A stretch of 55,994 bases of DNA, taken from Phascolarctobacterium sp. ET69 (GTDB lineage: Bacteria > Bacillota > Negativicutes > Acidaminococcales > Acidaminococcaceae). Made by a program: the position numbers and the translations under genes. The stretch spans positions 1-55,994 of the forward strand of contig NZ_JAMBLR010000008.1 in the NCBI RefSeq assembly GCF_023336935.1, written 5' to 3'. Every line of letters begins with the position of its first letter. Position 1 is the stretch's first letter. Shown in pieces: positions 1 to 55,994 of this stretch. The notes beneath the pieces are model-generated. The model worked only from the letters and a program-made list of their open reading frames with translations. It was not told the DNA's origin and ran no database searches.

Positions 1-80
1 CCGCTTTAAGCAAACTCGCCCGCACATTCGCTTTTTCTTGGTTCTTGTTCAGTTTTCAAGGTGCTGCCGTTTTCCGGCGA
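1..80 (-). promoter_or_regulatory. Probable rRNA operon leader (5' part)
   Basis: Read on the minus strand, this is the untranslated stretch just downstream of a strong promoter and it runs out of the window at position 1. It holds a small GCCG/CGGC hairpin with a GAAAA loop (about 67-79), followed by CCTTGAAAACTGAACA. That phrase is typical of leaders and spacers of rRNA operons in Firmicutes. No open frame is visible. The 16S gene itself would lie outside the window, so the identification is an inference from the leader motif and promoter strength. Confidence 0.55.
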
Positions 81-152
81 CTTGTATAGTTTATTACACT
101 TTCAAAGGTTTGTCAAGTGCTTTTTTTACTTTTTTCGAAAAGTTTTTTTAAG
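81..152 (-). promoter_or_regulatory. Strong promoter with UP-like A/T tracts, probable rrn promoter
   Basis: On the minus strand there is TTGACA (111-116), a 17-base spacer and TAAACT (88-93). Upstream of the -35 lie phased A and T tracts (118-152), as in UP elements of rRNA promoters. Transcription would start near 81 and run out of the window through the rRNA-type leader. The preceding gene on this strand is closed off by a terminator at 221-252, so this is an independent unit. Confidence 0.6.
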
Positions 153-220
153 TTAAGCATTTGTTAAACTTGTGTAACAAACTGTATTTAGTATATTAGC
201 AGATTTTACGATAAAATGCA

Positions 221-252
221 ATACCCCTGCGCAAATTTTTTCGCAGGGGTAT
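221..252 (-). terminator. Terminator after the SCIFF maturase gene
   Basis: An 11-base inverted repeat (ATACCCCTGCG at 221-231 and its complement at 242-252) lies eight bases beyond the stop codon at 260. The tail on the minus strand is only moderately T-rich, so termination may be incomplete. Confidence 0.6.
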
Positions 253-259
253 GAAAAAT

Positions 260-1660
260 TTATTCTGTTTCGAACTTAAAGTTTGTTATATGCGGCCTGT
301 TATCCTCGCCCTGCTGTGCTTCGGCAGACAGAACGGCCTGCAATATAATGGCACATTCCAGGCGCTTTTTCTGCAATTTGCAGCCGTATTCATACGGGAT
401 GGAAATATCGCCGTTAATAAGGTCGGCATTGGCATGGCAGCCGCCGCTGCAGAAGAACCTTGCCCAGCACTCGCGGCAGGCAGGCTTCGTCATTACGTGG
501 GTATGGCGGAATTTCTGCACCAAATCAGGTTTTACAACACCGGTATCAAGAGTGCCGAGTTTATACTGCTCACGCCCTACAAACTGGTGGCAGGGGTAAA
601 TATCGCCTTCCGGAGTAATGGCAAAATATTCATGCCCGGCACCGCAGCCAGCCAACCTTTTGGCAACGCAGGGCCCGTTATCAAGTGCAACATTAAAATG
701 GAAAAAGTCAAACGGGTCGCCTTCATGGCGTTTTTGCAGGTATGCACGCGCCAGTTTATCGTATTCTTCGTACAATACCGGCAAATCTTCTTCGGTAAGT
801 ACATACGGCTCATCAGTGCCGACAACCGGTTCTACGGAAATTTCCTTGCCGATTTTGGTCATATCAAGGGTATCTTCGCAAAAATGCGGATTGTAATGGG
901 TATAAGTTCCGCGCAGATAATAGTTTTTGCCATGACGGCTTTCAATAACTTTTTTAAAGCCGCGTACAGCTGCATCATAGCTGCCCGTATGGTTCGGGAA
1001 CGGACGCATCCTGTCGTGAGTTTCCTTTTTGCCGTCAAGGCTTAATACCAGCATTACGCGGTTATCGTTCAAAAATTTAATGTTTTCATCGTTCAGCAAA
1101 GTGCCGTTGGTTGTAAGTGTCAGCTTGATGTTTTTGCCGGTTTCCTGTTCACGGCGGCGCACATAGTTAATAACGTGCTCCACAACCGGCCAGTTCATCA
1201 GCGGCTCGCCGCCGAACAAATCAAGTTCCAGATTATGGCGTTTTTTGCTGCCTGTAATGGCAAATTCAACTGCTTTTTCGGCAACTTCTTTGCTCATCAA
1301 AGCGCGGCAGCCGCCAAAATCGCCGGTACCGGCAAAACAGTAGCCACAGCGTAGGTTGCAGTCATGCGCAATATGCAGGCATAACGATTTTAAAACCGGA
1401 GTTTCGCTGAAAGTAGGCGGCACTTCAAATTCAGGAGAAAAAAGCAGTCCTTCATTTTTCAGTTCCGTCAGTTCTTCAACGGCTTCACGCAGTTCCGCTT
1501 CGTCATAGCGGTCTTTCATTGCGCTTATGGCTTCTTCACCGTTTTCGCCGTTAAAAACATCCAGCAAATCGTAAATCAGGTCATCAACCAAATGCACCGC
1601 ACCGCTGTTAACGTCAAGCACAGCCTTGTAATCGTCAAGGCGCATTTTATGTATCAGCAT
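260..1660 (-). CDS. scfB: SCIFF peptide maturase (radical SAM/SPASM protein)
   Basis: A radical SAM enzyme of 466 residues that installs thioether cross-links in the SCIFF ranthipeptide encoded just upstream. Near residue 100 the S-adenosylmethionine iron-sulfur motif CNLRCGYC is visible. The C-terminal half is a SPASM domain with many cysteines (GPC, GCGAG, YPCHQ, CRECW, CSGGCHA, YGC) that bind auxiliary clusters. The first about 90 residues resemble a RiPP-recognition region. The ATG at 1660 is chosen because AGGTGG lies six bases ahead of it. Its partner precursor gene is at 1743-1886, separated by an attenuator hairpin, so both are probably one transcript. The family is well known in Clostridia; the chemistry here is inferred from family and context. 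Confidence 0.9.
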   Translation of the reverse strand: MLIHKMRLDDYKAVLDVNSGAVHLVDDLIYDLLDVFNGENGEEAISAMKDRYDEAELREAVEELTELKNEGLLFSPEFEVPPTFSETPVLKSLCLHIAHDCNLRCGYCFAGTGDFGGCRALMSKEVAEKAVEFAITGSKKRHNLELDLFGGEPLMNWPVVEHVINYVRRREQETGKNIKLTLTTNGTLLNDENIKFLNDNRVMLVLSLDGKKETHDRMRPFPNHTGSYDAAVRGFKKVIESRHGKNYYLRGTYTHYNPHFCEDTLDMTKIGKEISVEPVVGTDEPYVLTEEDLPVLYEEYDKLARAYLQKRHEGDPFDFFHFNVALDNGPCVAKRLAGCGAGHEYFAITPEGDIYPCHQFVGREQYKLGTLDTGVVKPDLVQKFRHTHVMTKPACRECWARFFCSGGCHANADLINGDISIPYEYGCKLQKKRLECAIILQAVLSAEAQQGEDNRPHITNFKFETE

Positions 1661-1681
1661 CAAATTCCACCTTTCAAAGCA

Positions 1682-1712
1682 TAAAACAGCCCCCTGACAT
1701 GCAGGGAGCTGT
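1682..1712 (-). terminator. Attenuator between SCIFF precursor and maturase
   Basis: On the minus strand a stem of ACAGC plus CCCTG pairs with CAGGG plus GCTGT around a short loop and is followed by TTTTAT. It sits between the peptide gene and its enzyme gene. Partial termination here would make more precursor than enzyme, as is common in peptide-modification operons. Confidence 0.6.
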
Positions 1713-1742
1713 AACAGATCTGCTAATTTTTATCCGAACGGA

Positions 1743-1886
1743 TTATTTATGTTCACAAACCTGGTTGCCTACAGTGCAGGAAGTTTTGCATGCAGACTGA
1801 CAGGAAGCCGGGCATTCGCCGCAGCCGCCGGTTCTTAAAGTTTTGTTGAGCATTGCTTTATTTACGGTAGTGATATGTTTTTTCAT
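1743..1886 (-). CDS. scfA: SCIFF ranthipeptide precursor (six cysteines in about 45 residues)
   Basis: A 47-residue peptide beginning MKKHITTVNKAMLNKTLRTG. The core that follows has six cysteines at positions 22, 25, 29, 33, 37 and 44. This is the hallmark of the SCIFF family, whose cysteines are linked by thioether bonds made by the radical SAM partner. GGAGG sits eight bases before the ATG. The gene has its own promoter at 1918-1946 and precedes the maturase gene. SCIFF products are reported to be linked to quorum sensing in some clostridia; the role here is unknown. Confidence 0.93.
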   Translation of the reverse strand: MKKHITTVNKAMLNKTLRTGGCGECPASCQSACKTSCTVGNQVCEHK

Positions 1887-1917
1887 CGTTCATTCCTCCA
1901 AAATCATTATTTATAAT

Positions 1918-1946
1918 ATTGTACCGTGTTTTAACTAAATCCGCAA
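1918..1946 (-). promoter_or_regulatory. Promoter of the SCIFF operon
   Basis: TTGCGG (1941-1946), a 17-base spacer and TACAAT (1918-1923) on the minus strand, about 32 bases ahead of the precursor start codon. Confidence 0.6.
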
Positions 1947-1952
1947 GCCTTA

Positions 1953-2783
1953 TCAGTAAAAAAACAGGCTGCCGAAAACCACGCTTTTTAAATACCCCAA
2001 TAAATAGGAGCGTTCCAGTTTGCTTTCAAACTCGCTTTCCATCATGTCGCCCTTAATAATTACGCGCCCGATTTCCATCGGATGGTTTTCCACCCAGTTT
2101 TTATCAACGGCGCCGTTTTTGCCAGTAACAGCATAGTTGTAACCGTACTTCTGCGCTGCGGCAATTACTTTTTCGTCATATTTGCCGTTGGGATACGAAA
2201 GCAGATGCACATAATACATATCAAATTCCTTTTTTAAAAAGAATTTGGAACTTGAAAGTTCCCACGCAAAATATTTGGGGTCAATATCAGTTAAAATGTT
2301 GTGGTTGATTGTATGGGAAGCCAAATCGTTGCCTGCGCGAATCAGCTCCGTAATTTCGTTATGCCCCATATAATTGGGCTTGCCTATTTTAGACTGCACT
2401 ATAAAAAACGAAGCATTGGCATTATATTTTTTCAGCAGCGGAAAAACATTGGTGTAATTATCCATATAGCCGTCGTCAAAAGTAAGCACAACCGCTTTGC
2501 CCATGTCTTTTCCGTTTTTAAAGCCGTCTATCATCTGCTCCATGGAAAGCATGCGGTAGCCGTTATTATGAAGATACTGCAGCTGTTTTTCAAAAGCTTC
2601 GGTTTTGATTATTACTTCGGCAGGCCATTCATCGCTGCCGCCAACGGAATGGTATTCCAAAACCGGCACTGCATTTTTGCGGTATTCGCTGTAACCGTCA
2701 TAAAAAGGCTTCGCAGCCGCTGCCGCAGCAACAACCAGCACCAGCAGAACTATTTTAATCCACTTGCTCTTTATTTTTATCAT
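1953..2783 (-). CDS. Membrane-anchored polysaccharide deacetylase (NodB domain)
   Basis: A 276-residue protein with an N-terminal hydrophobic segment (about residues 8-25) and a polysaccharide deacetylase domain. The metal-binding motifs TFDDGY and SHTINH are present, with VLEYHS before them. Such enzymes remove acetyl groups from peptidoglycan or surface polysaccharide outside the cytoplasmic membrane, and the exact substrate cannot be read. I start at the ATG at 2783, which overlaps the end of whiA by 29 bases and suggests translational coupling. A longer reading up to 2810 lies deeper inside whiA. It is the last gene of the rapZ-yvcK-whiA unit. Confidence 0.8.
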   Translation of the reverse strand: MIKIKSKWIKIVLLVLVVAAAAAAKPFYDGYSEYRKNAVPVLEYHSVGGSDEWPAEVIIKTEAFEKQLQYLHNNGYRMLSMEQMIDGFKNGKDMGKAVVLTFDDGYMDNYTNVFPLLKKYNANASFFIVQSKIGKPNYMGHNEITELIRAGNDLASHTINHNILTDIDPKYFAWELSSSKFFLKKEFDMYYVHLLSYPNGKYDEKVIAAAQKYGYNYAVTGKNGAVDKNWVENHPMEIGRVIIKGDMMESEFESKLERSYLLGYLKSVVFGSLFFY

Positions 2784-3711
2784 TAATTTCCAGCCCCAGT
2801 TCTTTTGCAATTTGCTGTAATTTTTTCAGCCTGTGGTTAAGGCCGGATTTACTTATTTTACCGTTAGCGGCTTTGGCAAGTTCCGCCAGTGAAGCATCCG
2901 GGTTTTCAAGGCGCAGTTCTGCCGTTTCGCGCAGTGCCGCAGGCAGCTTGCCAAAATGCCCCTTCTTTTCCAGATAGCGGATGCTTTCAAGCTGTTCAAC
3001 CGCAGCCTGCACAACTTTATTCAAATTGGCCGTTTCGCAGTTTACAACGCGGTTAACATTATTGCGCATTTCTTTAACAATACGCACATTTTCAAACTCC
3101 ATAAGTGCATTATGCGCGCCGATAACCGAAAGAAAGTCAATAATGCTGTTGCCTTCCTTCATGTAAACAATAAAATCATTTTTGCGGTCGGTAATTTTTG
3201 CCGGCAGCGAAAAACCATGCATTACCTTTACAATGCTTTTGGCCAGTTCTTCGTTTTCCGTTACCACTTCCAAATGATAATCGCTTGAAGGCTTGCTTAC
3301 AGACCCGCCTGCCAGAAACACCCCGCGCAGGAATGACCTGCGGCAGCAGGATTTGGCAAGCAGTTTATGCCTTTCCGCAACATCGCTGTAAGGCAAAAGC
3401 TGTAATTCATGCAGCGCTTTGCCCGCTTCCTTGGAAGGAATAACCCTGACCTGATAGCGGTTGTTCTTTTTTAAACGGCGCGAGCGCGTAATGACAACTT
3501 CCGTCTGCACATTATAATTGCTTTTTAACATTTGCAGCATGCGGCGTGCAAGGGCAGCATTTTCGGTTGAAAAATGGATACCCATATTGCGCCCCTGCAA
3601 AATAACGGCGCCGCTTACACGCAAAAGCCCCAAAAGCTCTGCCCTTTCGCAGCATTTTTTAGAAACTTCAAGACGTGACAATTCGTTTTTTACTTCGTTG
3701 GAAAATGACAT
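2755..3711 (-). CDS. whiA: DNA-binding protein WhiA
   Basis: This 318-residue protein matches the WhiA family: a LAGLIDADG-like N-terminal half (with LLGLLRVSGAV and SFLRGVFLAGGSV) followed by a C-terminal helix-turn-helix region (AELAKAANGKISKSGLNHRLKKL). WhiA is involved in cell division and chromosome segregation in Firmicutes and in sporulation of actinobacteria. It follows yvcK by 12 bases, in the conserved rapZ-yvcK-whiA order. Confidence 0.93.
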   Translation of the reverse strand: MSFSNEVKNELSRLEVSKKCCERAELLGLLRVSGAVILQGRNMGIHFSTENAALARRMLQMLKSNYNVQTEVVITRSRRLKKNNRYQVRVIPSKEAGKALHELQLLPYSDVAERHKLLAKSCCRRSFLRGVFLAGGSVSKPSSDYHLEVVTENEELAKSIVKVMHGFSLPAKITDRKNDFIVYMKEGNSIIDFLSVIGAHNALMEFENVRIVKEMRNNVNRVVNCETANLNKVVQAAVEQLESIRYLEKKGHFGKLPAALRETAELRLENPDASLAELAKAANGKISKSGLNHRLKKLQQIAKELGLEINDKNKEQVD

Positions 3712-3723
3712 TGCCTTACCCTT

Positions 3724-5088
3724 TTACACCGATTTATTTTTTAATTTGCGCATACTCTGGCGCATGAAGAAGTAATCGAAAAAGCGGAAGCCCTTGCCGA
3801 ACAGCCGCAGGCGGTAAATAAGCGAAATAACTGCCTGAGCAAGCTTCTGCGGGTTATGCCTTACCAAATCCTTATTGCTGATAAGGCTCTTGGGCACAAC
3901 CTTAATGCCGAGGCGTTCAATCTTTTTAATATCTGGCGTAACCGGAATGGAACCTTTTAACTGATACTGCGCAAGCTGCGTTTCCGTAACGTTCTGGTCA
4001 TTAACGATAACGTAATCCAAAAACTGCGCGCCTGCATGGGTAATAAGCGCCTGTACATGCTCGAAAGCACCGTAGCCGTCTGTTTCACCAGGCTGCGTCA
4101 TTACATTGCAGACATAAATTTTTACAGCGTCCGACCGCAGCACTGCTTCACGGATTCCTTCCACCATGAGGTTCGGTATTACGCTTGTATAAAGGCTGCC
4201 CGGCCCAAGAATCAGCACATCTGCCTTCATAATGGCATCAACAGCGCTGCTTGTGGCCTGCACGTTTGAAGGTTCAATGCCAACGCGGCGTATACGCTTA
4301 TGTGCTTTTGGTATTTCCGATTCGCCTTCTATTAACGTGCCATCCGTCATTTCCGCTTTCAGGCGGATATCGCTCAGCGTGGAAGGAATTACCTTGCCGC
4401 GCACGTTTAAAATCTGGCTTGTTGCTGCAAGGCCTGCTTCCATGCTTCCTTCGGCTTCTGCCATGGCCGCAATAAAAAGGTTGCCGAAGTTGTGCCCTGC
4501 CAGCGGCGAACCGTCGTTAAAACGAAACTGCATAATGCGTTCCATCAAAGGCTCACGGTCTGCCAGCGCTACAAGGCAGTTACGCAAATCGCCGGGCGGA
4601 ATAATGCCCATTTCCTTGCGCAGACGCCCGGAAGAACCGCCGTCATCTGCCACGGTAACAACGGCATTGCAGTTGCTTGTTATATATTTCATGCCGCGCA
4701 AAAGAGTGGAAAGCCCAGTGCCGCCGCCAATAACGGTAATGGCAGGACCGCGCCCAAGTTTCCTCTGCGTAAAGATTTTTTCCATTAAAGATGAATTGTT
4801 GTCCGGCAGAACTGCTTCCACAACGGAACGGATAACGCGCCTTGTTGCATATATCATGACAAAGCCGCCGATGCACAGGAATAAAAAGCCACCCAGCATG
4901 GAAACCGTATTGGAATATTTGCCGGTTGTAAGATAGGCCATGCGGAACATTAATTCTTCAACATAGCCCATGAACTGATAATTAAAAAATAATGCCAGCC
5001 CAAGCGCACAGCATAAAACGCCTACTGTAAACAAAAGCAGCCAGCGCTTTAAATTCATGCCAGGGCACAGCCAGCTAATCCAGCCCAT
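3724..5088 (-). CDS. yvcK: Gluconeogenesis factor YvcK (CofD-like)
   Basis: A 454-residue protein of the YvcK/CofD-like family. Two hydrophobic segments occupy about residues 14-75, and the conserved core starts at VIGGGTGLSTLLRG, a nucleotide-binding motif, followed by TVADDGGSSGRLR and PPGDLRNCL. YvcK binds UDP-sugars and affects carbon use and cell-wall synthesis in Bacillus. The N-terminal membrane segments are an extension relative to the shorter Bacillus form. AGGAGG precedes the ATG at 5088. Its neighbours rapZ and whiA are the expected ones. Confidence 0.92.
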   Translation of the reverse strand: MGWISWLCPGMNLKRWLLLFTVGVLCCALGLALFFNYQFMGYVEELMFRMAYLTTGKYSNTVSMLGGFLFLCIGGFVMIYATRRVIRSVVEAVLPDNNSSLMEKIFTQRKLGRGPAITVIGGGTGLSTLLRGMKYITSNCNAVVTVADDGGSSGRLRKEMGIIPPGDLRNCLVALADREPLMERIMQFRFNDGSPLAGHNFGNLFIAAMAEAEGSMEAGLAATSQILNVRGKVIPSTLSDIRLKAEMTDGTLIEGESEIPKAHKRIRRVGIEPSNVQATSSAVDAIMKADVLILGPGSLYTSVIPNLMVEGIREAVLRSDAVKIYVCNVMTQPGETDGYGAFEHVQALITHAGAQFLDYVIVNDQNVTETQLAQYQLKGSIPVTPDIKKIERLGIKVVPKSLISNKDLVRHNPQKLAQAVISLIYRLRLFGKGFRFFDYFFMRQSMRKLKNKSV

Positions 5089-5099
5089 AATAGCCTCCT

Positions 5100-5969
5100 T
5101 CAGCGGTTTTTAAGCCTTAAATCGCGGTGGCTTAACAGAACCTTATAGCCCTGCCTGCGCAAAAACGCCGCCAGCTTATTGGCAATATAAACAGAACGGT
5201 GCTGGCCGCCGGTGCAGCCGACGCTGATTACAAGCTGGCTTTTGCCTTCCGCCACGTACTGCGGCAAAAGCATTTCCAGCAAATCTTCTTCTTTTGCCAA
5301 AAACTGCTGCGTCTGCGGATAATGCTCTATAAACTGCGCAACCTGTTCATCATTGCCGGTTAACATCCGCAGGTCGTCTTCATAAAAAGGGTTCGGCAAA
5401 AAACGTACATCAAGCACCATATCGCTGTCAAGCGGCAGGCCATGTTTAAACCCGAAAGACTGCACCGTTACCGACATGGGTTCGCCCGTTCCGCTTACGG
5501 AAAACAGCTCGCGGATTTTGTTTTTCAACGCGTCGGCGCGCATATCGGTAGTGTCGATAATATACGTTGCACGGTCTTTGATTTTTTGCAGGCTGCTGCG
5601 TTCGTAAGAAATACTTTCGCTTAACGTTCTGCCCTGCCCCAAAGGATGGCGGCGCCTGGTTTCCTTGTACCTTCTTATCAGCACCGCGTCGGAAGCATCC
5701 AGAAACAGTACTTCATACGAATAGCCGTTTAAACGCAGTTCGTCCAAAACTTCTGCCAGTTTGTCAAAAAAGCGTCCGCCGCGTATGTCAACAACTATTG
5801 CCGTGTTGCGCGGCGCGGATGCCTGCCTGGACAGTTCCGCAAATTTGGTAATCAGCGCCGGCGGCATATTGTCAACGCAAAAATAGTTCATATCCTCAAG
5901 CGTGCGGATAGCCTGCGTTTTGCCCGCGCCCGACATACCGGTTATTATTAAAAATTTAGATTCCTCCAT
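5100..5969 (-). CDS. rapZ: RNase adapter protein RapZ (YvcJ), nucleotide-binding
   Basis: A 289-residue protein with a Walker A motif (GMSGAGKT) at residues 10-17 and the conserved C-terminal section with GCTGGQHRSVY. In E. coli RapZ guides RNase E to a small RNA; in Firmicutes the homologue YvcJ has nucleotidase activity and affects competence. The start at 5969 gives the usual family length, and longer upstream readings have no good ribosome site. First gene of the rapZ-yvcK-whiA-deacetylase operon. Confidence 0.92.
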   Translation of the reverse strand: MEESKFLIITGMSGAGKTQAIRTLEDMNYFCVDNMPPALITKFAELSRQASAPRNTAIVVDIRGGRFFDKLAEVLDELRLNGYSYEVLFLDASDAVLIRRYKETRRRHPLGQGRTLSESISYERSSLQKIKDRATYIIDTTDMRADALKNKIRELFSVSGTGEPMSVTVQSFGFKHGLPLDSDMVLDVRFLPNPFYEDDLRMLTGNDEQVAQFIEHYPQTQQFLAKEEDLLEMLLPQYVAEGKSQLVISVGCTGGQHRSVYIANKLAAFLRRQGYKVLLSHRDLRLKNR

Positions 5970-6005
5970 TATCATCACCGCCAAAACTTGCTGTGTATCA
6001 TTTTT

Positions 6006-6014
6006 ATTATACCA
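6006..6014 (-). promoter_or_regulatory. Extended -10 promoter of rapZ operon
   Basis: TGGTATAAT on the minus strand (6006-6014) about 37 bases before the rapZ start. It is an extended -10 element with only a weak -35, and lies just after the bioA terminator. Confidence 0.5.
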
Positions 6015-6029
6015 TACACCTGCAACAAA

Positions 6030-6065
6030 AAATAAAAATAAAAGGCGCCCTGTCACAAGAGCGCC
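6030..6065 (-). terminator. Terminator of the biotin operon
   Basis: On the minus strand GGCGCTC and GGGCGCC pair around an eight-base loop, followed by TTTTATTTTTA. It lies 16 bases after the bioA stop. Confidence 0.85.
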
Positions 6066-6080
6066 GGAAATGGAGGCTGA

Positions 6081-7472
6081 TTAAAAAGCGCAAGGGTCGG
6101 AAAAATCAACTTTGCTGCCGCCTGCAATTTTCTCAAATACTTCCGCCATGGATTTTTCAAGCATGCCGAGCATTTCTTCAATCTGCTCAGCCGTGCTTGC
6201 CAGAGGCGGCATAAAAATAATTACATCGCCGATATTGCGGACAATCAAACCATATTTGCGTGCATTCTGGCAAATGCCGCCGGCAATTAAAAGTGCCGGG
6301 TCAAACGGAACTTTGTTTTCCTTATCGCGCATAAGTTCAATGCCAGCCAGCATGCCGCACTGCCTTGCATTGCCAACATACTGCATTTTGCCGAATTTTT
6401 CCATATATTTTTCAATAACTGCCATTTTGGGAGGCAAACCTGCAATAACTTTATCTTTGGCAAAAATTTCAAGCCCGGCCAGGCCTGCCGCACACGCCAG
6501 CGGGTTGCCGGTATAGGAATGCCCATGGTAAAAAGTTTTGTATTCTTCAGGCTCTCCCAAAAAGGCATTGTAAATTTCATCCGTAACCATGGTTGCGCCT
6601 AGCGGCAGGTAACCGCCAGTAATGCCTTTGGACATGCACATTAAATCAGGCAGTACGCCTTCATGTTCGCAGGCAAACATTTTGCCGGTACGCCCAAAGC
6701 CAGTTGCAACTTCATCCACAATTAACAGTACGCCGTATTTTTTGGTAAGCTCGCGTACGCCCTTAATATAGCCCTTCGGCTGCATAAGCATGCCCGCGGC
6801 AGCCTGCACCAGAGGTTCAATAATCATTGCTGCAACGTGGTTTGCATTTTCTTTTAAATAGGCTTCAAGCTCGTCAAGCAAATATTTTAAAAATTCTTCT
6901 TCGGTTTTAAATCCCAGTTTGCTGTGATAAAAAGACGGGCAGGTCATTTTTTTAGTGGCAAACAAAAGCGGCTTGTAAACTTTATGGAACACGTCGATAT
7001 TACCGACGCTTACGGCGCCTACCGTATCGCCGTGGTAAGAATCGCCAAGATTAATAAACAGCTGTTTTTCGGGCCTGCCTTTAAACTGCCAGTACTGAAA
7101 AGCAATTTTAACGGCAGCTTCAACTGCGGTAGAACCGTCATCCGAATAAAAAACTTTATTTAATCCTTCCGGCGTAATCTCCACCAGTTTTTCCGCAAAT
7201 TCTGCCGAAGGCTGGTTAATAAGCCCCAGCAGTGTGGAATGGGAAATTTTGTCAATCTGCGCTTTAATGGCGTCATCAATTTCCCTGCGGCGGTGCCCGT
7301 GAATATTTACCCACAGGCTGGAAATACCGTCATAATAACCGCGCCCTTCGGTATCGTACAATTTTACGCCGTCGCCGCGTTCAATAACAAGCTGCGGATT
7401 TTCAACCCAGCCTTTCATTTGCGTAAAAGGATGCCAGATATATTTTTTATCGAGTTCTTCCCATTTATTCAT
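6081..7472 (-). CDS. bioA: Adenosylmethionine-8-amino-7-oxononanoate aminotransferase
   Basis: BioA converts 8-amino-7-oxononanoate (KAPA) to 7,8-diaminononanoate (DAPA), using S-adenosylmethionine as amino donor and pyridoxal phosphate as cofactor. Family motifs in the 463-residue protein include WHPFTQM near the N-terminus, YSDDGSTAVE, LIVDEVATGFGRTG and the lysine motif CMSKGITGGYLPL. The ATG at 7472 is preceded at nine bases by GGGAG; an ATG three codons upstream overlaps that site and is less likely. It overlaps the end of bioD by eight bases, indicating coupling, and is the last gene of the biotin operon. Confidence 0.95.
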   Translation of the reverse strand: MNKWEELDKKYIWHPFTQMKGWVENPQLVIERGDGVKLYDTEGRGYYDGISSLWVNIHGHRRREIDDAIKAQIDKISHSTLLGLINQPSAEFAEKLVEITPEGLNKVFYSDDGSTAVEAAVKIAFQYWQFKGRPEKQLFINLGDSYHGDTVGAVSVGNIDVFHKVYKPLLFATKKMTCPSFYHSKLGFKTEEEFLKYLLDELEAYLKENANHVAAMIIEPLVQAAAGMLMQPKGYIKGVRELTKKYGVLLIVDEVATGFGRTGKMFACEHEGVLPDLMCMSKGITGGYLPLGATMVTDEIYNAFLGEPEEYKTFYHGHSYTGNPLACAAGLAGLEIFAKDKVIAGLPPKMAVIEKYMEKFGKMQYVGNARQCGMLAGIELMRDKENKVPFDPALLIAGGICQNARKYGLIVRNIGDVIIFMPPLASTAEQIEEMLGMLEKSMAEVFEKIAGGSKVDFSDPCAF

Positions 7473-8205
7473 TTTCGCCATCTCCCAAAAGTTTATAAAT
7501 GCGCTGTAAATCTATGTTTTCCGCGGCAATTTTACCCGCTTCAAGCATATCAGGGCCGGTTAAAAGTTCTTTATTTAAAACCGGCAGCCTGCCCAAAACT
7601 GGCAGCCCGGTTAATTTTTCGTAATAATAAAGGTTGCTGTGTTCCAAAACACCGGCATTTTCCTCATCCCAGCCGTTAACAATAAAGCCCAGTACCTTCA
7701 AGCCTTCGTGCTGTGCGTAATAAGCGCTTAAAACAGCGTGGTTAACATTGCCCAAAAGCGGTTTAACAACAATTATTACCGGCAGCTTCATATCACAGAA
7801 AAAATCTTTTACAAGGTAATTATCCGTCAGCGGTGCGGAAATTCCGCCCACGCCTTCCACAACAGTCAGTTTATGGGAGTTTATCATCTTCGCCGCCGCT
7901 TTTTTCATTACGGCAGGCTCTAATTTAACGCCTGCAAGCTTGGAGGCTTCCGCCGGTGCCAACGCCGCTTCCAGAACATAAGGCACAACATCGTCGTGCT
8001 GAGCCATTGTAAGCCCCGCACCTTTAATAAGCAGTTCCGCATCTTCCGAAACAAGCCTGCCTTCTGCCGTACGCACGCAGCCGGAGGCCGCCGGTTTAAA
8101 CACGCCCATATCAAACCCCAAATATTTAAACCCTGCTGCCAGGCAGGAACTTACTACCGTTTTGCCAAATTCCGTATCCGTTGCGGTTATACCGATTGCT
8201 TTCAT
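7465..8205 (-). CDS. bioD: Dethiobiotin synthetase
   Basis: BioD closes the ureido ring of dethiobiotin from DAPA, carbon dioxide and ATP. The 246-residue protein begins MKAIGITATDTEFGKTVVS, the P-loop of the family. VVEGVGGISAPL and the acidic DAELL region are also typical. The ATG at 8205 is chosen because AGAAGG precedes it at seven bases. It follows bioF by 19 bases. Confidence 0.94.
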   Translation of the reverse strand: MKAIGITATDTEFGKTVVSSCLAAGFKYLGFDMGVFKPAASGCVRTAEGRLVSEDAELLIKGAGLTMAQHDDVVPYVLEAALAPAEASKLAGVKLEPAVMKKAAAKMINSHKLTVVEGVGGISAPLTDNYLVKDFFCDMKLPVIIVVKPLLGNVNHAVLSAYYAQHEGLKVLGFIVNGWDEENAGVLEHSNLYYYEKLTGLPVLGRLPVLNKELLTGPDMLEAGKIAAENIDLQRIYKLLGDGENE

Positions 8206-8224
8206 GCCAAAACCTTCTTTCGCT

Positions 8225-9397
8225 TTACGCATTTAATTCACGCCATATTTTGCCCATAGTTTTTGCGGCCTGCTTAATTTCTGCTTCGGTATGCGCAGCC
8301 GTTACCGTTACACGCAGGCGGCTTGTGCCTTCCGGCACCGTCGGCGGGCGTATGCCCGAAACCATAATGCCTGCCTCCAAAAGCGCCGCCATAAACCGCA
8401 TGGTTTTTTCGCTGCTGCCGGTAAGCACCGGCACTATTGGAGTTACGCCGTCGATTATCTCAAATCCTTCATCATGCAGCAACCTGCGCATTAAGGCCGC
8501 ATTTTCTTTCAGCCTGCCGACATATTGTTCCGGCTTTTGCCGCAGCAGGCGCAAAGCCGCCAGAGCCGCCGCCGTTACACAGGCAGGCAGTGCAGTAGAA
8601 AAAATAAACGGGCGCGATTTATTGATAAGATACTCAATAATTGTTTTACTGGCAGCCACGTACCCGCCTTCCGCCGCCAGCGCTTTGCTTAATGTGCCAA
8701 CCTGCAAATCAATTGTGCCCGGCATGTTGTAATAAGCCGCCGTGCCGCTGCCGTCCGCACCTATAACGCCAACACCGTGGGCATCGTCAACCATCAGGCA
8801 GGCTCCGTATTTTTCTTTCAAGCGCACAAGCTCAGGCAAATTAGCAATATCGCCGTCCATGCTGAAAACGCCGTCCGTAACTATAAAACGCTCGCCAGCG
8901 GCAGGAATTTCTTCAAGCAGGCGTTCCAAGCCCTGCATATCGTTATGTTTGTAAACAACAACCTGCGCACGGGCAATGCGGCAGCCATCAATAATGCTGG
9001 CATGGTTCAGCTCGTCGCTGAAAACAACATCGCCCGGTTTAACCAAAGCAAACAGTACGCCTAAATTGGTCATATAACCGGTATTAAACACCACTGCGCT
9101 TTCGGTGTGTTTAAACTCTGCCAGTTCTTTTTCCAGTTCGCCGGTTTCAAACGCCGCGCCTGTTGTAAGGCGGCTGCCAGTGCTGCCCGTTCCCCAGCGT
9201 ACCGCTTCTGCCGCAGCCCGCTGTACCTCCGGCGCATGGGTAAGCCCAAGGTAATTATTGCTTGCAAACACAAGATATTCCTTGCCGTTTTCATCTTCGG
9301 CGCGTACCGCGGTTTTAAAGCGCAGCCCGTCAACAGTGCGCCTTAACCCTTTGGCATAAGTTTGCTCCAGTTCTTTCTGCAGGCGTTCTGTCAGCAT
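8225..9397 (-). CDS. bioF: 8-amino-7-oxononanoate synthase
   Basis: BioF joins pimeloyl-CoA and alanine to make KAPA, with pyridoxal phosphate. The 390-residue sequence has NNYLGL, GSTGSRLTTG, FSDELNHASIIDG, VDDAHGVGV and the cofactor-lysine motif TLSKALAAEGGY. The start overlaps the bioW stop by seven bases, and GGAGG precedes it. The upstream substrate supplier is BioW. Confidence 0.95.
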   Translation of the reverse strand: MLTERLQKELEQTYAKGLRRTVDGLRFKTAVRAEDENGKEYLVFASNNYLGLTHAPEVQRAAAEAVRWGTGSTGSRLTTGAAFETGELEKELAEFKHTESAVVFNTGYMTNLGVLFALVKPGDVVFSDELNHASIIDGCRIARAQVVVYKHNDMQGLERLLEEIPAAGERFIVTDGVFSMDGDIANLPELVRLKEKYGACLMVDDAHGVGVIGADGSGTAAYYNMPGTIDLQVGTLSKALAAEGGYVAASKTIIEYLINKSRPFIFSTALPACVTAAALAALRLLRQKPEQYVGRLKENAALMRRLLHDEGFEIIDGVTPIVPVLTGSSEKTMRFMAALLEAGIMVSGIRPPTVPEGTSRLRVTVTAAHTEAEIKQAAKTMGKIWRELNA

Positions 9398-10161
9398 GTC
9401 AGCACCTCCCCGGTTTGTATCATCACTACCTGTTCTTCAAGGTAATTAATCAGCTTTTGCATATCCGTACCCGGACGCACAAAAAATACCCTGCCGCCAA
9501 TACCGCTGCCGCGCTCCTTCATTACAGGTATGCGGCGGTAGCCATAAAGCGGCGAAGCAACATAACCGGTAACATAATATGGGTCATCCGACCAGCACAG
9601 TTCCGCAACCATGCCTTCTGCCCCGGCAACCTTGGATGCCAGCACCAGCGCTTCGCGCACATGGTCACCTGTCAGACCGCGCGCCTGCATATATTCATCA
9701 TAGCCGCGGCTGTTTACGCAGTCCATTTTGCTGGCACGTACGCCGCGCTCGCCCATGCCGTCAATACGCATTCCGCTTTCACAATCAACAACAATGGCAC
9801 CGCGCATGCTGTCATGCAGGTTTTCAAGCATTTCCAGCCCTTTAAGGGCGGCTTTGGGCTTCACTCCGGCTCGTTCAAGCTCGGCAACTGCCGCCCGGTG
9901 CCCTTCCTGCGCCGTTTTTACTGGGCAGGTGCTAAAGCTTAACAGCGGCTTATAAACAATTTCCTGCGGCTTTATTTCTTCCACTTTTAAGCTGATAAAA
10001 TCCGCGCGTCCGCGTTCATGCTCGCGCGCCCGGTGCAGCATGGTAAGCACGGCATAATCAAGCTGTTCTTCCGGCAAAATGCGCTCCGCGCCGGAAATAT
10101 GCCTGCCGCCTTCTTCATGCGCTCCGCCCTGTGCCGAACGCATTTTTACACTGTAAAGCAT
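9391..10161 (-). CDS. bioW: 6-carboxyhexanoate-CoA ligase (pimeloyl-CoA synthetase)
   Basis: BioW activates free pimelic acid to pimeloyl-CoA using ATP. The 256-residue protein starts MLYSVKMRSAQGGAHEEGG, followed by HISGAERI, a strong match to Bacillus-type BioW. The DCVNSRGYDEY and YVTGYVASPLYGYRRIP stretches are also typical. The ATG at 10161 is preferred over a GTG three codons upstream because AGGGGTG sits just ahead of it. Presence of BioW and absence of bioC/bioH here implies a pimelate-based route, whose source is not visible in the window. Confidence 0.93.
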   Translation of the reverse strand: MLYSVKMRSAQGGAHEEGGRHISGAERILPEEQLDYAVLTMLHRAREHERGRADFISLKVEEIKPQEIVYKPLLSFSTCPVKTAQEGHRAAVAELERAGVKPKAALKGLEMLENLHDSMRGAIVVDCESGMRIDGMGERGVRASKMDCVNSRGYDEYMQARGLTGDHVREALVLASKVAGAEGMVAELCWSDDPYYVTGYVASPLYGYRRIPVMKERGSGIGGRVFFVRPGTDMQKLINYLEEQVVMIQTGEVLTC

Positions 10162-10173
10162 AGCTCTCACCCC

Positions 10174-11160
10174 TTACAAAACCGGATGCGTTACAGTGCG
10201 TCCCAAATCTCTAATCATTACTTTGTCGGCTTCCGGGCTTCTGCCGCCGGTAGTTAAATATCCGCCAACCATAATGCCGTTCAGCCCGCCGTTTAGCGCC
10301 AGGCACTGCAAATCGCGCAGGTTAACCTCACGCCCGCCCGCGGTGCGGATAAGCGCTTTCGGCAATATAAAACGGAAAACCGCGTAAGCACGCAGAATTT
10401 CCAACGGTTTTAAAGGCTTGTTATTTTCAAACGGAGTTCCCGGAATCGGCGTTAAAAGATTCAACGGCACACTGTCGATGCCAAGGCGTTTCAGTTCAAA
10501 CGCCATTTCAACACGCTGCTCCGGCGTTTCGTTCAGCCCGAAAATACCGCCGCTGCAAACACGCAGGCCTGCTTTCTGCGCGTTATGGATGGTAAACATT
10601 TTATCTTCATAAGTATGGGTACTGCAAATATCGGGAAAATGGCTGGGCGCAGTTTCCAAATTGGAATGATAACGCGTTACGCCGAGCTCTTTCAGTTTAA
10701 AGGCCTGCTCCTCTGTTAAAATGCCCAGAGAACAGCAAACTTCAATGCCGACTTCTTCTTTAATGCGTTTCAGCGCTTTGCAGATGTTTTCAAAATCATC
10801 GGCCTTGCTTTGCCCTCTGCCGCTTGTAACAATCGAAAACCTTACCGCGCCTGCGGCTTTGGCTTTTTTGGCAGCGTCAACAAATTCCTGCTCGCTCAGC
10901 AGCGGATATTCTTTAACACCGGTATGATAATGAGCGGACTGCGCACAAAATTTGCAGTTTTCCGGGCAGCGCCCGCTGCGGCCGTTAATAATAGCGCAGC
11001 AGTCGACAGCATTGCCGTTATATTTCTGGCGGATTTTATCTGCCATTGCCAAAAGCAGCATTGTATCGTCATCACTTACATTTATTAATCGTTCTGCCTC
11101 GGCTCTGCTTACTTCTCCGCCGTTTAAAACTTTATCAGCCACTTCAATAATAAAATTCAT
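10174..11160 (-). CDS. bioB: Biotin synthase
   Basis: BioB inserts sulfur into dethiobiotin as the last step of biotin synthesis. It is a 328-residue radical SAM enzyme. The CPENCKFCAQSAHY motif near residue 68 binds the [4Fe-4S] cluster and NLETAPSHF is conserved. First gene of the operon bioB-bioW-bioF-bioD-bioA, directly behind a BirA-like operator and promoter. Confidence 0.96.
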   Translation of the reverse strand: MNFIIEVADKVLNGGEVSRAEAERLINVSDDDTMLLLAMADKIRQKYNGNAVDCCAIINGRSGRCPENCKFCAQSAHYHTGVKEYPLLSEQEFVDAAKKAKAAGAVRFSIVTSGRGQSKADDFENICKALKRIKEEVGIEVCCSLGILTEEQAFKLKELGVTRYHSNLETAPSHFPDICSTHTYEDKMFTIHNAQKAGLRVCSGGIFGLNETPEQRVEMAFELKRLGIDSVPLNLLTPIPGTPFENNKPLKPLEILRAYAVFRFILPKALIRTAGGREVNLRDLQCLALNGGLNGIMVGGYLTTGGRSPEADKVMIRDLGRTVTHPVL

Positions 11161-11180
11161 AATAATTTTGCCCTCCGTTT

Positions 11181-11212
11181 ACGTAAACCTTGTTATTTAT
11201 TTTGGTTAACAA
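11181..11212 (-). promoter_or_regulatory. BirA-like operator of the biotin operon
   Basis: Inverted half-sites ACGTAAACC (11181-11189) and GGTTAACAA (11204-11212) are separated by 14 bases, as in biotin repressor (BirA) sites. It covers the expected start of transcription (about 11209) of the bio promoter, where a bound repressor would block initiation. Assignment is by motif and by the gene it serves; one half-site is imperfect. Confidence 0.75.
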
Positions 11213-11216
11213 CCAC

Positions 11217-11245
11217 ATTATACAACGTTAACTATTCTTTGTAAA
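11217..11245 (-). promoter_or_regulatory. Promoter of bioBWFDA
   Basis: TTTACA (11240-11245), a 17-base spacer and TATAAT (11217-11222) on the minus strand. Two direct GGTTTACC words upstream (11248-11255 and 11269-11276 on the plus strand) are 21 bases apart and could be extra contacts for a regulator. Confidence 0.8.
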
Positions 11246-11285
11246 CAGGTTTACCATAAATTTAAAATGGTTTACCGAAGTTTGC

Positions 11286-11325
11286 GTAAAAAATAAACGG
11301 TTCTGCTTTTAAACAGAACCGTTTA
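11286..11325 (-). terminator. Terminator of trxA-trxB
   Basis: A perfect 12-base inverted repeat (TAAACGGTTCTG at 11294-11305 with its complement at 11314-11325) followed on the minus strand by TTTTTT. Confidence 0.9.
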
Positions 11326-11341
11326 CATTGAATTATTATTT

Positions 11342-12256
11342 TTAACCTATATATTCGCTTGCTGCAAGTGCGGCAACAGTACCGTCTGCCGCAGCCGTTG
11401 TAAGCTGGCGCACTTTTTTTGTGCGTCCGTCACCGGCGGCAAAAATGCCCGGGCAGCTTGTTTTGCAGTCCTCACCGGCAACAATATAGCCGCCTGCGTC
11501 AACCTCAACAACATTTTTAAACATACCGTTCTCCGGCATCTGGCCGATAGCTACAAAAACTCCGTCCACGGCAAGTTCCGATTCTTCGCCGGTAACTTTG
11601 TTTTCCAGTTCCAGCCCTTCAAGGCGCTTATCGCCTTTCAGCCCAGTTACAACGGTATCGAGAATGAACTCAATATTTTCAGGTTTATGAACCTTTTCTA
11701 CCAGCTGTTTTTCGGCACGAAATTCCTGCCTGCGGTGAATAAGGTAAACTTTTTCAGCAAGCTGCGAAAGCACAACCGCATCATCCAGCGCAGTGTTGCC
11801 GCCGCCGATAACGGCAACGGTTTTACCTTTATAAAAAGCGCCGTCACACGTTGCGCAAAAAGAAATGCCTCGTCCTACAAATTTTTCCTCACCGGCAACG
11901 CCAATCGGCCGCGGGCGCGCACCGGTTGCGATAATAACGGCTTTGGCATCATAATGCCCGTTTGCCGTAAGCACGCGTTTAAAGCCGTCTGCATTTTCAA
12001 TGCCGGTAACTTTTGCGTACACAAACTCAGCACCAAATTTTACAGCCTGGTCATACAGTGCCGTTGCAAATTCAAAACCGGCAATATTGTCAAAGCCCGG
12101 AAAATTCTCCACATGGCTGGTATTAATAATCTGCCCGCCGTGAATGCTCTGTTCCAGCACCTTAACACTGCGCCCGGCACGCCCGGCATAAACGGCAGCC
12201 GTCATTCCGGCTGTGCCGCCGCCGATAATAATAATATCCGTCATTTTATCAGCCAT
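11342..12256 (-). CDS. trxB: Thioredoxin reductase
   Basis: A 304-residue low-molecular-weight thioredoxin reductase. The N-terminal FAD-binding motif GGGTAGMTAAVYAGRAG, the redox-active pair CATCDG near residue 135, the NADPH motif GGGNTALDDA and the C-terminal GIFAAGDGR are all present. It reduces thioredoxin with NADPH, and its substrate gene trxA lies nine bases upstream in the same operon. Confidence 0.95.
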   Translation of the reverse strand: MADKMTDIIIIGGGTAGMTAAVYAGRAGRSVKVLEQSIHGGQIINTSHVENFPGFDNIAGFEFATALYDQAVKFGAEFVYAKVTGIENADGFKRVLTANGHYDAKAVIIATGARPRPIGVAGEEKFVGRGISFCATCDGAFYKGKTVAVIGGGNTALDDAVVLSQLAEKVYLIHRRQEFRAEKQLVEKVHKPENIEFILDTVVTGLKGDKRLEGLELENKVTGEESELAVDGVFVAIGQMPENGMFKNVVEVDAGGYIVAGEDCKTSCPGIFAAGDGRTKKVRQLTTAAADGTVAALAASEYIG

Positions 12257-12265
12257 AAAAACACC

Positions 12266-12574
12266 TTATTTCAGCATATCCATAATTACAGGTTTCGGCA
12301 TTACGCCGCTTACGCTTTTAACTGCTTCTCCGTTTTCAAACACAATAAAAGTAGGCACAACTTCCACGCCGTATTCGGTTGCCAGTGCTTCAGCCTGGTC
12401 AATATCAACCTTGCACACCTTAACATCTGCCAGTTCGTCGGCCAGCTGGTCAACAATCGGGCTCATCATACGGCAGGGGCCGCACCAGGTTGCAAAAAAA
12501 TCTACCAAAACCTTGCCTTTTGCTTCCAATACTTCCTGTTTAAAATTTTCTGCGCTTAAATGTAATGCTACCAT
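12266..12574 (-). CDS. trxA: Thioredoxin
   Basis: A 102-residue thioredoxin with the active site WCGPC near residue 31 and the conserved cis-proline context VVPTF. It is the general cytoplasmic disulfide reductant and substrate of the TrxB encoded next door. AAGGAG precedes the start. Confidence 0.96.
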   Translation of the reverse strand: MVALHLSAENFKQEVLEAKGKVLVDFFATWCGPCRMMSPIVDQLADELADVKVCKVDIDQAEALATEYGVEVVPTFIVFENGEAVKSVSGVMPKPVIMDMLK

Positions 12575-12614
12575 TTATATCACTCCTTAAAAAATTATCT
12601 TATCTCATGGTTTA

Positions 12615-12643
12615 ATCATAGCATTTTTTGACCTTTTGTTCAA
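12615..12643 (-). promoter_or_regulatory. Promoter of trxA-trxB
   Basis: TTGAAC (12638-12643), a 17-base spacer and TATGAT (12615-12620) on the minus strand, about 41 bases upstream of trxA. Confidence 0.65.
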
Positions 12644-12721
12644 GGAGAAAAGCTGTAAATTAAAGCAAAATTACAAATAATTCACATTTGCAGTAAATAA
12701 TTTTTATTATAATCGGGCAAA

Positions 12722-12752
12722 AATAAAACCCCAAAGCCAAAAACTTTGGGGT
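12722..12752 (-). terminator. Terminator of rplU-prp-rpmA
   Basis: ACCCCAAAG (12728-12736) pairs with CTTTGGGGT (12744-12752); TTTTATTTTT follows on the minus strand. Confidence 0.88.
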
Positions 12753-12762
12753 AATAAGCAAA

Positions 12763-13053
12763 TTACATAGCTTCTTCAACCGGATATACGCTGATTTGGC
12801 GTTTATCGCGGCCTTTGCGTTCAAATTTAACGCGGCCTTCAACCATTGCATAAATGGTGTAATCTTTGCCCATGCCTACATTGTGGCCGGGATAGAAACG
12901 GGTACCACGCTGACGAACAATGATGCTGCCTGCGGTAACGAGCTGGCTTTCATGTGCTTTGGTGCCGAGGCGCTGAGAGTTGGAGTCACGTCCGTTGTGG
13001 GAGCTGCCGGTACCTTTTTTATGAGCATGTAATTGAAGAATCAGTTCAAACAT
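12763..13053 (-). CDS. rpmA: Ribosomal protein L27 with cleavable N-terminus
   Basis: A 96-residue large-subunit protein near the peptidyl-transferase centre. It starts [16 protein letters not shown]. In Firmicutes L27 is made with a short N-terminal extension that the protease Prp removes before an alanine. The LQLH|A site here departs from the usual LQFF|A, but position and context fit. The gene for Prp lies six bases upstream, between rplU and rpmA. Confidence 0.95.
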
Positions 13054-13059
13054 CGGTAT

Positions 13060-13386
13060 TCACCTCCTGGTGTCTTTCACTTTGACATACTGCGGAAACT
13101 GCCGTTCTACACTCTGCAATGCCAGAACCATTGTTTCAAGTATTGCCTGTGTATTGCTGTCCGCCCGGTCAAGTTTTAATGTAAAAATGCCGCTTTCTTC
13201 ATCAACTGTGTACTGCGGCTTAAGTTTTAAATAACGCTCCAAACCGATAAGCGGAGCCTGAGTCAGTACGGAAACCGAATTGCAGACAAGGTCGTAACCG
13301 TCCTTCTCTGCCGCTCCGGCATGCCCTGCTACCTCATAGGAAGTAATATTTCCGTTTTTATCACGGTAAATACTGACTTTAACCAT
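13060..13386 (-). CDS. prp: Ribosomal-processing cysteine protease Prp
   Basis: A 108-residue member of the YsxB/Prp family, located as usual between rplU and rpmA. The catalytic histidine (AGHAG, residue 22) and cysteine (YDLVCNSVS, residue 35) are visible. It trims the N-terminus of L27, a step required for ribosome function in Firmicutes. The start codon overlaps the rplU stop. Confidence 0.92.
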   Translation of the reverse strand: MVKVSIYRDKNGNITSYEVAGHAGAAEKDGYDLVCNSVSVLTQAPLIGLERYLKLKPQYTVDEESGIFTLKLDRADSNTQAILETMVLALQSVERQFPQYVKVKDTRR

Positions 13387-13697
13387 TATGCTTCAATTTT
13401 GGAGATTTCTACTTTAGTAAACGGCTGACGGTGGCCCTGGCGTTTACGGTAGTTGGATTTAGCTTTGTATTTGAAAACGAGGATTTTTTCGCCTTTGCCC
13501 TGTTCTACAACTTTAGCAGTAACTTTTGCGCCTTCAACTACAGGCTGGCCGATTTTAACATCAGCGTCGTTAACTACGGTAAGAACTTCGTCAAATACTA
13601 CTTCGCTGCCGGCTTCTGCATTCAGTTTTTCAACGTTCAATACATCGCCTTCAGCAACACGGTACTGTTTACCGCCGGTTTTAATAACTGCGTACAT
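13386..13697 (-). CDS. rplU: Ribosomal protein L21
   Basis: A 103-residue L21 starting [18 protein letters not shown], with the C-terminal [17 protein letters not shown] signature. It binds 23S rRNA. First gene of the rplU-prp-rpmA operon, with its own promoter inside the 3' end of rng and an untranslated leader of about 100 bases. Confidence 0.97.
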
Positions 13698-13800
13698 TTA
13701 TTTGCACCTCCCTTGTTATATACTCGCCAAATACGGTACTCCATCCGGAGTTTACGGAACCTCTCTGCGCGGTTGGGGACAGACTCAATCAGTCTATACT
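13698..13800 (-). promoter_or_regulatory. rplU 5' leader, L21-leader-like
   Basis: An untranslated leader of about 100 bases between promoter and rplU with several possible stems. GAGTCTGTCC, the GCGCAGAGAGG stretch and ACTCCGG-AT-GGAGT are seen on the minus strand. A structured L21 leader is known upstream of rplU in Firmicutes. I recognise position and size rather than a full consensus fold. Confidence 0.45.
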
Positions 13801-13805
13801 GGAAT

Positions 13806-13834
13806 AATTTACCACACCGGGCGTTATTTGTCAA
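13806..13834 (-). promoter_or_regulatory. Promoter of rplU-prp-rpmA
   Basis: TTGACA (13829-13834), 17-base spacer, TAAATT (13806-13811) on the minus strand. It overlaps the last codons and stop of rng. Confidence 0.7.
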
Positions 13835-15242
13835 CACCGGTGTTGTCCAAAAGTGAAAAAGTTTCAAGCTGCAAACGCGGCTCTGCCGTTACGGCAAGCG
13901 TGCAGTTCAGTTCTTTTTCCCACTGGCGTATAACTTTATGGTTCAGCCATTCGGCAAGCCACGGGCTGACCATAATTAAAATGCTGCGCGGCGCACATGG
14001 CTTGGCCAGAAGCGTACGCAGGCGGCGTTTTATTTCAAGCCCTACCGTTTCCTGCGACTGCACCCTGCCGCTGCCCTGGCAGACCGGGCACGGCGCATAA
14101 AGCACTGCCGACAAGTTCTGACGGGCTTTTTTGCGGGTTATTTCCACAAGGTTAAGTACCGTCATATCCTGCACGCAGGGTTTCATTTTATCGGCGCGCA
14201 GCGCCTGCTGCAAACGTTCCATTATTTCTTCGCGGTATTCTTTTTTATCCATGTCGATAAAATCTACCACAATAATGCCGCCAATATCGCGCAGACGCAG
14301 CTGGCGAGCTATTTCGTCCGCCGCCTCGCGGTTAATCTGCATTACGGTTTCTGCTAGGTTTTCGCGCCCGCTGAAATGCCCGCTGTTAACATCTATAACA
14401 GTCATAGCCTCCGTATAATCTATAACAAGGTAGCCGCCGCTGGGCAAATCAATGCGCCTGTCGCTGATGGAAGCAATATCGTCGCTTAAACGGTAGTATG
14501 AAAAAATATCGGTCTGCTTGTCATGCAGCAGCAGTTTGCAGCTTCTGCTTTCGGCAATATTCTGCAAAAGCTCCTGCAAACGCCCGTAAACAGCCGGGCT
14601 GTCTACAACAACTTCATCAATACAGGCATTAAGATAGTCGCGCACAATGCGTACGGAAATATCAAGTTCGCGGTGCAGCACCTGCGGTGAACGTGCGAGC
14701 TTGGCACGCGCCTGTATAATCTGCCAGTCTGCCATAAGCTGCTGCAAATCAGCACGCAAAACTTCTTCCGGCATACCGGCAGCATTAGTGCGCATAACCG
14801 CGCCTGCCGCCCCGTTTGTAACTTCGTCGGCAATTTTCTTCAGGCGGCTGCGTTCGGCACTGTCGGTAATTTTACGCGAAATGCCGGTATAATTTGCTTC
14901 CGGCAGCAGCGCTGCATACCTGCCGGCAAGCGATATATCAAGCGTTGCCGTGGGGCCTTTGCTGCCGCGGGCGTCCTTTGTTATTTCAACCAGCACGCGC
15001 TGTCCTTCGGTAATGCCTGTTTTGTCGCCCAAATACAAAAAAGCGTTCTTATCAAGTCCAATATCTATAAAAGCCGCCTGTATGCCGCGCACCACATTGC
15101 ATACACGCCCCAGAAAGATGCTGCCGACAAGCTGCGCACTGTTATTGCGCTCAACAACATATTCCATTAAATGGCCGTTTTCCACAATGCCCATACGGGT
15201 TTCTTCCGGGTTAACAGCCGAAATAATTATTTTAGCCGTCAT
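13824..15242 (-). CDS. rng: Ribonuclease E/G family protein
   Basis: A 472-residue endoribonuclease of the RNase G type, without the long C-terminal scaffold of RNase E. An S1-like RNA-binding region occupies about residues 35-120. The catalytic DNase I-like part has VIDYTEAMTVIDVNSG and GGIIVVDFIDM, and a zinc-link motif CPVCQGSG lies near residue 400. It processes rRNA and mRNA. RNase E/G is found in only some Firmicutes. The ATG at 15242 has GAGGG just ahead. Confidence 0.92.
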   Translation of the reverse strand: MTAKIIISAVNPEETRMGIVENGHLMEYVVERNNSAQLVGSIFLGRVCNVVRGIQAAFIDIGLDKNAFLYLGDKTGITEGQRVLVEITKDARGSKGPTATLDISLAGRYAALLPEANYTGISRKITDSAERSRLKKIADEVTNGAAGAVMRTNAAGMPEEVLRADLQQLMADWQIIQARAKLARSPQVLHRELDISVRIVRDYLNACIDEVVVDSPAVYGRLQELLQNIAESRSCKLLLHDKQTDIFSYYRLSDDIASISDRRIDLPSGGYLVIDYTEAMTVIDVNSGHFSGRENLAETVMQINREAADEIARQLRLRDIGGIIVVDFIDMDKKEYREEIMERLQQALRADKMKPCVQDMTVLNLVEITRKKARQNLSAVLYAPCPVCQGSGRVQSQETVGLEIKRRLRTLLAKPCAPRSILIMVSPWLAEWLNHKVIRQWEKELNCTLAVTAEPRLQLETFSLLDNTGVDK

Positions 15243-15279
15243 CAGCACCCTCTTTCTTTAATCTTTAATCTTTACGCAG

Positions 15280-15633
15280 TTAATGCGTTCCGCGCACCAC
15301 GTCAATACCGGCAGCAGTAAATTTATCTTCCAGTTCTTTAATTACCGGGCAGATTACACGGTTGCCGTTTTCATCTTTGGGCATGGTGCAGTTACTTAAA
15401 TGCAGTGCGTCCGGCTGCATTTTTATAATGCGTTCAACTTTTTTGTTAATGCCTTCCTGGTTAGGCAGTTTATTTTCGCCGCAGCCGTTGCAGGTAAAAA
15501 CGGCAGCAGCCTGCAAAGTTTCATCGCCATAGCGTTCAAACGCGCCTGTTTTTTCGTTTAACGCACGCAGGCAGCCGCTGCCCGTGCAGGATGCGCTTAC
15601 ACGCAGGCAGCGCAGTACAGCAATTTTCTTCAT
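15280..15633 (-). CDS. CGGC domain protein, cysteine-rich
   Basis: A 117-residue protein starting MKKIAVLRCLRVSASCTGSG and ending near IDVVRGTH. Cysteines occur as RC, SCTGSGC, FTCNGCGEN, NC and IC. The pattern fits the CGGC-domain family, thought to bind metal, of unknown function. The ATG at 15633 is preceded by GGAGG at eight bases. It follows the AI-2E permease gene by 20 bases and is probably cotranscribed. Confidence 0.7.
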   Translation of the reverse strand: MKKIAVLRCLRVSASCTGSGCLRALNEKTGAFERYGDETLQAAAVFTCNGCGENKLPNQEGINKKVERIIKMQPDALHLSNCTMPKDENGNRVICPVIKELEDKFTAAGIDVVRGTH

Positions 15634-15653
15634 TAAGTATTCCTCCATAAAGT

Positions 15654-16775
15654 TCAAATATCATTCATTTTTTTATTTTGCAGCCGCCGTTTGATATAAT
15701 CGCTGAAAAGCGCATAAAAAACGGAACACAAAGGCACGCTTATAATCATGCCCATAATGCCGCCAAGCCCTGCGCCTATCATAGCCGCAACAAGCAGCCA
15801 CAACTCCGGCAGACCGACGGATTTGCCGACAATTCTCGGATAGAGAATATCGCCTTCGATACGCTGCAGTACAAGGAAAAAGATAATGAAAACAATAACT
15901 TTTTCCGGCTGCGATATTACTATAAATATGCAGCCTATAACTGCACTGGTTATAGAGCCGATATACGGCACTACCGCAAGGCACGCAACCAATGCGGAAA
16001 TAACAAAAGCATAAGGTATGCCTAAAATTATCATACCTGCAAAACACATCAGCCCCAACAAGAAAGCCTCCAGAAGCTGCCCGCCGATAAACCCGGAACA
16101 AATCCTTTTGGCAAGCGATGCCGCCGCAATAATGTACCTGACGCGTTCAGCACTGCAAAAAGCATAAAGCGCGCGGCGTGATGATACTGCAAGCTGTTTC
16201 TTTTCCAGCAGAATATACACCGCAAATACAAAACCCATTACAAGGTTTGCCACCACACCGGCAACGGAAGCCGTAATGCTTAAAGTCTGCGAAAGCAGAG
16301 CCGCTTTATTGGCCTGCCAGTAAGCTTCCACGGCAGTCTGCCATTCATAAATTTTGTCCTGAACGTATGCCACGTCTTCAGGAGAAAAATTCCACGCCAA
16401 AAGCTGTTCCTGCAAAAAGGCATTAAAATATACAATATCCTGCGGCAGCTTATGGCTTAAAATAACAATGCTTGCATGCAGTTCCGGCAAAACGGCAAAA
16501 AGCAGTGCCGTTATTACGCCAAAAATAAGCATAAAGCCTGCAATAAGGCAAACCGGCCCTCTAAACCTGGCAGCACGCTCTTTTAACACACGCATCCATA
16601 TCTGCTCAAATTTTTCTATAAACACATTTACGGTAAAAGCAATAACGCAGCCCGTAATAAGCGGCATTAAAATACCCAGCGCACTGCCCAGCAGAGATAA
16701 GGTTATTTCATAATTCCACAAGGCCCATATAAAAATTATAACGGCAACAAGCTGCTGCCAGATGTTTTTTTGCAT
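15654..16775 (-). CDS. AI-2E family transporter (PerM/TqsA-like permease)
   Basis: A 373-residue membrane protein with about eight hydrophobic segments: two pairs near the N-terminus, a soluble loop at about residues 105-165, then further segments. The conserved region EGDILYPRIVGKSVGLPELWLL is the clearest family mark. Members include autoinducer-2 exporters, sodium/proton antiporters and permeases of unknown substrate, so the cargo cannot be told here. Confidence 0.85.
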   Translation of the reverse strand: MQKNIWQQLVAVIIFIWALWNYEITLSLLGSALGILMPLITGCVIAFTVNVFIEKFEQIWMRVLKERAARFRGPVCLIAGFMLIFGVITALLFAVLPELHASIVILSHKLPQDIVYFNAFLQEQLLAWNFSPEDVAYVQDKIYEWQTAVEAYWQANKAALLSQTLSITASVAGVVANLVMGFVFAVYILLEKKQLAVSSRRALYAFCSAERVRYIIAAASLAKRICSGFIGGQLLEAFLLGLMCFAGMIILGIPYAFVISALVACLAVVPYIGSITSAVIGCIFIVISQPEKVIVFIIFFLVLQRIEGDILYPRIVGKSVGLPELWLLVAAMIGAGLGGIMGMIISVPLCSVFYALFSDYIKRRLQNKKMNDI

Positions 16776-16861
16776 AATTTACTCCGTTTCATTTAATAAG
16801 CTAATTGTAACATAAAAAACGGCGTCTGCAAAATAAATAACAGTACGTGCATTAAGCCCGA

Positions 16862-16890
16862 TTGTACAAACAGCACATTTGTGGTATAAT
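16862..16890 (+). promoter_or_regulatory. Promoter of tRNA-Arg
   Basis: TTGTAC (16862-16867), 17-base spacer, TATAAT (16885-16890), 14 bases before the tRNA 5' end. Confidence 0.8.
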
Positions 16891-16904
16891 GCAAATGTTA
16901 TAGT

Positions 16905-16979
16905 GCGCCTGTAGCTCAGTGGATAGAGCAGCGGCCTCCGGAGCCGCGTGCGGTGGTTCGATTCCACTCAGGCGTACCA
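16905..16979 (+). tRNA. tRNA-Arg (anticodon CCG)
   Basis: A complete cloverleaf can be drawn. The acceptor stem GCGCCTG pairs with CAGGCGT, the D arm follows TAGCTCAGT, the anticodon stem is GCGGC/GCCGC with loop CTCCGGA, and the T arm is GTGG/CCAC with loop TTCGATT. The CCA end is encoded (16977-16979). Anticodon CCG reads the arginine codon CGG. It is the only large plus-strand RNA gene in the window. Confidence 0.95.
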
Positions 16980-17001
16980 GAATTATAATATTGTAAAAAT
17001 T

Positions 17002-17047
17002 CAGCCTGCTTTTGCAAATGCAAAGGCAGGCTGTTTTGTTTTTTATT
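17002..17047 (+). terminator. Terminator after tRNA-Arg
   Basis: CAGCCTGC plus TTTGCA pairs with TGCAAA plus GGCAGGCTG (17002-17033), followed by TTTTGTTTTTT. A T-rich flank on the other side could also help stop minus-strand transcripts from the vWA gene. Confidence 0.85.
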
Positions 17048-17130
17048 TAAAACTTCGGCTATTTTAAAAATAGTAATATTATTGCTATTTCTGCAAATTT
17101 AATTTATTCAACAGCAGGCATCTTTTTATT

Positions 17131-17775
17131 TTATTTTTTCCTATTCTTATAATCCTCGTCAATTTTCTTTTTCCAGTCTGCTTTAAGTTGTTTGCCGGTA
17201 CGCAGGCAGGATACTGCTTCGCTGACTACCGCAAAATTTAGGTTAATACCTTTGGCATCGTTGTTAAAATTTGCAACACGCTCTTTGGCAATCCCCAAAT
17301 CGTGGCCAACATCAACAGCATCGATATTAGCACCAAAGAACAAAAACTCCCAGCCGCGCTCCTTTTGCTCCTCGATCAAACGTTTAACCTGCACACAGCT
17401 GTATTTAGTGCTGGCGTTTTCCATGCCGTCCGTTGTAATAACAAACAGCGTATGCTGCGGCACATCTTCCGCCCGCGCGTATTTGTGGATATTTTTAATA
17501 TGCTCCACGGTTTCGCCGACAGCATCCAATAAAGCCGTACAGCCGCCAACACAGTAATCATTTTCCGTCAGCAGCGGCACTTTATCAATCTCCACACGGT
17601 CATGGATGGTTTGGCTTTCATGATTGAACAACACAGTTGTCACCAGTACTTCGCCCTCTGCCTTTTTCTGCTTTTGCAGCATGCCGTTAAATCCGCCGAT
17701 AGTATCTACTTCCAAACCTGCCATAGAACCGCTGCGGTCAATAATAAAAACGAGCTCCGTTAAATTTTGTTTCAT
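17131..17775 (-). CDS. von Willebrand factor A domain protein
   Basis: A 214-residue cytoplasmic protein that is essentially one vWA domain. It begins MKQNLTELVFIIDRSGSMAG, which contains the metal-ion-dependent adhesion motif D-x-S-x-S. Later acidic and threonine positions (TALLDAVG, VITTDGMENAS) complete the metal site. GGAGG precedes the ATG at 17775 by eight bases. It lies about 100 bases downstream of the macrodomain gene in the same orientation. Its partner and function are not known. Confidence 0.85.
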   Translation of the reverse strand: MKQNLTELVFIIDRSGSMAGLEVDTIGGFNGMLQKQKKAEGEVLVTTVLFNHESQTIHDRVEIDKVPLLTENDYCVGGCTALLDAVGETVEHIKNIHKYARAEDVPQHTLFVITTDGMENASTKYSCVQVKRLIEEQKERGWEFLFFGANIDAVDVGHDLGIAKERVANFNNDAKGINLNFAVVSEAVSCLRTGKQLKADWKKKIDEDYKNRKK

Positions 17776-17876
17776 AATAATAACCTCCAAAATAAAAATA
17801 TGGCTGTAAACATTTCTGCTTACAACCATATTGTAAATTTTTTGTTGGCTCTTTTGGTCGCCCGCAAAGCGACATT

Positions 17877-18878
17877 TTATGCACCCAACAAAGGCTGGTC
17901 AAAGGCAAACAGAGCAGTATTTATTTCGTATATATCATACTTTTTGTTAATTATGAAAAATTCAATAATCCTGTCAAACACCTGCGATGGAGACAACGCA
18001 AACCCTGCTTTTGTCAGCAGTTCTTTCGCTTCGTCAAGCGGCAGCTTAAGCGCTATGGCAAAAGCAATGGCAGTTTGCTTGCTGGGACGGTAATTTTTAT
18101 CCTTGCGGATTTTATAAAACAACCTGCGGTCAACGTTTGCAAGGTGGTAACATTCGGCATCCGTCATGCCTTTTTCGTCAATTTTGCGCAGAAGCATTTC
18201 TGTAAAACTTTCATCTATAAAACTTACAAATTTTTCTAAATCACGTTCTGCATTTCCATACTCACAGCTTTTTTCAGCAACTGCTTTATTAAATAACTTT
18301 TTGCTTATTTTTAAAGGCGGCACATTATACAGGCGCGGTACTTCTTCAACAATTTCGCTTTCATCAAGATATGTTTCGATAGCGTCATACAATGAACCGG
18401 CAATACGATATGCCTTACGGTCAAAAATAACAATATATACGGCCAGGTCATGCGTGCGTAAAAATTCTTCCGCTGTTTTTACTGCGACTTCCAATGCCTT
18501 ATCCTTGGGATAGCCGTAGACACCTGATGAAATCAGCGGAAAAGCAATACTCTCACAATTATATTCTACTGCCAATTTCAAACTTTCACGGTAGCAGGAA
18601 ACAAGTGCTTCTTTTTCACCAACAATGCCGCCCATCCAACGCGGTCCAACAGTATGAATAATATATTTGGCAGGCAGGTTGTAACCTTTGGTTATTTTAG
18701 CCTGACCGGTTTTGCATCCGTTCAGCTTCCGGCACTCTTCCAAAAGCTGTGGTCCTGCCGCTTTGTGGATATCGCCGTCCACACCGCCGCCACCAAGCAA
18801 ACTATTGTTGGCAGCATTAACAATGGCATCAACTTTCATTTTAGTAATATTAGCAGCAATAATTTGTAATGGCATCAT
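17877..18878 (-). CDS. Macrodomain protein with C-terminal helical domain
   Basis: A 333-residue protein. Residues about 1-170 form a macrodomain of the ADP-ribose-hydrolase type, with [31 protein letters not shown] and ISSGVYGYP. Residues about 225-333 form a separate helical domain ([21 protein letters not shown] to [11 protein letters not shown]) that resembles a helix-turn-helix fold. The macrodomain probably removes or binds ADP-ribose; what the tail recognises is unknown. The start at 18878 has AGAGG ahead; upstream in-frame sequence belongs to the promoter region. The following vWA gene may belong to the same unit. Confidence 0.85.
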
Positions 18879-18905
18879 AAAACCTCTTTTGCAATCTTTT
18901 TTATT

Positions 18906-18914
18906 ATTATACCA
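18906..18914 (-). promoter_or_regulatory. Extended -10 promoter of the macrodomain gene
   Basis: TGGTATAAT on the minus strand, about 28 bases before the start codon; no clear -35. Confidence 0.5.
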
Positions 18915-18931
18915 AAATTTAAATCTTCCTG

Positions 18932-18970
18932 AGATAAAAACAGACCTTTTCATAATAGAAAAGGTCTGTT
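18932..18970 (-). terminator. Terminator after the PTP-like phytase gene
   Basis: A perfect 12-base inverted repeat (AACAGACCTTTT at 18939-18950, complement at 18959-18970), with TTTTTATC on the minus-strand side. Confidence 0.88.
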
Positions 18971-18973
18971 ACT

Positions 18974-19930
18974 TCATTCCACCGCCAAAGGCATTTTATT
19001 TTCTGTTGCCCATTGAGTCCACGATTTTTGCAGTTTTGGGTTTTCTTTTGCATAGCGGTAAAAGGATTTTAAAAAGGCAATACGTTCATTAACTGCCGTT
19101 TGGCGCCATTGCGGTTTATTAGGATTATAAGCCGTTAAATTAATGCCGCCAATGGCAAACTGACGCATAATAATATCGTTAAAGCTGACTTTATCAGCAT
19201 TTTTCAACATATCAGCCATTGCCATAAATGTAGTAGTACGCCCTTTGCCTGCAAAGCAGTGAAAATGCAGCCATGCACCTTGCGGCAAATTTTTATAAAA
19301 CCGGATAAAACGGTCTACTTCGGCATGGTGCGGCGTTAAATGGTCGGTTAAAGTAAGTCGCAGATATTTTGTACCGTGCTTTTTCGCCATAGCCTGTTCA
19401 GTAATTGCGCTTTCTACCGGCCATGTATATTGCCTGCCTTGTATAATTTCCTTATTCGCGCCTAAAATTCCAATATTAATAAACGGCACAGCGGCAATTT
19501 CCGCAAGCAGTTTTTTCTCATTCCTCACAATCTCGTTATGGGCGCGGCCTTTGTTACCCCAGTCATTGGCTTTATACCAGCTTACAACACTTCCGTTAAT
19601 ATAACCGTGGCTTTCACCGCGCAGGTCAACATCATAAATCAGTTCCGGCTTAACCGGTATATGCTTAATAATTTCTGCATATTCCAGTTCCGAAAAAGCT
19701 TTGCTGCCGGAAATATTCAGTTCTTCCATACCTATTCTTGAAGGCTCTGCTCCCTGCAAAAGCTCTTTTTCAAAAGCATATCCGGAAGTACGGAAATTAT
19801 CAGGCAGCAAATCGATATTTTTACGGTCCAGTTTTAAAACACCATGTTCATTATCAGTGACCGTTGCCGCATATGCAGTTGCAGTAAAACAAAGCACCAT
19901 CAACAACAGTAAAAACTTAGCAATTTTCAT
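18974..19930 (-). CDS. Protein-tyrosine-phosphatase-like inositol phosphatase (phytase), exported
   Basis: A 318-residue protein with a signal peptide (about residues 1-22, ending TAYAA). The cysteine phosphatase signature HCFAGKGRTTTF is present, and a general-acid aspartate is probably in the TDHLTPHHAEVDRF loop. The overall layout matches PTP-like phytases of Selenomonas and relatives, which take phosphates off inositol phosphates in the periplasm. Phytate as the substrate is an inference. GGTGG lies before the ATG at 19930. Last gene of a long operon that starts near 24041. Confidence 0.82.
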   Translation of the reverse strand: MKIAKFLLLLMVLCFTATAYAATVTDNEHGVLKLDRKNIDLLPDNFRTSGYAFEKELLQGAEPSRIGMEELNISGSKAFSELEYAEIIKHIPVKPELIYDVDLRGESHGYINGSVVSWYKANDWGNKGRAHNEIVRNEKKLLAEIAAVPFINIGILGANKEIIQGRQYTWPVESAITEQAMAKKHGTKYLRLTLTDHLTPHHAEVDRFIRFYKNLPQGAWLHFHCFAGKGRTTTFMAMADMLKNADKVSFNDIIMRQFAIGGINLTAYNPNKPQWRQTAVNERIAFLKSFYRYAKENPKLQKSWTQWATENKMPLAVE

Positions 19931-19942
19931 ATCAGCCACCAG

Positions 19943-20500
19943 TTAACCATGTACAACAACTTCCAGCCTGCCTGTATCTGGGCAGAATAAAAGTCCATGC
20001 ACAATAATATCCTGCGGCAAAAGCGGGTTATTTTTAATTGCTGCCACTGTTTTTTCCACATTCTCCCTTGGATGATGAAATGCATCAACCCACCTGGAAA
20101 ATTCACTTTCAATTTCCGTAATCGCTTCCGGTTTTATACCGCGTTCCAGCATACGTTTTTTTAACGATTCGGATGTTGAATGCTGCATGCCGCAGTCTTC
20201 ATGGCCAACAACCATTATTTCCGTTACGCCAAGTTCATACACAGCTACCATTAAACTGCGTATAACTTCATCAAACGGGCCTGTAATCATATTGCCTGCT
20301 GCTTTAATAACCTTTGCTTCGCCGCGCGATATGCCCATGGCAGGTTCCAGAAAATCTACCAGACGCGTATCCATGCAGGTATAAATTGCAAGCTGCCTTG
20401 CAGGATATTTGCTTACTTTGTCATTGCGGTGCAGATAGCTTTCCGGTAATGATGCCGTAAATTTATCGTTTTCTTCCAAAATTTGTTCCAGCAATGCCAT
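19943..20500 (-). CDS. Beta-carbonic anhydrase
   Basis: A 185-residue beta-class carbonic anhydrase that interconverts carbon dioxide and bicarbonate. The zinc ligands are in YTCMDTRL and GHEDCGM, the second giving His and Cys; the D-x-R pair follows the first Cys. The ATG at 20500 has GAAGG at seven bases; an upstream in-frame ATG at 20518 overlaps the asparaginase stop and is less likely. It lies between the asparaginase and the phytase genes. Confidence 0.88.
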   Translation of the reverse strand: MALLEQILEENDKFTASLPESYLHRNDKVSKYPARQLAIYTCMDTRLVDFLEPAMGISRGEAKVIKAAGNMITGPFDEVIRSLMVAVYELGVTEIMVVGHEDCGMQHSTSESLKKRMLERGIKPEAITEIESEFSRWVDAFHHPRENVEKTVAAIKNNPLLPQDIIVHGLLFCPDTGRLEVVVHG

Positions 20501-20517
20501 AATATTGCCTTCTTCCA

Positions 20518-21522
20518 TTAATATTCGTCAAAAATTTCTTGTATTTTTTTTGTGTCTTTTGTACATGTAAGCGCAAGCTGCAATAAAATGCGCGCTTTTT
20601 GCGGATTTAAATTGCCTCCACAGATAAAGCCCGCCTCATCCCATTTAGGGTTAGCCGCTAAAACGCGCCCTTCACTGACGCGGGTACTGCGTACAACAGC
20701 AATGCCATGAGCCGCTGCCCGCATAAGCGCCTGCTCTGCACCGGCGTGGATACTGCCCATGCCGCTTCCAGCATAAACAAGCCCCTGCGCACCGGCTTTT
20801 ACAGCCGCTTCTATCAGTACGCCGTCATCATCACAGTGCGTATAAATAATATCTACCCGCGGTAAAATGTCATAATTTTTACCGGCAAAAGCAGATTGCT
20901 CTGTATGGCGTTTTTTCACCTGTGCTTCAAAATAAACTTTGCCGCCAGCTATTGTGCCAAGCTGTCCATATGGCTGTGCCTGAAAAGCCTCTACTTTAAA
21001 AGCACTGGTTTTTGTAGCATAACGCGCCGCCATAATAATATCATTCATTACTATCATTACGCCCTGCCCGTCAGCTTCACGGCAGGCCGCTGTTTTTACA
21101 GCATTAAGCAAATCCAAAGGCCCGTCCGCGCTGATAGCTGTTGCCGGACGCATAGCGCCTGTAAGAACGAGCGGCTTGCTGCCTTTAACAGTAAGATTTA
21201 AAAAATAGGCAGTTTCTTCCAGTGTATCCGTTCCATGTGTAATTACAATTCCGTCTACACTTTCATCTGCCATCAGCTCATTGCAGCGCGCAGCAAGTTT
21301 AAACCATAAATCGCTTGTTATATTGCAGCTGTCAATATTCGCAAGCTGCTCGCTGCTTACCGCTGCAATTTCCGCAAGCTGCGGCACGGCATCAATCAGG
21401 CTTTGTACGCTTAACGCCCCGGCGGTATAGCCGGTAAGTTTGCCGGCGCTTGCCGCACTGCCGGCAATAGTGCCTCCTGTAGCCAAAATTTTAATATGAG
21501 GCCAGCCTTGTTTATGCTGCAT
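20518..21522 (-). CDS. L-asparaginase
   Basis: A 334-residue asparaginase. The N-terminal ILATGGTIAGS holds the first catalytic threonine, and GIVITHGTDTLEETAYFL holds the second threonine-aspartate pair. It hydrolyses asparagine to aspartate and ammonia. No signal peptide is evident, so I expect a cytoplasmic enzyme. The ATG at 21522 is favoured because AAAGGCAGG stands in front of it. Confidence 0.92.
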   Translation of the reverse strand: MQHKQGWPHIKILATGGTIAGSAASAGKLTGYTAGALSVQSLIDAVPQLAEIAAVSSEQLANIDSCNITSDLWFKLAARCNELMADESVDGIVITHGTDTLEETAYFLNLTVKGSKPLVLTGAMRPATAISADGPLDLLNAVKTAACREADGQGVMIVMNDIIMAARYATKTSAFKVEAFQAQPYGQLGTIAGGKVYFEAQVKKRHTEQSAFAGKNYDILPRVDIIYTHCDDDGVLIEAAVKAGAQGLVYAGSGMGSIHAGAEQALMRAAAHGIAVVRSTRVSEGRVLAANPKWDEAGFICGGNLNPQKARILLQLALTCTKDTKKIQEIFDEY

Positions 21523-22501
21523 TTTGTACCTGCCTTTCTTCAACAAAAGTATTTATGCGCAGTCCAACATTCTGCTGCAAATTGCGGTAAAAAAACTGAT
21601 AATCATATAAATGGTAAATACCATCGGTAAAAATGGACAGCACCGGCGGATACTGCTTTTTATCAATGTCTGTAACTTTCAGTACGCCGCGTTCCGTATC
21701 TATGCAGCACCCTGTAAGCTGCGGCACTTCGCGCTTAATGCTGCCGCTGTAATCGGTAAAACATACGCCTGAGTTCAGCGCTTTATCAGCCATTGTGCCG
21801 TCCGTACGCCAGTTAAGAGGATTAATGCAGAAACTTTTTTCGCCATGCGGCACCATCAGTGAAGATGTAACCTCCGGCGCTTCGCTGTTAAACATAATCA
21901 CCGTACCCAAATCATCAGCACTCTGTGCCGGGCGGATATACTGATACTGCTTCGCCTCCTGCGGAGTAAAACGCCAGCCAATAGCATAGCAGGCAACCAT
22001 ATTATTTTTAACAAAATCCGTGTTGCCAAATTCTTTTAAAAGCCGCAGGCACATTTCCGCCCCCTGCGAAAACCCTGCAAGCACAAACGGCCTGCCGTTG
22101 TTTTCGTGCTGCATATAATATACAAAGGCCGCATGTACATCTTTATAGGCAAGGTTAAAATAAGGCTCTGCCTCGTTTGCAGGCAAATCATAATCTGCCA
22201 GCACTGCCTGCCGGTAATACGGTGCATACATACGGCAATGCTGCTCATAAATGCCGCGCTCCATATTAAGTGCGCCGTAAAAATTCTTTTTCGCTTCGTT
22301 ATCGGCAAGGCTCATATTTTTATTGCCGCCCGTACCAAGGTCAACGGTAGGGCACACAATAAATAAATCAGACGGCTTGTTTTCGCCAACACGCCAGTAC
22401 GCCCAGCTGCCCGTGTCTGCATAATCAGGTTCCTGCGCCGATGCCAGGCTGCAAAACGCAGCCAGCACCAGCAGCAGCATTATTTTCATCAGCTTGTTCA
22501 T
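21512..22501 (-). CDS. DUF3089 family exported alpha/beta-hydrolase-like protein
   Basis: A 329-residue protein with a signal peptide (residues 1-22, ending SLASA). FVLAGFSQGAEMCLRLL contains the nucleophile-elbow G-x-S-x-G of alpha/beta hydrolases. The opening with YADTGSWAYWR and LFIVCPTVDLG fits the DUF3089 family. Substrate unknown, probably an ester or lipid outside the cytoplasm. Start and stop overlap its neighbours by a few bases, so it is translationally coupled in the operon. Confidence 0.72.
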   Translation of the reverse strand: MNKLMKIMLLLVLAAFCSLASAQEPDYADTGSWAYWRVGENKPSDLFIVCPTVDLGTGGNKNMSLADNEAKKNFYGALNMERGIYEQHCRMYAPYYRQAVLADYDLPANEAEPYFNLAYKDVHAAFVYYMQHENNGRPFVLAGFSQGAEMCLRLLKEFGNTDFVKNNMVACYAIGWRFTPQEAKQYQYIRPAQSADDLGTVIMFNSEAPEVTSSLMVPHGEKSFCINPLNWRTDGTMADKALNSGVCFTDYSGSIKREVPQLTGCCIDTERGVLKVTDIDKKQYPPVLSIFTDGIYHLYDYQFFYRNLQQNVGLRINTFVEERQVQNAA

Positions 22502-23679
22502 TTGGCATCACTGTTTAAATAATCGTAAGCAAACTGCGCATAAATACCGGCGCCGTATTTTAACTGGTCCTCATCTACCGCAAATTTGGGGTGGTGATGC
22601 ACGCAGTTCAGCCCTTTGGCAAGGTTGCGCACGCCGATAAAGCCATACACGCCTTTGGTTTTTTCCATAAATACGGAGAAATCTTCTGCGCCAGTCATTT
22701 TATCCAAATGGCTCAGGCAGCCTTCGCCCATAATTTTTACGGCTGCCTTCCGGGCAATTCCGTTTAAATCATGGTGTTCGTTAATAAGCGGCGCAGGGCC
22801 GAAGAAATAGGTGCTGCTAACTTCGCAGCCATATGTAAGCGCGGCTTTTTTGGCAATATCATCGATAAGCTGCGGCATGCCTTTGCGGAATTCTTTGTTA
22901 AAAGTTCTTACGGTGCCGACAAGCTCTGTTTTAGCGGCAATGACGGCATCACCGCTGCCGCCGTTCATCATGCCGGTTGTTACAACAAGAGTGTTTTCCG
23001 GGTTGTTAACACGGCTTACAAGGCTTTGCAGTGCCATAACAACGGCTGCCGCTGCAAGTACGGCATCGCTGCCCTGCTGCGGCTTGTCTGCCGGTGCTTC
23101 TTTGCCGGTTACGGTAATGGTAAAGCGGTCGCTGCAAGCCATACGCTCGCCATCTTCAAAATTTACTTTGCCGCTGTCCATCAAAGCCCATACATGCTGC
23201 CCAAAAACGGCGTCCACATCGTCAAGGCAGCCCTTTTCAACATAATGGCGCGATTCTGTCCCAATTTCTTCCGCCATCTGGAATAAAAGTTTTACCGTTC
23301 CGCGCAGCTTATTTTTATTCGCCGCCAGCATTTTACCGGCAGCCAGCAGCATTGCCGTATGGCAGTCGTGCCCGCAGGCATGCATAACGCCATCGTTCTG
23401 CGAGCAGAAGCCGCAGTCGTTTTCTTCCTGTATCGGCAGCGCGTCGATATCTGCGCGCAGCATTACCGTGCGTCCGGGCTGCTTTCCGCGGATAATGCCG
23501 ACGCAGCCGGTAATATCGTCAAAAACCTGCACTTCAATGCCGAAGGATTTCAGTTCGTTTACAATATGTTCCGTTGTTTTATATTCTTTGGTGCCAAGTT
23601 CCGGATGGGCATGCAGCCAGCGGCGCTGCTCTAAAATATAGCTTTCTTCTTTTAAGGCAAGTTCTTTAAAGTTCATCAT
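22498..23679 (-). CDS. M20 family amidohydrolase, lid-domain His replaced by Pro
   Basis: A 393-residue M20D-type peptidase/amidohydrolase (hippurate-hydrolase or AbgB-like). Metal-binding segments are visible: MLRADIDALP (71-82), HACGHDCH (100-107), QMAEE (134-138), GQHVW (160-164) and TGAEDFSVF near the C-terminus. The lid/dimerisation domain spans about residues 184-295. Its first strand reads TVTGKEAPADKPQQGSDA. Family members usually have Gly-His-Ala at the place of Ala195-Pro196-Ala197, so the interface histidine is missing. The gene overlaps the preceding lid-domain gene by four bases (ATGA) and lies beside an AbgT-type transporter, suggesting hydrolysis of an imported N-acyl or aminobenzoyl amino acid. 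Confidence 0.88.
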   Translation of the reverse strand: MMNFKELALKEESYILEQRRWLHAHPELGTKEYKTTEHIVNELKSFGIEVQVFDDITGCVGIIRGKQPGRTVMLRADIDALPIQEENDCGFCSQNDGVMHACGHDCHTAMLLAAGKMLAANKNKLRGTVKLLFQMAEEIGTESRHYVEKGCLDDVDAVFGQHVWALMDSGKVNFEDGERMACSDRFTITVTGKEAPADKPQQGSDAVLAAAAVVMALQSLVSRVNNPENTLVVTTGMMNGGSGDAVIAAKTELVGTVRTFNKEFRKGMPQLIDDIAKKAALTYGCEVSSTYFFGPAPLINEHHDLNGIARKAAVKIMGEGCLSHLDKMTGAEDFSVFMEKTKGVYGFIGVRNLAKGLNCVHHHPKFAVDEDQLKYGAGIYAQFAYDYLNSDAK

Positions 23680-24041
23680 GCCTCACCTCCGTTTTTCTGC
23701 ACTTGGCCGAATTCAACTTCTGCCGTACAGCCAAATGCTGCGGCTGTGCTTTGGGCAATTGCCGTAAGGCCGGGCTGCGCGGCTTTAAGGTTTTCTTCAT
23801 CCCCGGCATATAAATAAGCCGTCATTTTTACTAAATCGGTAATAATGTTAAACTGCGTGCCGCCGTTAACGCCGCTTACTGTAAACACCAGCGGCTTAAG
23901 CGGATTGTTTAAACGGCTTACAAGAGCCTGCGCGTTTAAAATAAAAGACGATGCCGCCACAATAGCGTCTTTGCCTAAATGCGGCGTAGAGCCATGCGCG
24001 GAACTGCCATGAACGGAAATATTAATTTTAGAATAGTACAT
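23676..24041 (-). CDS. Stand-alone M20 lid/dimerisation domain
   Basis: A 121-residue protein that corresponds only to the lid (dimerisation) domain of M20 peptidases. It starts INISVHGSSAHGSTPHLG and shares QALVSRLNNP with the neighbouring full-length enzyme (QSLVSRVNNP). It lacks all metal ligands of the catalytic domain. It keeps the family's lid histidine (residue 16), which the neighbour has lost. It has its own AGGAG seven bases before the ATG and an intact frame, and it carries the ribosome site of the next gene. It may be a relic of a second amidohydrolase (compare E. coli AbgA/AbgB) or a working subunit. Confidence 0.75.
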   Translation of the reverse strand: MYYSKINISVHGSSAHGSTPHLGKDAIVAASSFILNAQALVSRLNNPLKPLVFTVSGVNGGTQFNIITDLVKMTAYLYAGDEENLKAAQPGLTAIAQSTAAAFGCTAEVEFGQVQKNGGEA

Positions 24042-24053
24042 AGCCTTACTCCT

Positions 24054-24083
24054 TATAAAAGCGGCTGCCCTTTAAGCAGCCGC
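24054..24083 (-). terminator. Terminator after the AbgT-type transporter gene
   Basis: GCGGCTGC (24061-24068) and GCAGCCGC (24076-24083) pair around seven bases, followed by TTTTAT on the minus strand. Read-through would be needed to express the lid-domain gene from the same transcript, since no separate promoter is visible after it. Confidence 0.8.
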
Positions 24084-24102
24084 TGTATTTGCGTTTAAAT
24101 TA

Positions 24103-25650
24103 TCAGTTAAGGAAAATGCCGCCGCCCGGGCCAAGAGGAATATCAAGGAAAATCCATACCAGAAGCTGGATAATCCAGATAACCGTAAAAGTAACGGAAA
24201 ACGGCACCATGTTGGCGATAACGGAACCAAGCCCCATTTCCGGCGCGTACCTGCGTACAAAGCCCAAAATAACCGGGCAGTACGGGAACAGCGGCGACAG
24301 CGGGTTCGTAATGGAATCGCCTATGCGGTAAGAAACCTGCGTAACGGCAGGGTCAAATCCCATCAGCATCAGCATCGGCACAAAAATCGGCGCCAGAATT
24401 GCCCATTTTGCGGAAGCAGAACCGATAAGAATGTTAACAAGGCACGATACAAAAATAAGGCCTATCAGAAGCGGCGCACCGGTAAATTCCATTGCCTTTA
24501 AAGCTTCCGCGCCTTTAATTGCCATTACAATGCCCAAATTGCTCCATGCAAAATAGCTGGTAAACTGAGCGATAAAAAAGCACATAAAAATGTAACCGGC
24601 CATATCTTTAAAGCCAAGAGTTATATCGGCAAACAAATCGCGGTCATTTTTGTATTTGCCGCAGCCAAAGCCATAGCAGGCACCAACAACAAACAGCGCA
24701 ACGGTAACCGTTAAAATAATGCCGTTCATAAACGGAGAACCGTTAGTCATAACGGAATGTGTTTTGGGATCTGCCAGAAGCGGGTCATCACCTATGCAGG
24801 CGGCAACAAGCGCAATTACAAAAATTACAAGTCCGATAACAGCCCATTTTAAGCCGCGCTTCTGTGCCTCGGTAATCTGCCCTTCCGATTCGTCAAAATT
24901 ATATTTTAATAAATCTTCTTTGGTTGTCGGGAAACGTTTTACCAGGAATTTTTCCGTCAGCAGCGTACCAAAAACAGCAAGCAAAATACAGGATACAATT
25001 AAAAAATACCAGTTAATGGCCATAGTTGCCTGATAGTTAGGGTCAATCATGCGTGCCGCGCTTTCGGTAAAGCCGTAAGCCAGAGCGTCCGTCATGCCAA
25101 GCATAATATTGGCACTAAAACCGCCTGCGCAGCCGGCGTAGGCAACAATCATGCCCAAAACAGGGCTGCGCCCCATGCCCATATAAATAACTGCTGCCAG
25201 CGGCGGCATAACAATATAACCGGCGTCGCCCGCAAGGTTAGCGTTAATTGCAACAAAAAGAATGGCAAACGTTACCATCCACGATTTGGCATCGCCCATA
25301 ACCTGTTTCATCATGGTTACAAGGAACCCGCTCTTTTCTGCAACAGCTGCGCCGATAATGCATACCATTACCATGCCCAGCGGCGCAAAATTTGAATAGT
25401 TGGCAACGGCCTTGCTGTACATATCACGGAAACCATCTTTAGTTAAAAGATTTACCACCTGAATGGTTTTGCCGGTACCAGGATGCACAGCACCATAACC
25501 AATGCTTCCCAAAACAGCAGAAAGAATTACAACCACAACAGCCAGAATAATGAACAGGCTGACAGGGTCCGGCATGGCATTGCCGATTTTTTCAATAAAG
25601 TCCATCGCTTTATCGAAGAAACCTTTTTGTTTTACTTCTGCTTTTGCCAT
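24103..25650 (-). CDS. AbgT family transporter
   Basis: A 515-residue inner-membrane protein with about 12 hydrophobic segments. Family features include MPDPVSLFIILAVVV near the N-terminus, NANLAGDAGYIVMPPLAAVIY, the SASAKWAILAPIFVPM segment and GDSITNPLSPLFPY near the C-terminus. E. coli AbgT imports p-aminobenzoyl-glutamate; other members export sulfonamides. The M20 genes downstream support import of an amidohydrolase substrate. RBS AGGTGAGGA lies before the ATG. Confidence 0.9.
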   Translation of the reverse strand: MAKAEVKQKGFFDKAMDFIEKIGNAMPDPVSLFIILAVVVVILSAVLGSIGYGAVHPGTGKTIQVVNLLTKDGFRDMYSKAVANYSNFAPLGMVMVCIIGAAVAEKSGFLVTMMKQVMGDAKSWMVTFAILFVAINANLAGDAGYIVMPPLAAVIYMGMGRSPVLGMIVAYAGCAGGFSANIMLGMTDALAYGFTESAARMIDPNYQATMAINWYFLIVSCILLAVFGTLLTEKFLVKRFPTTKEDLLKYNFDESEGQITEAQKRGLKWAVIGLVIFVIALVAACIGDDPLLADPKTHSVMTNGSPFMNGIILTVTVALFVVGACYGFGCGKYKNDRDLFADITLGFKDMAGYIFMCFFIAQFTSYFAWSNLGIVMAIKGAEALKAMEFTGAPLLIGLIFVSCLVNILIGSASAKWAILAPIFVPMLMLMGFDPAVTQVSYRIGDSITNPLSPLFPYCPVILGFVRRYAPEMGLGSVIANMVPFSVTFTVIWIIQLLVWIFLDIPLGPGGGIFLN

Positions 25651-25678
25651 AAAATCACTTCCTCACCTTTCAAAATAT

Positions 25679-25716
25679 TAAAAAAGAAGGGACTCCACCA
25701 ATTTGTGAAGTCCCCG
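25679..25716 (-). terminator. Terminator after the RsiV-like gene
   Basis: On the minus strand GGGGACTTCAC and GTGGAGTCCC form a stem around an AAATTG loop with one mismatch, followed by TTCTTTTTT. Confidence 0.8.
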
Positions 25717-25791
25717 TTGACTAAATTTATTATAACATTTCAGCCTGCTAAAATAAATAGATTTTAATTTTATTTTTAAGGTTCGGAGGCG

Positions 25792-26592
25792 TTATTTTAT
25801 ATCAACTGCCAAAATATCGCTCAAGCCGTCCAGCGGAATGGCAAAAGTTACAACGCCAGCTGCATAAGGAGCAACTTCATAAGGCGGGTAGGCAATTATA
25901 AGATTTTTGCCGTCCTGAATATAAAAACGGTCGCCGTCTTTTACTTCTACCGGCCCGAAGAACATTCTGGAGTCTTCAGCTACTTTGGCTGCAACAACTT
26001 TATTGATGCGTTCCAGATAGTTGCTGCCGTTTTTAAATAAATCAGCCAGTTCAAGCTCCCTGCCGGTGTTTAAATCAAACGTTGCCGCATTAAAAAGCGT
26101 CATGCCGTGAGCGCCGCCGGTATAAATGTAACCGCGCTGCTCAACGCTTAAATAATTATCGCCTTTAAAATGCACGGTATACTGCCCCTGCAAGTCGTAG
26201 CTGGGCACGCTGGTGCCGCCGTACTGTTTTACATCTTCAAGGTCGCAGCGCAGTTTAAAATTAACAAAACCGGCCACGTCTTCAACAAATTCACGCGCAT
26301 CTTCGCTGCCGTCTTTGGCTTTAAAGGTTTTATCGTAAGCAGTACGCATAACGTCATCGTTTCTCATGCTTAAAGGCAGGGCTGTATAAAGCTGCTTTAA
26401 AACATAAAAATTTAAAGTGTTGTTAATTTTATTATCGGCAAATTTGCCGCCTGCTGCGCCTTTAATTTGCGGAACGTCAATCTTTACGCTGCCTTCGTGT
26501 ACGTCAAATGTTTTTACAGCCGGTGCCGCAAATGCCGCCGAACATACCGACAGGCACAATGCCGCTGCTGCCAGAGTTTTTGCGATTTTCAT
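25792..26592 (-). CDS. Exported DUF3298/RsiV-like protein
   Basis: A 266-residue protein with a signal peptide (residues about 1-22, ending AAFAA). The middle (GYIYTGGAHGMTLFNAATFDLNTG) and the end (ILAYPPYEVAPYAAGVVTFAIPL with a variant start) are typical of the DUF4163/DUF3298 pair found in RsiV-type and lysozyme-binding proteins. Unlike RsiV it has no transmembrane anchor after the signal and no neighbouring sigma factor. Its function is unknown. It stands alone, with an extended -10 promoter ahead and a terminator behind. Confidence 0.75.
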   Translation of the reverse strand: MKIAKTLAAAALCLSVCSAAFAAPAVKTFDVHEGSVKIDVPQIKGAAGGKFADNKINNTLNFYVLKQLYTALPLSMRNDDVMRTAYDKTFKAKDGSEDAREFVEDVAGFVNFKLRCDLEDVKQYGGTSVPSYDLQGQYTVHFKGDNYLSVEQRGYIYTGGAHGMTLFNAATFDLNTGRELELADLFKNGSNYLERINKVVAAKVAEDSRMFFGPVEVKDGDRFYIQDGKNLIIAYPPYEVAPYAAGVVTFAIPLDGLSDILAVDIK

Positions 26593-26624
26593 AAAAACCC
26601 TCCTTTTGGTTTGTTGTTAGGTTA

Positions 26625-26633
26625 ATTATAGCA
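26625..26633 (-). promoter_or_regulatory. Extended -10 promoter of the RsiV-like gene
   Basis: TGCTATAAT on the minus strand, 33 bases before the start codon. Confidence 0.5.
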
Positions 26634-26668
26634 TAAATACCTTTCAACAAAAGCAGGGCCCAAAAATT

Positions 26669-27853
26669 TCACAAATCGTCCGCAGCCTGCCTGCGGCATG
26701 CCGCCGCTGCCGGAATAAAACTGAATACCGCCGCTGCTGCCACTACAACGGCAATCATAATGCCCTCCTGCAAAGTAAAGCCTGCGGTAAGGTTAACGGC
26801 AGTTTTTTCGCGCAGCAGATATGCCAGCGCCGCAAAAGCGCCGTGCCCAAGCGCCGCGCCCGCCGCCGTGCCTATGCAGGAAAGCAGCATGCCCTGCAAA
26901 AAGTTAATTTTAATAATTGCTTTCTGCCCTGCGCCAATGGCACGCATAACAGCATTGTCGTGCCTGCGCATGGCTGCTGCCCAGTACGTTGTAAAGGCAA
27001 TAATAATCAGCGACAGCAAAATTACGGCATAGCTTATAATTTGCAGCACTTTTTCCGCATCGCCCATTACCGAAAACAATTCTATTATTGTCTGCGAAGG
27101 AAATACCACCTGCATTTCCTTATTGTTGCGGTATTGTGAAAGCACTGCCAGTGCCTGCGCATAACCGGCAGGCTTAATCAGCACCCCGGTTACGCCCTGC
27201 ACCGCCGCGCCGTGCCCTGCGTGGGCAGCCCAAATGCTTTTAATATCGGTTAAAATGCTTTGGTCATACGGCCCGTTAACCGGTTTTAAAATGCCAACTA
27301 CTTTATATTCCTGCGCATGCCCTTTGCTGCCCGGAATTTCTACCATGCCGTGCGAAGTTTTAAAAGTATCACCAACTTTTAACCCCGTCATGGCGGCCAT
27401 TCTTGCACCAAGCACGGCTTCAAAAGGCGCTTCAAACGCACGCCCTTCGTTTATTTGCAGCCACTTGCCGCGCTGCGGGTTAATTACATAATTAAAAATT
27501 TCCTTTTCCGTTCCCGCCATGCGGAAGCCGCGGTAATTATCGCCGTAACCGAAAGGCACTGCCATTGCCACATTTTTATTGGCACGCAGCTTTTCCACTT
27601 CGGTATAACTGATATTGCTCATGGGTGTGTCTTTTAAAAACACCGTATTCAGCACCAGCTGATTAGGGCTGCCCTTGCTGCCCGCAACTATCGGGAAAGG
27701 TTCTGCCGCCGCCGTAAGCCCGCTGTGTACGCCGTCTGCCAAAAGCAGCACCAGCACCGCCATGGCAATGCTTGCCATAACAACGCAGCAGGCAACAAGG
27801 CTTTGCAAAGGTTTAAACATAATATTGCGGCGTACTATTTTAATGATGCTCAT
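26669..27853 (-). CDS. ABC transporter permease (MacB/FtsX type)
   Basis: A 394-residue permease with one transmembrane segment near residues 15-40, a large outer domain (about 40-260), and three C-terminal segments (about 270-300, 320-345, 365-385). The C-terminal part (MRRHDNAVMRAIGAGQKAI) is typical of the FtsX-like permease domain. It overlaps the ATPase gene by 14 bases. Such systems move lipoproteins, peptides or metals, or transmit mechanical force; the cargo here is unknown. Confidence 0.85.
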   Translation of the reverse strand: MSIIKIVRRNIMFKPLQSLVACCVVMASIAMAVLVLLLADGVHSGLTAAAEPFPIVAGSKGSPNQLVLNTVFLKDTPMSNISYTEVEKLRANKNVAMAVPFGYGDNYRGFRMAGTEKEIFNYVINPQRGKWLQINEGRAFEAPFEAVLGARMAAMTGLKVGDTFKTSHGMVEIPGSKGHAQEYKVVGILKPVNGPYDQSILTDIKSIWAAHAGHGAAVQGVTGVLIKPAGYAQALAVLSQYRNNKEMQVVFPSQTIIELFSVMGDAEKVLQIISYAVILLSLIIIAFTTYWAAAMRRHDNAVMRAIGAGQKAIIKINFLQGMLLSCIGTAAGAALGHGAFAALAYLLREKTAVNLTAGFTLQEGIMIAVVVAAAAVFSFIPAAAACRRQAADDL

Positions 27854-28523
27854 GAGTTATGAACCTCCCGCCTTTAATGTCAAACCATTCGTCAAACTGT
27901 TCTTTAACGCTTTCGTCATGCGTGGAAAGGATAAGCGCCGTGCCGTTTTCGCTGCATAAACCACGCAGAAGCCCCAGCACAATGCGGCTGTTTTCCGCAT
28001 CAAGGCTTGCCGTGGGTTCATCTGCCAAAAGCAGTACAGGCTTGTTGATAACGGCGCGCACAACGGCTATGCGCTGCTGTTCGCCGATGCTTAATTTCCC
28101 GGGCAATGTGTCTTTTTTATTTGCCAGCCCCACGCGCTCCAAAAGCATGGCTGCACGTTTTTTTAGTTCAGCCATATTGCCGCCGGCAAAATAACCGGCC
28201 AGCAAAATATTTTCTTCCGCCGTCAACGCTTCTATAAGGTTCAGTTTTTGAAACACATAGCCGATATTGCGCGCACGCCACAAATCACGCTCTTTTTCCG
28301 GCATATTGTCAATGCGCACGCCGTCAAAATAAATTTCGCCGCCGCTTGGCGAAAGAAGCCCTGCAATCATATGCAGAAGGGTTGTTTTGCCGCTGCCGGA
28401 AGGGCCGGTTAACAGCATTTGCCCGCCTTTATCGAGCATTAAATGCTCTGCGTGGCTGACAGTAATAATTTCACCTGAAGGTTCCGTAACCTGTTTAAAT
28501 ACGTTTTTAATCTCCAAAAGCAT
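27840..28523 (-). CDS. ABC transporter ATP-binding protein (LolD/MacB type)
   Basis: A 227-residue ATPase. Walker A is LTGPSGSGKTTLLHM, the signature is LSIGEQQRIAVVRA and Walker B is LLLADEPTASLD, followed by the switch histidine in LSTHDE. It belongs to the LolD-like group that pairs with FtsX-type permeases. Its start overlaps the stop of the DUF3299-like gene by one base (TAATG), and it overlaps the permease, so the three genes form one unit. Confidence 0.92.
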   Translation of the reverse strand: MLLEIKNVFKQVTEPSGEIITVSHAEHLMLDKGGQMLLTGPSGSGKTTLLHMIAGLLSPSGGEIYFDGVRIDNMPEKERDLWRARNIGYVFQKLNLIEALTAEENILLAGYFAGGNMAELKKRAAMLLERVGLANKKDTLPGKLSIGEQQRIAVVRAVINKPVLLLADEPTASLDAENSRIVLGLLRGLCSENGTALILSTHDESVKEQFDEWFDIKGGRFITHEHH

Positions 28524-29023
28524 TATAAAGCCTCCAGTGACTGCGCCTGTATGCGCACAAGGCTTACAAAGCCTGTTTCGGCGTCAACTTCCGTGCCTAA
28601 TTCCAGTGTGCCGGTAACGCTTATCGGGCGGTCAAACGGCAATGCCACAACAGGCTCGCTGAGCTGCACAACAACAATATCCGCAGGCCAGTCAGCATCC
28701 GTGCTGCAAAACGGGCAAATGCTCATCGGCTCGCGCGTCAGCACAAAAAAGTTAATGGTAGGCGTTAAGGGCGGCGCCATAAAACCAGTCATCTGCACCG
28801 TCTGCCCTTCGCTGTTTTTCAGTTTATCGGAAAACGTAATGCCAAGCGAAGAAACACCGTCATACATTTCATCAAAAGTCATGCTTATTGCTGCTTCTGC
28901 CCTGCTGCACAAAAAAGGCGGTTCAAAGTGAACCGCCTTTAACGGCAAGTCTGCGGCGGTAAAGGCACCGCCTGCCAGCAGCAGGAACGAAAGCAGAAAA
29001 CTTTTCAAAAAGTTTCTGAGCAT
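28523..29023 (-). CDS. Exported DUF3299-like protein of an ABC operon
   Basis: A 166-residue protein with a hydrophobic N-terminal signal (about residues 5-28). The segment MTGFMAPPLTPTINFFVLTREPMSICPFCSTDADWP contains a C-P-x-C pair and fits the DUF3299 family. In some proteobacteria such proteins occur next to similar ABC genes under zinc control, which suggests a metal-related periplasmic role. That link is from memory of family context and needs checking. It is the first gene of the three-gene unit. Confidence 0.6.
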   Translation of the reverse strand: MLRNFLKSFLLSFLLLAGGAFTAADLPLKAVHFEPPFLCSRAEAAISMTFDEMYDGVSSLGITFSDKLKNSEGQTVQMTGFMAPPLTPTINFFVLTREPMSICPFCSTDADWPADIVVVQLSEPVVALPFDRPISVTGTLELGTEVDAETGFVSLVRIQAQSLEAL

Positions 29024-29044
29024 CTTCCTGCCTCCGTAATTTAA

Positions 29045-30850
29045 TTATTTTTTGTAGTTTTTGGTTCCGTCAAGGCCAAGGGCTCTAACCATACCGAAGA
29101 ATACCTCGGTGTTGTCCATTACGCCGTTGAAATATTCGCTGCCGGGGCCCATGGCATTCAGCAGGATATCGTCAGCGGAGTGAACTTCCTGGGATTCCTT
29201 GTAAGGAATGTTGCCTTTGTAGAATTCGCCTTCCAGTTTCGGGTTGGCAATGGCTTTGTCGCCTGCCATAATAGCCGGGGAAGTCGGAACTTCTTTAAAT
29301 TTATAGTTGATGTTGGTATCCGGATGGTTAGCAAACTGAACTGCAAGGGTTACGTCCGGGTTCGGGTTGTCGGGGTAGCCGTCGCCGTCGCGGTCTTCAA
29401 AAGTCGGCCAGCCTGCTGCTGCATAAGTACGTACTGCTTCGCGGCCGGTTTTGCCGTCCAGTTCATGGTAAGTGCCGGTAATGCTTGCGCCGTGTGCATG
29501 GTCGGCAACTACAATAATCAGAGTGTCATTGCCGTTTTCGGCAGCAAATTTCTTGGCTACGCCAACAGCCTGGTCAAGTTCAATATTGTCGTAAGCGGCA
29601 CGCTGCCAGTCCATAACGTGCAGCTGTTTATCAACGCAGGCGCCTTCAACCATCAGGAAGAAGCCGTTTTCATTTTTGCTTAAAGTATCAATAGCGCGCT
29701 GAGTCATTTCCACAAGGCCCGGCTGGTCATTAAAGCCGCCCAGAACTTTCGGGTTTTTCAGCATGGCGCGGTCGATATATACATTCATGTTATCCAGCTG
29801 GTACAGGCCAAGAATTTTATCTTCGTCTGCCGGAGTATTCAAAAGCTCGGTTCTGTTGCCGGAGAAAGTATAGCCCAAATCTTTAAACTGTTCTACAACG
29901 TTAACATTATCTTTGCGTTTGGAACCGGGCACATTCATCGGAATGAAGTGGCGGGAACCACCGCCCATGATAACGTCCGGACGGTGATAATCTTCGGTCA
30001 TGGTTTCGGCAATAAAGTTCTGTTCAGCACGGCGGCGGGTATGGCTCAGCATAGCTGCCGGAGTAGCGTCGGTAATGTTTGAGGTGGAAACAATGCCGGT
30101 TGCCATGCCTTTGGTACGTTTAACAAGCTCGATAATGTTTTCTACTTTCGGGTCGTCAAACGGGTCTTTGGTGCTGTTGGCATATACGCCCATAGCGTTG
30201 TTAACGGATTTATGGCCGGTTGCATAAGCAGATGCGCTGTTGGCGGAGTCCGTTACCAGAGAATCATAGCCGGAAGTTGTAATAACAGCCATGTGCGGCA
30301 TTTTTTCCATGTTCAAAAGGTCGTTGTATTTGCCGTCGCTCAGGCCTTTGGAAAGGATACGGGCCATTTCGCGTGCCTGCAGGCTCATGCCGTCGCCTAC
30401 AAACAGAATTACGTTTTTGGCTTTTTTCTTGGCTTTGGCATCGGTAACAGTGTAGTTTACAACATTTTTATTGCCGCCGCTTACAGCTTCTACTTTAACA
30501 GCGCCTGCTTTGGTAAAGGCAACATCAGGAATGCAGTAAACGGTTACACCGTCAGCAGTTTTAACTTCGCCTTTTTTGCCAAAATATTTTTCGGCGTCAA
30601 CGCCGTCAACAGTTACTTTAAAATCATCAGCAAGCCCTTTAACTTCTACCTGCAAATCAAAGCGCTGGCCTTTTAAAAATTTGGCCTGGTTAATAGGCAT
30701 TACACTTACAGGGTTCTTTTCCTGAACGGTATAGCCCGCAGCTTCAACGTGGGCAGGAAGATATACATTTGCTGCTGCGGCACAGCCAAAAATGCTTAAA
30801 AATGCACAAACAGCAGCAGCAGTTTTTCTTTTTTTGCTGGATAATTTCAT
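29045..30850 (-). CDS. phoA: Alkaline phosphatase, exported
   Basis: A 601-residue protein with a signal peptide (about residues 1-35). Residues about 40-140 form an N-terminal extension. The catalytic domain starts at NVILFVGDGMSLQAREMAR. The nucleophile serine is in TDSANSASAYATG, and later metal ligands are in MVEGACVDKQLH, VVADHAHG and EVHSADD. It releases phosphate from monoesters in the periplasm. Two PhoP-like boxes and a TATAAT lie upstream, suggesting control by phosphate starvation. GGAGG precedes the start. Confidence 0.92.
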   Translation of the reverse strand: MKLSSKKRKTAAAVCAFLSIFGCAAAANVYLPAHVEAAGYTVQEKNPVSVMPINQAKFLKGQRFDLQVEVKGLADDFKVTVDGVDAEKYFGKKGEVKTADGVTVYCIPDVAFTKAGAVKVEAVSGGNKNVVNYTVTDAKAKKKAKNVILFVGDGMSLQAREMARILSKGLSDGKYNDLLNMEKMPHMAVITTSGYDSLVTDSANSASAYATGHKSVNNAMGVYANSTKDPFDDPKVENIIELVKRTKGMATGIVSTSNITDATPAAMLSHTRRRAEQNFIAETMTEDYHRPDVIMGGGSRHFIPMNVPGSKRKDNVNVVEQFKDLGYTFSGNRTELLNTPADEDKILGLYQLDNMNVYIDRAMLKNPKVLGGFNDQPGLVEMTQRAIDTLSKNENGFFLMVEGACVDKQLHVMDWQRAAYDNIELDQAVGVAKKFAAENGNDTLIIVVADHAHGASITGTYHELDGKTGREAVRTYAAAGWPTFEDRDGDGYPDNPNPDVTLAVQFANHPDTNINYKFKEVPTSPAIMAGDKAIANPKLEGEFYKGNIPYKESQEVHSADDILLNAMGPGSEYFNGVMDNTEVFFGMVRALGLDGTKNYKK

Positions 30851-30909
30851 AAAACTTTAGTCCTCCTTTTAAATGGCAGTTTAGTATATTGTTATTTTAG
30901 GTTGGCTTT

Positions 30910-30963
30910 ATTATAAGCAAATTATTTAAAAATTTAATGCAGCGTAAGTAAAAAGTATGTAAA
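30910..30963 (-). promoter_or_regulatory. phoA promoter with two PhoP-box-like repeats
   Basis: On the minus strand TATAAT (30910-30915) has no good -35. Instead TTTACA (30958-30963) and TTTACT (30947-30952) are spaced by five bases, the TTHACA-N5-TTHACA arrangement of Firmicute PhoP boxes. They lie at about -45 to -60 from the expected start, as for an activator. Confidence 0.55.
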
Positions 30964-30996
30964 AAAGCACCGCCGGTATCATCCGCCAGCGGTGCC
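30961..30996 (-). terminator. Terminator after the C_GCAxxG_C_C gene
   Basis: GCACCGCTGGCGG and its near-complement CCGGCGGTGC pair around ATGATA, followed by TTTTTT on the minus strand. The T-run abuts the PhoP-like boxes of phoA. Confidence 0.88.
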
Positions 30997-31010
30997 AAAA
31001 AACTTTTATG

Positions 31011-31451
31011 CTATTTTAAAAAGCCCTTGCTCTCCAAATACTCTGCCAAAAATTTGCCCATACGGTTAACAAGTTTTAAGCAGTTAATTAAATGCTCGCG
31101 CGTGTTAAACTCATACGGCATCAAATCTTTACATTCGGAAGAACCAAATTCTTTTACAAACAAATCATGATATTCCTTACTGTAAGGGTAAACTTCCGGC
31201 AAAGGCTTTTCCTGCGGGCTGGTGCGCCCAACAAAATAACTGATGACCATTACCGACCCAACCAGCGCACCGCAAACAGCGCGTGCGTGCCCCATGCCGC
31301 CGCCAAACGCCGTAACCATGCGCATGGTGTTGTCGTCAATCTTCAAGCCGCCTTCAGTGCGGAACGCCTGCAAAATTGCCTCGCCGCAGTTAAACCCGCT
31401 TTTAAAAGCATTGCCTGCCGCCGTGCCGATTCTTTCACTTAATTCACTCAT
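31011..31451 (-). CDS. C_GCAxxG_C_C family protein
   Basis: A 146-residue protein with the family's spaced cysteines: FNCGEAIL near residue 23, the motif VCGALVGSVM near residue 64 (C-G-A-x-x-G), then SSEC and INC near the C-terminus. AFGGGMGHARAVCGA is highly typical. The function is unproven; family members occur near redox genes. GGAGG lies eight bases before the ATG at 31451. Confidence 0.82.
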   Translation of the reverse strand: MSELSERIGTAAGNAFKSGFNCGEAILQAFRTEGGLKIDDNTMRMVTAFGGGMGHARAVCGALVGSVMVISYFVGRTSPQEKPLPEVYPYSKEYHDLFVKEFGSSECKDLMPYEFNTREHLINCLKLVNRMGKFLAEYLESKGFLK

Positions 31452-31559
31452 AACCAATCCCTCCTGTACGGAAAGTTTACTATGTATATATTTCGGCATA
31501 GTTATGGTAACTCCTTTAAAATAAAAAGAATATTAAAACAGCGTCAAGTGTAAACTAAT
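31452..31559. other. Spacer before toxin-antitoxin locus 1
   Basis: First part of a 518-base stretch without a conventional gene; the rest (31560-31969) holds the type I toxin-antitoxin locus and the terminator of the next gene. In this first part I see only A/T-rich sequence, which presumably contains the promoter of the C_GCAxxG_C_C gene. Confidence 0.4.
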
Positions 31560-31587
31560 TTGACTTTTTTTACCTTTTTGCTATAAT
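31560..31587 (+). promoter_or_regulatory. Promoter of antisense RNA 1
   Basis: TTGACT (31560-31565), 16-base spacer, TATAAT (31582-31587). Conserved in the second copy at 34933-34960. Confidence 0.8.
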
Positions 31588-31593
31588 AATTAT

Positions 31594-31627
31594 AGAAAAA
31601 CAAATGGCTGCCGATAGACGGTCAGCC
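31594..31627 (-). terminator. Terminator of toxin 1 mRNA
   Basis: On the minus strand GGCTG-A-CCG pairs with CGG-CAGCC around TCTAT (31606-31627), then ATTTGTTTTTCT. It lies at the start of the antisense RNA, so the two transcripts overlap almost fully in the 3' UTR. Confidence 0.78.
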
Positions 31628-31698
31628 TGCAATAAAGTTTTGGTTACATAGTAGCCGCTACAGCATTGACAGACGCGTGGCGGTTACTACTGTTTTTT
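31594..31698 (+). ncRNA. Antisense RNA antitoxin, locus 1
   Basis: A predicted RNA of about 105 bases. It starts about seven bases after a near-consensus promoter and ends in an intrinsic terminator: AGTAGCCGC (31650-31658) pairs with GCGGTTACT (31680-31688), then six T (31693-31698). It is fully complementary to the 3' UTR and last four codons of the toxin gene at 31687-31782, read the opposite way. The convergent overlap matches known type I systems such as txpA/ratA and bsrG/SR4. Ends are predicted from sequence only. Confidence 0.72.
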
Positions 31699-31782
31699 GG
31701 ATAAATCTTTTCCGAGGGCATAGCCAAGGGAAAACACTGTTATTGTATAACCGATAATGGTTAAAATATCAATAACTTCCAT
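31687..31782 (-). CDS. Small hydrophobic toxin-like peptide, locus 1
   Basis: A 31-residue peptide starting MEVIDILTIIGYTITVFSLG and ending GKDLSKKQ. One membrane-spanning stretch (residues about 4-24) is followed by a charged tail, as in membrane-acting type I toxins. The strong site GGAGGAGGGG lies seven bases before the ATG. The mRNA has a 5' leader of about 107 bases and a 3' UTR covered by an antisense RNA. A second copy at 35065-35160 differs only at residues 27 and 28. Toxicity is inferred from the architecture. Confidence 0.75.
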   Translation of the reverse strand: MEVIDILTIIGYTITVFSLGYALGKDLSKKQ

Positions 31783-31889
31783 ACTATCCCCTCCTCCATA
31801 GTATTTCCGCGTACGGATTTCTATATCAACAGAGGGTCACAGTCCCTCCGGGGAGGGCTAACCGCCTACCGTTATGGCAGCACATTTGC
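31783..31889 (-). promoter_or_regulatory. Toxin 1 mRNA 5' leader with anti-Shine-Dalgarno options
   Basis: A leader of about 107 bases that differs at a single base from the second copy. CCCTCC (minus strand, around 31839-31846) can pair with the neighbouring GGAGGG or with the GGAGGGG ribosome site in front of the toxin. A later CCCTC gives a third partner. Such competing helices are typical for toxins whose full-length mRNA is translation-inactive. Confidence 0.55.
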
Positions 31890-31895
31890 TTAGAT

Positions 31896-31924
31896 AGTTT
31901 AACAGAAAAATATAATCCTGTAAA
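31896..31924 (-). promoter_or_regulatory. Promoter of toxin 1
   Basis: TTTACA (31919-31924), 17-base spacer, TAAACT (31896-31901) on the minus strand; start expected near 31890. Same elements in copy 2. Confidence 0.7.
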
Positions 31925-31926
31925 GA

Positions 31927-31961
31927 TACTAAAAGCGCACCCGTTAACAGCGGATGCGCTT
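31927..31961 (-). terminator. Terminator after the small HTH gene
   Basis: AAGCGCATCCG and CGGGTGCGCTT pair around CTGTTAA, followed by TTTTAG on the minus strand. Confidence 0.82.
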
Positions 31962-31969
31962 GTTGTTTA

Positions 31970-32326
31970 TTAAGCTTTGATACATTTGCAGCTTTTAATA
32001 ATTACCGAAACAGCAGGCTGGCTGATATTAAACAAATTGGCCAAAAACACCTGCGACAAGTGACATTCATTATAAAGCCTGCAAATTTCTTCGTTGCGCT
32101 CAGTGCGGTTTGTAAAAGGCTGCACCGCCACTTCCGTGCCGGTAATATTTAAGCCGCTGTCGCGGATTACCACAATTCTGCGGCTGCCGTCTGCATCCCT
32201 TATTTTTAGTTCCCATGTGCGCATGCCGCTTCTGCAGCGCGGCAGATAATTTTCAAACTCTACCGTACCACCAGCCGCAAATTTTTCCAGCACTGTTTTA
32301 TCAAGCCCCGTATTTTCCTGATTCAT
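31970..32326 (-). CDS. Small protein with C-terminal helix-turn-helix
   Basis: A 118-residue protein I do not recognise as a family. Residues about 1-75 are mixed strand/charged sequence with RCRSGMRTWELKIRDADGSR and VVIRDSGLNITG. Residues about 78-112 (RNEEICRLYNECHLSQVFLA followed by NLFNISQPAVSVII) read as a helix-turn-helix. It lies between the toxin-antitoxin locus and the autotransporter gene, 70 bases downstream of the latter's stop. It could regulate one of them, but that is speculation. GAGG precedes the ATG. Confidence 0.55.
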   Translation of the reverse strand: MNQENTGLDKTVLEKFAAGGTVEFENYLPRCRSGMRTWELKIRDADGSRRIVVIRDSGLNITGTEVAVQPFTNRTERNEEICRLYNECHLSQVFLANLFNISQPAVSVIIKSCKCIKA

Positions 32327-32396
32327 TTTTACCTCGTTCTTTCTTTCACATCACCCATAAATAAAAAGTAACTGTTTTTATTTTATATTTTTAATT

Positions 32397-34532
32397 TTAA
32401 AACTCCCAGCGGAAGCCGCCGTTAATTTGCCAAGTGTTATCAAAATCAGCACCGAAGGTACGTTCTACATCAGCCCAGAAGTAACTGTTTTTGCCCAAGC
32501 TAATATCCGCACCGATACCAACATCACACCAGGTTTCCTGCCCGTCATATTCTTTGTCGTAACGTCCGTCATTACCCGTCAGGCTAAAGCTCTTGTCGCC
32601 CGCAAATTCGTGCAGCAGGTCGGCCTTAATGTAAAAGTTATCGTGTTTGCCGTTGTCTTTTACATATTCGCGCCCAATGCGGAAACCGGCACGGCCGCTT
32701 AAGCTTGTTGCGCCGTCCTGGTCAACGTCAACTCCACTGTCGGATACATAGCTTGCACCGCCGACACGCGCCAGGTGAGCCTGAACCTGCGGCTCAAAAT
32801 ACCAGCCTGTGCCCATATCGTTTTTGCGTCCCCATTCGGCACTGATGCTGCCAAACCACTGGTGGTAATCGCCGCCAATATCTTCGTAACCACTGCTGAA
32901 AGCGCCGCTTACATCATAATCGCTGTTAATACGGCCGCCGCGCAGCACCAAATCACGGTAATGCCCTTTCTCGCCCAACCATGTATCGTACAGGCTTACG
33001 GCGTAACGCTCGTGTTCTCCTTCGCCGCTAATACCAATAATATTAGTATCAGCATCAGTGTAATCAATAGCAACGCCGCGGTAATGCTTGCCGTCCTTTT
33101 CGGTTACTTCATTATCAAAACCAAGCTGGAACATATCTCCGTTGGTTTCGTAAGTATCATCCCAGCCTGTTTTGCTGTGGCGGTAACGAACCCAAACGCC
33201 GTTATCGTTTTCAAGGTAACGTGCTTCACCCATGCGTTTGTTTAAGGTGTCAAGCTCCGTGCCTAAAGCATAACCTGCATACATTGCACCTTTGGCAGCT
33301 TCAAAGTTGGCATTGCCTTCGGCAGATTTACCGGTTAAACCAATGTACCAATCTTCGCCTGTGCTGCCTGTTTCACTGCCAACGCCATACTGATAGTTAT
33401 AAATGTTAGAAGCATTGCTGTATACAGCATTTGTACCCATAGTTGTGGTAAATGCCGTGTTGCCATCCTCTACATTGGCAAAATACAACTTATCACCAAT
33501 GTTCATTTTATCAAAATTTGCTTTAGAAGCATCAAAATCTAAAGTTTGAGTAGAACCAACTTCACTGTTTTCAATAAAAATATAGTCGCTGTTATCCGTT
33601 GCTTTTTTAGCTCCATTATTACTTAACCAATCAATATCAGTTTTAAAAATGCCGCCATTACCTTTTAAATTTTCAATAGTTACATCTTTATGATTTGCAG
33701 TCCGGTCATCCGAAAGTTTAACTTCATCAACCACATTGCCTTCTTCATCATAAACCTTTACTACTTCATTTTCATATTTATTTTGAATGTAAGCATCATC
33801 AAGTGCTACAATACCGCCATTTAATTCTAAATTTTCAATTTCTGGTATTTCATCATAAATCCATTCAGCACCATTATTAAGAGTTACATAGGCAGTACCT
33901 TGTTTATATTTAAAAATAAAAACTTTTAGTGTATCATTCACATCACCGTAAAAATAAGAATCTGTCGAATTGAATGTAACTCTAATTTCATTGTTTTTAG
34001 CTGAAGTATCGCTTGATACAAAATCAATGTTACCAATAATACGTACCCTGTCACCAGAAACTGTTATTCTATTACCATTTTTGGTACTTGCTGATAAAGC
34101 GGTACTTTTTTTCCTCACTAAACCATTTTTATAGCCAGAACCACCTAATGAAGCTATATATACATCATCACCAGTAATATTTACTTTCGTTCCATTAATT
34201 ACCTGCAAACCGTCATTATTTGCTATGTTCAATGTGGGGTCTTCACCATCAGGTGCATCAACTGTATTAACAATATATACATTACCTGTAATAGTATGTT
34301 CCTTAGCATCATCAAAAATTATAGCAGCGGTAGTGTCATCTTTTTTATCCGAACCACTAACATTTATATTAATACCATTAATATCTATCTTATTCTTTTC
34401 ATAACCAAATGTATTTCCCCAACCATTAACATTACCATAAAATTCAATGTCAGCCGCCCACGCAGGCACAGCAATACTGCTTAACATCAACCCCAGCACA
34501 ATAGCCCTTTCCAAATTTTTACTACATTTCAT
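32397..34532 (-). CDS. Autotransporter adhesin-like protein (type V secretion)
   Basis: A 711-residue outer-membrane protein. Residues 1-26 form a signal peptide ending VPAWA. Residues about 27-420 form a passenger rich in beta-strand, Asn, Asp and Gly with no catalytic motif I recognise, so adhesion is the likely role. Residues about 440-711 form an autotransporter beta-barrel with GVWVRYRHSKTGWDDTY, FQLGFDNEV and AGFRIGREY, ending in GGFRWEF with a terminal aromatic residue as outer-membrane barrels require. The passenger-coding half is visibly more A/T-rich than the barrel half. The gene has its own promoter with a G8 tract in the spacer and a 5'-terminal hairpin. GGAAGGGG lies before the ATG. 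Confidence 0.88.
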   Translation of the reverse strand: MKCSKNLERAIVLGLMLSSIAVPAWAADIEFYGNVNGWGNTFGYEKNKIDINGININVSGSDKKDDTTAAIIFDDAKEHTITGNVYIVNTVDAPDGEDPTLNIANNDGLQVINGTKVNITGDDVYIASLGGSGYKNGLVRKKSTALSASTKNGNRITVSGDRVRIIGNIDFVSSDTSAKNNEIRVTFNSTDSYFYGDVNDTLKVFIFKYKQGTAYVTLNNGAEWIYDEIPEIENLELNGGIVALDDAYIQNKYENEVVKVYDEEGNVVDEVKLSDDRTANHKDVTIENLKGNGGIFKTDIDWLSNNGAKKATDNSDYIFIENSEVGSTQTLDFDASKANFDKMNIGDKLYFANVEDGNTAFTTTMGTNAVYSNASNIYNYQYGVGSETGSTGEDWYIGLTGKSAEGNANFEAAKGAMYAGYALGTELDTLNKRMGEARYLENDNGVWVRYRHSKTGWDDTYETNGDMFQLGFDNEVTEKDGKHYRGVAIDYTDADTNIIGISGEGEHERYAVSLYDTWLGEKGHYRDLVLRGGRINSDYDVSGAFSSGYEDIGGDYHQWFGSISAEWGRKNDMGTGWYFEPQVQAHLARVGGASYVSDSGVDVDQDGATSLSGRAGFRIGREYVKDNGKHDNFYIKADLLHEFAGDKSFSLTGNDGRYDKEYDGQETWCDVGIGADISLGKNSYFWADVERTFGADFDNTWQINGGFRWEF

Positions 34533-34561
34533 TTACATTACCCCTTCCGCATTTTTATTAT

Positions 34562-34620
34562 TGCATATAACCTTTTCTTTATTATTCCGTAACACAAATT
34601 TTACTTTGATGTTATATGCA
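34562..34620 (-). promoter_or_regulatory. 5'-terminal hairpin of the autotransporter mRNA
   Basis: Perfect 10-base arms TGCATATAAC (34562-34571) and GTTATATGCA (34611-34620) enclose 39 bases. The outer arm begins at the predicted start of transcription, so the mRNA would begin with a stem. This may stabilise the message or host a regulator. The ribosome site lies outside the stem. Confidence 0.55.
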
Positions 34621-34625
34621 GTAAT

Positions 34626-34654
34626 ATTATACCAAACCATCTCCCCCCCCGCAA
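34626..34654 (-). promoter_or_regulatory. Autotransporter promoter with G8 tract in the spacer
   Basis: TATAAT (34626-34631) on the minus strand is preceded at 17 bases by TTGCGG (34649-34654). A run of eight G (C on the plus strand, 34643-34650) forms the end of the -35 word and the start of the spacer. A change in run length would shift the -35/-10 distance, as in phase-variable porin and adhesin promoters. Confidence 0.6.
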
Positions 34655-34830
34655 GCAAAAGTTCGCATAGCGAACTTTACTTTTGGGTGGGCAATGCCCA
34701 CGGCGGCGTAACTGCCCCGACCGCTGCCCGGGGCATGTTCCGCCTTGCATGCGCTTTCTGTTACTTTTTGTTAATAACGCCGCAAATTAAAATTTGCGAG
34801 CCGCCCGCCGCTCCGCCAATAAAAAACTGA
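34651..34830. repeat. G/C-rich element with four palindromes
   Basis: A non-coding block with stacked inverted repeats: GTTCGC/GCGAAC (34661-34675), GTGGGC/GCCCAC (34687-34701), TGCCCC/GGGGCA (34713-34735) and CGCAAATT/AATTTGCG (34781-34798). Its composition differs from the A/T-rich surroundings. It looks like an interspersed palindromic element; only one copy is in this window. Together with the second toxin-antitoxin locus it fills the 844 bases between the autotransporter and desulfoferrodoxin genes. Confidence 0.5.
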
Positions 34831-34932
34831 CAAGGTAAACTTTTTTGCAAAACCGGCTATTAGTTATATGCAGCGCTCAACAAAAAACACCAACAGCATA
34901 CTTTGTGCCATTGATGTTTTTAACTGCTGTAT

Positions 34933-34960
34933 TTGACTTTATCTTTTAATTTGCTATAAT
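34933..34960 (+). promoter_or_regulatory. Promoter of antisense RNA 2
   Basis: TTGACT (34933-34938), 16-base spacer, TATAAT (34955-34960); same arrangement as in locus 1. Confidence 0.8.
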
Positions 34961-34966
34961 AATTAT

Positions 34967-35000
34967 AGAAAAACAAATGGCTGCCGATAGACGGTCAGCC
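34967..35000 (-). terminator. Terminator of toxin 2 mRNA
   Basis: The same hairpin as in locus 1 (34979-35000) with the T-rich tail on the minus strand. Confidence 0.78.
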
Positions 35001-35076
35001 CAACAAAATGATATTGTTATTTAAGTAACAACCGTCAAAGTTTTGTCAGGACTCATGGCGGTTGTTACTGTTTTTT
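34967..35076 (+). ncRNA. Antisense RNA antitoxin, locus 2
   Basis: A predicted RNA of about 110 bases ending in a terminator with a perfect 10-base stem (AGTAACAACC at 35024-35033, GGTTGTTACT at 35060-35069) and six T (35071-35076). It overlaps the last codons and the 3' UTR of toxin 2. The first about 34 bases match antisense RNA 1, but the rest up to the terminator stem is different, so the two antitoxins should not pair fully with each other's target. Confidence 0.72.
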
Positions 35077-35160
35077 AGCGTAGTCTTTTCCGAGGGCATA
35101 GCCAAGGGAAAACACTGTTATTGTGTAACCAATAATGGTTAAAATATCAATAACTTCCAT
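35065..35160 (-). CDS. Small hydrophobic toxin-like peptide, locus 2
   Basis: A 31-residue peptide identical to that at 31687-31782 except for Tyr27-Ala28 in place of Leu27-Ser28. It has the same membrane-spanning stretch, the same GGAGGAGGGG ribosome site and the same leader with one base change. The antisense terminator T-run coincides with the codons for Lys29-Lys30. The function as a type I toxin is inferred. Confidence 0.75.
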   Translation of the reverse strand: MEVIDILTIIGYTITVFSLGYALGKDYAKKQ

Positions 35161-35267
35161 ACTATCCCCTCCTCCATAGTATTTCCGCGTACGGATTTCT
35201 ATATCAACAGAGGGTCACAGTCCCTCCAGGGAGGGCTAACCGCCTACCGTTATGGCAGCACATTTGC
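35161..35267 (-). promoter_or_regulatory. Toxin 2 mRNA 5' leader
   Basis: Identical to the locus 1 leader except for one base in the loop between CCCTCC and GGAGGG. The same choice of helices around the ribosome site exists. Confidence 0.55.
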
Positions 35268-35273
35268 TTAGAT

Positions 35274-35302
35274 AGTTTAACAGAAAAATATAAAACTGTA
35301 AA
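35274..35302 (-). promoter_or_regulatory. Promoter of toxin 2
   Basis: TTTACA (35297-35302), 17-base spacer, TAAACT (35274-35279) on the minus strand. Confidence 0.7.
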
Positions 35303-35313
35303 GATATTTTTAC

Positions 35314-35360
35314 TTTATAAGTTAAAACCCGGAGCCTACTTTTGAGCAAGCTCCGGGTTT
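35314..35360 (-). terminator. Terminator after desulfoferrodoxin gene
   Basis: AAACCCGGAGC and its complement (35325-35335 and 35350-35360) form an 11-base stem, followed on the minus strand by TTTTAACTT. Confidence 0.85.
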
Positions 35361-35376
35361 ATTTTACGCTGTTATA

Positions 35377-35760
35377 TTATTTTACTTCAGTTTTCCACAA
35401 GCCGTGCAGATTGCAGTATGCGTAAACGGCAACGGGTTTATCGCCGCCTGCAAAAGCAAATTCTGCTGACGGTTTGTCGCCCGGTTTCAGTGCTTTGCGC
35501 TGTCCGCCCTGTTCCGTTTCTACATAAATCCATTCAATATAATGCTCTGCAAGCATCGGGTGTTCAGCGCTGCCAACCTGTACTTTCAGCACGCCGCCTT
35601 CCATAGTGTAAACCGGCAGGTGTTTTTCCTGCGATGCTTCTACAGTGTTGGCGGTAAGTTCTGCCATCGGTTCGCCGCAGCAAATAATAGGTACGCCTGC
35701 ATTTTTAATCATGCCAACCATGTTGCCGCAATGTTTGCAAACATAAAATCTTTTTTCCAT
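35377..35760 (-). CDS. dfx: Desulfoferrodoxin (superoxide reductase)
   Basis: A 127-residue two-iron protein. The N-terminal desulforedoxin-like site has four cysteines (VCKHCG and ICCGEP). The C-terminal superoxide-reductase site has histidines in EKHLPV, EHPM and EHYIEW, and Cys and His in YAYCNLHGLW. It reduces superoxide to peroxide in anaerobes. The second ATG (35760) is chosen because AAGGAG lies nine bases ahead; the upstream ATG (35769) is fused to that site. Confidence 0.94.
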   Translation of the reverse strand: MEKRFYVCKHCGNMVGMIKNAGVPIICCGEPMAELTANTVEASQEKHLPVYTMEGGVLKVQVGSAEHPMLAEHYIEWIYVETEQGGQRKALKPGDKPSAEFAFAGGDKPVAVYAYCNLHGLWKTEVK

Positions 35761-35813
35761 TCTGTTCATCTCCTTAAATAACTTTTGTGTTTATTACAAA
35801 GCCCCTGCTTTGA

Positions 35814-36635
35814 TTAACCAAGTGCCACGTCCATTATCATCATTATGGTAAAGCCCACAATAAAGCCAATGGTAGATAAATCTGCGCTTTCATGCTCGCC
35901 CCCGCTTTGTGCTTCGGGTATCAGTTCCTCTACCACCACATAAAGCATGGCCCCAGCCGCAAATGCCAGTGCATACGGCAAAACGGGCGTCATTCCGGCA
36001 ACAGCCCACGCGCCAAGCACGCCTGCCATTGGTTCTACCACGCCGCTTGCCTGCCCGTACATAAAACTTTTAAAGCGGCTCATGCCTTCACGCCTCAGCG
36101 GAATGGATACCGCCGCGCCTTCCGGAAAGTTTTGCAGGCCTATGCCAAGCGCCACTGCCATAGCTGCAAGCAGGGATGTATGGTCGCCGCTTGCCGCCGC
36201 TGCGCCAAAGGCCACGCCAACTGCCAGCCCTTCCGGTATATTATGCAGCGTTATGCTGAACACCAAAAGAATACTGCGTTTTAAATGCGTCGGTATGCCC
36301 TCCGTCTGCCCTTCTTTGGCAAAGAAGTGGGCATGCGGCATAACGTGGTCTGCCAGGCACAAAAAGCCCGCGCCGCCGACAAAGCCGATAGCCGCTACCA
36401 GCCACGCCGGTATGGGCGCGCTCTGCGCCATTTCAATGGCAGGCTCCAAAAGCGACCAAAAGGAAGCCGCAACCATAATGCCTGCGGCAAAACCGAGCAT
36501 CATATTCAGCACGCGCTTGTTTATTTCTTTAAAAAAGAAAACCATGCCCGCACCAAGCGCCGTCATAAACCAGGTAAAACAGGTTGAAGCCAGCGCCAAA
36601 AGCACAGGGTCATTTATTTTAGCTAAAAATTCCAT
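35814..36635 (-). CDS. ZIP family metal transporter (ZupT-like)
   Basis: A 273-residue inner-membrane protein with about eight segments. The metal-binding helices carry TLHNIPEGLAVG and GLQNFPEGAAVS. It probably imports zinc or other divalent metals. A cytoplasmic loop has histidines (DHVMPHAHFF). It has its own promoter with TATAAT, and GAGAGG precedes the start. Confidence 0.88.
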   Translation of the reverse strand: MEFLAKINDPVLLALASTCFTWFMTALGAGMVFFFKEINKRVLNMMLGFAAGIMVAASFWSLLEPAIEMAQSAPIPAWLVAAIGFVGGAGFLCLADHVMPHAHFFAKEGQTEGIPTHLKRSILLVFSITLHNIPEGLAVGVAFGAAAASGDHTSLLAAMAVALGIGLQNFPEGAAVSIPLRREGMSRFKSFMYGQASGVVEPMAGVLGAWAVAGMTPVLPYALAFAAGAMLYVVVEELIPEAQSGGEHESADLSTIGFIVGFTIMMIMDVALG

Positions 36636-36660
36636 AGGTCACCTCTCTTGTCTTACTTTA

Positions 36661-36688
36661 ATTATATATCAAAAAATAATTTTTACAA
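36661..36688 (-). promoter_or_regulatory. Promoter of the ZIP transporter gene
   Basis: TTGTAA (36683-36688), 16-base spacer, TATAAT (36661-36666) on the minus strand. Confidence 0.65.
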
Positions 36689-36728
36689 TCTATTTCACCA
36701 AAAAATCATTATTTTATTTCCCGGGCAA

Positions 36729-36758
36729 CAGAAAAACGCCCCTAATGTTAGAGGCGTT
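36729..36758 (-). terminator. Terminator after flavodoxin gene
   Basis: AACGCCTCT and AGGGGCGTT pair around AACATT, then TTTCTG on the minus strand. Confidence 0.78.
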
Positions 36759-36822
36759 GTTTCTGCTTTATGGAGAAATGGATTTAACATAAACGGGGAG
36801 GGCCGCTTATGCAGAGAATAAG

Positions 36823-37245
36823 TTAAGCTTTGGCAAGCAGGCTGCCAATTTCTTTACATTCCTGTCTGGCAGCGTCATCAGGTTCGCCCATAGCAAGTAC
36901 GCCCGGATGCAGAAGTTCCGCACCATCGGCCTGTACTCTGGCTTCCCAGTCCTGCATGTAGCTGCCGCCCCATCCGTAAGAGCCGAACAGCACTACTTTT
37001 TTGCCTTTTAAATTATCTTCAACCATGGTAAAGAAGGGTTCAAATTCTGCTTCTTCCAATACTTCGGCGCCCATGGCACTGCAGCCAAAAGCAATTTTAT
37101 CATAAGCAGCTGCTTCGTCGGGAGTAATTTCACTTACGCTTTTAACAACGGCCTGTGCACCAGCTTCGGCAATGCCTTCGGCAACGGCTTCGGCCATCAT
37201 TTTTGTATTGCCGGTTCCGGACCAGTAAATTACAGCTATTTCCAT
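36823..37245 (-). CDS. Flavodoxin
   Basis: A 140-residue flavodoxin. The phosphate-binding loop for FMN is at the start (MEIAVIYWSGTGNTKMMAEA), and the second loop is VVLFGSYGWGGSYMQDWEAR. It is a small electron carrier that often replaces ferredoxin when iron is scarce. The ATG at 37245 has GGAGG at eight bases; longer readings run into the upstream gene. It follows the DUF3793 gene by 14 bases. Confidence 0.93.
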   Translation of the reverse strand: MEIAVIYWSGTGNTKMMAEAVAEGIAEAGAQAVVKSVSEITPDEAAAYDKIAFGCSAMGAEVLEEAEFEPFFTMVEDNLKGKKVVLFGSYGWGGSYMQDWEARVQADGAELLHPGVLAMGEPDDAARQECKEIGSLLAKA

Positions 37246-37259
37246 TAATAATACCTCCT

Positions 37260-37841
37260 TTATATGGCAGCGGCAGCAACTTTTAACGTTACGCCGTTCT
37301 GCAATGCCTGCATCAGTTTTTCGCGGCACAGCGTATATGCATCAAACATTTTTTGCGCACGTTCTGCGTTGCCGTAAACCTTCCAGTAACCGCAGCACTT
37401 AAAGTTGCGCCCTTTATAACGCTTAAAGCCTTCTATATCTTCCGGCGGATAGCCGAGAATGATGCCTATTTCATGCGGAAAGCTTTCTCCGCCCGCAATT
37501 TTTGCGGCAATTTGGTTTAAAAAATCCTGTACGCCGGTATCGGCAGCATAGCCAAAACGGGCAAGATAATTTTGAATTACCTTTTTTTGAAAAATCTTTT
37601 CGGTAAGTTCAGTATCATAAACCAAAATTAATATATGCGCACGACAGCGGCACAACAATTTAAAACGTGTATGGCTGTCTTTAAACTGTTTTTCATAATC
37701 TGCCAGTATTTCTTCTGCCTGCGGCATTACCCCAGCAGGGCAGCTGAACAAATTTGCCGGTTTAATTCCTGCAATAGCAGGAGCCGCATGGAAAGCAAAA
37801 AATTCATCAAGATTGTTAAAACCAAGAATGCTTTGTGCCAT
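37260..37841 (-). CDS. DUF3793 family protein
   Basis: A 193-residue protein. The stretch FPHEIGIILGYPPEDIEGF, the CCGYWKVYGN segment and an early HAAPAIAGIKPANLF are the conserved marks of DUF3793. It has six cysteines but no known catalytic motif. Members are often found next to flavodoxin genes, as here, and may relate to iron or heme. The ATG at 37841 is chosen with GGTGA ahead; upstream sequence is the structured leader. Function unknown. Confidence 0.82.
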   Translation of the reverse strand: MAQSILGFNNLDEFFAFHAAPAIAGIKPANLFSCPAGVMPQAEEILADYEKQFKDSHTRFKLLCRCRAHILILVYDTELTEKIFQKKVIQNYLARFGYAADTGVQDFLNQIAAKIAGGESFPHEIGIILGYPPEDIEGFKRYKGRNFKCCGYWKVYGNAERAQKMFDAYTLCREKLMQALQNGVTLKVAAAAI

Positions 37842-37863
37842 AATATCACCAAAAAGAAAGATT

Positions 37864-37957
37864 GCTAACCAAATATTCCTCAGGAGGGGCATTGGTCAAA
37901 GCGCAGTTATTTAAGCAGTAATCAAAAGAAGAAGGTTCTTCAGAATACTTGGTTAGC
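37864..37957 (-). promoter_or_regulatory. Structured leader of DUF3793-flavodoxin mRNA
   Basis: Arms GCTAACCAAATATTC (37864-37878) and GAATACTTGGTTAGC (37943-37957) form a 15-base-pair stem with one G-U pair, enclosing 64 bases that hold smaller stems (GAAGAA/TTCTTC). It lies between the promoter and the start codon of DUF3793 and does not match any riboswitch I can name. Confidence 0.55.
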
Positions 37958-37978
37958 TTAATCTAACTCACATTTAGA

Positions 37979-38007
37979 AGTATAACATAAAAAGCATTAG
38001 TTAGCAA
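37979..38007 (-). promoter_or_regulatory. Promoter of DUF3793-flavodoxin
   Basis: TTGCTA (38002-38007), 17-base spacer, TATACT (37979-37984) on the minus strand. The -35 lies inside the terminator of the preceding gene. GTTAG-N6-CTAAC just downstream (about 37952-37967) overlaps the start region and could be an operator. Confidence 0.55.
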
Positions 38008-38024
38008 CCCCTAACTAATGCTTT
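37985..38024 (-). terminator. Terminator after uracil-DNA glycosylase gene
   Basis: Perfect 14-base arms AAAGCATTAGTTAG (37991-38004) and complement (38011-38024), followed by TTTTTATG on the minus strand. Confidence 0.88.
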
Positions 38025-38050
38025 TGTGTAAAAATTTTTTTATTTTCTTT

Positions 38051-38695
38051 TTAACGTTTCTTAAACAGCTTAAACAGGTCTGTTTTTTCTTCACTCATAA
38101 ATTTATAATCCGGTACGGCTTCTTCTGCTTTTTTGCGAGCCGCCTCCAAATCATAAAAAACTTCCCATTTGGCATGGTTCAGTACATGCGGGTCTGCAAG
38201 GCGCAGAAGATACGCCGGATGATATGTTGCAATGCAGTCGTAACCCTGGCGCGTTTTAAACCATTTGCCGCGGTCACGGGTTATGCGCATATCCGGGCTG
38301 CCCAAATAATGCAGCGCTACGCTGCCCAGCGCCACAATTACTTGCGGCTGCAAAATTTCCAGTTCTTTTTCCAGCCAGCGCTGCGCGCAAAAATCGGCTT
38401 CAGCAATATTAGGCGTACGGTTTCCTTTAGGGCGGCATTTTACTATATTGGTTGTAATTACTCTGTCCCTTGTCATTTTGGTTGCCCACAAAGCTTTGTC
38501 CAAAAGCTGTCCGGAAGGGCCAATCAGCGGGCAGCCATAATCATCCTCGACCCCGCCGGGTCCTTCTCCTACAAATACTATCGGTGTTTCGGCGCAGCCA
38601 AACCAGCCGACAGGGCCTTTGGCAAATTCGCACAGTTTACATTCCCTGCATTTTGCCAGCTGCTGTTCAAGTTCCTGCAATGCTTCTTCTTTCAA
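38051..38695 (-). CDS. Family 4 uracil-DNA glycosylase (iron-sulfur type)
   Basis: A 214-residue DNA repair enzyme that removes uracil from DNA. Cluster-binding cysteines are in CRECKLCEFA near residue 16, with later ones in VKCRP and CAQRW. The active-site motif is VGEGPGGVEDDYGCPLIGPSG, and HPAYLLR is the C-terminal motif. The start is TTG (38693-38695) with GGGAGAGG seven bases ahead, overlapping the lipase stop. The extra C-terminal basic stretch is common. Confidence 0.9.
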   Translation of the reverse strand: MKEEALQELEQQLAKCRECKLCEFAKGPVGWFGCAETPIVFVGEGPGGVEDDYGCPLIGPSGQLLDKALWATKMTRDRVITTNIVKCRPKGNRTPNIAEADFCAQRWLEKELEILQPQVIVALGSVALHYLGSPDMRITRDRGKWFKTRQGYDCIATYHPAYLLRLADPHVLNHAKWEVFYDLEAARKKAEEAVPDYKFMSEEKTDLFKLFKKR

Positions 38696-40119
38696 TTTTC
38701 AACCTCTCCCAAACTAATCCACTGCGGTGTTTTGTTATATCTGGTTTTTATAAAGGGCAGGTATTGCTTCAGCTGCGTGCGCCCTTCTTTAACGGCATAA
38801 ACGGCAGCGTGCATATTGCCCGATACCGGCGAAACCAGCTTGGAAATGCTGATAACATTTATTAACCCGCCATTTGCGTTAAAAACGCTCTGATTCATAT
38901 TAATATACCAGTTTTGGCTGTTTCGCGGCTGATGCCCGTCCATTTCGGCAATTATAATGTAATCTGCGCCAACAGCCTGCGCCTCGCGGATAAAGTAATT
39001 CAGCGGATAAAATTCCTGCCTGTATAATTTGATATCGTCATCCATAATTATATATCTCGGCAGCATGTTCTGATATTCCGAAAGCAGAAAACTTTGAATA
39101 TCCGGCATATACGGGCGTTTTTCCAGAGCCCGGCTGGAACCTATCCATACCGCCACAAGCGGCTCGCTGCCGTTAAGCTGCTGCATGGGAGTTTTTGCAA
39201 TCAGCCCGGCCTCCTGCGCTTTTTGCAGCGCCTTGTAATATTTGTGTACCGATACATCGAAATACATTGCCATATCATGCTGCTGTGTTGCCAGCTTAGG
39301 CGATACACTGTATTTGTATTGTTTGCCAAACTGCTTATAGCCGCCAAAAAAAGTCTGCAAGCTTCCGGGAACAGGGTCTGCCGTATTGGTTATGCGCCAC
39401 AGCAAAATCTTATCGCTGTAGGCTTTGGCAAACGCCGCGTTGCCTATGGCAGGTGCGCCAAAAGTAATTACCGGCACGCGCCATTTTTCTATACCCATGC
39501 TTACAAGGCGTTCCGCCGTAAGCGTTGCCACCGCACCGCCAAGGCTGTGCCCTGTTAAAAGCACTCGTACCTTCGGGTTGTTTTTAATCTCCTCAACAAA
39601 CCGTTTGCTGCTTGAACCGTCCTGCATGGTAGCACTTAAAACAGTGTTTACATATTCGTTAAACCCTTTATGCACCATAGGCACCGTTTCATCTTCTTTA
39701 ACAGTTTGGGCAAAAGTTTTAAATTCTTCAACCGTACTGCCACCATACGGAACCTGTTCGGTTTCAAGGTTTATTTTCCAGTCGCTTTTGTTGGCGCTTC
39801 CGCGGAAGCCCACTATATAAAAATCAATATCCTGTTCTTTAATATGGTTTTTGGCTACAACAATGCTGCTGTCAACTTTACCGTCTTTTAATTTAAACGG
39901 CACAATCTCCCAGCCATAATCGCGCAAATACGCAATTTCCGGCGCCTGCTGCGGGTCATAAATGCCAATGCAAAGCCCTGCGGCGATATTAACAGCTTCT
40001 GTAAAATAGTATTCTTTTATAATGTCCTGCTTTTCGGATGATATGGCAGCAGCCAAAACCTGCGCCGAAAAGCATAAAATACATACGCAAAGCACTAAGA
40101 TAAATTTGAGCCTTTTCAT
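38692..40119 (-). CDS. Exported class 3 lipase-like protein
   Basis: A 475-residue protein with a signal peptide (about residues 1-23, ending QVLAA). A class 3 lipase domain follows, with GFRGSANKSDW and the nucleophile motif LLTGHSLGGAVATL. Residues about 320-475 form a second part of unknown fold that may bind a partner (YIIMDDDIKLYRQEFYPL). It probably cleaves lipid esters in the periplasm or outside. Its stop overlaps the glycosylase start, although the two functions are unrelated. Confidence 0.82.
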   Translation of the reverse strand: MKRLKFILVLCVCILCFSAQVLAAAISSEKQDIIKEYYFTEAVNIAAGLCIGIYDPQQAPEIAYLRDYGWEIVPFKLKDGKVDSSIVVAKNHIKEQDIDFYIVGFRGSANKSDWKINLETEQVPYGGSTVEEFKTFAQTVKEDETVPMVHKGFNEYVNTVLSATMQDGSSSKRFVEEIKNNPKVRVLLTGHSLGGAVATLTAERLVSMGIEKWRVPVITFGAPAIGNAAFAKAYSDKILLWRITNTADPVPGSLQTFFGGYKQFGKQYKYSVSPKLATQQHDMAMYFDVSVHKYYKALQKAQEAGLIAKTPMQQLNGSEPLVAVWIGSSRALEKRPYMPDIQSFLLSEYQNMLPRYIIMDDDIKLYRQEFYPLNYFIREAQAVGADYIIIAEMDGHQPRNSQNWYINMNQSVFNANGGLINVISISKLVSPVSGNMHAAVYAVKEGRTQLKQYLPFIKTRYNKTPQWISLGEVEN

Positions 40120-40181
40120 AATAATACCTGCTTTAATTGTTGATATATTTTAATTATAGCATTTTAAAAAGCAAACATAAA

Positions 40182-40215
40182 TAAAAAGAACGCATCTTCC
40201 TGAGAAAATGCGTTC
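40182..40215 (-). terminator. Terminator after cold-shock gene
   Basis: GAACGCAT (40188-40195) and ATGCGTTC (40208-40215) pair, followed by TTTTTAT on the minus strand. Confidence 0.82.
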
Positions 40216-40268
40216 CGGTTTGTTCATAAGCCGATTCTATATAATTAATTGGGATTAATAACTATATA

Positions 40269-40466
40269 TTACAGACGAACTACATTAGCAGCCTGCTCGC
40301 CGCGGGGACCTTCAACTACGTCAAATTCCACAGCTTGGCCTTCTTCGAGGGTTTTGAATCCATCAGCCTGAATTGCGGAGAAATGTACGAATACGTCGCC
40401 GCCTTCTTCACGTTCAATGAAACCGTAACCTTTTTCTGCGTTAAACCATTTTACTTTGCCAGTCAT
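40269..40466 (-). CDS. csp: Cold-shock protein, CspA family
   Basis: A 65-residue single cold-shock domain starting [20 protein letters not shown]. The RNA-binding motifs KGYGFI and DVFVHF are visible. It acts as a nucleic-acid chaperone. A leader of about 60 bases separates promoter and start, with AGGAGG ahead of the ATG. Confidence 0.96.
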
Positions 40467-40532
40467 CTTTTCTGGGCCTCCTAAAAATATTACTTAAGTG
40501 CGAAAATACACTGTCTCGCACTCACTCCGCCT

Positions 40533-40561
40533 ATTATACCCTATCAATATAAATAAAGCAA
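40533..40561 (-). promoter_or_regulatory. Promoter of the cold-shock gene
   Basis: TTGCTT (40556-40561), 17-base spacer, TATAAT (40533-40538) on the minus strand. The spacing and -10 match consensus. Confidence 0.75.
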
Positions 40562-40589
40562 GGCACTTTAGGCAAAATTGCAAATATTT

Positions 40590-40853
40590 TCAGTAAATTG
40601 TGTTCAATTTGTTACGTTCTATTAATTTCAGCTTTTCCGTATGGCTTAGCTGTTTAATTGCATATTCACGTTTTAAGGCTTCGCTTTTATCAGTAAGTTC
40701 CTCGCAGTAAACAAGCTCTACCGGGCCGCGGCTGCGGGTATATTTTGCGCCCTGCCCGCTGTGATGCGCTTTCAGGCGTTTTTCCATATCATTGGTCCAG
40801 CCGGTATAAAGCGAACCATCTGCGCAGCGCAGCATATATACATAGGCCGGCAT
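40590..40853 (-). CDS. GIY-YIG domain protein (YhbQ-like)
   Basis: An 87-residue GIY-YIG nuclease-fold protein. It starts with YVYMLRCADGSLYTGWTNDM, in which the motif appears as YVY and YTG. The conserved arginine and glutamate regions follow (KRLKAH, YCEEL, REYAIKQL). Members of this short family have an unclear role in DNA repair. Its ATG overlaps the stop of the cyclophilin gene. Confidence 0.88.
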   Translation of the reverse strand: MPAYVYMLRCADGSLYTGWTNDMEKRLKAHHSGQGAKYTRSRGPVELVYCEELTDKSEALKREYAIKQLSHTEKLKLIERNKLNTIY

Positions 40854-41323
40854 TATTTTACAACTTCAACTTTTTCCATTACTACCGGTTCAATCGGGCG
40901 GTCACGGAAATCAGTCGGCACTACGCCGATTAATCTTACTCTGTCCATACCTTCTACAATGCGGCCGAAAATCGCGTGATGACCGTCGAGCCACGGAGTA
41001 GGCGCAAGCGTGATAAAGAACTGGCTGCCGCCGGTGTTCGGGCCAGCATTTGCCATAGAAAGCACGCCTTCGTCGTCATGTTTAAGTCCTTCGCCAAATT
41101 CATCTTTAATTTTGTAGCCGGGGCCGCCCATGCCTGTACCGGTCGGGTCGCCGCCCTGAATCATGAAGCCGTCGATTACACGGTGGAAAATAATACCGTC
41201 ATAAAAGCCTTTATTTACCAAATCCAAAAAATTTTTGGCAGTATTCGGTGCTTTGTCTTCAAAAATTTCTGCAACAAAAACACCTTTATTGGTTGTAAAT
41301 TTTACTTTGCTGTTTTCGCTCAT
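40853..41323 (-). CDS. Cyclophilin-type peptidyl-prolyl isomerase
   Basis: A 156-residue cytoplasmic cyclophilin. The core residues lie in [41 protein letters not shown] and [15 protein letters not shown]. It speeds up proline isomerisation in protein folding. No signal peptide. It ends in a TAATG overlap with the GIY-YIG gene. Confidence 0.95.
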
Positions 41324-41423
41324 TATTATGCCTCCATTACATTTATTATGTTATTATTTTACACAATTAACCATGTCTGCGGCAAGTGTTTTTCCAAGCT
41401 GCGGGAAATTTGCATGTATAAAC

Positions 41424-41450
41424 AAAAAAACAGCGGTTATCCGCTGTCTT
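41424..41450 (-). terminator. Terminator at the end of the ribosomal superoperon
   Basis: CAGCGG and CCGCTG pair around ATAA (41431-41446), followed by seven T on the minus strand. The other flank is also T-rich. Confidence 0.85.
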
Positions 41451-41477
41451 TTTGTTTATGTTAGCTGTTTATACCAA

Positions 41478-41816
41478 TCAGATGAGCTCGATAATTGCCA
41501 TTTCAGCAGCGTCACCGCGGCGAGGACCAACTTTATAAATACGGGTAAAGCCGCCCTGGCGGTCTGCGTATTTAGGAGCGATCTCGTTAAACAGTTTTCT
41601 CGTTGCTTCTTCGTCCACGAGCTCAGCCATTACCAGGCGGCGTGCATGAAGGTCGCCGCGTTTAGCCAAAGTAATTAATTTAGCAGCATGTTTGCTTACT
41701 TCCTTAGCTTTAGTTACGGTAGTTTCGATTCTCTCGTGTTTGAAGAAAGAACTTAAAATGCTGCGGAACAATGCTTTACGGTTGCTGGAATTGCGGCCCA
41801 GTTTTCTGTATGCCAT
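41478..41816 (-). CDS. rplQ: Ribosomal protein L17
   Basis: A 112-residue L17 starting [20 protein letters not shown]. Large-subunit protein and last gene of the alpha operon part of the superoperon, 18 bases after rpoA. The [20 protein letters not shown] region is conserved. Confidence 0.97.
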
Positions 41817-41834
41817 CTGTTTCCGACCCCCTTC

Positions 41835-42806
41835 TTATTCTTCTTCACTTTTGCGCAAGCTGAGGCCCATATCACTGAGTTTTTTCTTAACTTCTTCAAG
41901 CGATTTGCGGCCAAGGTTACGCACTTTCATCATATCTTCTTCTGTTCTTTGGATAAGTTCATCAACCGTGTTGATGCCGGCGCGGCGCAGGCAGTTGTTG
42001 GAACGTACGGAAAGGTCAAGGTCGTCAATGGAAACGGAACCTGTACCTGCCGGTGCGCCCTGTTCTTCTGCAGCAGCTTCTTCCGTGCTGCCGGATACGG
42101 TGATGATGCCGGAAGCAGTTTCAGCTGCCGGCTGGAACATTTTCAGATAGTCAATCATAATGCCGGATGCCATGCTTACAGCAGTATCAGGCTCTACGCT
42201 GCCATCTGTCCAAACTTCCAAAGTCAGTTTGTCATAGTTGGTAACATTACCTACGCGAGTATCGGTAACACCGAACTTCACTCTGGTAATAGGAGAATAT
42301 ATGGAATCAACGGGAATAACTCCTATCGGCTGATCCGCACGTTTATTCTTATCTGCCGGAACATATCCCAACCCTTTGTCTACATTAATTTCCATATTGA
42401 ATACCGCATCGGTATCAAGTGTGGCAATGTGCAGTTCAGGGTTTAAAATTTCCACATCTGCGTCAGCAATGATGTTTGCTGCCGTAACCTCCTGCTCGCC
42501 GCTGCATTCAATGCGCAGAACTTTAGGTTCGTCGCCGTGCAGTTTAAGGCAGAGGCCTTTGATGTTTAAGATAATGTCTGCAACGTCTTCCCTGACGCCA
42601 GGAATTGTAGAGAATTCATGCAGTACACCTTCGATTTTAACGCTGGTTACTGCTGCGCCCGGCAGTGAGGACAGCAATACTCTGCGAAGGCTGTTGCCGA
42701 GAGTAATGCCGTAGCCCCTTTCAAGCGGCTCCCAAACAAATTTACCATAACGCCCGTCATCGCTGATATCAGCTGTGACCATTTTTGGTTTTTCTAATTC
42801 GATCAT
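41835..42806 (-). CDS. rpoA: RNA polymerase alpha subunit
   Basis: A 323-residue alpha subunit. The N-terminal dimerisation domain ([20 protein letters not shown]) is joined by a Glu/Ala-rich linker (about residues 240-255) to a C-terminal domain ([20 protein letters not shown]) that contacts DNA and activators. The N-terminal domain starts polymerase assembly. Located between rpsD and rplQ as usual. Confidence 0.97.
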
Positions 42807-42878
42807 ATGGAAAGCCTCCTTCTTTTGCGTATTACCACAATACGCCCAATATATGGTGGCATGAAGATGTTCAAACTA

Positions 42879-43472
42879 TTATTTGGAGTACAACTCAACG
42901 ATGAGATGTTCTTCGATAGGAACATCAATTTCCTCACGAGTCGGGTAACGGTCAACTTTGCCGCCGAGATTTTCAGCGTCCTGAATCAACCATGCCGGAA
43001 CGGTTTTGCCGGCAAGAGTTTCAGCCATGCCTTTGAAATATTCTTTGGAACGGCTGCCTTCCATAACGGAAATAACGTCGCCTGCTTTTACCAGAGCGGA
43101 AGGAATATCAAGGCGTTTGCCGTTAACGGCAATATGGCCGTGTCTTACAATCTGACGAGCCTGACGGCGGGTGTTTGCAAGACCAAGACGGAATACAACG
43201 TTGTCAATTCTTCTTTCCAGAAGGATGAGCAGGTTTTCACCGGTGATGCCTTCCATTTTTTTAGCTCTGTCGTAGTAGCCGCGGAATTGTTTTTCCAGCA
43301 GGCCATAAATAAATTTTGCTTTTTGTTTTTCAGTTAACTGAATGCCATATTCACTCTTTTTTCTGTTAGCGCGTTTAGCCTGACGGTGAGATTCCTTGCT
43401 AATGCCCAGAAATGCCGGAGTTAATCCCAAAGATCTGCATCTTTTCAGGACAGGCGTTCTATCAATTGCCAT
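42879..43472 (-). CDS. rpsD: Ribosomal protein S4
   Basis: A 197-residue primary 16S rRNA-binding protein. The S4 RNA-binding domain is near residues 90-150 (LERRIDNVVFRLGLANTRRQ). The N-terminus lacks the zinc-binding cysteines of the C+ form, with only Cys13 visible there (RCRSLGL). In many bacteria S4 represses its own operon. Confidence 0.96.
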   Translation of the reverse strand: MAIDRTPVLKRCRSLGLTPAFLGISKESHRQAKRANRKKSEYGIQLTEKQKAKFIYGLLEKQFRGYYDRAKKMEGITGENLLILLERRIDNVVFRLGLANTRRQARQIVRHGHIAVNGKRLDIPSALVKAGDVISVMEGSRSKEYFKGMAETLAGKTVPAWLIQDAENLGGKVDRYPTREEIDVPIEEHLIVELYSK

Positions 43473-43489
43473 CTATGCTACACCTCCAA

Positions 43490-43882
43490 TTATACTCTTC
43501 TGCGTTTCGGCGGACGGCAGCCATTGTGCGGAATCGGGGTTACGTCTCTGATGGAGTTAACCTCAAGACCAGCAGCCTGAAGTGCGCGGATAGCGGCTTC
43601 ACGGCCGGCGCCGGGGCCTTTTACATAAACTTCAACCTGTTTCAGGCCATGTTCCATAGCTGCTTTGGTTGCTTCTTCAGCAGCCATCTGTGCAGCGAAC
43701 GGAGTGCTTTTGCGGCTGCCGCGGAAACCAAGGCCGCCTGCGGATGCCCAGCTCAGAACATTACCTTCGGTATCAGCGATAGTAACGATAGTATTATTGA
43801 AAGTCGAACGGATATGAGCTACACCGTTAATAATATTTTTGCTAACTTTTTTCTTGTTGCGAACAACTTTTTTACCAGCCAC
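43490..43882 (-). CDS. rpsK: Ribosomal protein S11
   Basis: A 130-residue S11 with [18 protein letters not shown] and the end [10 protein letters not shown]. Small-subunit platform protein. The start codon is GTG (43880-43882) with GGAGG ahead. Confidence 0.97.
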
Positions 43883-43904
43883 TCGTTTATCCCTCCTTCA
43901 CTGA

Positions 43905-44273
43905 TTATTTCTTCTTGCCGGCAATAGTACGTTTAGGACCTTTGCGGGTACGTGCATTGTTTTTGGTGTTCTGGCCGCGAACAGGCAGACCCATACGATG
44001 TCTGCGGCCGCGGTAGCTGCCAATTTCAATTAAACGTTTAATATTGAGGGATTCCTCTCTGCGGAGGTCACCTTCTACTTTATAATCAGCGTCAAGAGTT
44101 TCACGGATTTTAGCAACTTCTTCTTCGGTGAGATCGCGAACGCGGGTATCAGGGTTGATACCGGTTTTTGCGAGGATTTCTCTCGATAAAGTAAGTCCGA
44201 TGCCATAAATATAAGGTAAAGCGTATTCAATACGTTTATCTCTCGGTAAATCGACACCTGCAATACGTGCCAT
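43905..44273 (-). CDS. rpsM: Ribosomal protein S13
   Basis: A 122-residue S13 starting [20 protein letters not shown], with the conserved [16 protein letters not shown] segment and basic tail. It sits at the small-subunit head and contacts the large subunit. Confidence 0.97.
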
Positions 44274-44290
44274 TAAAGCGCACCTCCTTC

Positions 44291-44407
<117 letters not shown>

Positions 44408-44431
44408 TTAACCTCCTCTTGCCTGTCTTGC

Positions 44432-44650
44432 TTATTTAAAACGGTAAGTAATTCTTCCACGGTTCAGATCATACGGAGTAAGCTCCACTGTAACCCTGTC
44501 GCCAGGCAAAATTTTGATGAAGTTCATACGTATCTTACCGGATATGTGTGCCAGAATAACATGGCCGTTTTCCAATTTTACCTGGAACATGGCATTTGGC
44601 AAAGATTCCAAGATTGTGCCTTCAACCTCAATTACATCTTGTTTGGACAC
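44432..44650 (-). CDS. infA: Translation initiation factor IF-1
   Basis: A 72-residue single S1-type domain starting [22 protein letters not shown]-1 blocks the A site during initiation. The GTG at 44648-44650 is taken as start: GGAGG lies eight bases ahead and it gives the standard length. A TTG two codons upstream lies too close to the ribosome site. The map gene often found between adk and infA is absent here. Confidence 0.95.
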
Positions 44651-44667
44651 GCTCAATACCTCCTTGC

Positions 44668-45315
44668 TCAGTTGCCAGAGAGACTATCTTTAACATCGGC
44701 ATATACTTTGTCAATCGGCTGCATGCCGTCGATTTCATGATATAAGCCCTGTTTTTTGTAGTACTCTATTAAAGGCTCAGTCTGGGAATGATATGCTTCC
44801 AGACGGTTTTTGATTGTTTCTTCTTTGTCGTCGTCACGTTGATAAAGCGTCCCGCCGCATTTATCACACATACCTTCCACTTTGCTGGGGTTGAACGCTA
44901 CATGATAGGTAGCGCCGCAGGATTTGCAGATGCGTCTGCCGGTTACCCTGCCAACAAGCTCAGCATCGGGAACTACGATATTGATTACGCCTGTCATCTT
45001 TATGCCCAGGTCTTTCATGATGCCGTCAAGTGCGACTGCCTGTTCTTCAGTTCTCGGGAAGCCGTCAAGGATAAATCCGTTTGCACATTCCGGTTTGGAT
45101 AATCCTTCACGTACAATGCCGATAGTTACAACATCAGGAACAAGCTGTCCGGCATCCATATATCTTTTAGCTTCTTTGCCAAGTTCAGTTCCTTGCTTTA
45201 CAGCTGCGCGGAACATATCCCCGGTGGAAATATGGGGAATTTTAAATTCGGCAATTAATTTTTCTGCTTGAGTGCCTTTGCCGGCACCCGGAGGTCCCAT
45301 TAAAATAATATACAT
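44668..45315 (-). CDS. adk: Adenylate kinase, zinc-containing
   Basis: A 215-residue kinase that interconverts ATP, ADP and AMP. The P-loop is [10 protein letters not shown] at residues 7-16. FILDGFPRT is conserved. The long lid holds four cysteines (CKSCG and CDKCG, residues about 130-153) that bind zinc, as in Gram-positive enzymes. It follows secY by 13 bases. Confidence 0.97.
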
Positions 45316-45328
45316 TTCCTGATTCCTC

Positions 45329-46585
45329 CTATTTCATAAAACCTTGATAGTGACGCATCAATACGAGCGATTCAATCTGCTTCATGGTATCGAGCGCTAC
45401 ACCAACAACGATTAAGAGAGCGGTACCGCCGAAGTAAACACCTTCAATGCCGGTCATCCAGCCGATGACATTAGGCATAAGCGCAATCAGCGAAAGGAAA
45501 ATTGCACCGGCAAGAGTGATTCTGGTCATGATTTTGTCCAGATAATCACTGGTAGGTTTACCGGGGCGCAGGCCGGGAATAAATCCGCCGTATTTTTTAA
45601 GATTGTCCGCCACATCATTAATATTAATGCTTACAGCAGTATAGAAATATGTGAAGAACAAAATCATCAATACATACAAAGTAGTCTGCAAAGGAGAACC
45701 CCATGCAAACCAGCCTGCTACCGTTTTAATCCACGCAACGTCAACAAACTGTCCGATGGTTACCGGGAACATAAGGATTGAAGATGCGAAGATGATAGGA
45801 ATAACGCCGGCCTGGTTAACTTTCAGCGGAATATAACTGGAATGGCCGCCGTACATTTTACGGCCAACAACGCGTTTAGCGTATTGTACCGGTACTTTAC
45901 GGATACCCTGCGTAATTGCAATTACAAATACGATCATGGCAACTGCAATTACAGCAAATAAAAGTACATTTAAAGCATTAATTGTTCCGGCCTGTAAATA
46001 CTGGTAAATTACGTGCAGCCCGTCAGGAATTCTGGAAACGATACCTGCAAAGATTATCAAGGAGATACCGTTGCCAACGCCTTTAGCGGTAATCTGCTCG
46101 CCAATCCACATTAAAAATACAGTACCGGCAGTTAAAGTAATCGCAATTAAAAGAACGGAGAAAATGCTCGGGTCATTAATTGCCATTCTTAAACCATACG
46201 CCATACCCAATGCCTGGATGAAACCAAGAAGAACAGTACCGTATCTGGTTACTTTGGTAATTTTCTTCTGTCCTTCCACACCTTCTTTGCCCCACTGTTC
46301 CAACGTAGGAACAACGACTTTAAGAAGCTGCAGAATAATGGAAGCATTGATGTACGGTGTAATACTCATCGCAAAAACAGAAAATTTGCTCAAGGCACCG
46401 CCAGAGAACATATCGAGCAAACCCAAGAGGTTACCGCTGTTAAACAGCTGCTCAATCATGCTTGCGTTAACGCCAGGAACAGGGATATGTGTTCCAGCCC
46501 TAAAAACGACGAACATGGCGAGAGTAAAAAGGATTTTCCGCCTGAGTTCTGTTACTTGAGAAAGATTTGCGAGGGCTGATAACAC
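45329..46585 (-). CDS. secY: Protein translocase subunit SecY
   Basis: A 418-residue inner-membrane channel protein with ten membrane segments. LGIMPYIN is represented as [15 protein letters not shown], and the pore and loop sequences [20 protein letters not shown] and [14 protein letters not shown] are conserved. The start codon is GTG (46583-46585). It forms the Sec export channel with SecE and SecG. Confidence 0.97.
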
Positions 46586-46586
46586 T

Positions 46587-47027
46587 TTAAATCACCTCTA
46601 CTTTGCCGCCGGCTGCAATAATTTTTTCTTCAGCAGTTTTGCTGAAGCCCATAGCCTGAACGGTGAGTTTTTTGGTAAGCTCACCATTGCCGAGAATACG
46701 GACGCCGTCACGGATATTTTTAACCATGCCGCATTCAATCAGCATTACAGGTTCAACTACTGTGCCGTCTTCAAAGCAATTAAGGCTGCCTACGTTGATT
46801 TCAACATAGTCAGAACCGAATCTATTGTAGAAACCGCGTTTCGGGAAACGCAGATACAAAGGTCTTTGACCACCTTCAAAGCCCGGACGTTTTACACCGC
46901 CGGAGCGGGATTTCTGTCCTTTTTGGCCTTTGCCGGATGTTTTACCAAGACCGGAACCCAAACCACGACCAACGCGTACATGTTTGGTTCTGGAACCCGG
47001 TGCAGGTGATAATTCATGCAAATTCAT
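46587..47027 (-). CDS. rplO: Ribosomal protein L15
   Basis: A 146-residue L15 starting [20 protein letters not shown], with the Gly/Lys-rich N-terminus typical of the family. The ATG at 47027 is chosen: GGAGG lies eight bases ahead, whereas an upstream in-frame ATG at 47045 contains the ribosome site itself. Confidence 0.96.
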
Positions 47028-47044
47028 CTGTTGCACCTCCTCCA

Positions 47045-47230
47045 TTAAGCTTCAACGACTTCAACCTTCACAAGGTGTCTTACTTTGTGAAGCATACCGC
47101 GGATAGCCGGGGTATCGTCTTTTATAGCAGTAGAATTAATTTTTCCTAAGCCCAGAGCTTTTACGGTCATGCGCTGGTCTTGCGGGTAACCGATAAGGCT
47201 GCGGGTCAGCGTAACTTTAAGTTGTTGCAT
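47045..47230 (-). CDS. rpmD: Ribosomal protein L30
   Basis: A 61-residue L30 ([20 protein letters not shown]). Small large-subunit protein between rpsE and rplO. Confidence 0.96.
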
Positions 47231-47242
47231 CGAGCTTCCTCC

Positions 47243-47743
47243 TTAGCCAAAAATTTCTTGTACGGTTTTGCCGCGAAGTGCAGCAACCGTTTCAGCACTC
47301 TTTAAGGAACGAAGACCTTCAATAGTTGCGCGAACTACGTTATTCGGGTTATTGGAACCCTGGCATTTGGTAAGGATATCACGTACGCCTGCAAGTTCGA
47401 GTACGGCACGAACAGGGCCGCCGGCAATAACGCCGGTACCTTCTGCAGCCGGTTTTAAAAATACGCGGCCTGCGCCGAACACACCAATGCATTCATGCGG
47501 AATGGTTGTACCAACCAAAGCAACGTTAACCATATTCTTTTTAGCGTCTTCTACACCCTTGCGAATAGCTTCGGGAACTTCTGCCGCTTTGCCAAGGCCC
47601 ATGCCAACATGGCCGTTTTCGTCACCTACCACAACAAGTGCAGAGAAGGAGAAACGGCGTCCGCCTTTAACAACCTTTGCAACACGGTTGATGAACACGA
47701 CTTTCTCTTTCAAGTCGCTTTCTTCATTTCTGAAATTAGCCAC
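47243..47743 (-). CDS. rpsE: Ribosomal protein S5
   Basis: A 166-residue S5 with [20 protein letters not shown] and [16 protein letters not shown]. It takes part in decoding accuracy. Start codon GTG (47741-47743) with AAGGAGG ahead. Confidence 0.97.
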
Positions 47744-47760
47744 TATTATTCCTCCTTCTT

Positions 47761-48123
47761 TTAGAATTGCAGTCCAGCTTCACGGGCTGCATCTGCAAGA
47801 GCTGCTACACGGCCGGTGTAAAGATAACCACCGCGGTCAAATACTACTTCTTTAATGCCTTTTTCCAATGCTCTTTCGGCAATGGCTTTGCCAATTTCGC
47901 GGGCAGCTTCTACGTTGCCGCCGTTGCTGGCTTTTCTATCTTTTTCAACAGTGCTGGCAGAAACAATGGTCTCGCCAGTTTCATCGTTAATAACCTGAGC
48001 GTAAATGTTTGCCAGGGAACGGTATACGTTCAAACGCGGTCTTTCAGCAGTGCCGAAAATGTATTGACGGGCACGCAGATGGCGTTTCTGGCGTTTCGCA
48101 TTTTTATCAACTCTGTTAAGCAA
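47761..48123 (-). CDS. rplR: Ribosomal protein L18
   Basis: A 120-residue 5S rRNA-binding protein starting [19 protein letters not shown]. The TTG at 48121-48123 is taken as start because GGAG lies eight bases ahead and the length equals the usual 120. A GTG three codons upstream is too close to the ribosome site. Confidence 0.94.
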
Positions 48124-48148
48124 GAGTTTCACTCCCTTCCTTTAGAAA

Positions 48149-48697
48149 TTACTTCTTGCCTTTAGCGCCTGCTTTACCAATCTTACGGCGGATACGTTCA
48201 CCTTCGTAATGGATGCCTTTGCCTTTATACGGTTCAGGCGGACGCAAAGTGCGGATTTCTGCTGCAACAGCGCCTACTTTTTCTTTATCGGCACCGTTTA
48301 CTACGATTTTGTTCGGAGCCGGAACCTCAAAGGTAATACCAGCAGGCGGCTCTTTAACTACAGGATGGGAAAAACCAAGGGTAAAGTTAATGTTGTTACC
48401 CTGTTTTGCGGCACGGTAACCTACGCCGGTAATTTCCAAAGTTTTGGAAAAGCCCTGGGTTACGCCGATAACCATATTATTAATGAGAGTACGGGACAGA
48501 CCGTGCATGGAGCGATGTTCTTTGTCGTCGCTCGGACGTTCAACGGTGATAACGCCGTCCTCCATGGTAAGTTTCATTTCTTTGTTGATTTGGCGGGAAA
48601 GTTCGCCTTTAGGGCCCTTAACGGTAACAAGGTTGTTTTCGATGGTAACTGTTACGCCAGCGGGCACGGTAATTGGATGCTTACCAATTCTAGACAC
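48149..48697 (-). CDS. rplF: Ribosomal protein L6
   Basis: A 182-residue L6 starting [20 protein letters not shown], with the C-terminal [20 protein letters not shown]. Start codon GTG (48695-48697) with AGGAGG ahead. Confidence 0.97.
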
Positions 48698-48723
48698 TTA
48701 TGAGCACCTCCTATCTTTCAGTA

Positions 48724-49122
48724 TTACCAGACGTATGCAAGCACTTCGCCGCCGAGGCCGGCTTTGCGTGCTGCTTTATCAGTCATAAGGCCTTGGGAAG
48801 TAGAGATTACTGCAATGCCAAGACCTCCGAGAACTCTGGGCAGTTGGTCTTTTTGAGAATAAACTCTGAGACCAGGTTTGGAAATACGTTTAATGCCGGA
48901 AATAACTTTCTCTTTGTTGGCACCATATTTCAGGCTGACGCGGATAACGTTCTGTTTATTATCAGCAATTACTTCAAAATCTTTTATAAAACCTTCGTTC
49001 TTTAAAATCTCAGCGATAGCAACTTTGATTTTAGAGCACGGGATTTCAACTTTATCATGATGAACCGAATTTGCGTTACGAATACGGGTAAGCATATCGG
49101 CAATCGGGTCAGTCATTACCAT
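48724..49122 (-). CDS. rpsH: Ribosomal protein S8
   Basis: A 132-residue S8 with [16 protein letters not shown] and the end [11 protein letters not shown]. It binds 16S rRNA and in some bacteria represses its own operon. Confidence 0.97.
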
Positions 49123-49153
49123 ACTTTAATACCCTCCTTCCTAAAATGCTGTA

Positions 49154-49339
49154 TTACCAGCTTGCTTTGGTAACTCCCGGAATAGCGCCCTGATAGCTGT
49201 ATTCACGGAAGCAGATACGGCAGATGCCAAATTTACGCATATAACCATGGGGTCTGCCGCAAATTTTGCAGCGGTTGTAACGGCGTACTTTAAATTTCGG
49301 CTCTTTATTCCACTTTTCAATCAAGGCTTTCTTAGCCAA
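49154..49339 (-). CDS. rpsN: Ribosomal protein S14, zinc type
   Basis: A 61-residue S14 of the short zinc-binding form. The cysteines are in [10 protein letters not shown] and CRICF (Cys-x2-Cys, 12 residues, Cys-x2-Cys). The start is the TTG at 49337-49339, with AGGAGG seven bases ahead, giving exactly the standard length. Longer in-frame readings run into rplE. Confidence 0.95.
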
Positions 49340-49355
49340 AGTATTCCCTCCTAAC

Positions 49356-49901
49356 TTATGCGCTGAACGGCATTCCGAGGATTCTGAGCAATTCTCTTGC
49401 TTCCTCATCAGTCTTAGCGGTCGTAACAATGATGATATCCATTCCGCGTACTTTATCAATCTTATCGTAGTCAATTTCCGGGAAAATCAATTGTTCTTTC
49501 AAACCAAGTGCATAGTTGCCGCGGCCATCGAATGCAGTCGGGCTAACACCGCGGAAGTCACGTACACGAGGCAGTGCGATGTTCATCAGTTTGTCGAGGA
49601 AGTAGTACATGCGGTCGCCGCGCAGAGTAACTTTTGCGCCAATCGGCATGCCCTGACGGAGTTTAAAAGCTGCGATGGATTTTTTTGCTTTAGTGATAAC
49701 AGGTTTCTGACCGGAGATTGCGGTCAGGTCTGCTACTGCAGATTCCAGAGCTTTGCTGTTGCCAACGGCTTCGCCAACGCCCATATTGATGACAACTTTC
49801 TCGATTTTAGGAATTTCCATAACATTTTTATAGTTAAATTTGTCCATCAGTCCTTTAACGGCTTCAGACAAATATTTTTCTTGCAATCTTGTTTTTGCCA
49901 T
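49356..49901 (-). CDS. rplE: Ribosomal protein L5
   Basis: A 181-residue 5S rRNA-binding protein starting [20 protein letters not shown], with [20 protein letters not shown] and the end GMPFSA. Confidence 0.97.
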
Positions 49902-49925
49902 TCAAACATTTCCTCCTTTCCCGGA

Positions 49926-50252
49926 TTATTTATCTATTACTTCGCCACATTTTTTGCAGGCTCTTACGAAGCTGCCGGAAACTTCAACTTTTTTAATACG
50001 GGTCGGTTTCTGGCAATGCGGGCAAACGAGCATAACTTTTGCGGAAGCCATCGGAGCTTCTTTAACGATAATGCCGCCCTGAGGATTGCTCTGAGTCGGT
50101 TTTGTGTGACGTTTTACTTTATTAATGCCTTCAACGACAACTTTGGATTTTTTCGGCAGGGCCATAATAATTTTGCCTTCTTTGCCTTTGTCCTTACCGG
50201 ACAGTACCAAAACTTTGTCGCCTTTCTTGACGTGCATTTTAGCTGCTGTCAT
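49926..50252 (-). CDS. rplX: Ribosomal protein L24
   Basis: A 108-residue L24 with the KOW motif near the N-terminus ([20 protein letters not shown]). The C-terminal part has CPHC and CKKC, which could bind zinc; many homologues keep only some of these cysteines. An assembly-initiating large-subunit protein. Confidence 0.96.
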
Positions 50253-50288
50253 TTCAGGTACACCTCCTTATGTGCGTCATCAAATTTC

Positions 50289-50657
50289 TTACAGCACTTC
50301 AGGTGCCAGAGAAATGATTTTCATAAAGTCTTTTTCACGGAGTTCGCGGGCAACAGGCCCGAAGATGCGGGTTCCGCGCGGAGTTTTGTCGTCTTTGATT
50401 ACAACTGCCGCATTTTCGTCGAAGCGGATGTAAGAACCATCCGGACGGCGGACACCCTTAGCTGAACGAACAACAACTGCCTTTACAACGTCACCTTTTT
50501 TTACAACGCCACCGGGTGATGCATCTTTTACAGCACACACGATTACGTCGCCAATATTAGCATATTTACGGTAGGAACCGCCCAATACGCGGATGCACAT
50601 AACTTTCTTAGCGCCGGTGTTGTCGCCGACATTAAGAATAGTCTGTTGTTGGATCAT
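50289..50657 (-). CDS. rplN: Ribosomal protein L14
   Basis: A 122-residue L14 starting [20 protein letters not shown]. The ATG at 50657 has GGAGGT seven bases ahead and gives the standard length; eight residues of upstream open frame are not part of the family. Confidence 0.97.
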
Positions 50658-50698
50658 GGTTTTACCTCCCTTGCCAATCAATCAATCGGCAGATTTCA

Positions 50699-50959
50699 TT
50701 ATTTTGCACGCTCTAAAATTTCAATAACACGCCAGCATTTATCTTTGGAAAGCGGACGGGTTTGCATAATTTGGACAGTATCGCCAACATGTGCTTCGTT
50801 ATTTTCATCGTGAGCTTTAAATTTGATAGTATGTTGAACACCTTTACCGTATACCGGATGTTTTACAAAACGCTCAACAGCAACTACAACAGTTTTCTGC
50901 ATTTTGTCGCTGACTACTTTACCGATACGGGTAACACGCGTATTTCTTTCAACGGTCAC
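50699..50959 (-). CDS. rpsQ: Ribosomal protein S17
   Basis: An 86-residue S17 beginning [20 protein letters not shown]. The GTG at 50957-50959 is taken as start: GGAGG lies eight bases ahead. An in-frame ATG at 50980 contains that site in its own codons. Confidence 0.93.
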
Positions 50960-50993
50960 AACTGTTTCCTCCTTCTTCATACTTCAAACACAC

Positions 50994-51188
50994 TCAGGCG
51001 TTTAATTCACGCTGGCGCTGAATGGTTTTAATACGGGCAATGGACTTTTTAATTTCGTGAATTTTCATCGGGTTTTCACATTGTCCGGTTGCCATTTGAA
51101 AACGCAGGTTGAAGAGTTCTTCTTTTAAACCTGCCAGCTTGTTGTCTAATTCAGCAGCAGACATTTCACGGATTTCTGCGGTTTTCAT
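50994..51188 (-). CDS. rpmC: Ribosomal protein L29
   Basis: A 64-residue helical protein ([20 protein letters not shown]) near the exit tunnel. Its ATG overlaps the rplP stop (TAATG). Confidence 0.96.
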
Positions 51189-51640
51189 TAAGCTTCACCA
51201 CCCTTTTCCTGTGCGGCAGCTTCAGCTTCTTGCTGTGCGCGGGTCACAAATTTAGTCTTAATCGGCAGTTTGTGGCTAGCAAGACGCATAGCTTCTTTAG
51301 CGATTTCTTCGGATACGCCGTTCATTTCAAACATTACACGGCCGGGTTTAACAACTGCAACCCAGTATTCCGGGGAGCCTTTACCACTACCCATACGGGT
51401 TTCAGCCGGTTTAGCGGTGATAGGTTTGTCAGGGAAAATCTGAATCCATACCTGGCCGCCACGTTTAATGTAACGGGTCATAGCAATACGGGCTGCTTCA
51501 ATCTGACGGTTGGTGATCCAGGCCGGTTCAAGTGCTACCAGGCCGTAATCGCCATGAGCAATTTTATTGCCGCGCATTGCACGTCCGGTCATACGGCCTC
51601 TGTGCTGTTTACGATGTTTAACTCTCTTCGGTAATAACAT
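51188..51640 (-). CDS. rplP: Ribosomal protein L16
   Basis: A 150-residue L16 starting [20 protein letters not shown]. The [20 protein letters not shown] segment is conserved. It helps place the A-site tRNA. The tail is Glu/Ala-rich. Confidence 0.97.
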
Positions 51641-51644
51641 TAAC

Positions 51645-52313
51645 TTATGCCTCCTTCGCCGGAGCAGCTTTTGCTACTTCTTTACTTTCAGGAAGGACTT
51701 CGCCTTTATAAATCCATACTTTTACGCCGATACGGCCATAGGTAGTATGTGCTTCTGCGGTACCATAATCAATGTCAGCACGCAGAGTGTGCAGAGGAAT
51801 GCTTCCTTCGCGGTAGCTTTCGCTGCGGGCAATTTCTGCACCGCCAAGACGGCCGCTAACCTGTACTTTAATACCTTTCGCACCCATACGCATGGTACGG
51901 CCTACGCACTGTTTCATAGCGCGGCGGAAAGCGATACGGCGTTCGAGCTGAGAAGCGATGTTTTCTGCAACAAGGGTTGCGTCCATATCCGGGGTTTTAA
52001 CCTCAACGATATTGATGTCGATTACGCTGTCAGTCATTTTTTTCAAATCGTTTTTAAGCAATTCGATGTTGCTGCCCTGACGGCCGATTACCATACCGGG
52101 TTTAGCGGTGTGGATGGAGATGCGTGCTCTGTTGGATGCACGTTCGATTTCTACTTTAGAAATACCGGATAAGAACAGTTTATCTTTAATGAATTCACGG
52201 ATTTTAATATCTTCCAATAAGTATTTTTCATAGTCTCTGTCGGCATACCATTTGGAATCCCAACCTTTAATGATGCCTACGCGCAGACCATGCGGATTAA
52301 CTTTTTGACCCAC
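51645..52313 (-). CDS. rpsC: Ribosomal protein S3
   Basis: A 222-residue S3 starting [20 protein letters not shown], with a KH domain ([19 protein letters not shown]). It forms part of the mRNA entry channel. Start codon GTG (52311-52313). Confidence 0.97.
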
Positions 52314-52339
52314 TATCGTTTCCCTCCTTCTTCGGGATA

Positions 52340-52672
52340 TTATTTTTCTTTAACTGCTACGGTTACGTGGCTGGAGCGTTTCAAAATTTTAAACGCTTGT
52401 CCGCGGGAACGCGGATGAATTCTCTTCATGGTAGGACCCTGATCCACAAAGCAGGTGGATACAACGAGTTCGTCTACATTCATGTCGAAGTTATGCTCTG
52501 CATTGGCAACTGCACTGCGCAGTACCTTCTCGATTACCTCAGACCCAACTTTAGGGGTATGTTTGAGGATCGCGAATGCTTCACCCACGGATTTGCCGCG
52601 GATAAGGTTAATCACGATGCGCAGTTTGCGCGGCGCGATACGAACATATTTTGCAACAGCTTTTGCTTCCAT
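52340..52672 (-). CDS. rplV: Ribosomal protein L22
   Basis: A 110-residue L22 ([20 protein letters not shown] and [16 protein letters not shown]). It lines the exit tunnel and macrolide site. Confidence 0.97.
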
Positions 52673-52692
52673 GCTATCTGCCCCCTTTCCCC

Positions 52693-52968
52693 TTATTTTA
52701 AAGCCGTACTTTTATCGGCATGACCTTTGTAAGTACGGGTGGGAGCAAATTCTCCCAATTTATGGCCAACCATATCTTCGGTAATGAATACAGGCACATG
52801 TTTACGGCCGTCATGTACGGCAATAGTATGTCCTAAAAATTCCGGAAGAATAGTGGAGCTGCGAGACCAGGTCTTTACAACTTTTTTATCGTTAGAAGCG
52901 TTCATGGCTTCGATCTTCTTCAGAAGACTTTCATGCACATAAGGTCCTTTTTTGATTGATCTGGACAC
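52693..52968 (-). CDS. rpsS: Ribosomal protein S19
   Basis: A 91-residue S19 starting [20 protein letters not shown], with [16 protein letters not shown]. Start codon GTG (52966-52968). Confidence 0.97.
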
Positions 52969-52998
52969 TATTTGGGCCTCCTTTCTTTAACCTGCTAA

Positions 52999-53829
52999 TT
53001 ATTTCGTTCTGCGTTTTACAATCAGCTTGCTGGAAGCTTTTTTCTGCTTGCGGGTACGAGTACCGAAAGCACATTTGCCCCAAGGAGTAACAGGGCGTTT
53101 GCGGCCGACAGGAGAATGGCCTTCGCCACCGCCATGCGGATGGTCGTTCGGGTTCATAACTACGCCGCGGTTTGCAGGACGGATACCGAGCCAACGGTTA
53201 CGGCCGGCTTTACCAATAGTGATGTTTTCAAAGTCAATATTGCCAACCTGGCCAACAGTTGCACGGCAGTTGATGTGAACTTTGCGGATTTCGCCGGAAG
53301 GCAGACGGAGAAGTGCATATTCGCCTTCTTTAGCCATCAGCTGAGCGGAAGAACCGGCGCTACGTGCCATCTGGCCGCCTTTACCGATTTTAAGTTCAAC
53401 ATTGTGTACGGTAGTACCAAGCGGAATATTTTTCAGCGGCAGGCAGTTACCGATTTTGATATCAGCTTCCGGGCCGCTTTCAATCATATCGCCAACTTTT
53501 AAATCAAGCGGAGCGATGATGTAGCGTTTTTCACCGTCAACATAGTTTACAAGAGCTATGCGTGCATTGCGGTTAGGATCGTATTCAATGGTTGCAACGC
53601 GAGCGGGAATACCGTCTTTGGTGCGTTTGAAATCAATAACACGATACAGTCTTTTAACGCCGCCGCCTTTATGGCGAACGGTCATTTTGCCGGTATTGTT
53701 GCGTCCAGCATGTTTCTGAAGTTTCTCAACAAGAGGACGGTACGGCTTATCTGTCGTAATCTCTTCGAAGGTAGACACTGTAATGAAGCGTCTCGAAGGA
53801 GAATACGGATTAAAGCTTTTAATAGCCAT
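52999..53829 (-). CDS. rplB: Ribosomal protein L2
   Basis: A 276-residue L2 starting [20 protein letters not shown], with the conserved [17 protein letters not shown] segment near the peptidyl-transferase centre. Confidence 0.97.
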
Positions 53830-53856
53830 TTAATTTTACCTCCTTATTACGTTAAA

Positions 53857-54147
53857 TTACATTCCTTCGAAAATTTGAATCGTATTGCCTTCAGCCAGCT
53901 TCACGATAGCTTTCTTATAATCGGAACGTTTGCCAACGTATCTGCCCATGCGTTTAGTTTTGCCAAGTACGCGCACGGTGTTTACTTTTTCAACTTTTAC
54001 GTTAAAAATTTTCTCTACCGCTTGTCTGATTTCAGTTTTGTTAGCAGTAAGAGGCACTTTAAAAGTATATTTATTGTCCTGCATCATAACGGAAGTTTTT
54101 TCGGTGATTACAGGGCGGATTAACAAATCGCGAGGATTGGTTGCCAT
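53857..54147 (-). CDS. rplW: Ribosomal protein L23
   Basis: A 96-residue L23 ([20 protein letters not shown]). It lies at the tunnel exit and docks chaperones and SRP. Its start overlaps the rplD stop. Confidence 0.96.
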
Positions 54148-54776
54148 TATGCGAGCACCTCCTCAATTCTGGCAATAGCGTCTTTAGCCAGGAATACTTT
54201 ATTATTGTTAAGTAAATCGAAGCAATTCAGGCAGCCATTGGAAAGAGCTGTTACCTTCGGCATATTGCGGGAAGAAAGTTCAACATTTTCATTCTCGCCG
54301 TTGGTAATGATAAGAGCTTTCTTATCAGCAGCATCAAAAGCAGCAAGCATTGCTACAACATTTTTGGTTTTCGGTGCATCAAATGCAAGACCGTCAACTA
54401 CAACCATTTCACCAGCAGCAACTTTTGCGCTCAGTGCGCAGCGGATTGCCAGACGGCGTGCCTTACGGGGCATTTTTTTGTCATAACTGCGGGGCTGCGG
54501 GCCAAATACGGTGCCACCGCCTACCCACAGAGGAGAACGGGTAGAACCGCTGCGTGCACGGCCGGTGCCTTTTTGTTTCCAAGGTTTACGTCCGCCGCCG
54601 CGAACAAGGCCGCGGGTTTTGGTAGCAGCAGTGCCCTGGCGCTGGTTAGCGTGCTGCATTACGATTGCTTGATGTACAACAGCTTCGTTAAACTCTACGC
54701 CAAAAACTACTTCATTTAATTCTATTTCTTCACCGGTAGGTTGACCGGAAATATTATACACTGATAACTTCGGCAT
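54147..54776 (-). CDS. rplD: Ribosomal protein L4
   Basis: A 209-residue L4 starting [20 protein letters not shown], with [20 protein letters not shown]. In several bacteria L4 represses the S10 operon. The ATG at 54776 is chosen: AGGAGG lies nine bases ahead, while an ATG three codons upstream directly abuts the site. Confidence 0.96.
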
Positions 54777-54808
54777 TAGAAGCATCCTCCTTTCTTTCGC
54801 TTATGTTC

Positions 54809-55453
54809 TTATTTCTTATTGGGTTTTACGGTTTCTTTAACTACAACGAAAGAACCGGCAGCTCCCGGAATGGAACCTTTAACCAGAATAAGATTGCGTT
54901 CAGCGTCAACTTTAGCTACAGTTAAGCGTTGAACGGTTACTTGAGCATTACCCATACGTCCAGGCAGTTTTTTACCTTTAATTACGCGGCCGCCAGGACC
55001 GGAGTACATGGGACCCATGGAGCCAGGTTCACGATGGGATTTGGAACCGTGTTTCATAGGACCACGAGCGAAATTGTGGCGTTTAATAGTACCTGCAAAG
55101 CCTTTACCGCGGGAAATACCGGTTGCATCAACCAATTCGCCGGCAGCAAAAATGTCGCAGGAAATTTTATCGCCTACTGCAAATTCAGAAGGAGCAGACA
55201 AACGTAATTCTTTGACAAATTTTACAGGAGTAACACCTGCTTTGTCAAAATGGCCCTTCATCGGTTTCGTGGTATGTTTTTCTTTTACTTCGCCGAAGCC
55301 AAGCTGAACAGCGTTATAGCCGTCTTTTTCTTCGGTTTTATTTTGAATGACAACGCAGGGGCCGGCTTCAATTACAGTAACCGGAATCAATCTGCCGTCA
55401 GCTTCAAAAATCTGAGTCATACCGATTTTTTTACCTAAGATTCCTTTAGCCAT
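54809..55453 (-). CDS. rplC: Ribosomal protein L3
   Basis: A 214-residue L3 starting [20 protein letters not shown], with the conserved [20 protein letters not shown]. It nucleates large-subunit assembly. AGGAGG precedes the ATG. Confidence 0.97.
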
Positions 55454-55468
55454 TCTCGCACCTCCTCC

Positions 55469-55780
55469 TTACAGTTTAATCTCGATATCTACGCCGGCAG
55501 GAAGATCAAGACGCATCAAAGAATCAACGGTCTTCGCAGTCGGTTCCAGAATGTCTACAAGACGTTTGTGAGTACGCATTTCAAACTGCTCACGGGAATC
55601 TTTGTTAACATGAGGGGAACGCAGAATCGTATAGATATTTTTTTCGGTCGGAAGCGGAATCGGGCCGGAAACCTGAGCACCGGTACGTTTCGCAGTTTCC
55701 ACGATTTTGGCAGCACTCTGGTCAAGTGCTTTGTGGTCATACGCTTTGAGGCGTATTCTGATTTTCTGTGATTTCGACAT
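55469..55780 (-). CDS. rpsJ: Ribosomal protein S10
   Basis: A 103-residue S10 starting [20 protein letters not shown]. First gene of the S10-spc-alpha superoperon (rpsJ to rplQ). It also serves in transcription antitermination with NusB in other bacteria. TTAGGAGG lies ahead of the ATG. Confidence 0.97.
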
Positions 55781-55900
55781 TAAAACATTTCCTCCTAATC
55801 GCCCAGTTTCTAAGAACGGACATACTCCGTGAAAATCTCCCTGTCTAAACAGGCAAGCAACCTCTCACATCATCGCAGGGCCATACAAACAAACATAACA
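55781..55900 (-). promoter_or_regulatory. rpsJ leader with two hairpins
   Basis: Untranslated leader of the ribosomal superoperon. Two hairpins are visible: CCTGT/ACAGG around CTAA (55840-55853 on the plus strand) and ACGGA/TCCGT around CATAC (55816-55830). GAGAGGTTGC on the minus strand lies upstream. I see no convincing promoter, so it may be fed by read-through from tuf. Autogenous control by L4 is possible but not shown. Confidence 0.45.
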
Positions 55901-55901
55901 A

Positions 55902-55930
55902 TATGAGGGGCGTATTTTTAGCCCCTCATA
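55902..55930 (-). terminator. Terminator or attenuator after tuf
   Basis: Perfect 10-base arms TATGAGGGGC and GCCCCTCATA around a nine-base A/T loop. The tail on the minus strand (TTGTTATGTTTG) is only partly T-rich, so read-through into rpsJ is likely. Confidence 0.65.
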
Positions 55931-55963
55931 ACGGGATCTAATTATTAAATGGGATCCTTATAA

Positions 55964-55994
55964 TTATTTTTCTTCGATAGCGGTAACAACACCG
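55964..55994 (-). CDS. tuf: Elongation factor Tu, C-terminal end (partial)
   Basis: The last residues GVVTAIEEK and the stop codon are in the window; the rest lies beyond the right edge. The ending is characteristic of EF-Tu, and tuf directly before rpsJ is a common order in bacteria. Confidence 0.85.
   Translation of the reverse strand, partial: GVVTAIEEK

Follow-up and report, generated by a model that had tools for sequence, protein, structure and literature searches.

A free-standing M20 lid domain encoded beside an M20D amidohydrolase that lacks its own lid histidine: sequence evidence for a likely one-site heterodimer in Phascolarctobacterium

The stretch of DNA analysed here (hereafter the window; 55,994 nucleotides of Phascolarctobacterium sp. 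ET69, contig NZ_JAMBLR010000008.1) carries on its reverse strand a gene cluster headed by an AbgT-family transporter (24103–25650(−)). An AbgT-like neighbour had been claimed by a first-pass annotation made without database searches, and this claim held, as the transporter matched PF03806 at 566 bits; its score against TIGR00819 was 452.9 bits, under the cutoff of 753.55, and it also stayed under the curated cutoff of the E. coli-type AbgT equivalog for p-aminobenzoyl-glutamate import (400.6 of 864). The next gene (23676–24041(−)) encodes a protein of only 121 aa, an isolated M20 lid/dimerisation domain interpreted below as a reduced subunit A, for which PF07687 M20_dimer was the sole Pfam match (43.6 bits, cutoff 21). 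Since just 61 bp separate the abgT stop from the lid start, there is no room for a leftover catalytic domain before the lid, and no remnant of one was found in this space. The lid gene has a probable ribosome-binding site of its own, TAAGGAG, read from the sequence 7 nt before the ATG (24049–24055(−)). It is followed by a gene for a full-length M20D amidohydrolase of 393 aa, termed subunit B (22498–23679(−)), which scored 343 bits against the TIGR01891 amidohydrolase model, above its curated cutoff of 153.75, as well as 125.4 bits against PF01546 (cutoff 24.6) and 26.2 bits against PF07687. The ORF coordinates and the sequence confirmed the previously claimed ATGA overlap between the lid stop and the B start (23676–23679(−)), and a probable ribosome-binding site of B, GGAGGTG (23684–23690(−)), was read within the 3′ end of the lid gene. 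Downstream of B, and overlapping it by another ATGA, lies a gene for a DUF3089 protein (21512–22501(−); PF11288, 166 bits), which is followed by a type II asparaginase gene (20518–21546(−); TIGR00520, 417.5 bits).

Alignment with solved M20D enzymes and with E. coli DapE, AbgA and AbgB placed Pro196 of B (23092–23094(−)) in the column of the lid His, which is His193 in E. coli DapE, and His16 of the lid protein (23994–23996(−)) fell in the same column. The first-pass annotation had reported exactly this exchange, Pro196 in the full-length enzyme and His16 in the isolated lid, and was right in doing so; it had considered a His donated in trans only, and this needs to be corrected to His plus Asn. 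The lid Asn is also absent from B, being replaced by Ala245 (22945–22947(−)), and is kept by the lid protein as Asn65 (23847–23849(−)), aligned with E. coli DapE Asn244, a second exchange that had been missed. The lid Arg, by contrast, is retained in B as Arg258 (22906–22908(−)), and the lid protein has Tyr78 (23808–23810(−)) at this place, in the column of E. coli DapE Arg257. The three columns are thus those of E. coli DapE His193, Asn244 and Arg257, which we take to be equivalent, with an offset of one, to His194, Asn245 and Arg258 of the H. influenzae enzyme. His16 is proposed to be the trans catalytic His, Asn65 the trans substrate-binding Asn and Arg258 the cis lid Arg.

Structure prediction suggested that the lid protein folds as a complete M20 lid. 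The AlphaFold2 model of the lid alone had a pLDDT of 90.8, its first Foldseek hits were 4ewt and 6slf, with TM scores by query of 0.80–0.83 against the lids of these two structures, and it matched many M20 lids with Z values from 17.0 to 12.2 over 50 matches. The model of B reached a pLDDT of 94.1 overall, with blocks within its lid down to 66, and its best solved matches were 4ewt, the nearest, followed by 1ysj and 1xmb.

To describe where such lid-only genes occur, related genomes were searched at several levels. The isolated lid was found in all six genomes of the window's genus (g1), the other five lids having 76–77% identity to that of the window. In the family search (59 genomes, E ≤ 1e-15), lid-only genes were present in g1 (6 genomes), in g2, which is Acidaminococcus (G006, G007, G010 and G014), and in g11 (G029), and a full-length A was present in g2 (G011 and G012) and g16 (G042). 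Acidaminococcus therefore holds both states, and its lids share 53–55% identity with the window lid. Over the whole class, 12 of 380 genomes had a lid-only gene, called as open frames of 127–155 aa among matches at E ≤ 1e-27; one of these cases, G153, comes from another family, where it was the only one among 28 genomes matching at E ≤ 1e-28. With such recurrence in both genus and class, the pattern is not a chance one. A mixed alignment (A3) used as query over the same 380 genomes was uninformative on lid-only genes, since full-length proteins dominated its matches. Beyond the class, three further sets of genomes gave no lid-only system: the class of G251 (Flavonifractor; 391 genomes, E ≤ 1e-30), where 4 genomes matched, all with full-length frames; the order of G252 (295 genomes, E ≤ 1e-30), where 2 matched, both full-length; and the class of G254 (Fusobacteriaceae; 98 genomes, E ≤ 1e-25), where 19 matched with frames ≥ 353 aa. 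As the thresholds were strict and only a limited set of candidates was scored, these searches do not demonstrate absence. The genomes are moreover a sample, many of them metagenome-assembled, and that of G029 is 63% complete.

The gene order around these lids reveals what the lid gene stands for. Other genera have the order abgT, A, B, with two M20D proteins of full length (about 390–400 aa each) whose genes overlap or nearly touch. The slot that holds the full-length A in these relatives is occupied by the lid gene, which demonstrates at the sequence level that the lid is what remains of subunit A. In g1 and g2 the lid gene overlaps that of B; in G029 and G153 a gap of 17 and 24 bp, respectively, lies between the two. 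An AbgT-family gene lies upstream in 11 of the 12 lid-only systems, the window included, at a distance from the lid that is smallest in G014 (about 13 bp) and largest in G010 (nearly 600 bp); the exception is G029, where the upstream gene encodes a 419-aa protein without any Pfam match at E ≤ 1. Within g1, the order abgT, lid, B, DUF3089, asparaginase was kept in all five relatives read. Two side observations were made at these loci: a carbonic anhydrase gene comes next in the four of five whose match was found, and in G002 (locus L026) the abgT reading frame is split in two.

The distribution of His, Asn and Arg was then compared among 12 lid-only systems, 17 intact pairs and 14 other M20 proteins. 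All lid-only proteins keep the lid His and the Asn of the FNxI motif (12/12 each), and only two, those of G010 and G014, still have the lid Arg, which is lost in 10/12. Their partner enzymes B show the reverse pattern: none has the lid His, which is replaced by Pro (9), Leu (1), Asn (1) or Asp (1), and the lid Asn is found only in that of G029, where the surrounding motif is lost and the alignment is doubtful, while the Arg and all nine catalytic and metal positions are retained in 12/12. Replacement of the His in four different ways is what would be expected if constraint at this position had been lost. Both A and B of every intact pair carry His, Asn and Arg together with the nine catalytic positions (17/17), and the three lid residues are likewise present in all 14 other aligned proteins. 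The first-pass annotation had proposed checking in aligned homologues whether the Pro variant goes together with the isolated lid; a His-less enzyme is present in 12/12 lid-only systems versus 0/17 intact pairs. Set aside from these counts were L036 and L044 (B cut by the contig end), L051 (broken frames), L046, L126, the distant single proteins of L055–L060 and further full-length proteins from the wider-search loci; duplicates were removed (L035, equal to the G042 match rows, L029 (G233), L041 (G007) and L030 (G010)), and the G001–G005 loci, being the same places as L024–L028, were counted once.

A wider control covered 178 loci, two E. coli stretches being excluded, and yielded 209 full-length ORFs off the locus edges, 93 of them distinct; ORFs at locus edges, shorter than 340 aa or below 200 bits were left out. 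His-Asn-Arg was complete in 80 of the 93, and the remaining 13 were the 12 partners of lid-only genes plus L046. The latter is the only His-less enzyme without a detected lid partner among the 93 ORFs; its lid His position is occupied by Tyr, and two residues of its metal site are gone as well. This shows that an M20 protein without a detected lid partner can lose the lid His, in this case along with metal ligands. A full-length A with a dead catalytic domain, which would be an intermediate, was not found among the 17 aligned pairs. L046 was considered as such an intermediate for its lost metal ligands and was rejected on account of this Tyr and of its locus, in which no other M20 gene was detected.

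Phylogenetic analysis further resolved the ancestry of both proteins. The tree built on catalytic columns (60 rows) recovered a core-group B clade of 23 rows (support 100/99) and an A clade of 12 rows (99/93), with the G029 enzyme placed elsewhere, together with Fusobacteriaceae pairs. The tree of the lid domain (108 columns), from which six near-identical genus rows (three lids and three B) and seven distant outgroups were omitted, put eight of nine lid-only rows inside the A clade (95/93) and eight of nine partner lids inside the B clade (97/94), and left both G029 rows unresolved. A single shared origin of all 12 systems was rejected, as the AU test did not accept the 12 partner enzymes as one clade (p = 0.00085); consequently, the lid-only state needs at least two origins, and more are possible. 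Eleven of the 12 may share one, since one clade of the 11 without G029 was not rejected (p = 0.336), nor was one clade of the ten from g1 and g2 (p = 0.234). Both genes are under purifying selection, with NG86 dN/dS values of 0.13–0.30 for the lid and 0.07–0.15 for B, values that are rough because some dS are near or above 1. No broken frame or internal stop was found in the lid gene of the window and the nine relatives checked, so the disrupted lid frame that the first-pass annotation had named as a possible refutation was not encountered there.

While gene structure, ancestry, residue pattern and selection are established by these sequence comparisons, the working of the two proteins can only be inferred. 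We consider it likely that the lid and B together make up an M20D metallo-amidohydrolase of two subunits and one active site; the heterodimer, its stoichiometry, activity and substrate are all inferences. The model rests on work on other M20 enzymes. In carboxypeptidase G2 (CPG2), the lid Arg of one monomer comes together with the lid His and Asn contributed by the other (PMC6271292). Docking on DapE has Arg258 from chain A acting jointly with Asn244/245 and His194 from chain B (PMC5919655; PMC10815964), and the lid His and a zinc ion reportedly make a transient oxyanion hole (PMC10815964). The His206Ala variant of aminoacylase-1 is nearly inactive (cited in PMC4012986). That dimers of the M20D type share this cis/trans arrangement is assumed by analogy.

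The ancestor would have been a conventional heterodimer, AB, with both M20 subunits complete, in which each site combined the metal-binding catalytic domain and the lid Arg of one subunit (in cis) with the His and Asn of the other lid (in trans). Site 1 would thus have drawn on the catalytic domain and lid Arg of B plus the lid His and Asn of A, and site 2 on the catalytic domain and lid Arg of A plus the lid His and Asn of B. In this view, site 2 has been erased through the loss of catalytic domain A (12/12), the His (12/12) and Asn (11/12) of lid B and the Arg of lid A (10/12), and site 1 would have been kept whole, with metal ligands, catalytic Glu and Arg258 coming from B, and His16 and Asn65 from the detached lid of A. 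The observed residue pattern is the one predicted from erasing one of two sites in an AB heterodimer, and no simpler account is known to us. Therefore, the earlier suggestion that a heterodimer would restore one active site is supported by sequence and sharpened, with its biochemistry untested. The enzyme would probably serve to hydrolyse an imported N-acyl or aminobenzoyl amino acid, an inferred job whose actual substrate is unknown.

Three other readings were weighed against the one-site heterodimer. The most serious holds that B acts alone, as a homodimer or monomer, with a chemistry that does without the lid His, and that the lid protein merely regulates or stabilises it. In its favour, B including its lid region is predicted to fold, with the confidence values given above, and PepD tolerates loss of the lid His: its His219Ala variant did not have lowered activity (PMC6271292), which means that M20 enzymes do not all depend on this His. 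The three lid residues of PepD are, however, arranged within one monomer, unlike those of CPG2 (PMC6271292). Against this reading, the lid retains the very residues that B lost, His in 12/12 and Asn in 11/12, across four kinds of His replacement; a pure regulator would need no invariant His and Asn while the Arg is lost in 10/12; and removal of the dimerisation domain from DapE abolishes its activity (PMC4012986). We thus regard B acting alone as unlikely.

The other two readings fare worse still. The lid gene could be a functionless, decaying remnant of subunit A, an alternative already raised in the first-pass annotation, and the lid does clearly derive from a full A subunit. This was rejected on the dN/dS of 0.13–0.30 and the conservation over two genera, the lid being present throughout the six genomes of the genus and in Acidaminococcus at the identities given above; the unbroken frames in the window and nine relatives, a clean start with its own ribosome-binding site and an occurrence in at least two independent lines argue in the same direction, and decay is very improbable. 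It is equally hard to maintain that the lid protein works with some other M20 enzyme in the cell instead of its operon partner. The genome does encode two further M20D homologues (C2:189467-191814), but both keep their own His, Asn and Arg and need no donor, unlike the adjacent B, and the lid adjoins a His-less B in all 12 systems.

The one-site heterodimer remains the preferred reading, and a bolder form of it also appears likely to us, with no complex or activity data behind it: the lid would be a free-standing catalytic subunit, and one ancestral site would have been deleted piecewise, catalytic domain as well as the lid residues serving it, in at least two lines, to leave an obligate one-site heterodimer whose cis and trans residues are divided over two proteins. 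The lids of G010 and G014, which still carry the Arg (2/12), set a limit on this model, as do the facts that all lid-only cases come from one bacterial class and that the independent evidence amounts to two origins at minimum. Some gut bacteria would then apparently have pared a two-site enzyme down to one, with the lid lending its partner the active-site residues that the latter has lost. If true, this is a natural version of a separation experiment otherwise done by mutagenesis, which sorts the parts of an M20 dimer into those serving the same and those serving the other active site. A separable lid that adds His and Asn in trans would also make the role of the lid His testable by mixing two proteins, and the systems would trace a route from a duplicated enzyme to an obligate one-site heterodimer. 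Annotation pipelines could take such a lid for a fragment.

Among known systems, E. coli AbgA and AbgB with AbgT come closest to the window, in that two different M20 subunits are encoded beside an AbgT-family transporter and the lid His, Asn and Arg lie in the same aligned places. The E. coli subunits, at 436 and 481 aa, are both of full length and both have His, Asn and Arg, whereas A in the window is reduced to a lid; in the catalytic-column tree AbgA and AbgB sat on very long branches, in neither the A nor the B clade. The first-pass annotation had described AbgAB as a heterodimer, which is to be corrected, as an α2β2 heterotetramer is reported (PMC5082436). Its authors weighed one job per subunit and found that homology spanned both, and E. 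coli AbgT imports p-aminobenzoyl-glutamate (PMC5082436). M20D aminoacylases and peptidases (4ewt, YxeP 1ysj and the Corynebacterium enzyme 6slf, the last reported to be a homodimer; PMC11511702) share their fold with all of B and with the lid, but they have catalytic domain and lid on one polypeptide, in contrast to the two unequal proteins and the one inferred site of the window. DapE and carboxypeptidase G2 point to the lid His and Asn acting in trans and the lid Arg in cis (PMC6271292, PMC5919655, PMC10815964), and differ from the window in being homodimers of full-length subunits. In the open-access literature searched, no description of a stand-alone M20 lid subunit was found, nor anything combining AbgA, AbgB and heterodimer. 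The stand-alone lid is therefore presented as a new twist on already known two-subunit M20D hydrolases. A more distant likeness exists with the prozyme-activated AdoMetDC of trypanosomes, where a catalytically dead paralogue activates its partner (PMC5201418); there the dead paralogue relieves autoinhibition, whereas in the window a single-domain partner would donate catalytic residues.

The full-length M20D homologue encoded at L046:5443-6660 (405 aa) carries HATGRD where HACGHD is expected, owing to which two metal-site residues are missing, and the position of the lid histidine is occupied by a tyrosine. Inferred from sequence alone, this homologue appears to be a pseudoenzyme across the entire protein. 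Downstream of it lies a putative membrane protein (L046:8625-10049), which may resemble NhaC-type antiporters.

Within the gene cluster of the window, the DUF3089 gene (window 21512-22501) shares an ATGA overlap with the gene of the full-length M20D partner B, encodes a protein with a signal-peptide-like N-terminal start, and is kept together with the asparaginase gene across the genus.

Immediately 5′ of the lid-only gene of second origin in genome G029, an apparently membrane-bound protein of 419 aa is encoded (L085:4790-6046), which occupies the position of AbgT in the other lid-only systems; a Pfam search with this protein returned no match at E ≤ 1. In genome G002, abgT (L026:304-1843) was found as two overlapping frames 5′ of intact lid and B genes, and either a true lesion or an assembly error could account for the split. 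At L051:3796-7780, from a Clostridia record, AbgT, A and B each lie in two or three broken frames, for which genuine decay and sequencing error both remain possible. The record of L035 is titled Acholeplasmataceae bacterium, a label that is probably incorrect, since its match rows are identical to those of G042, whose genome is placed in the same family as the window.
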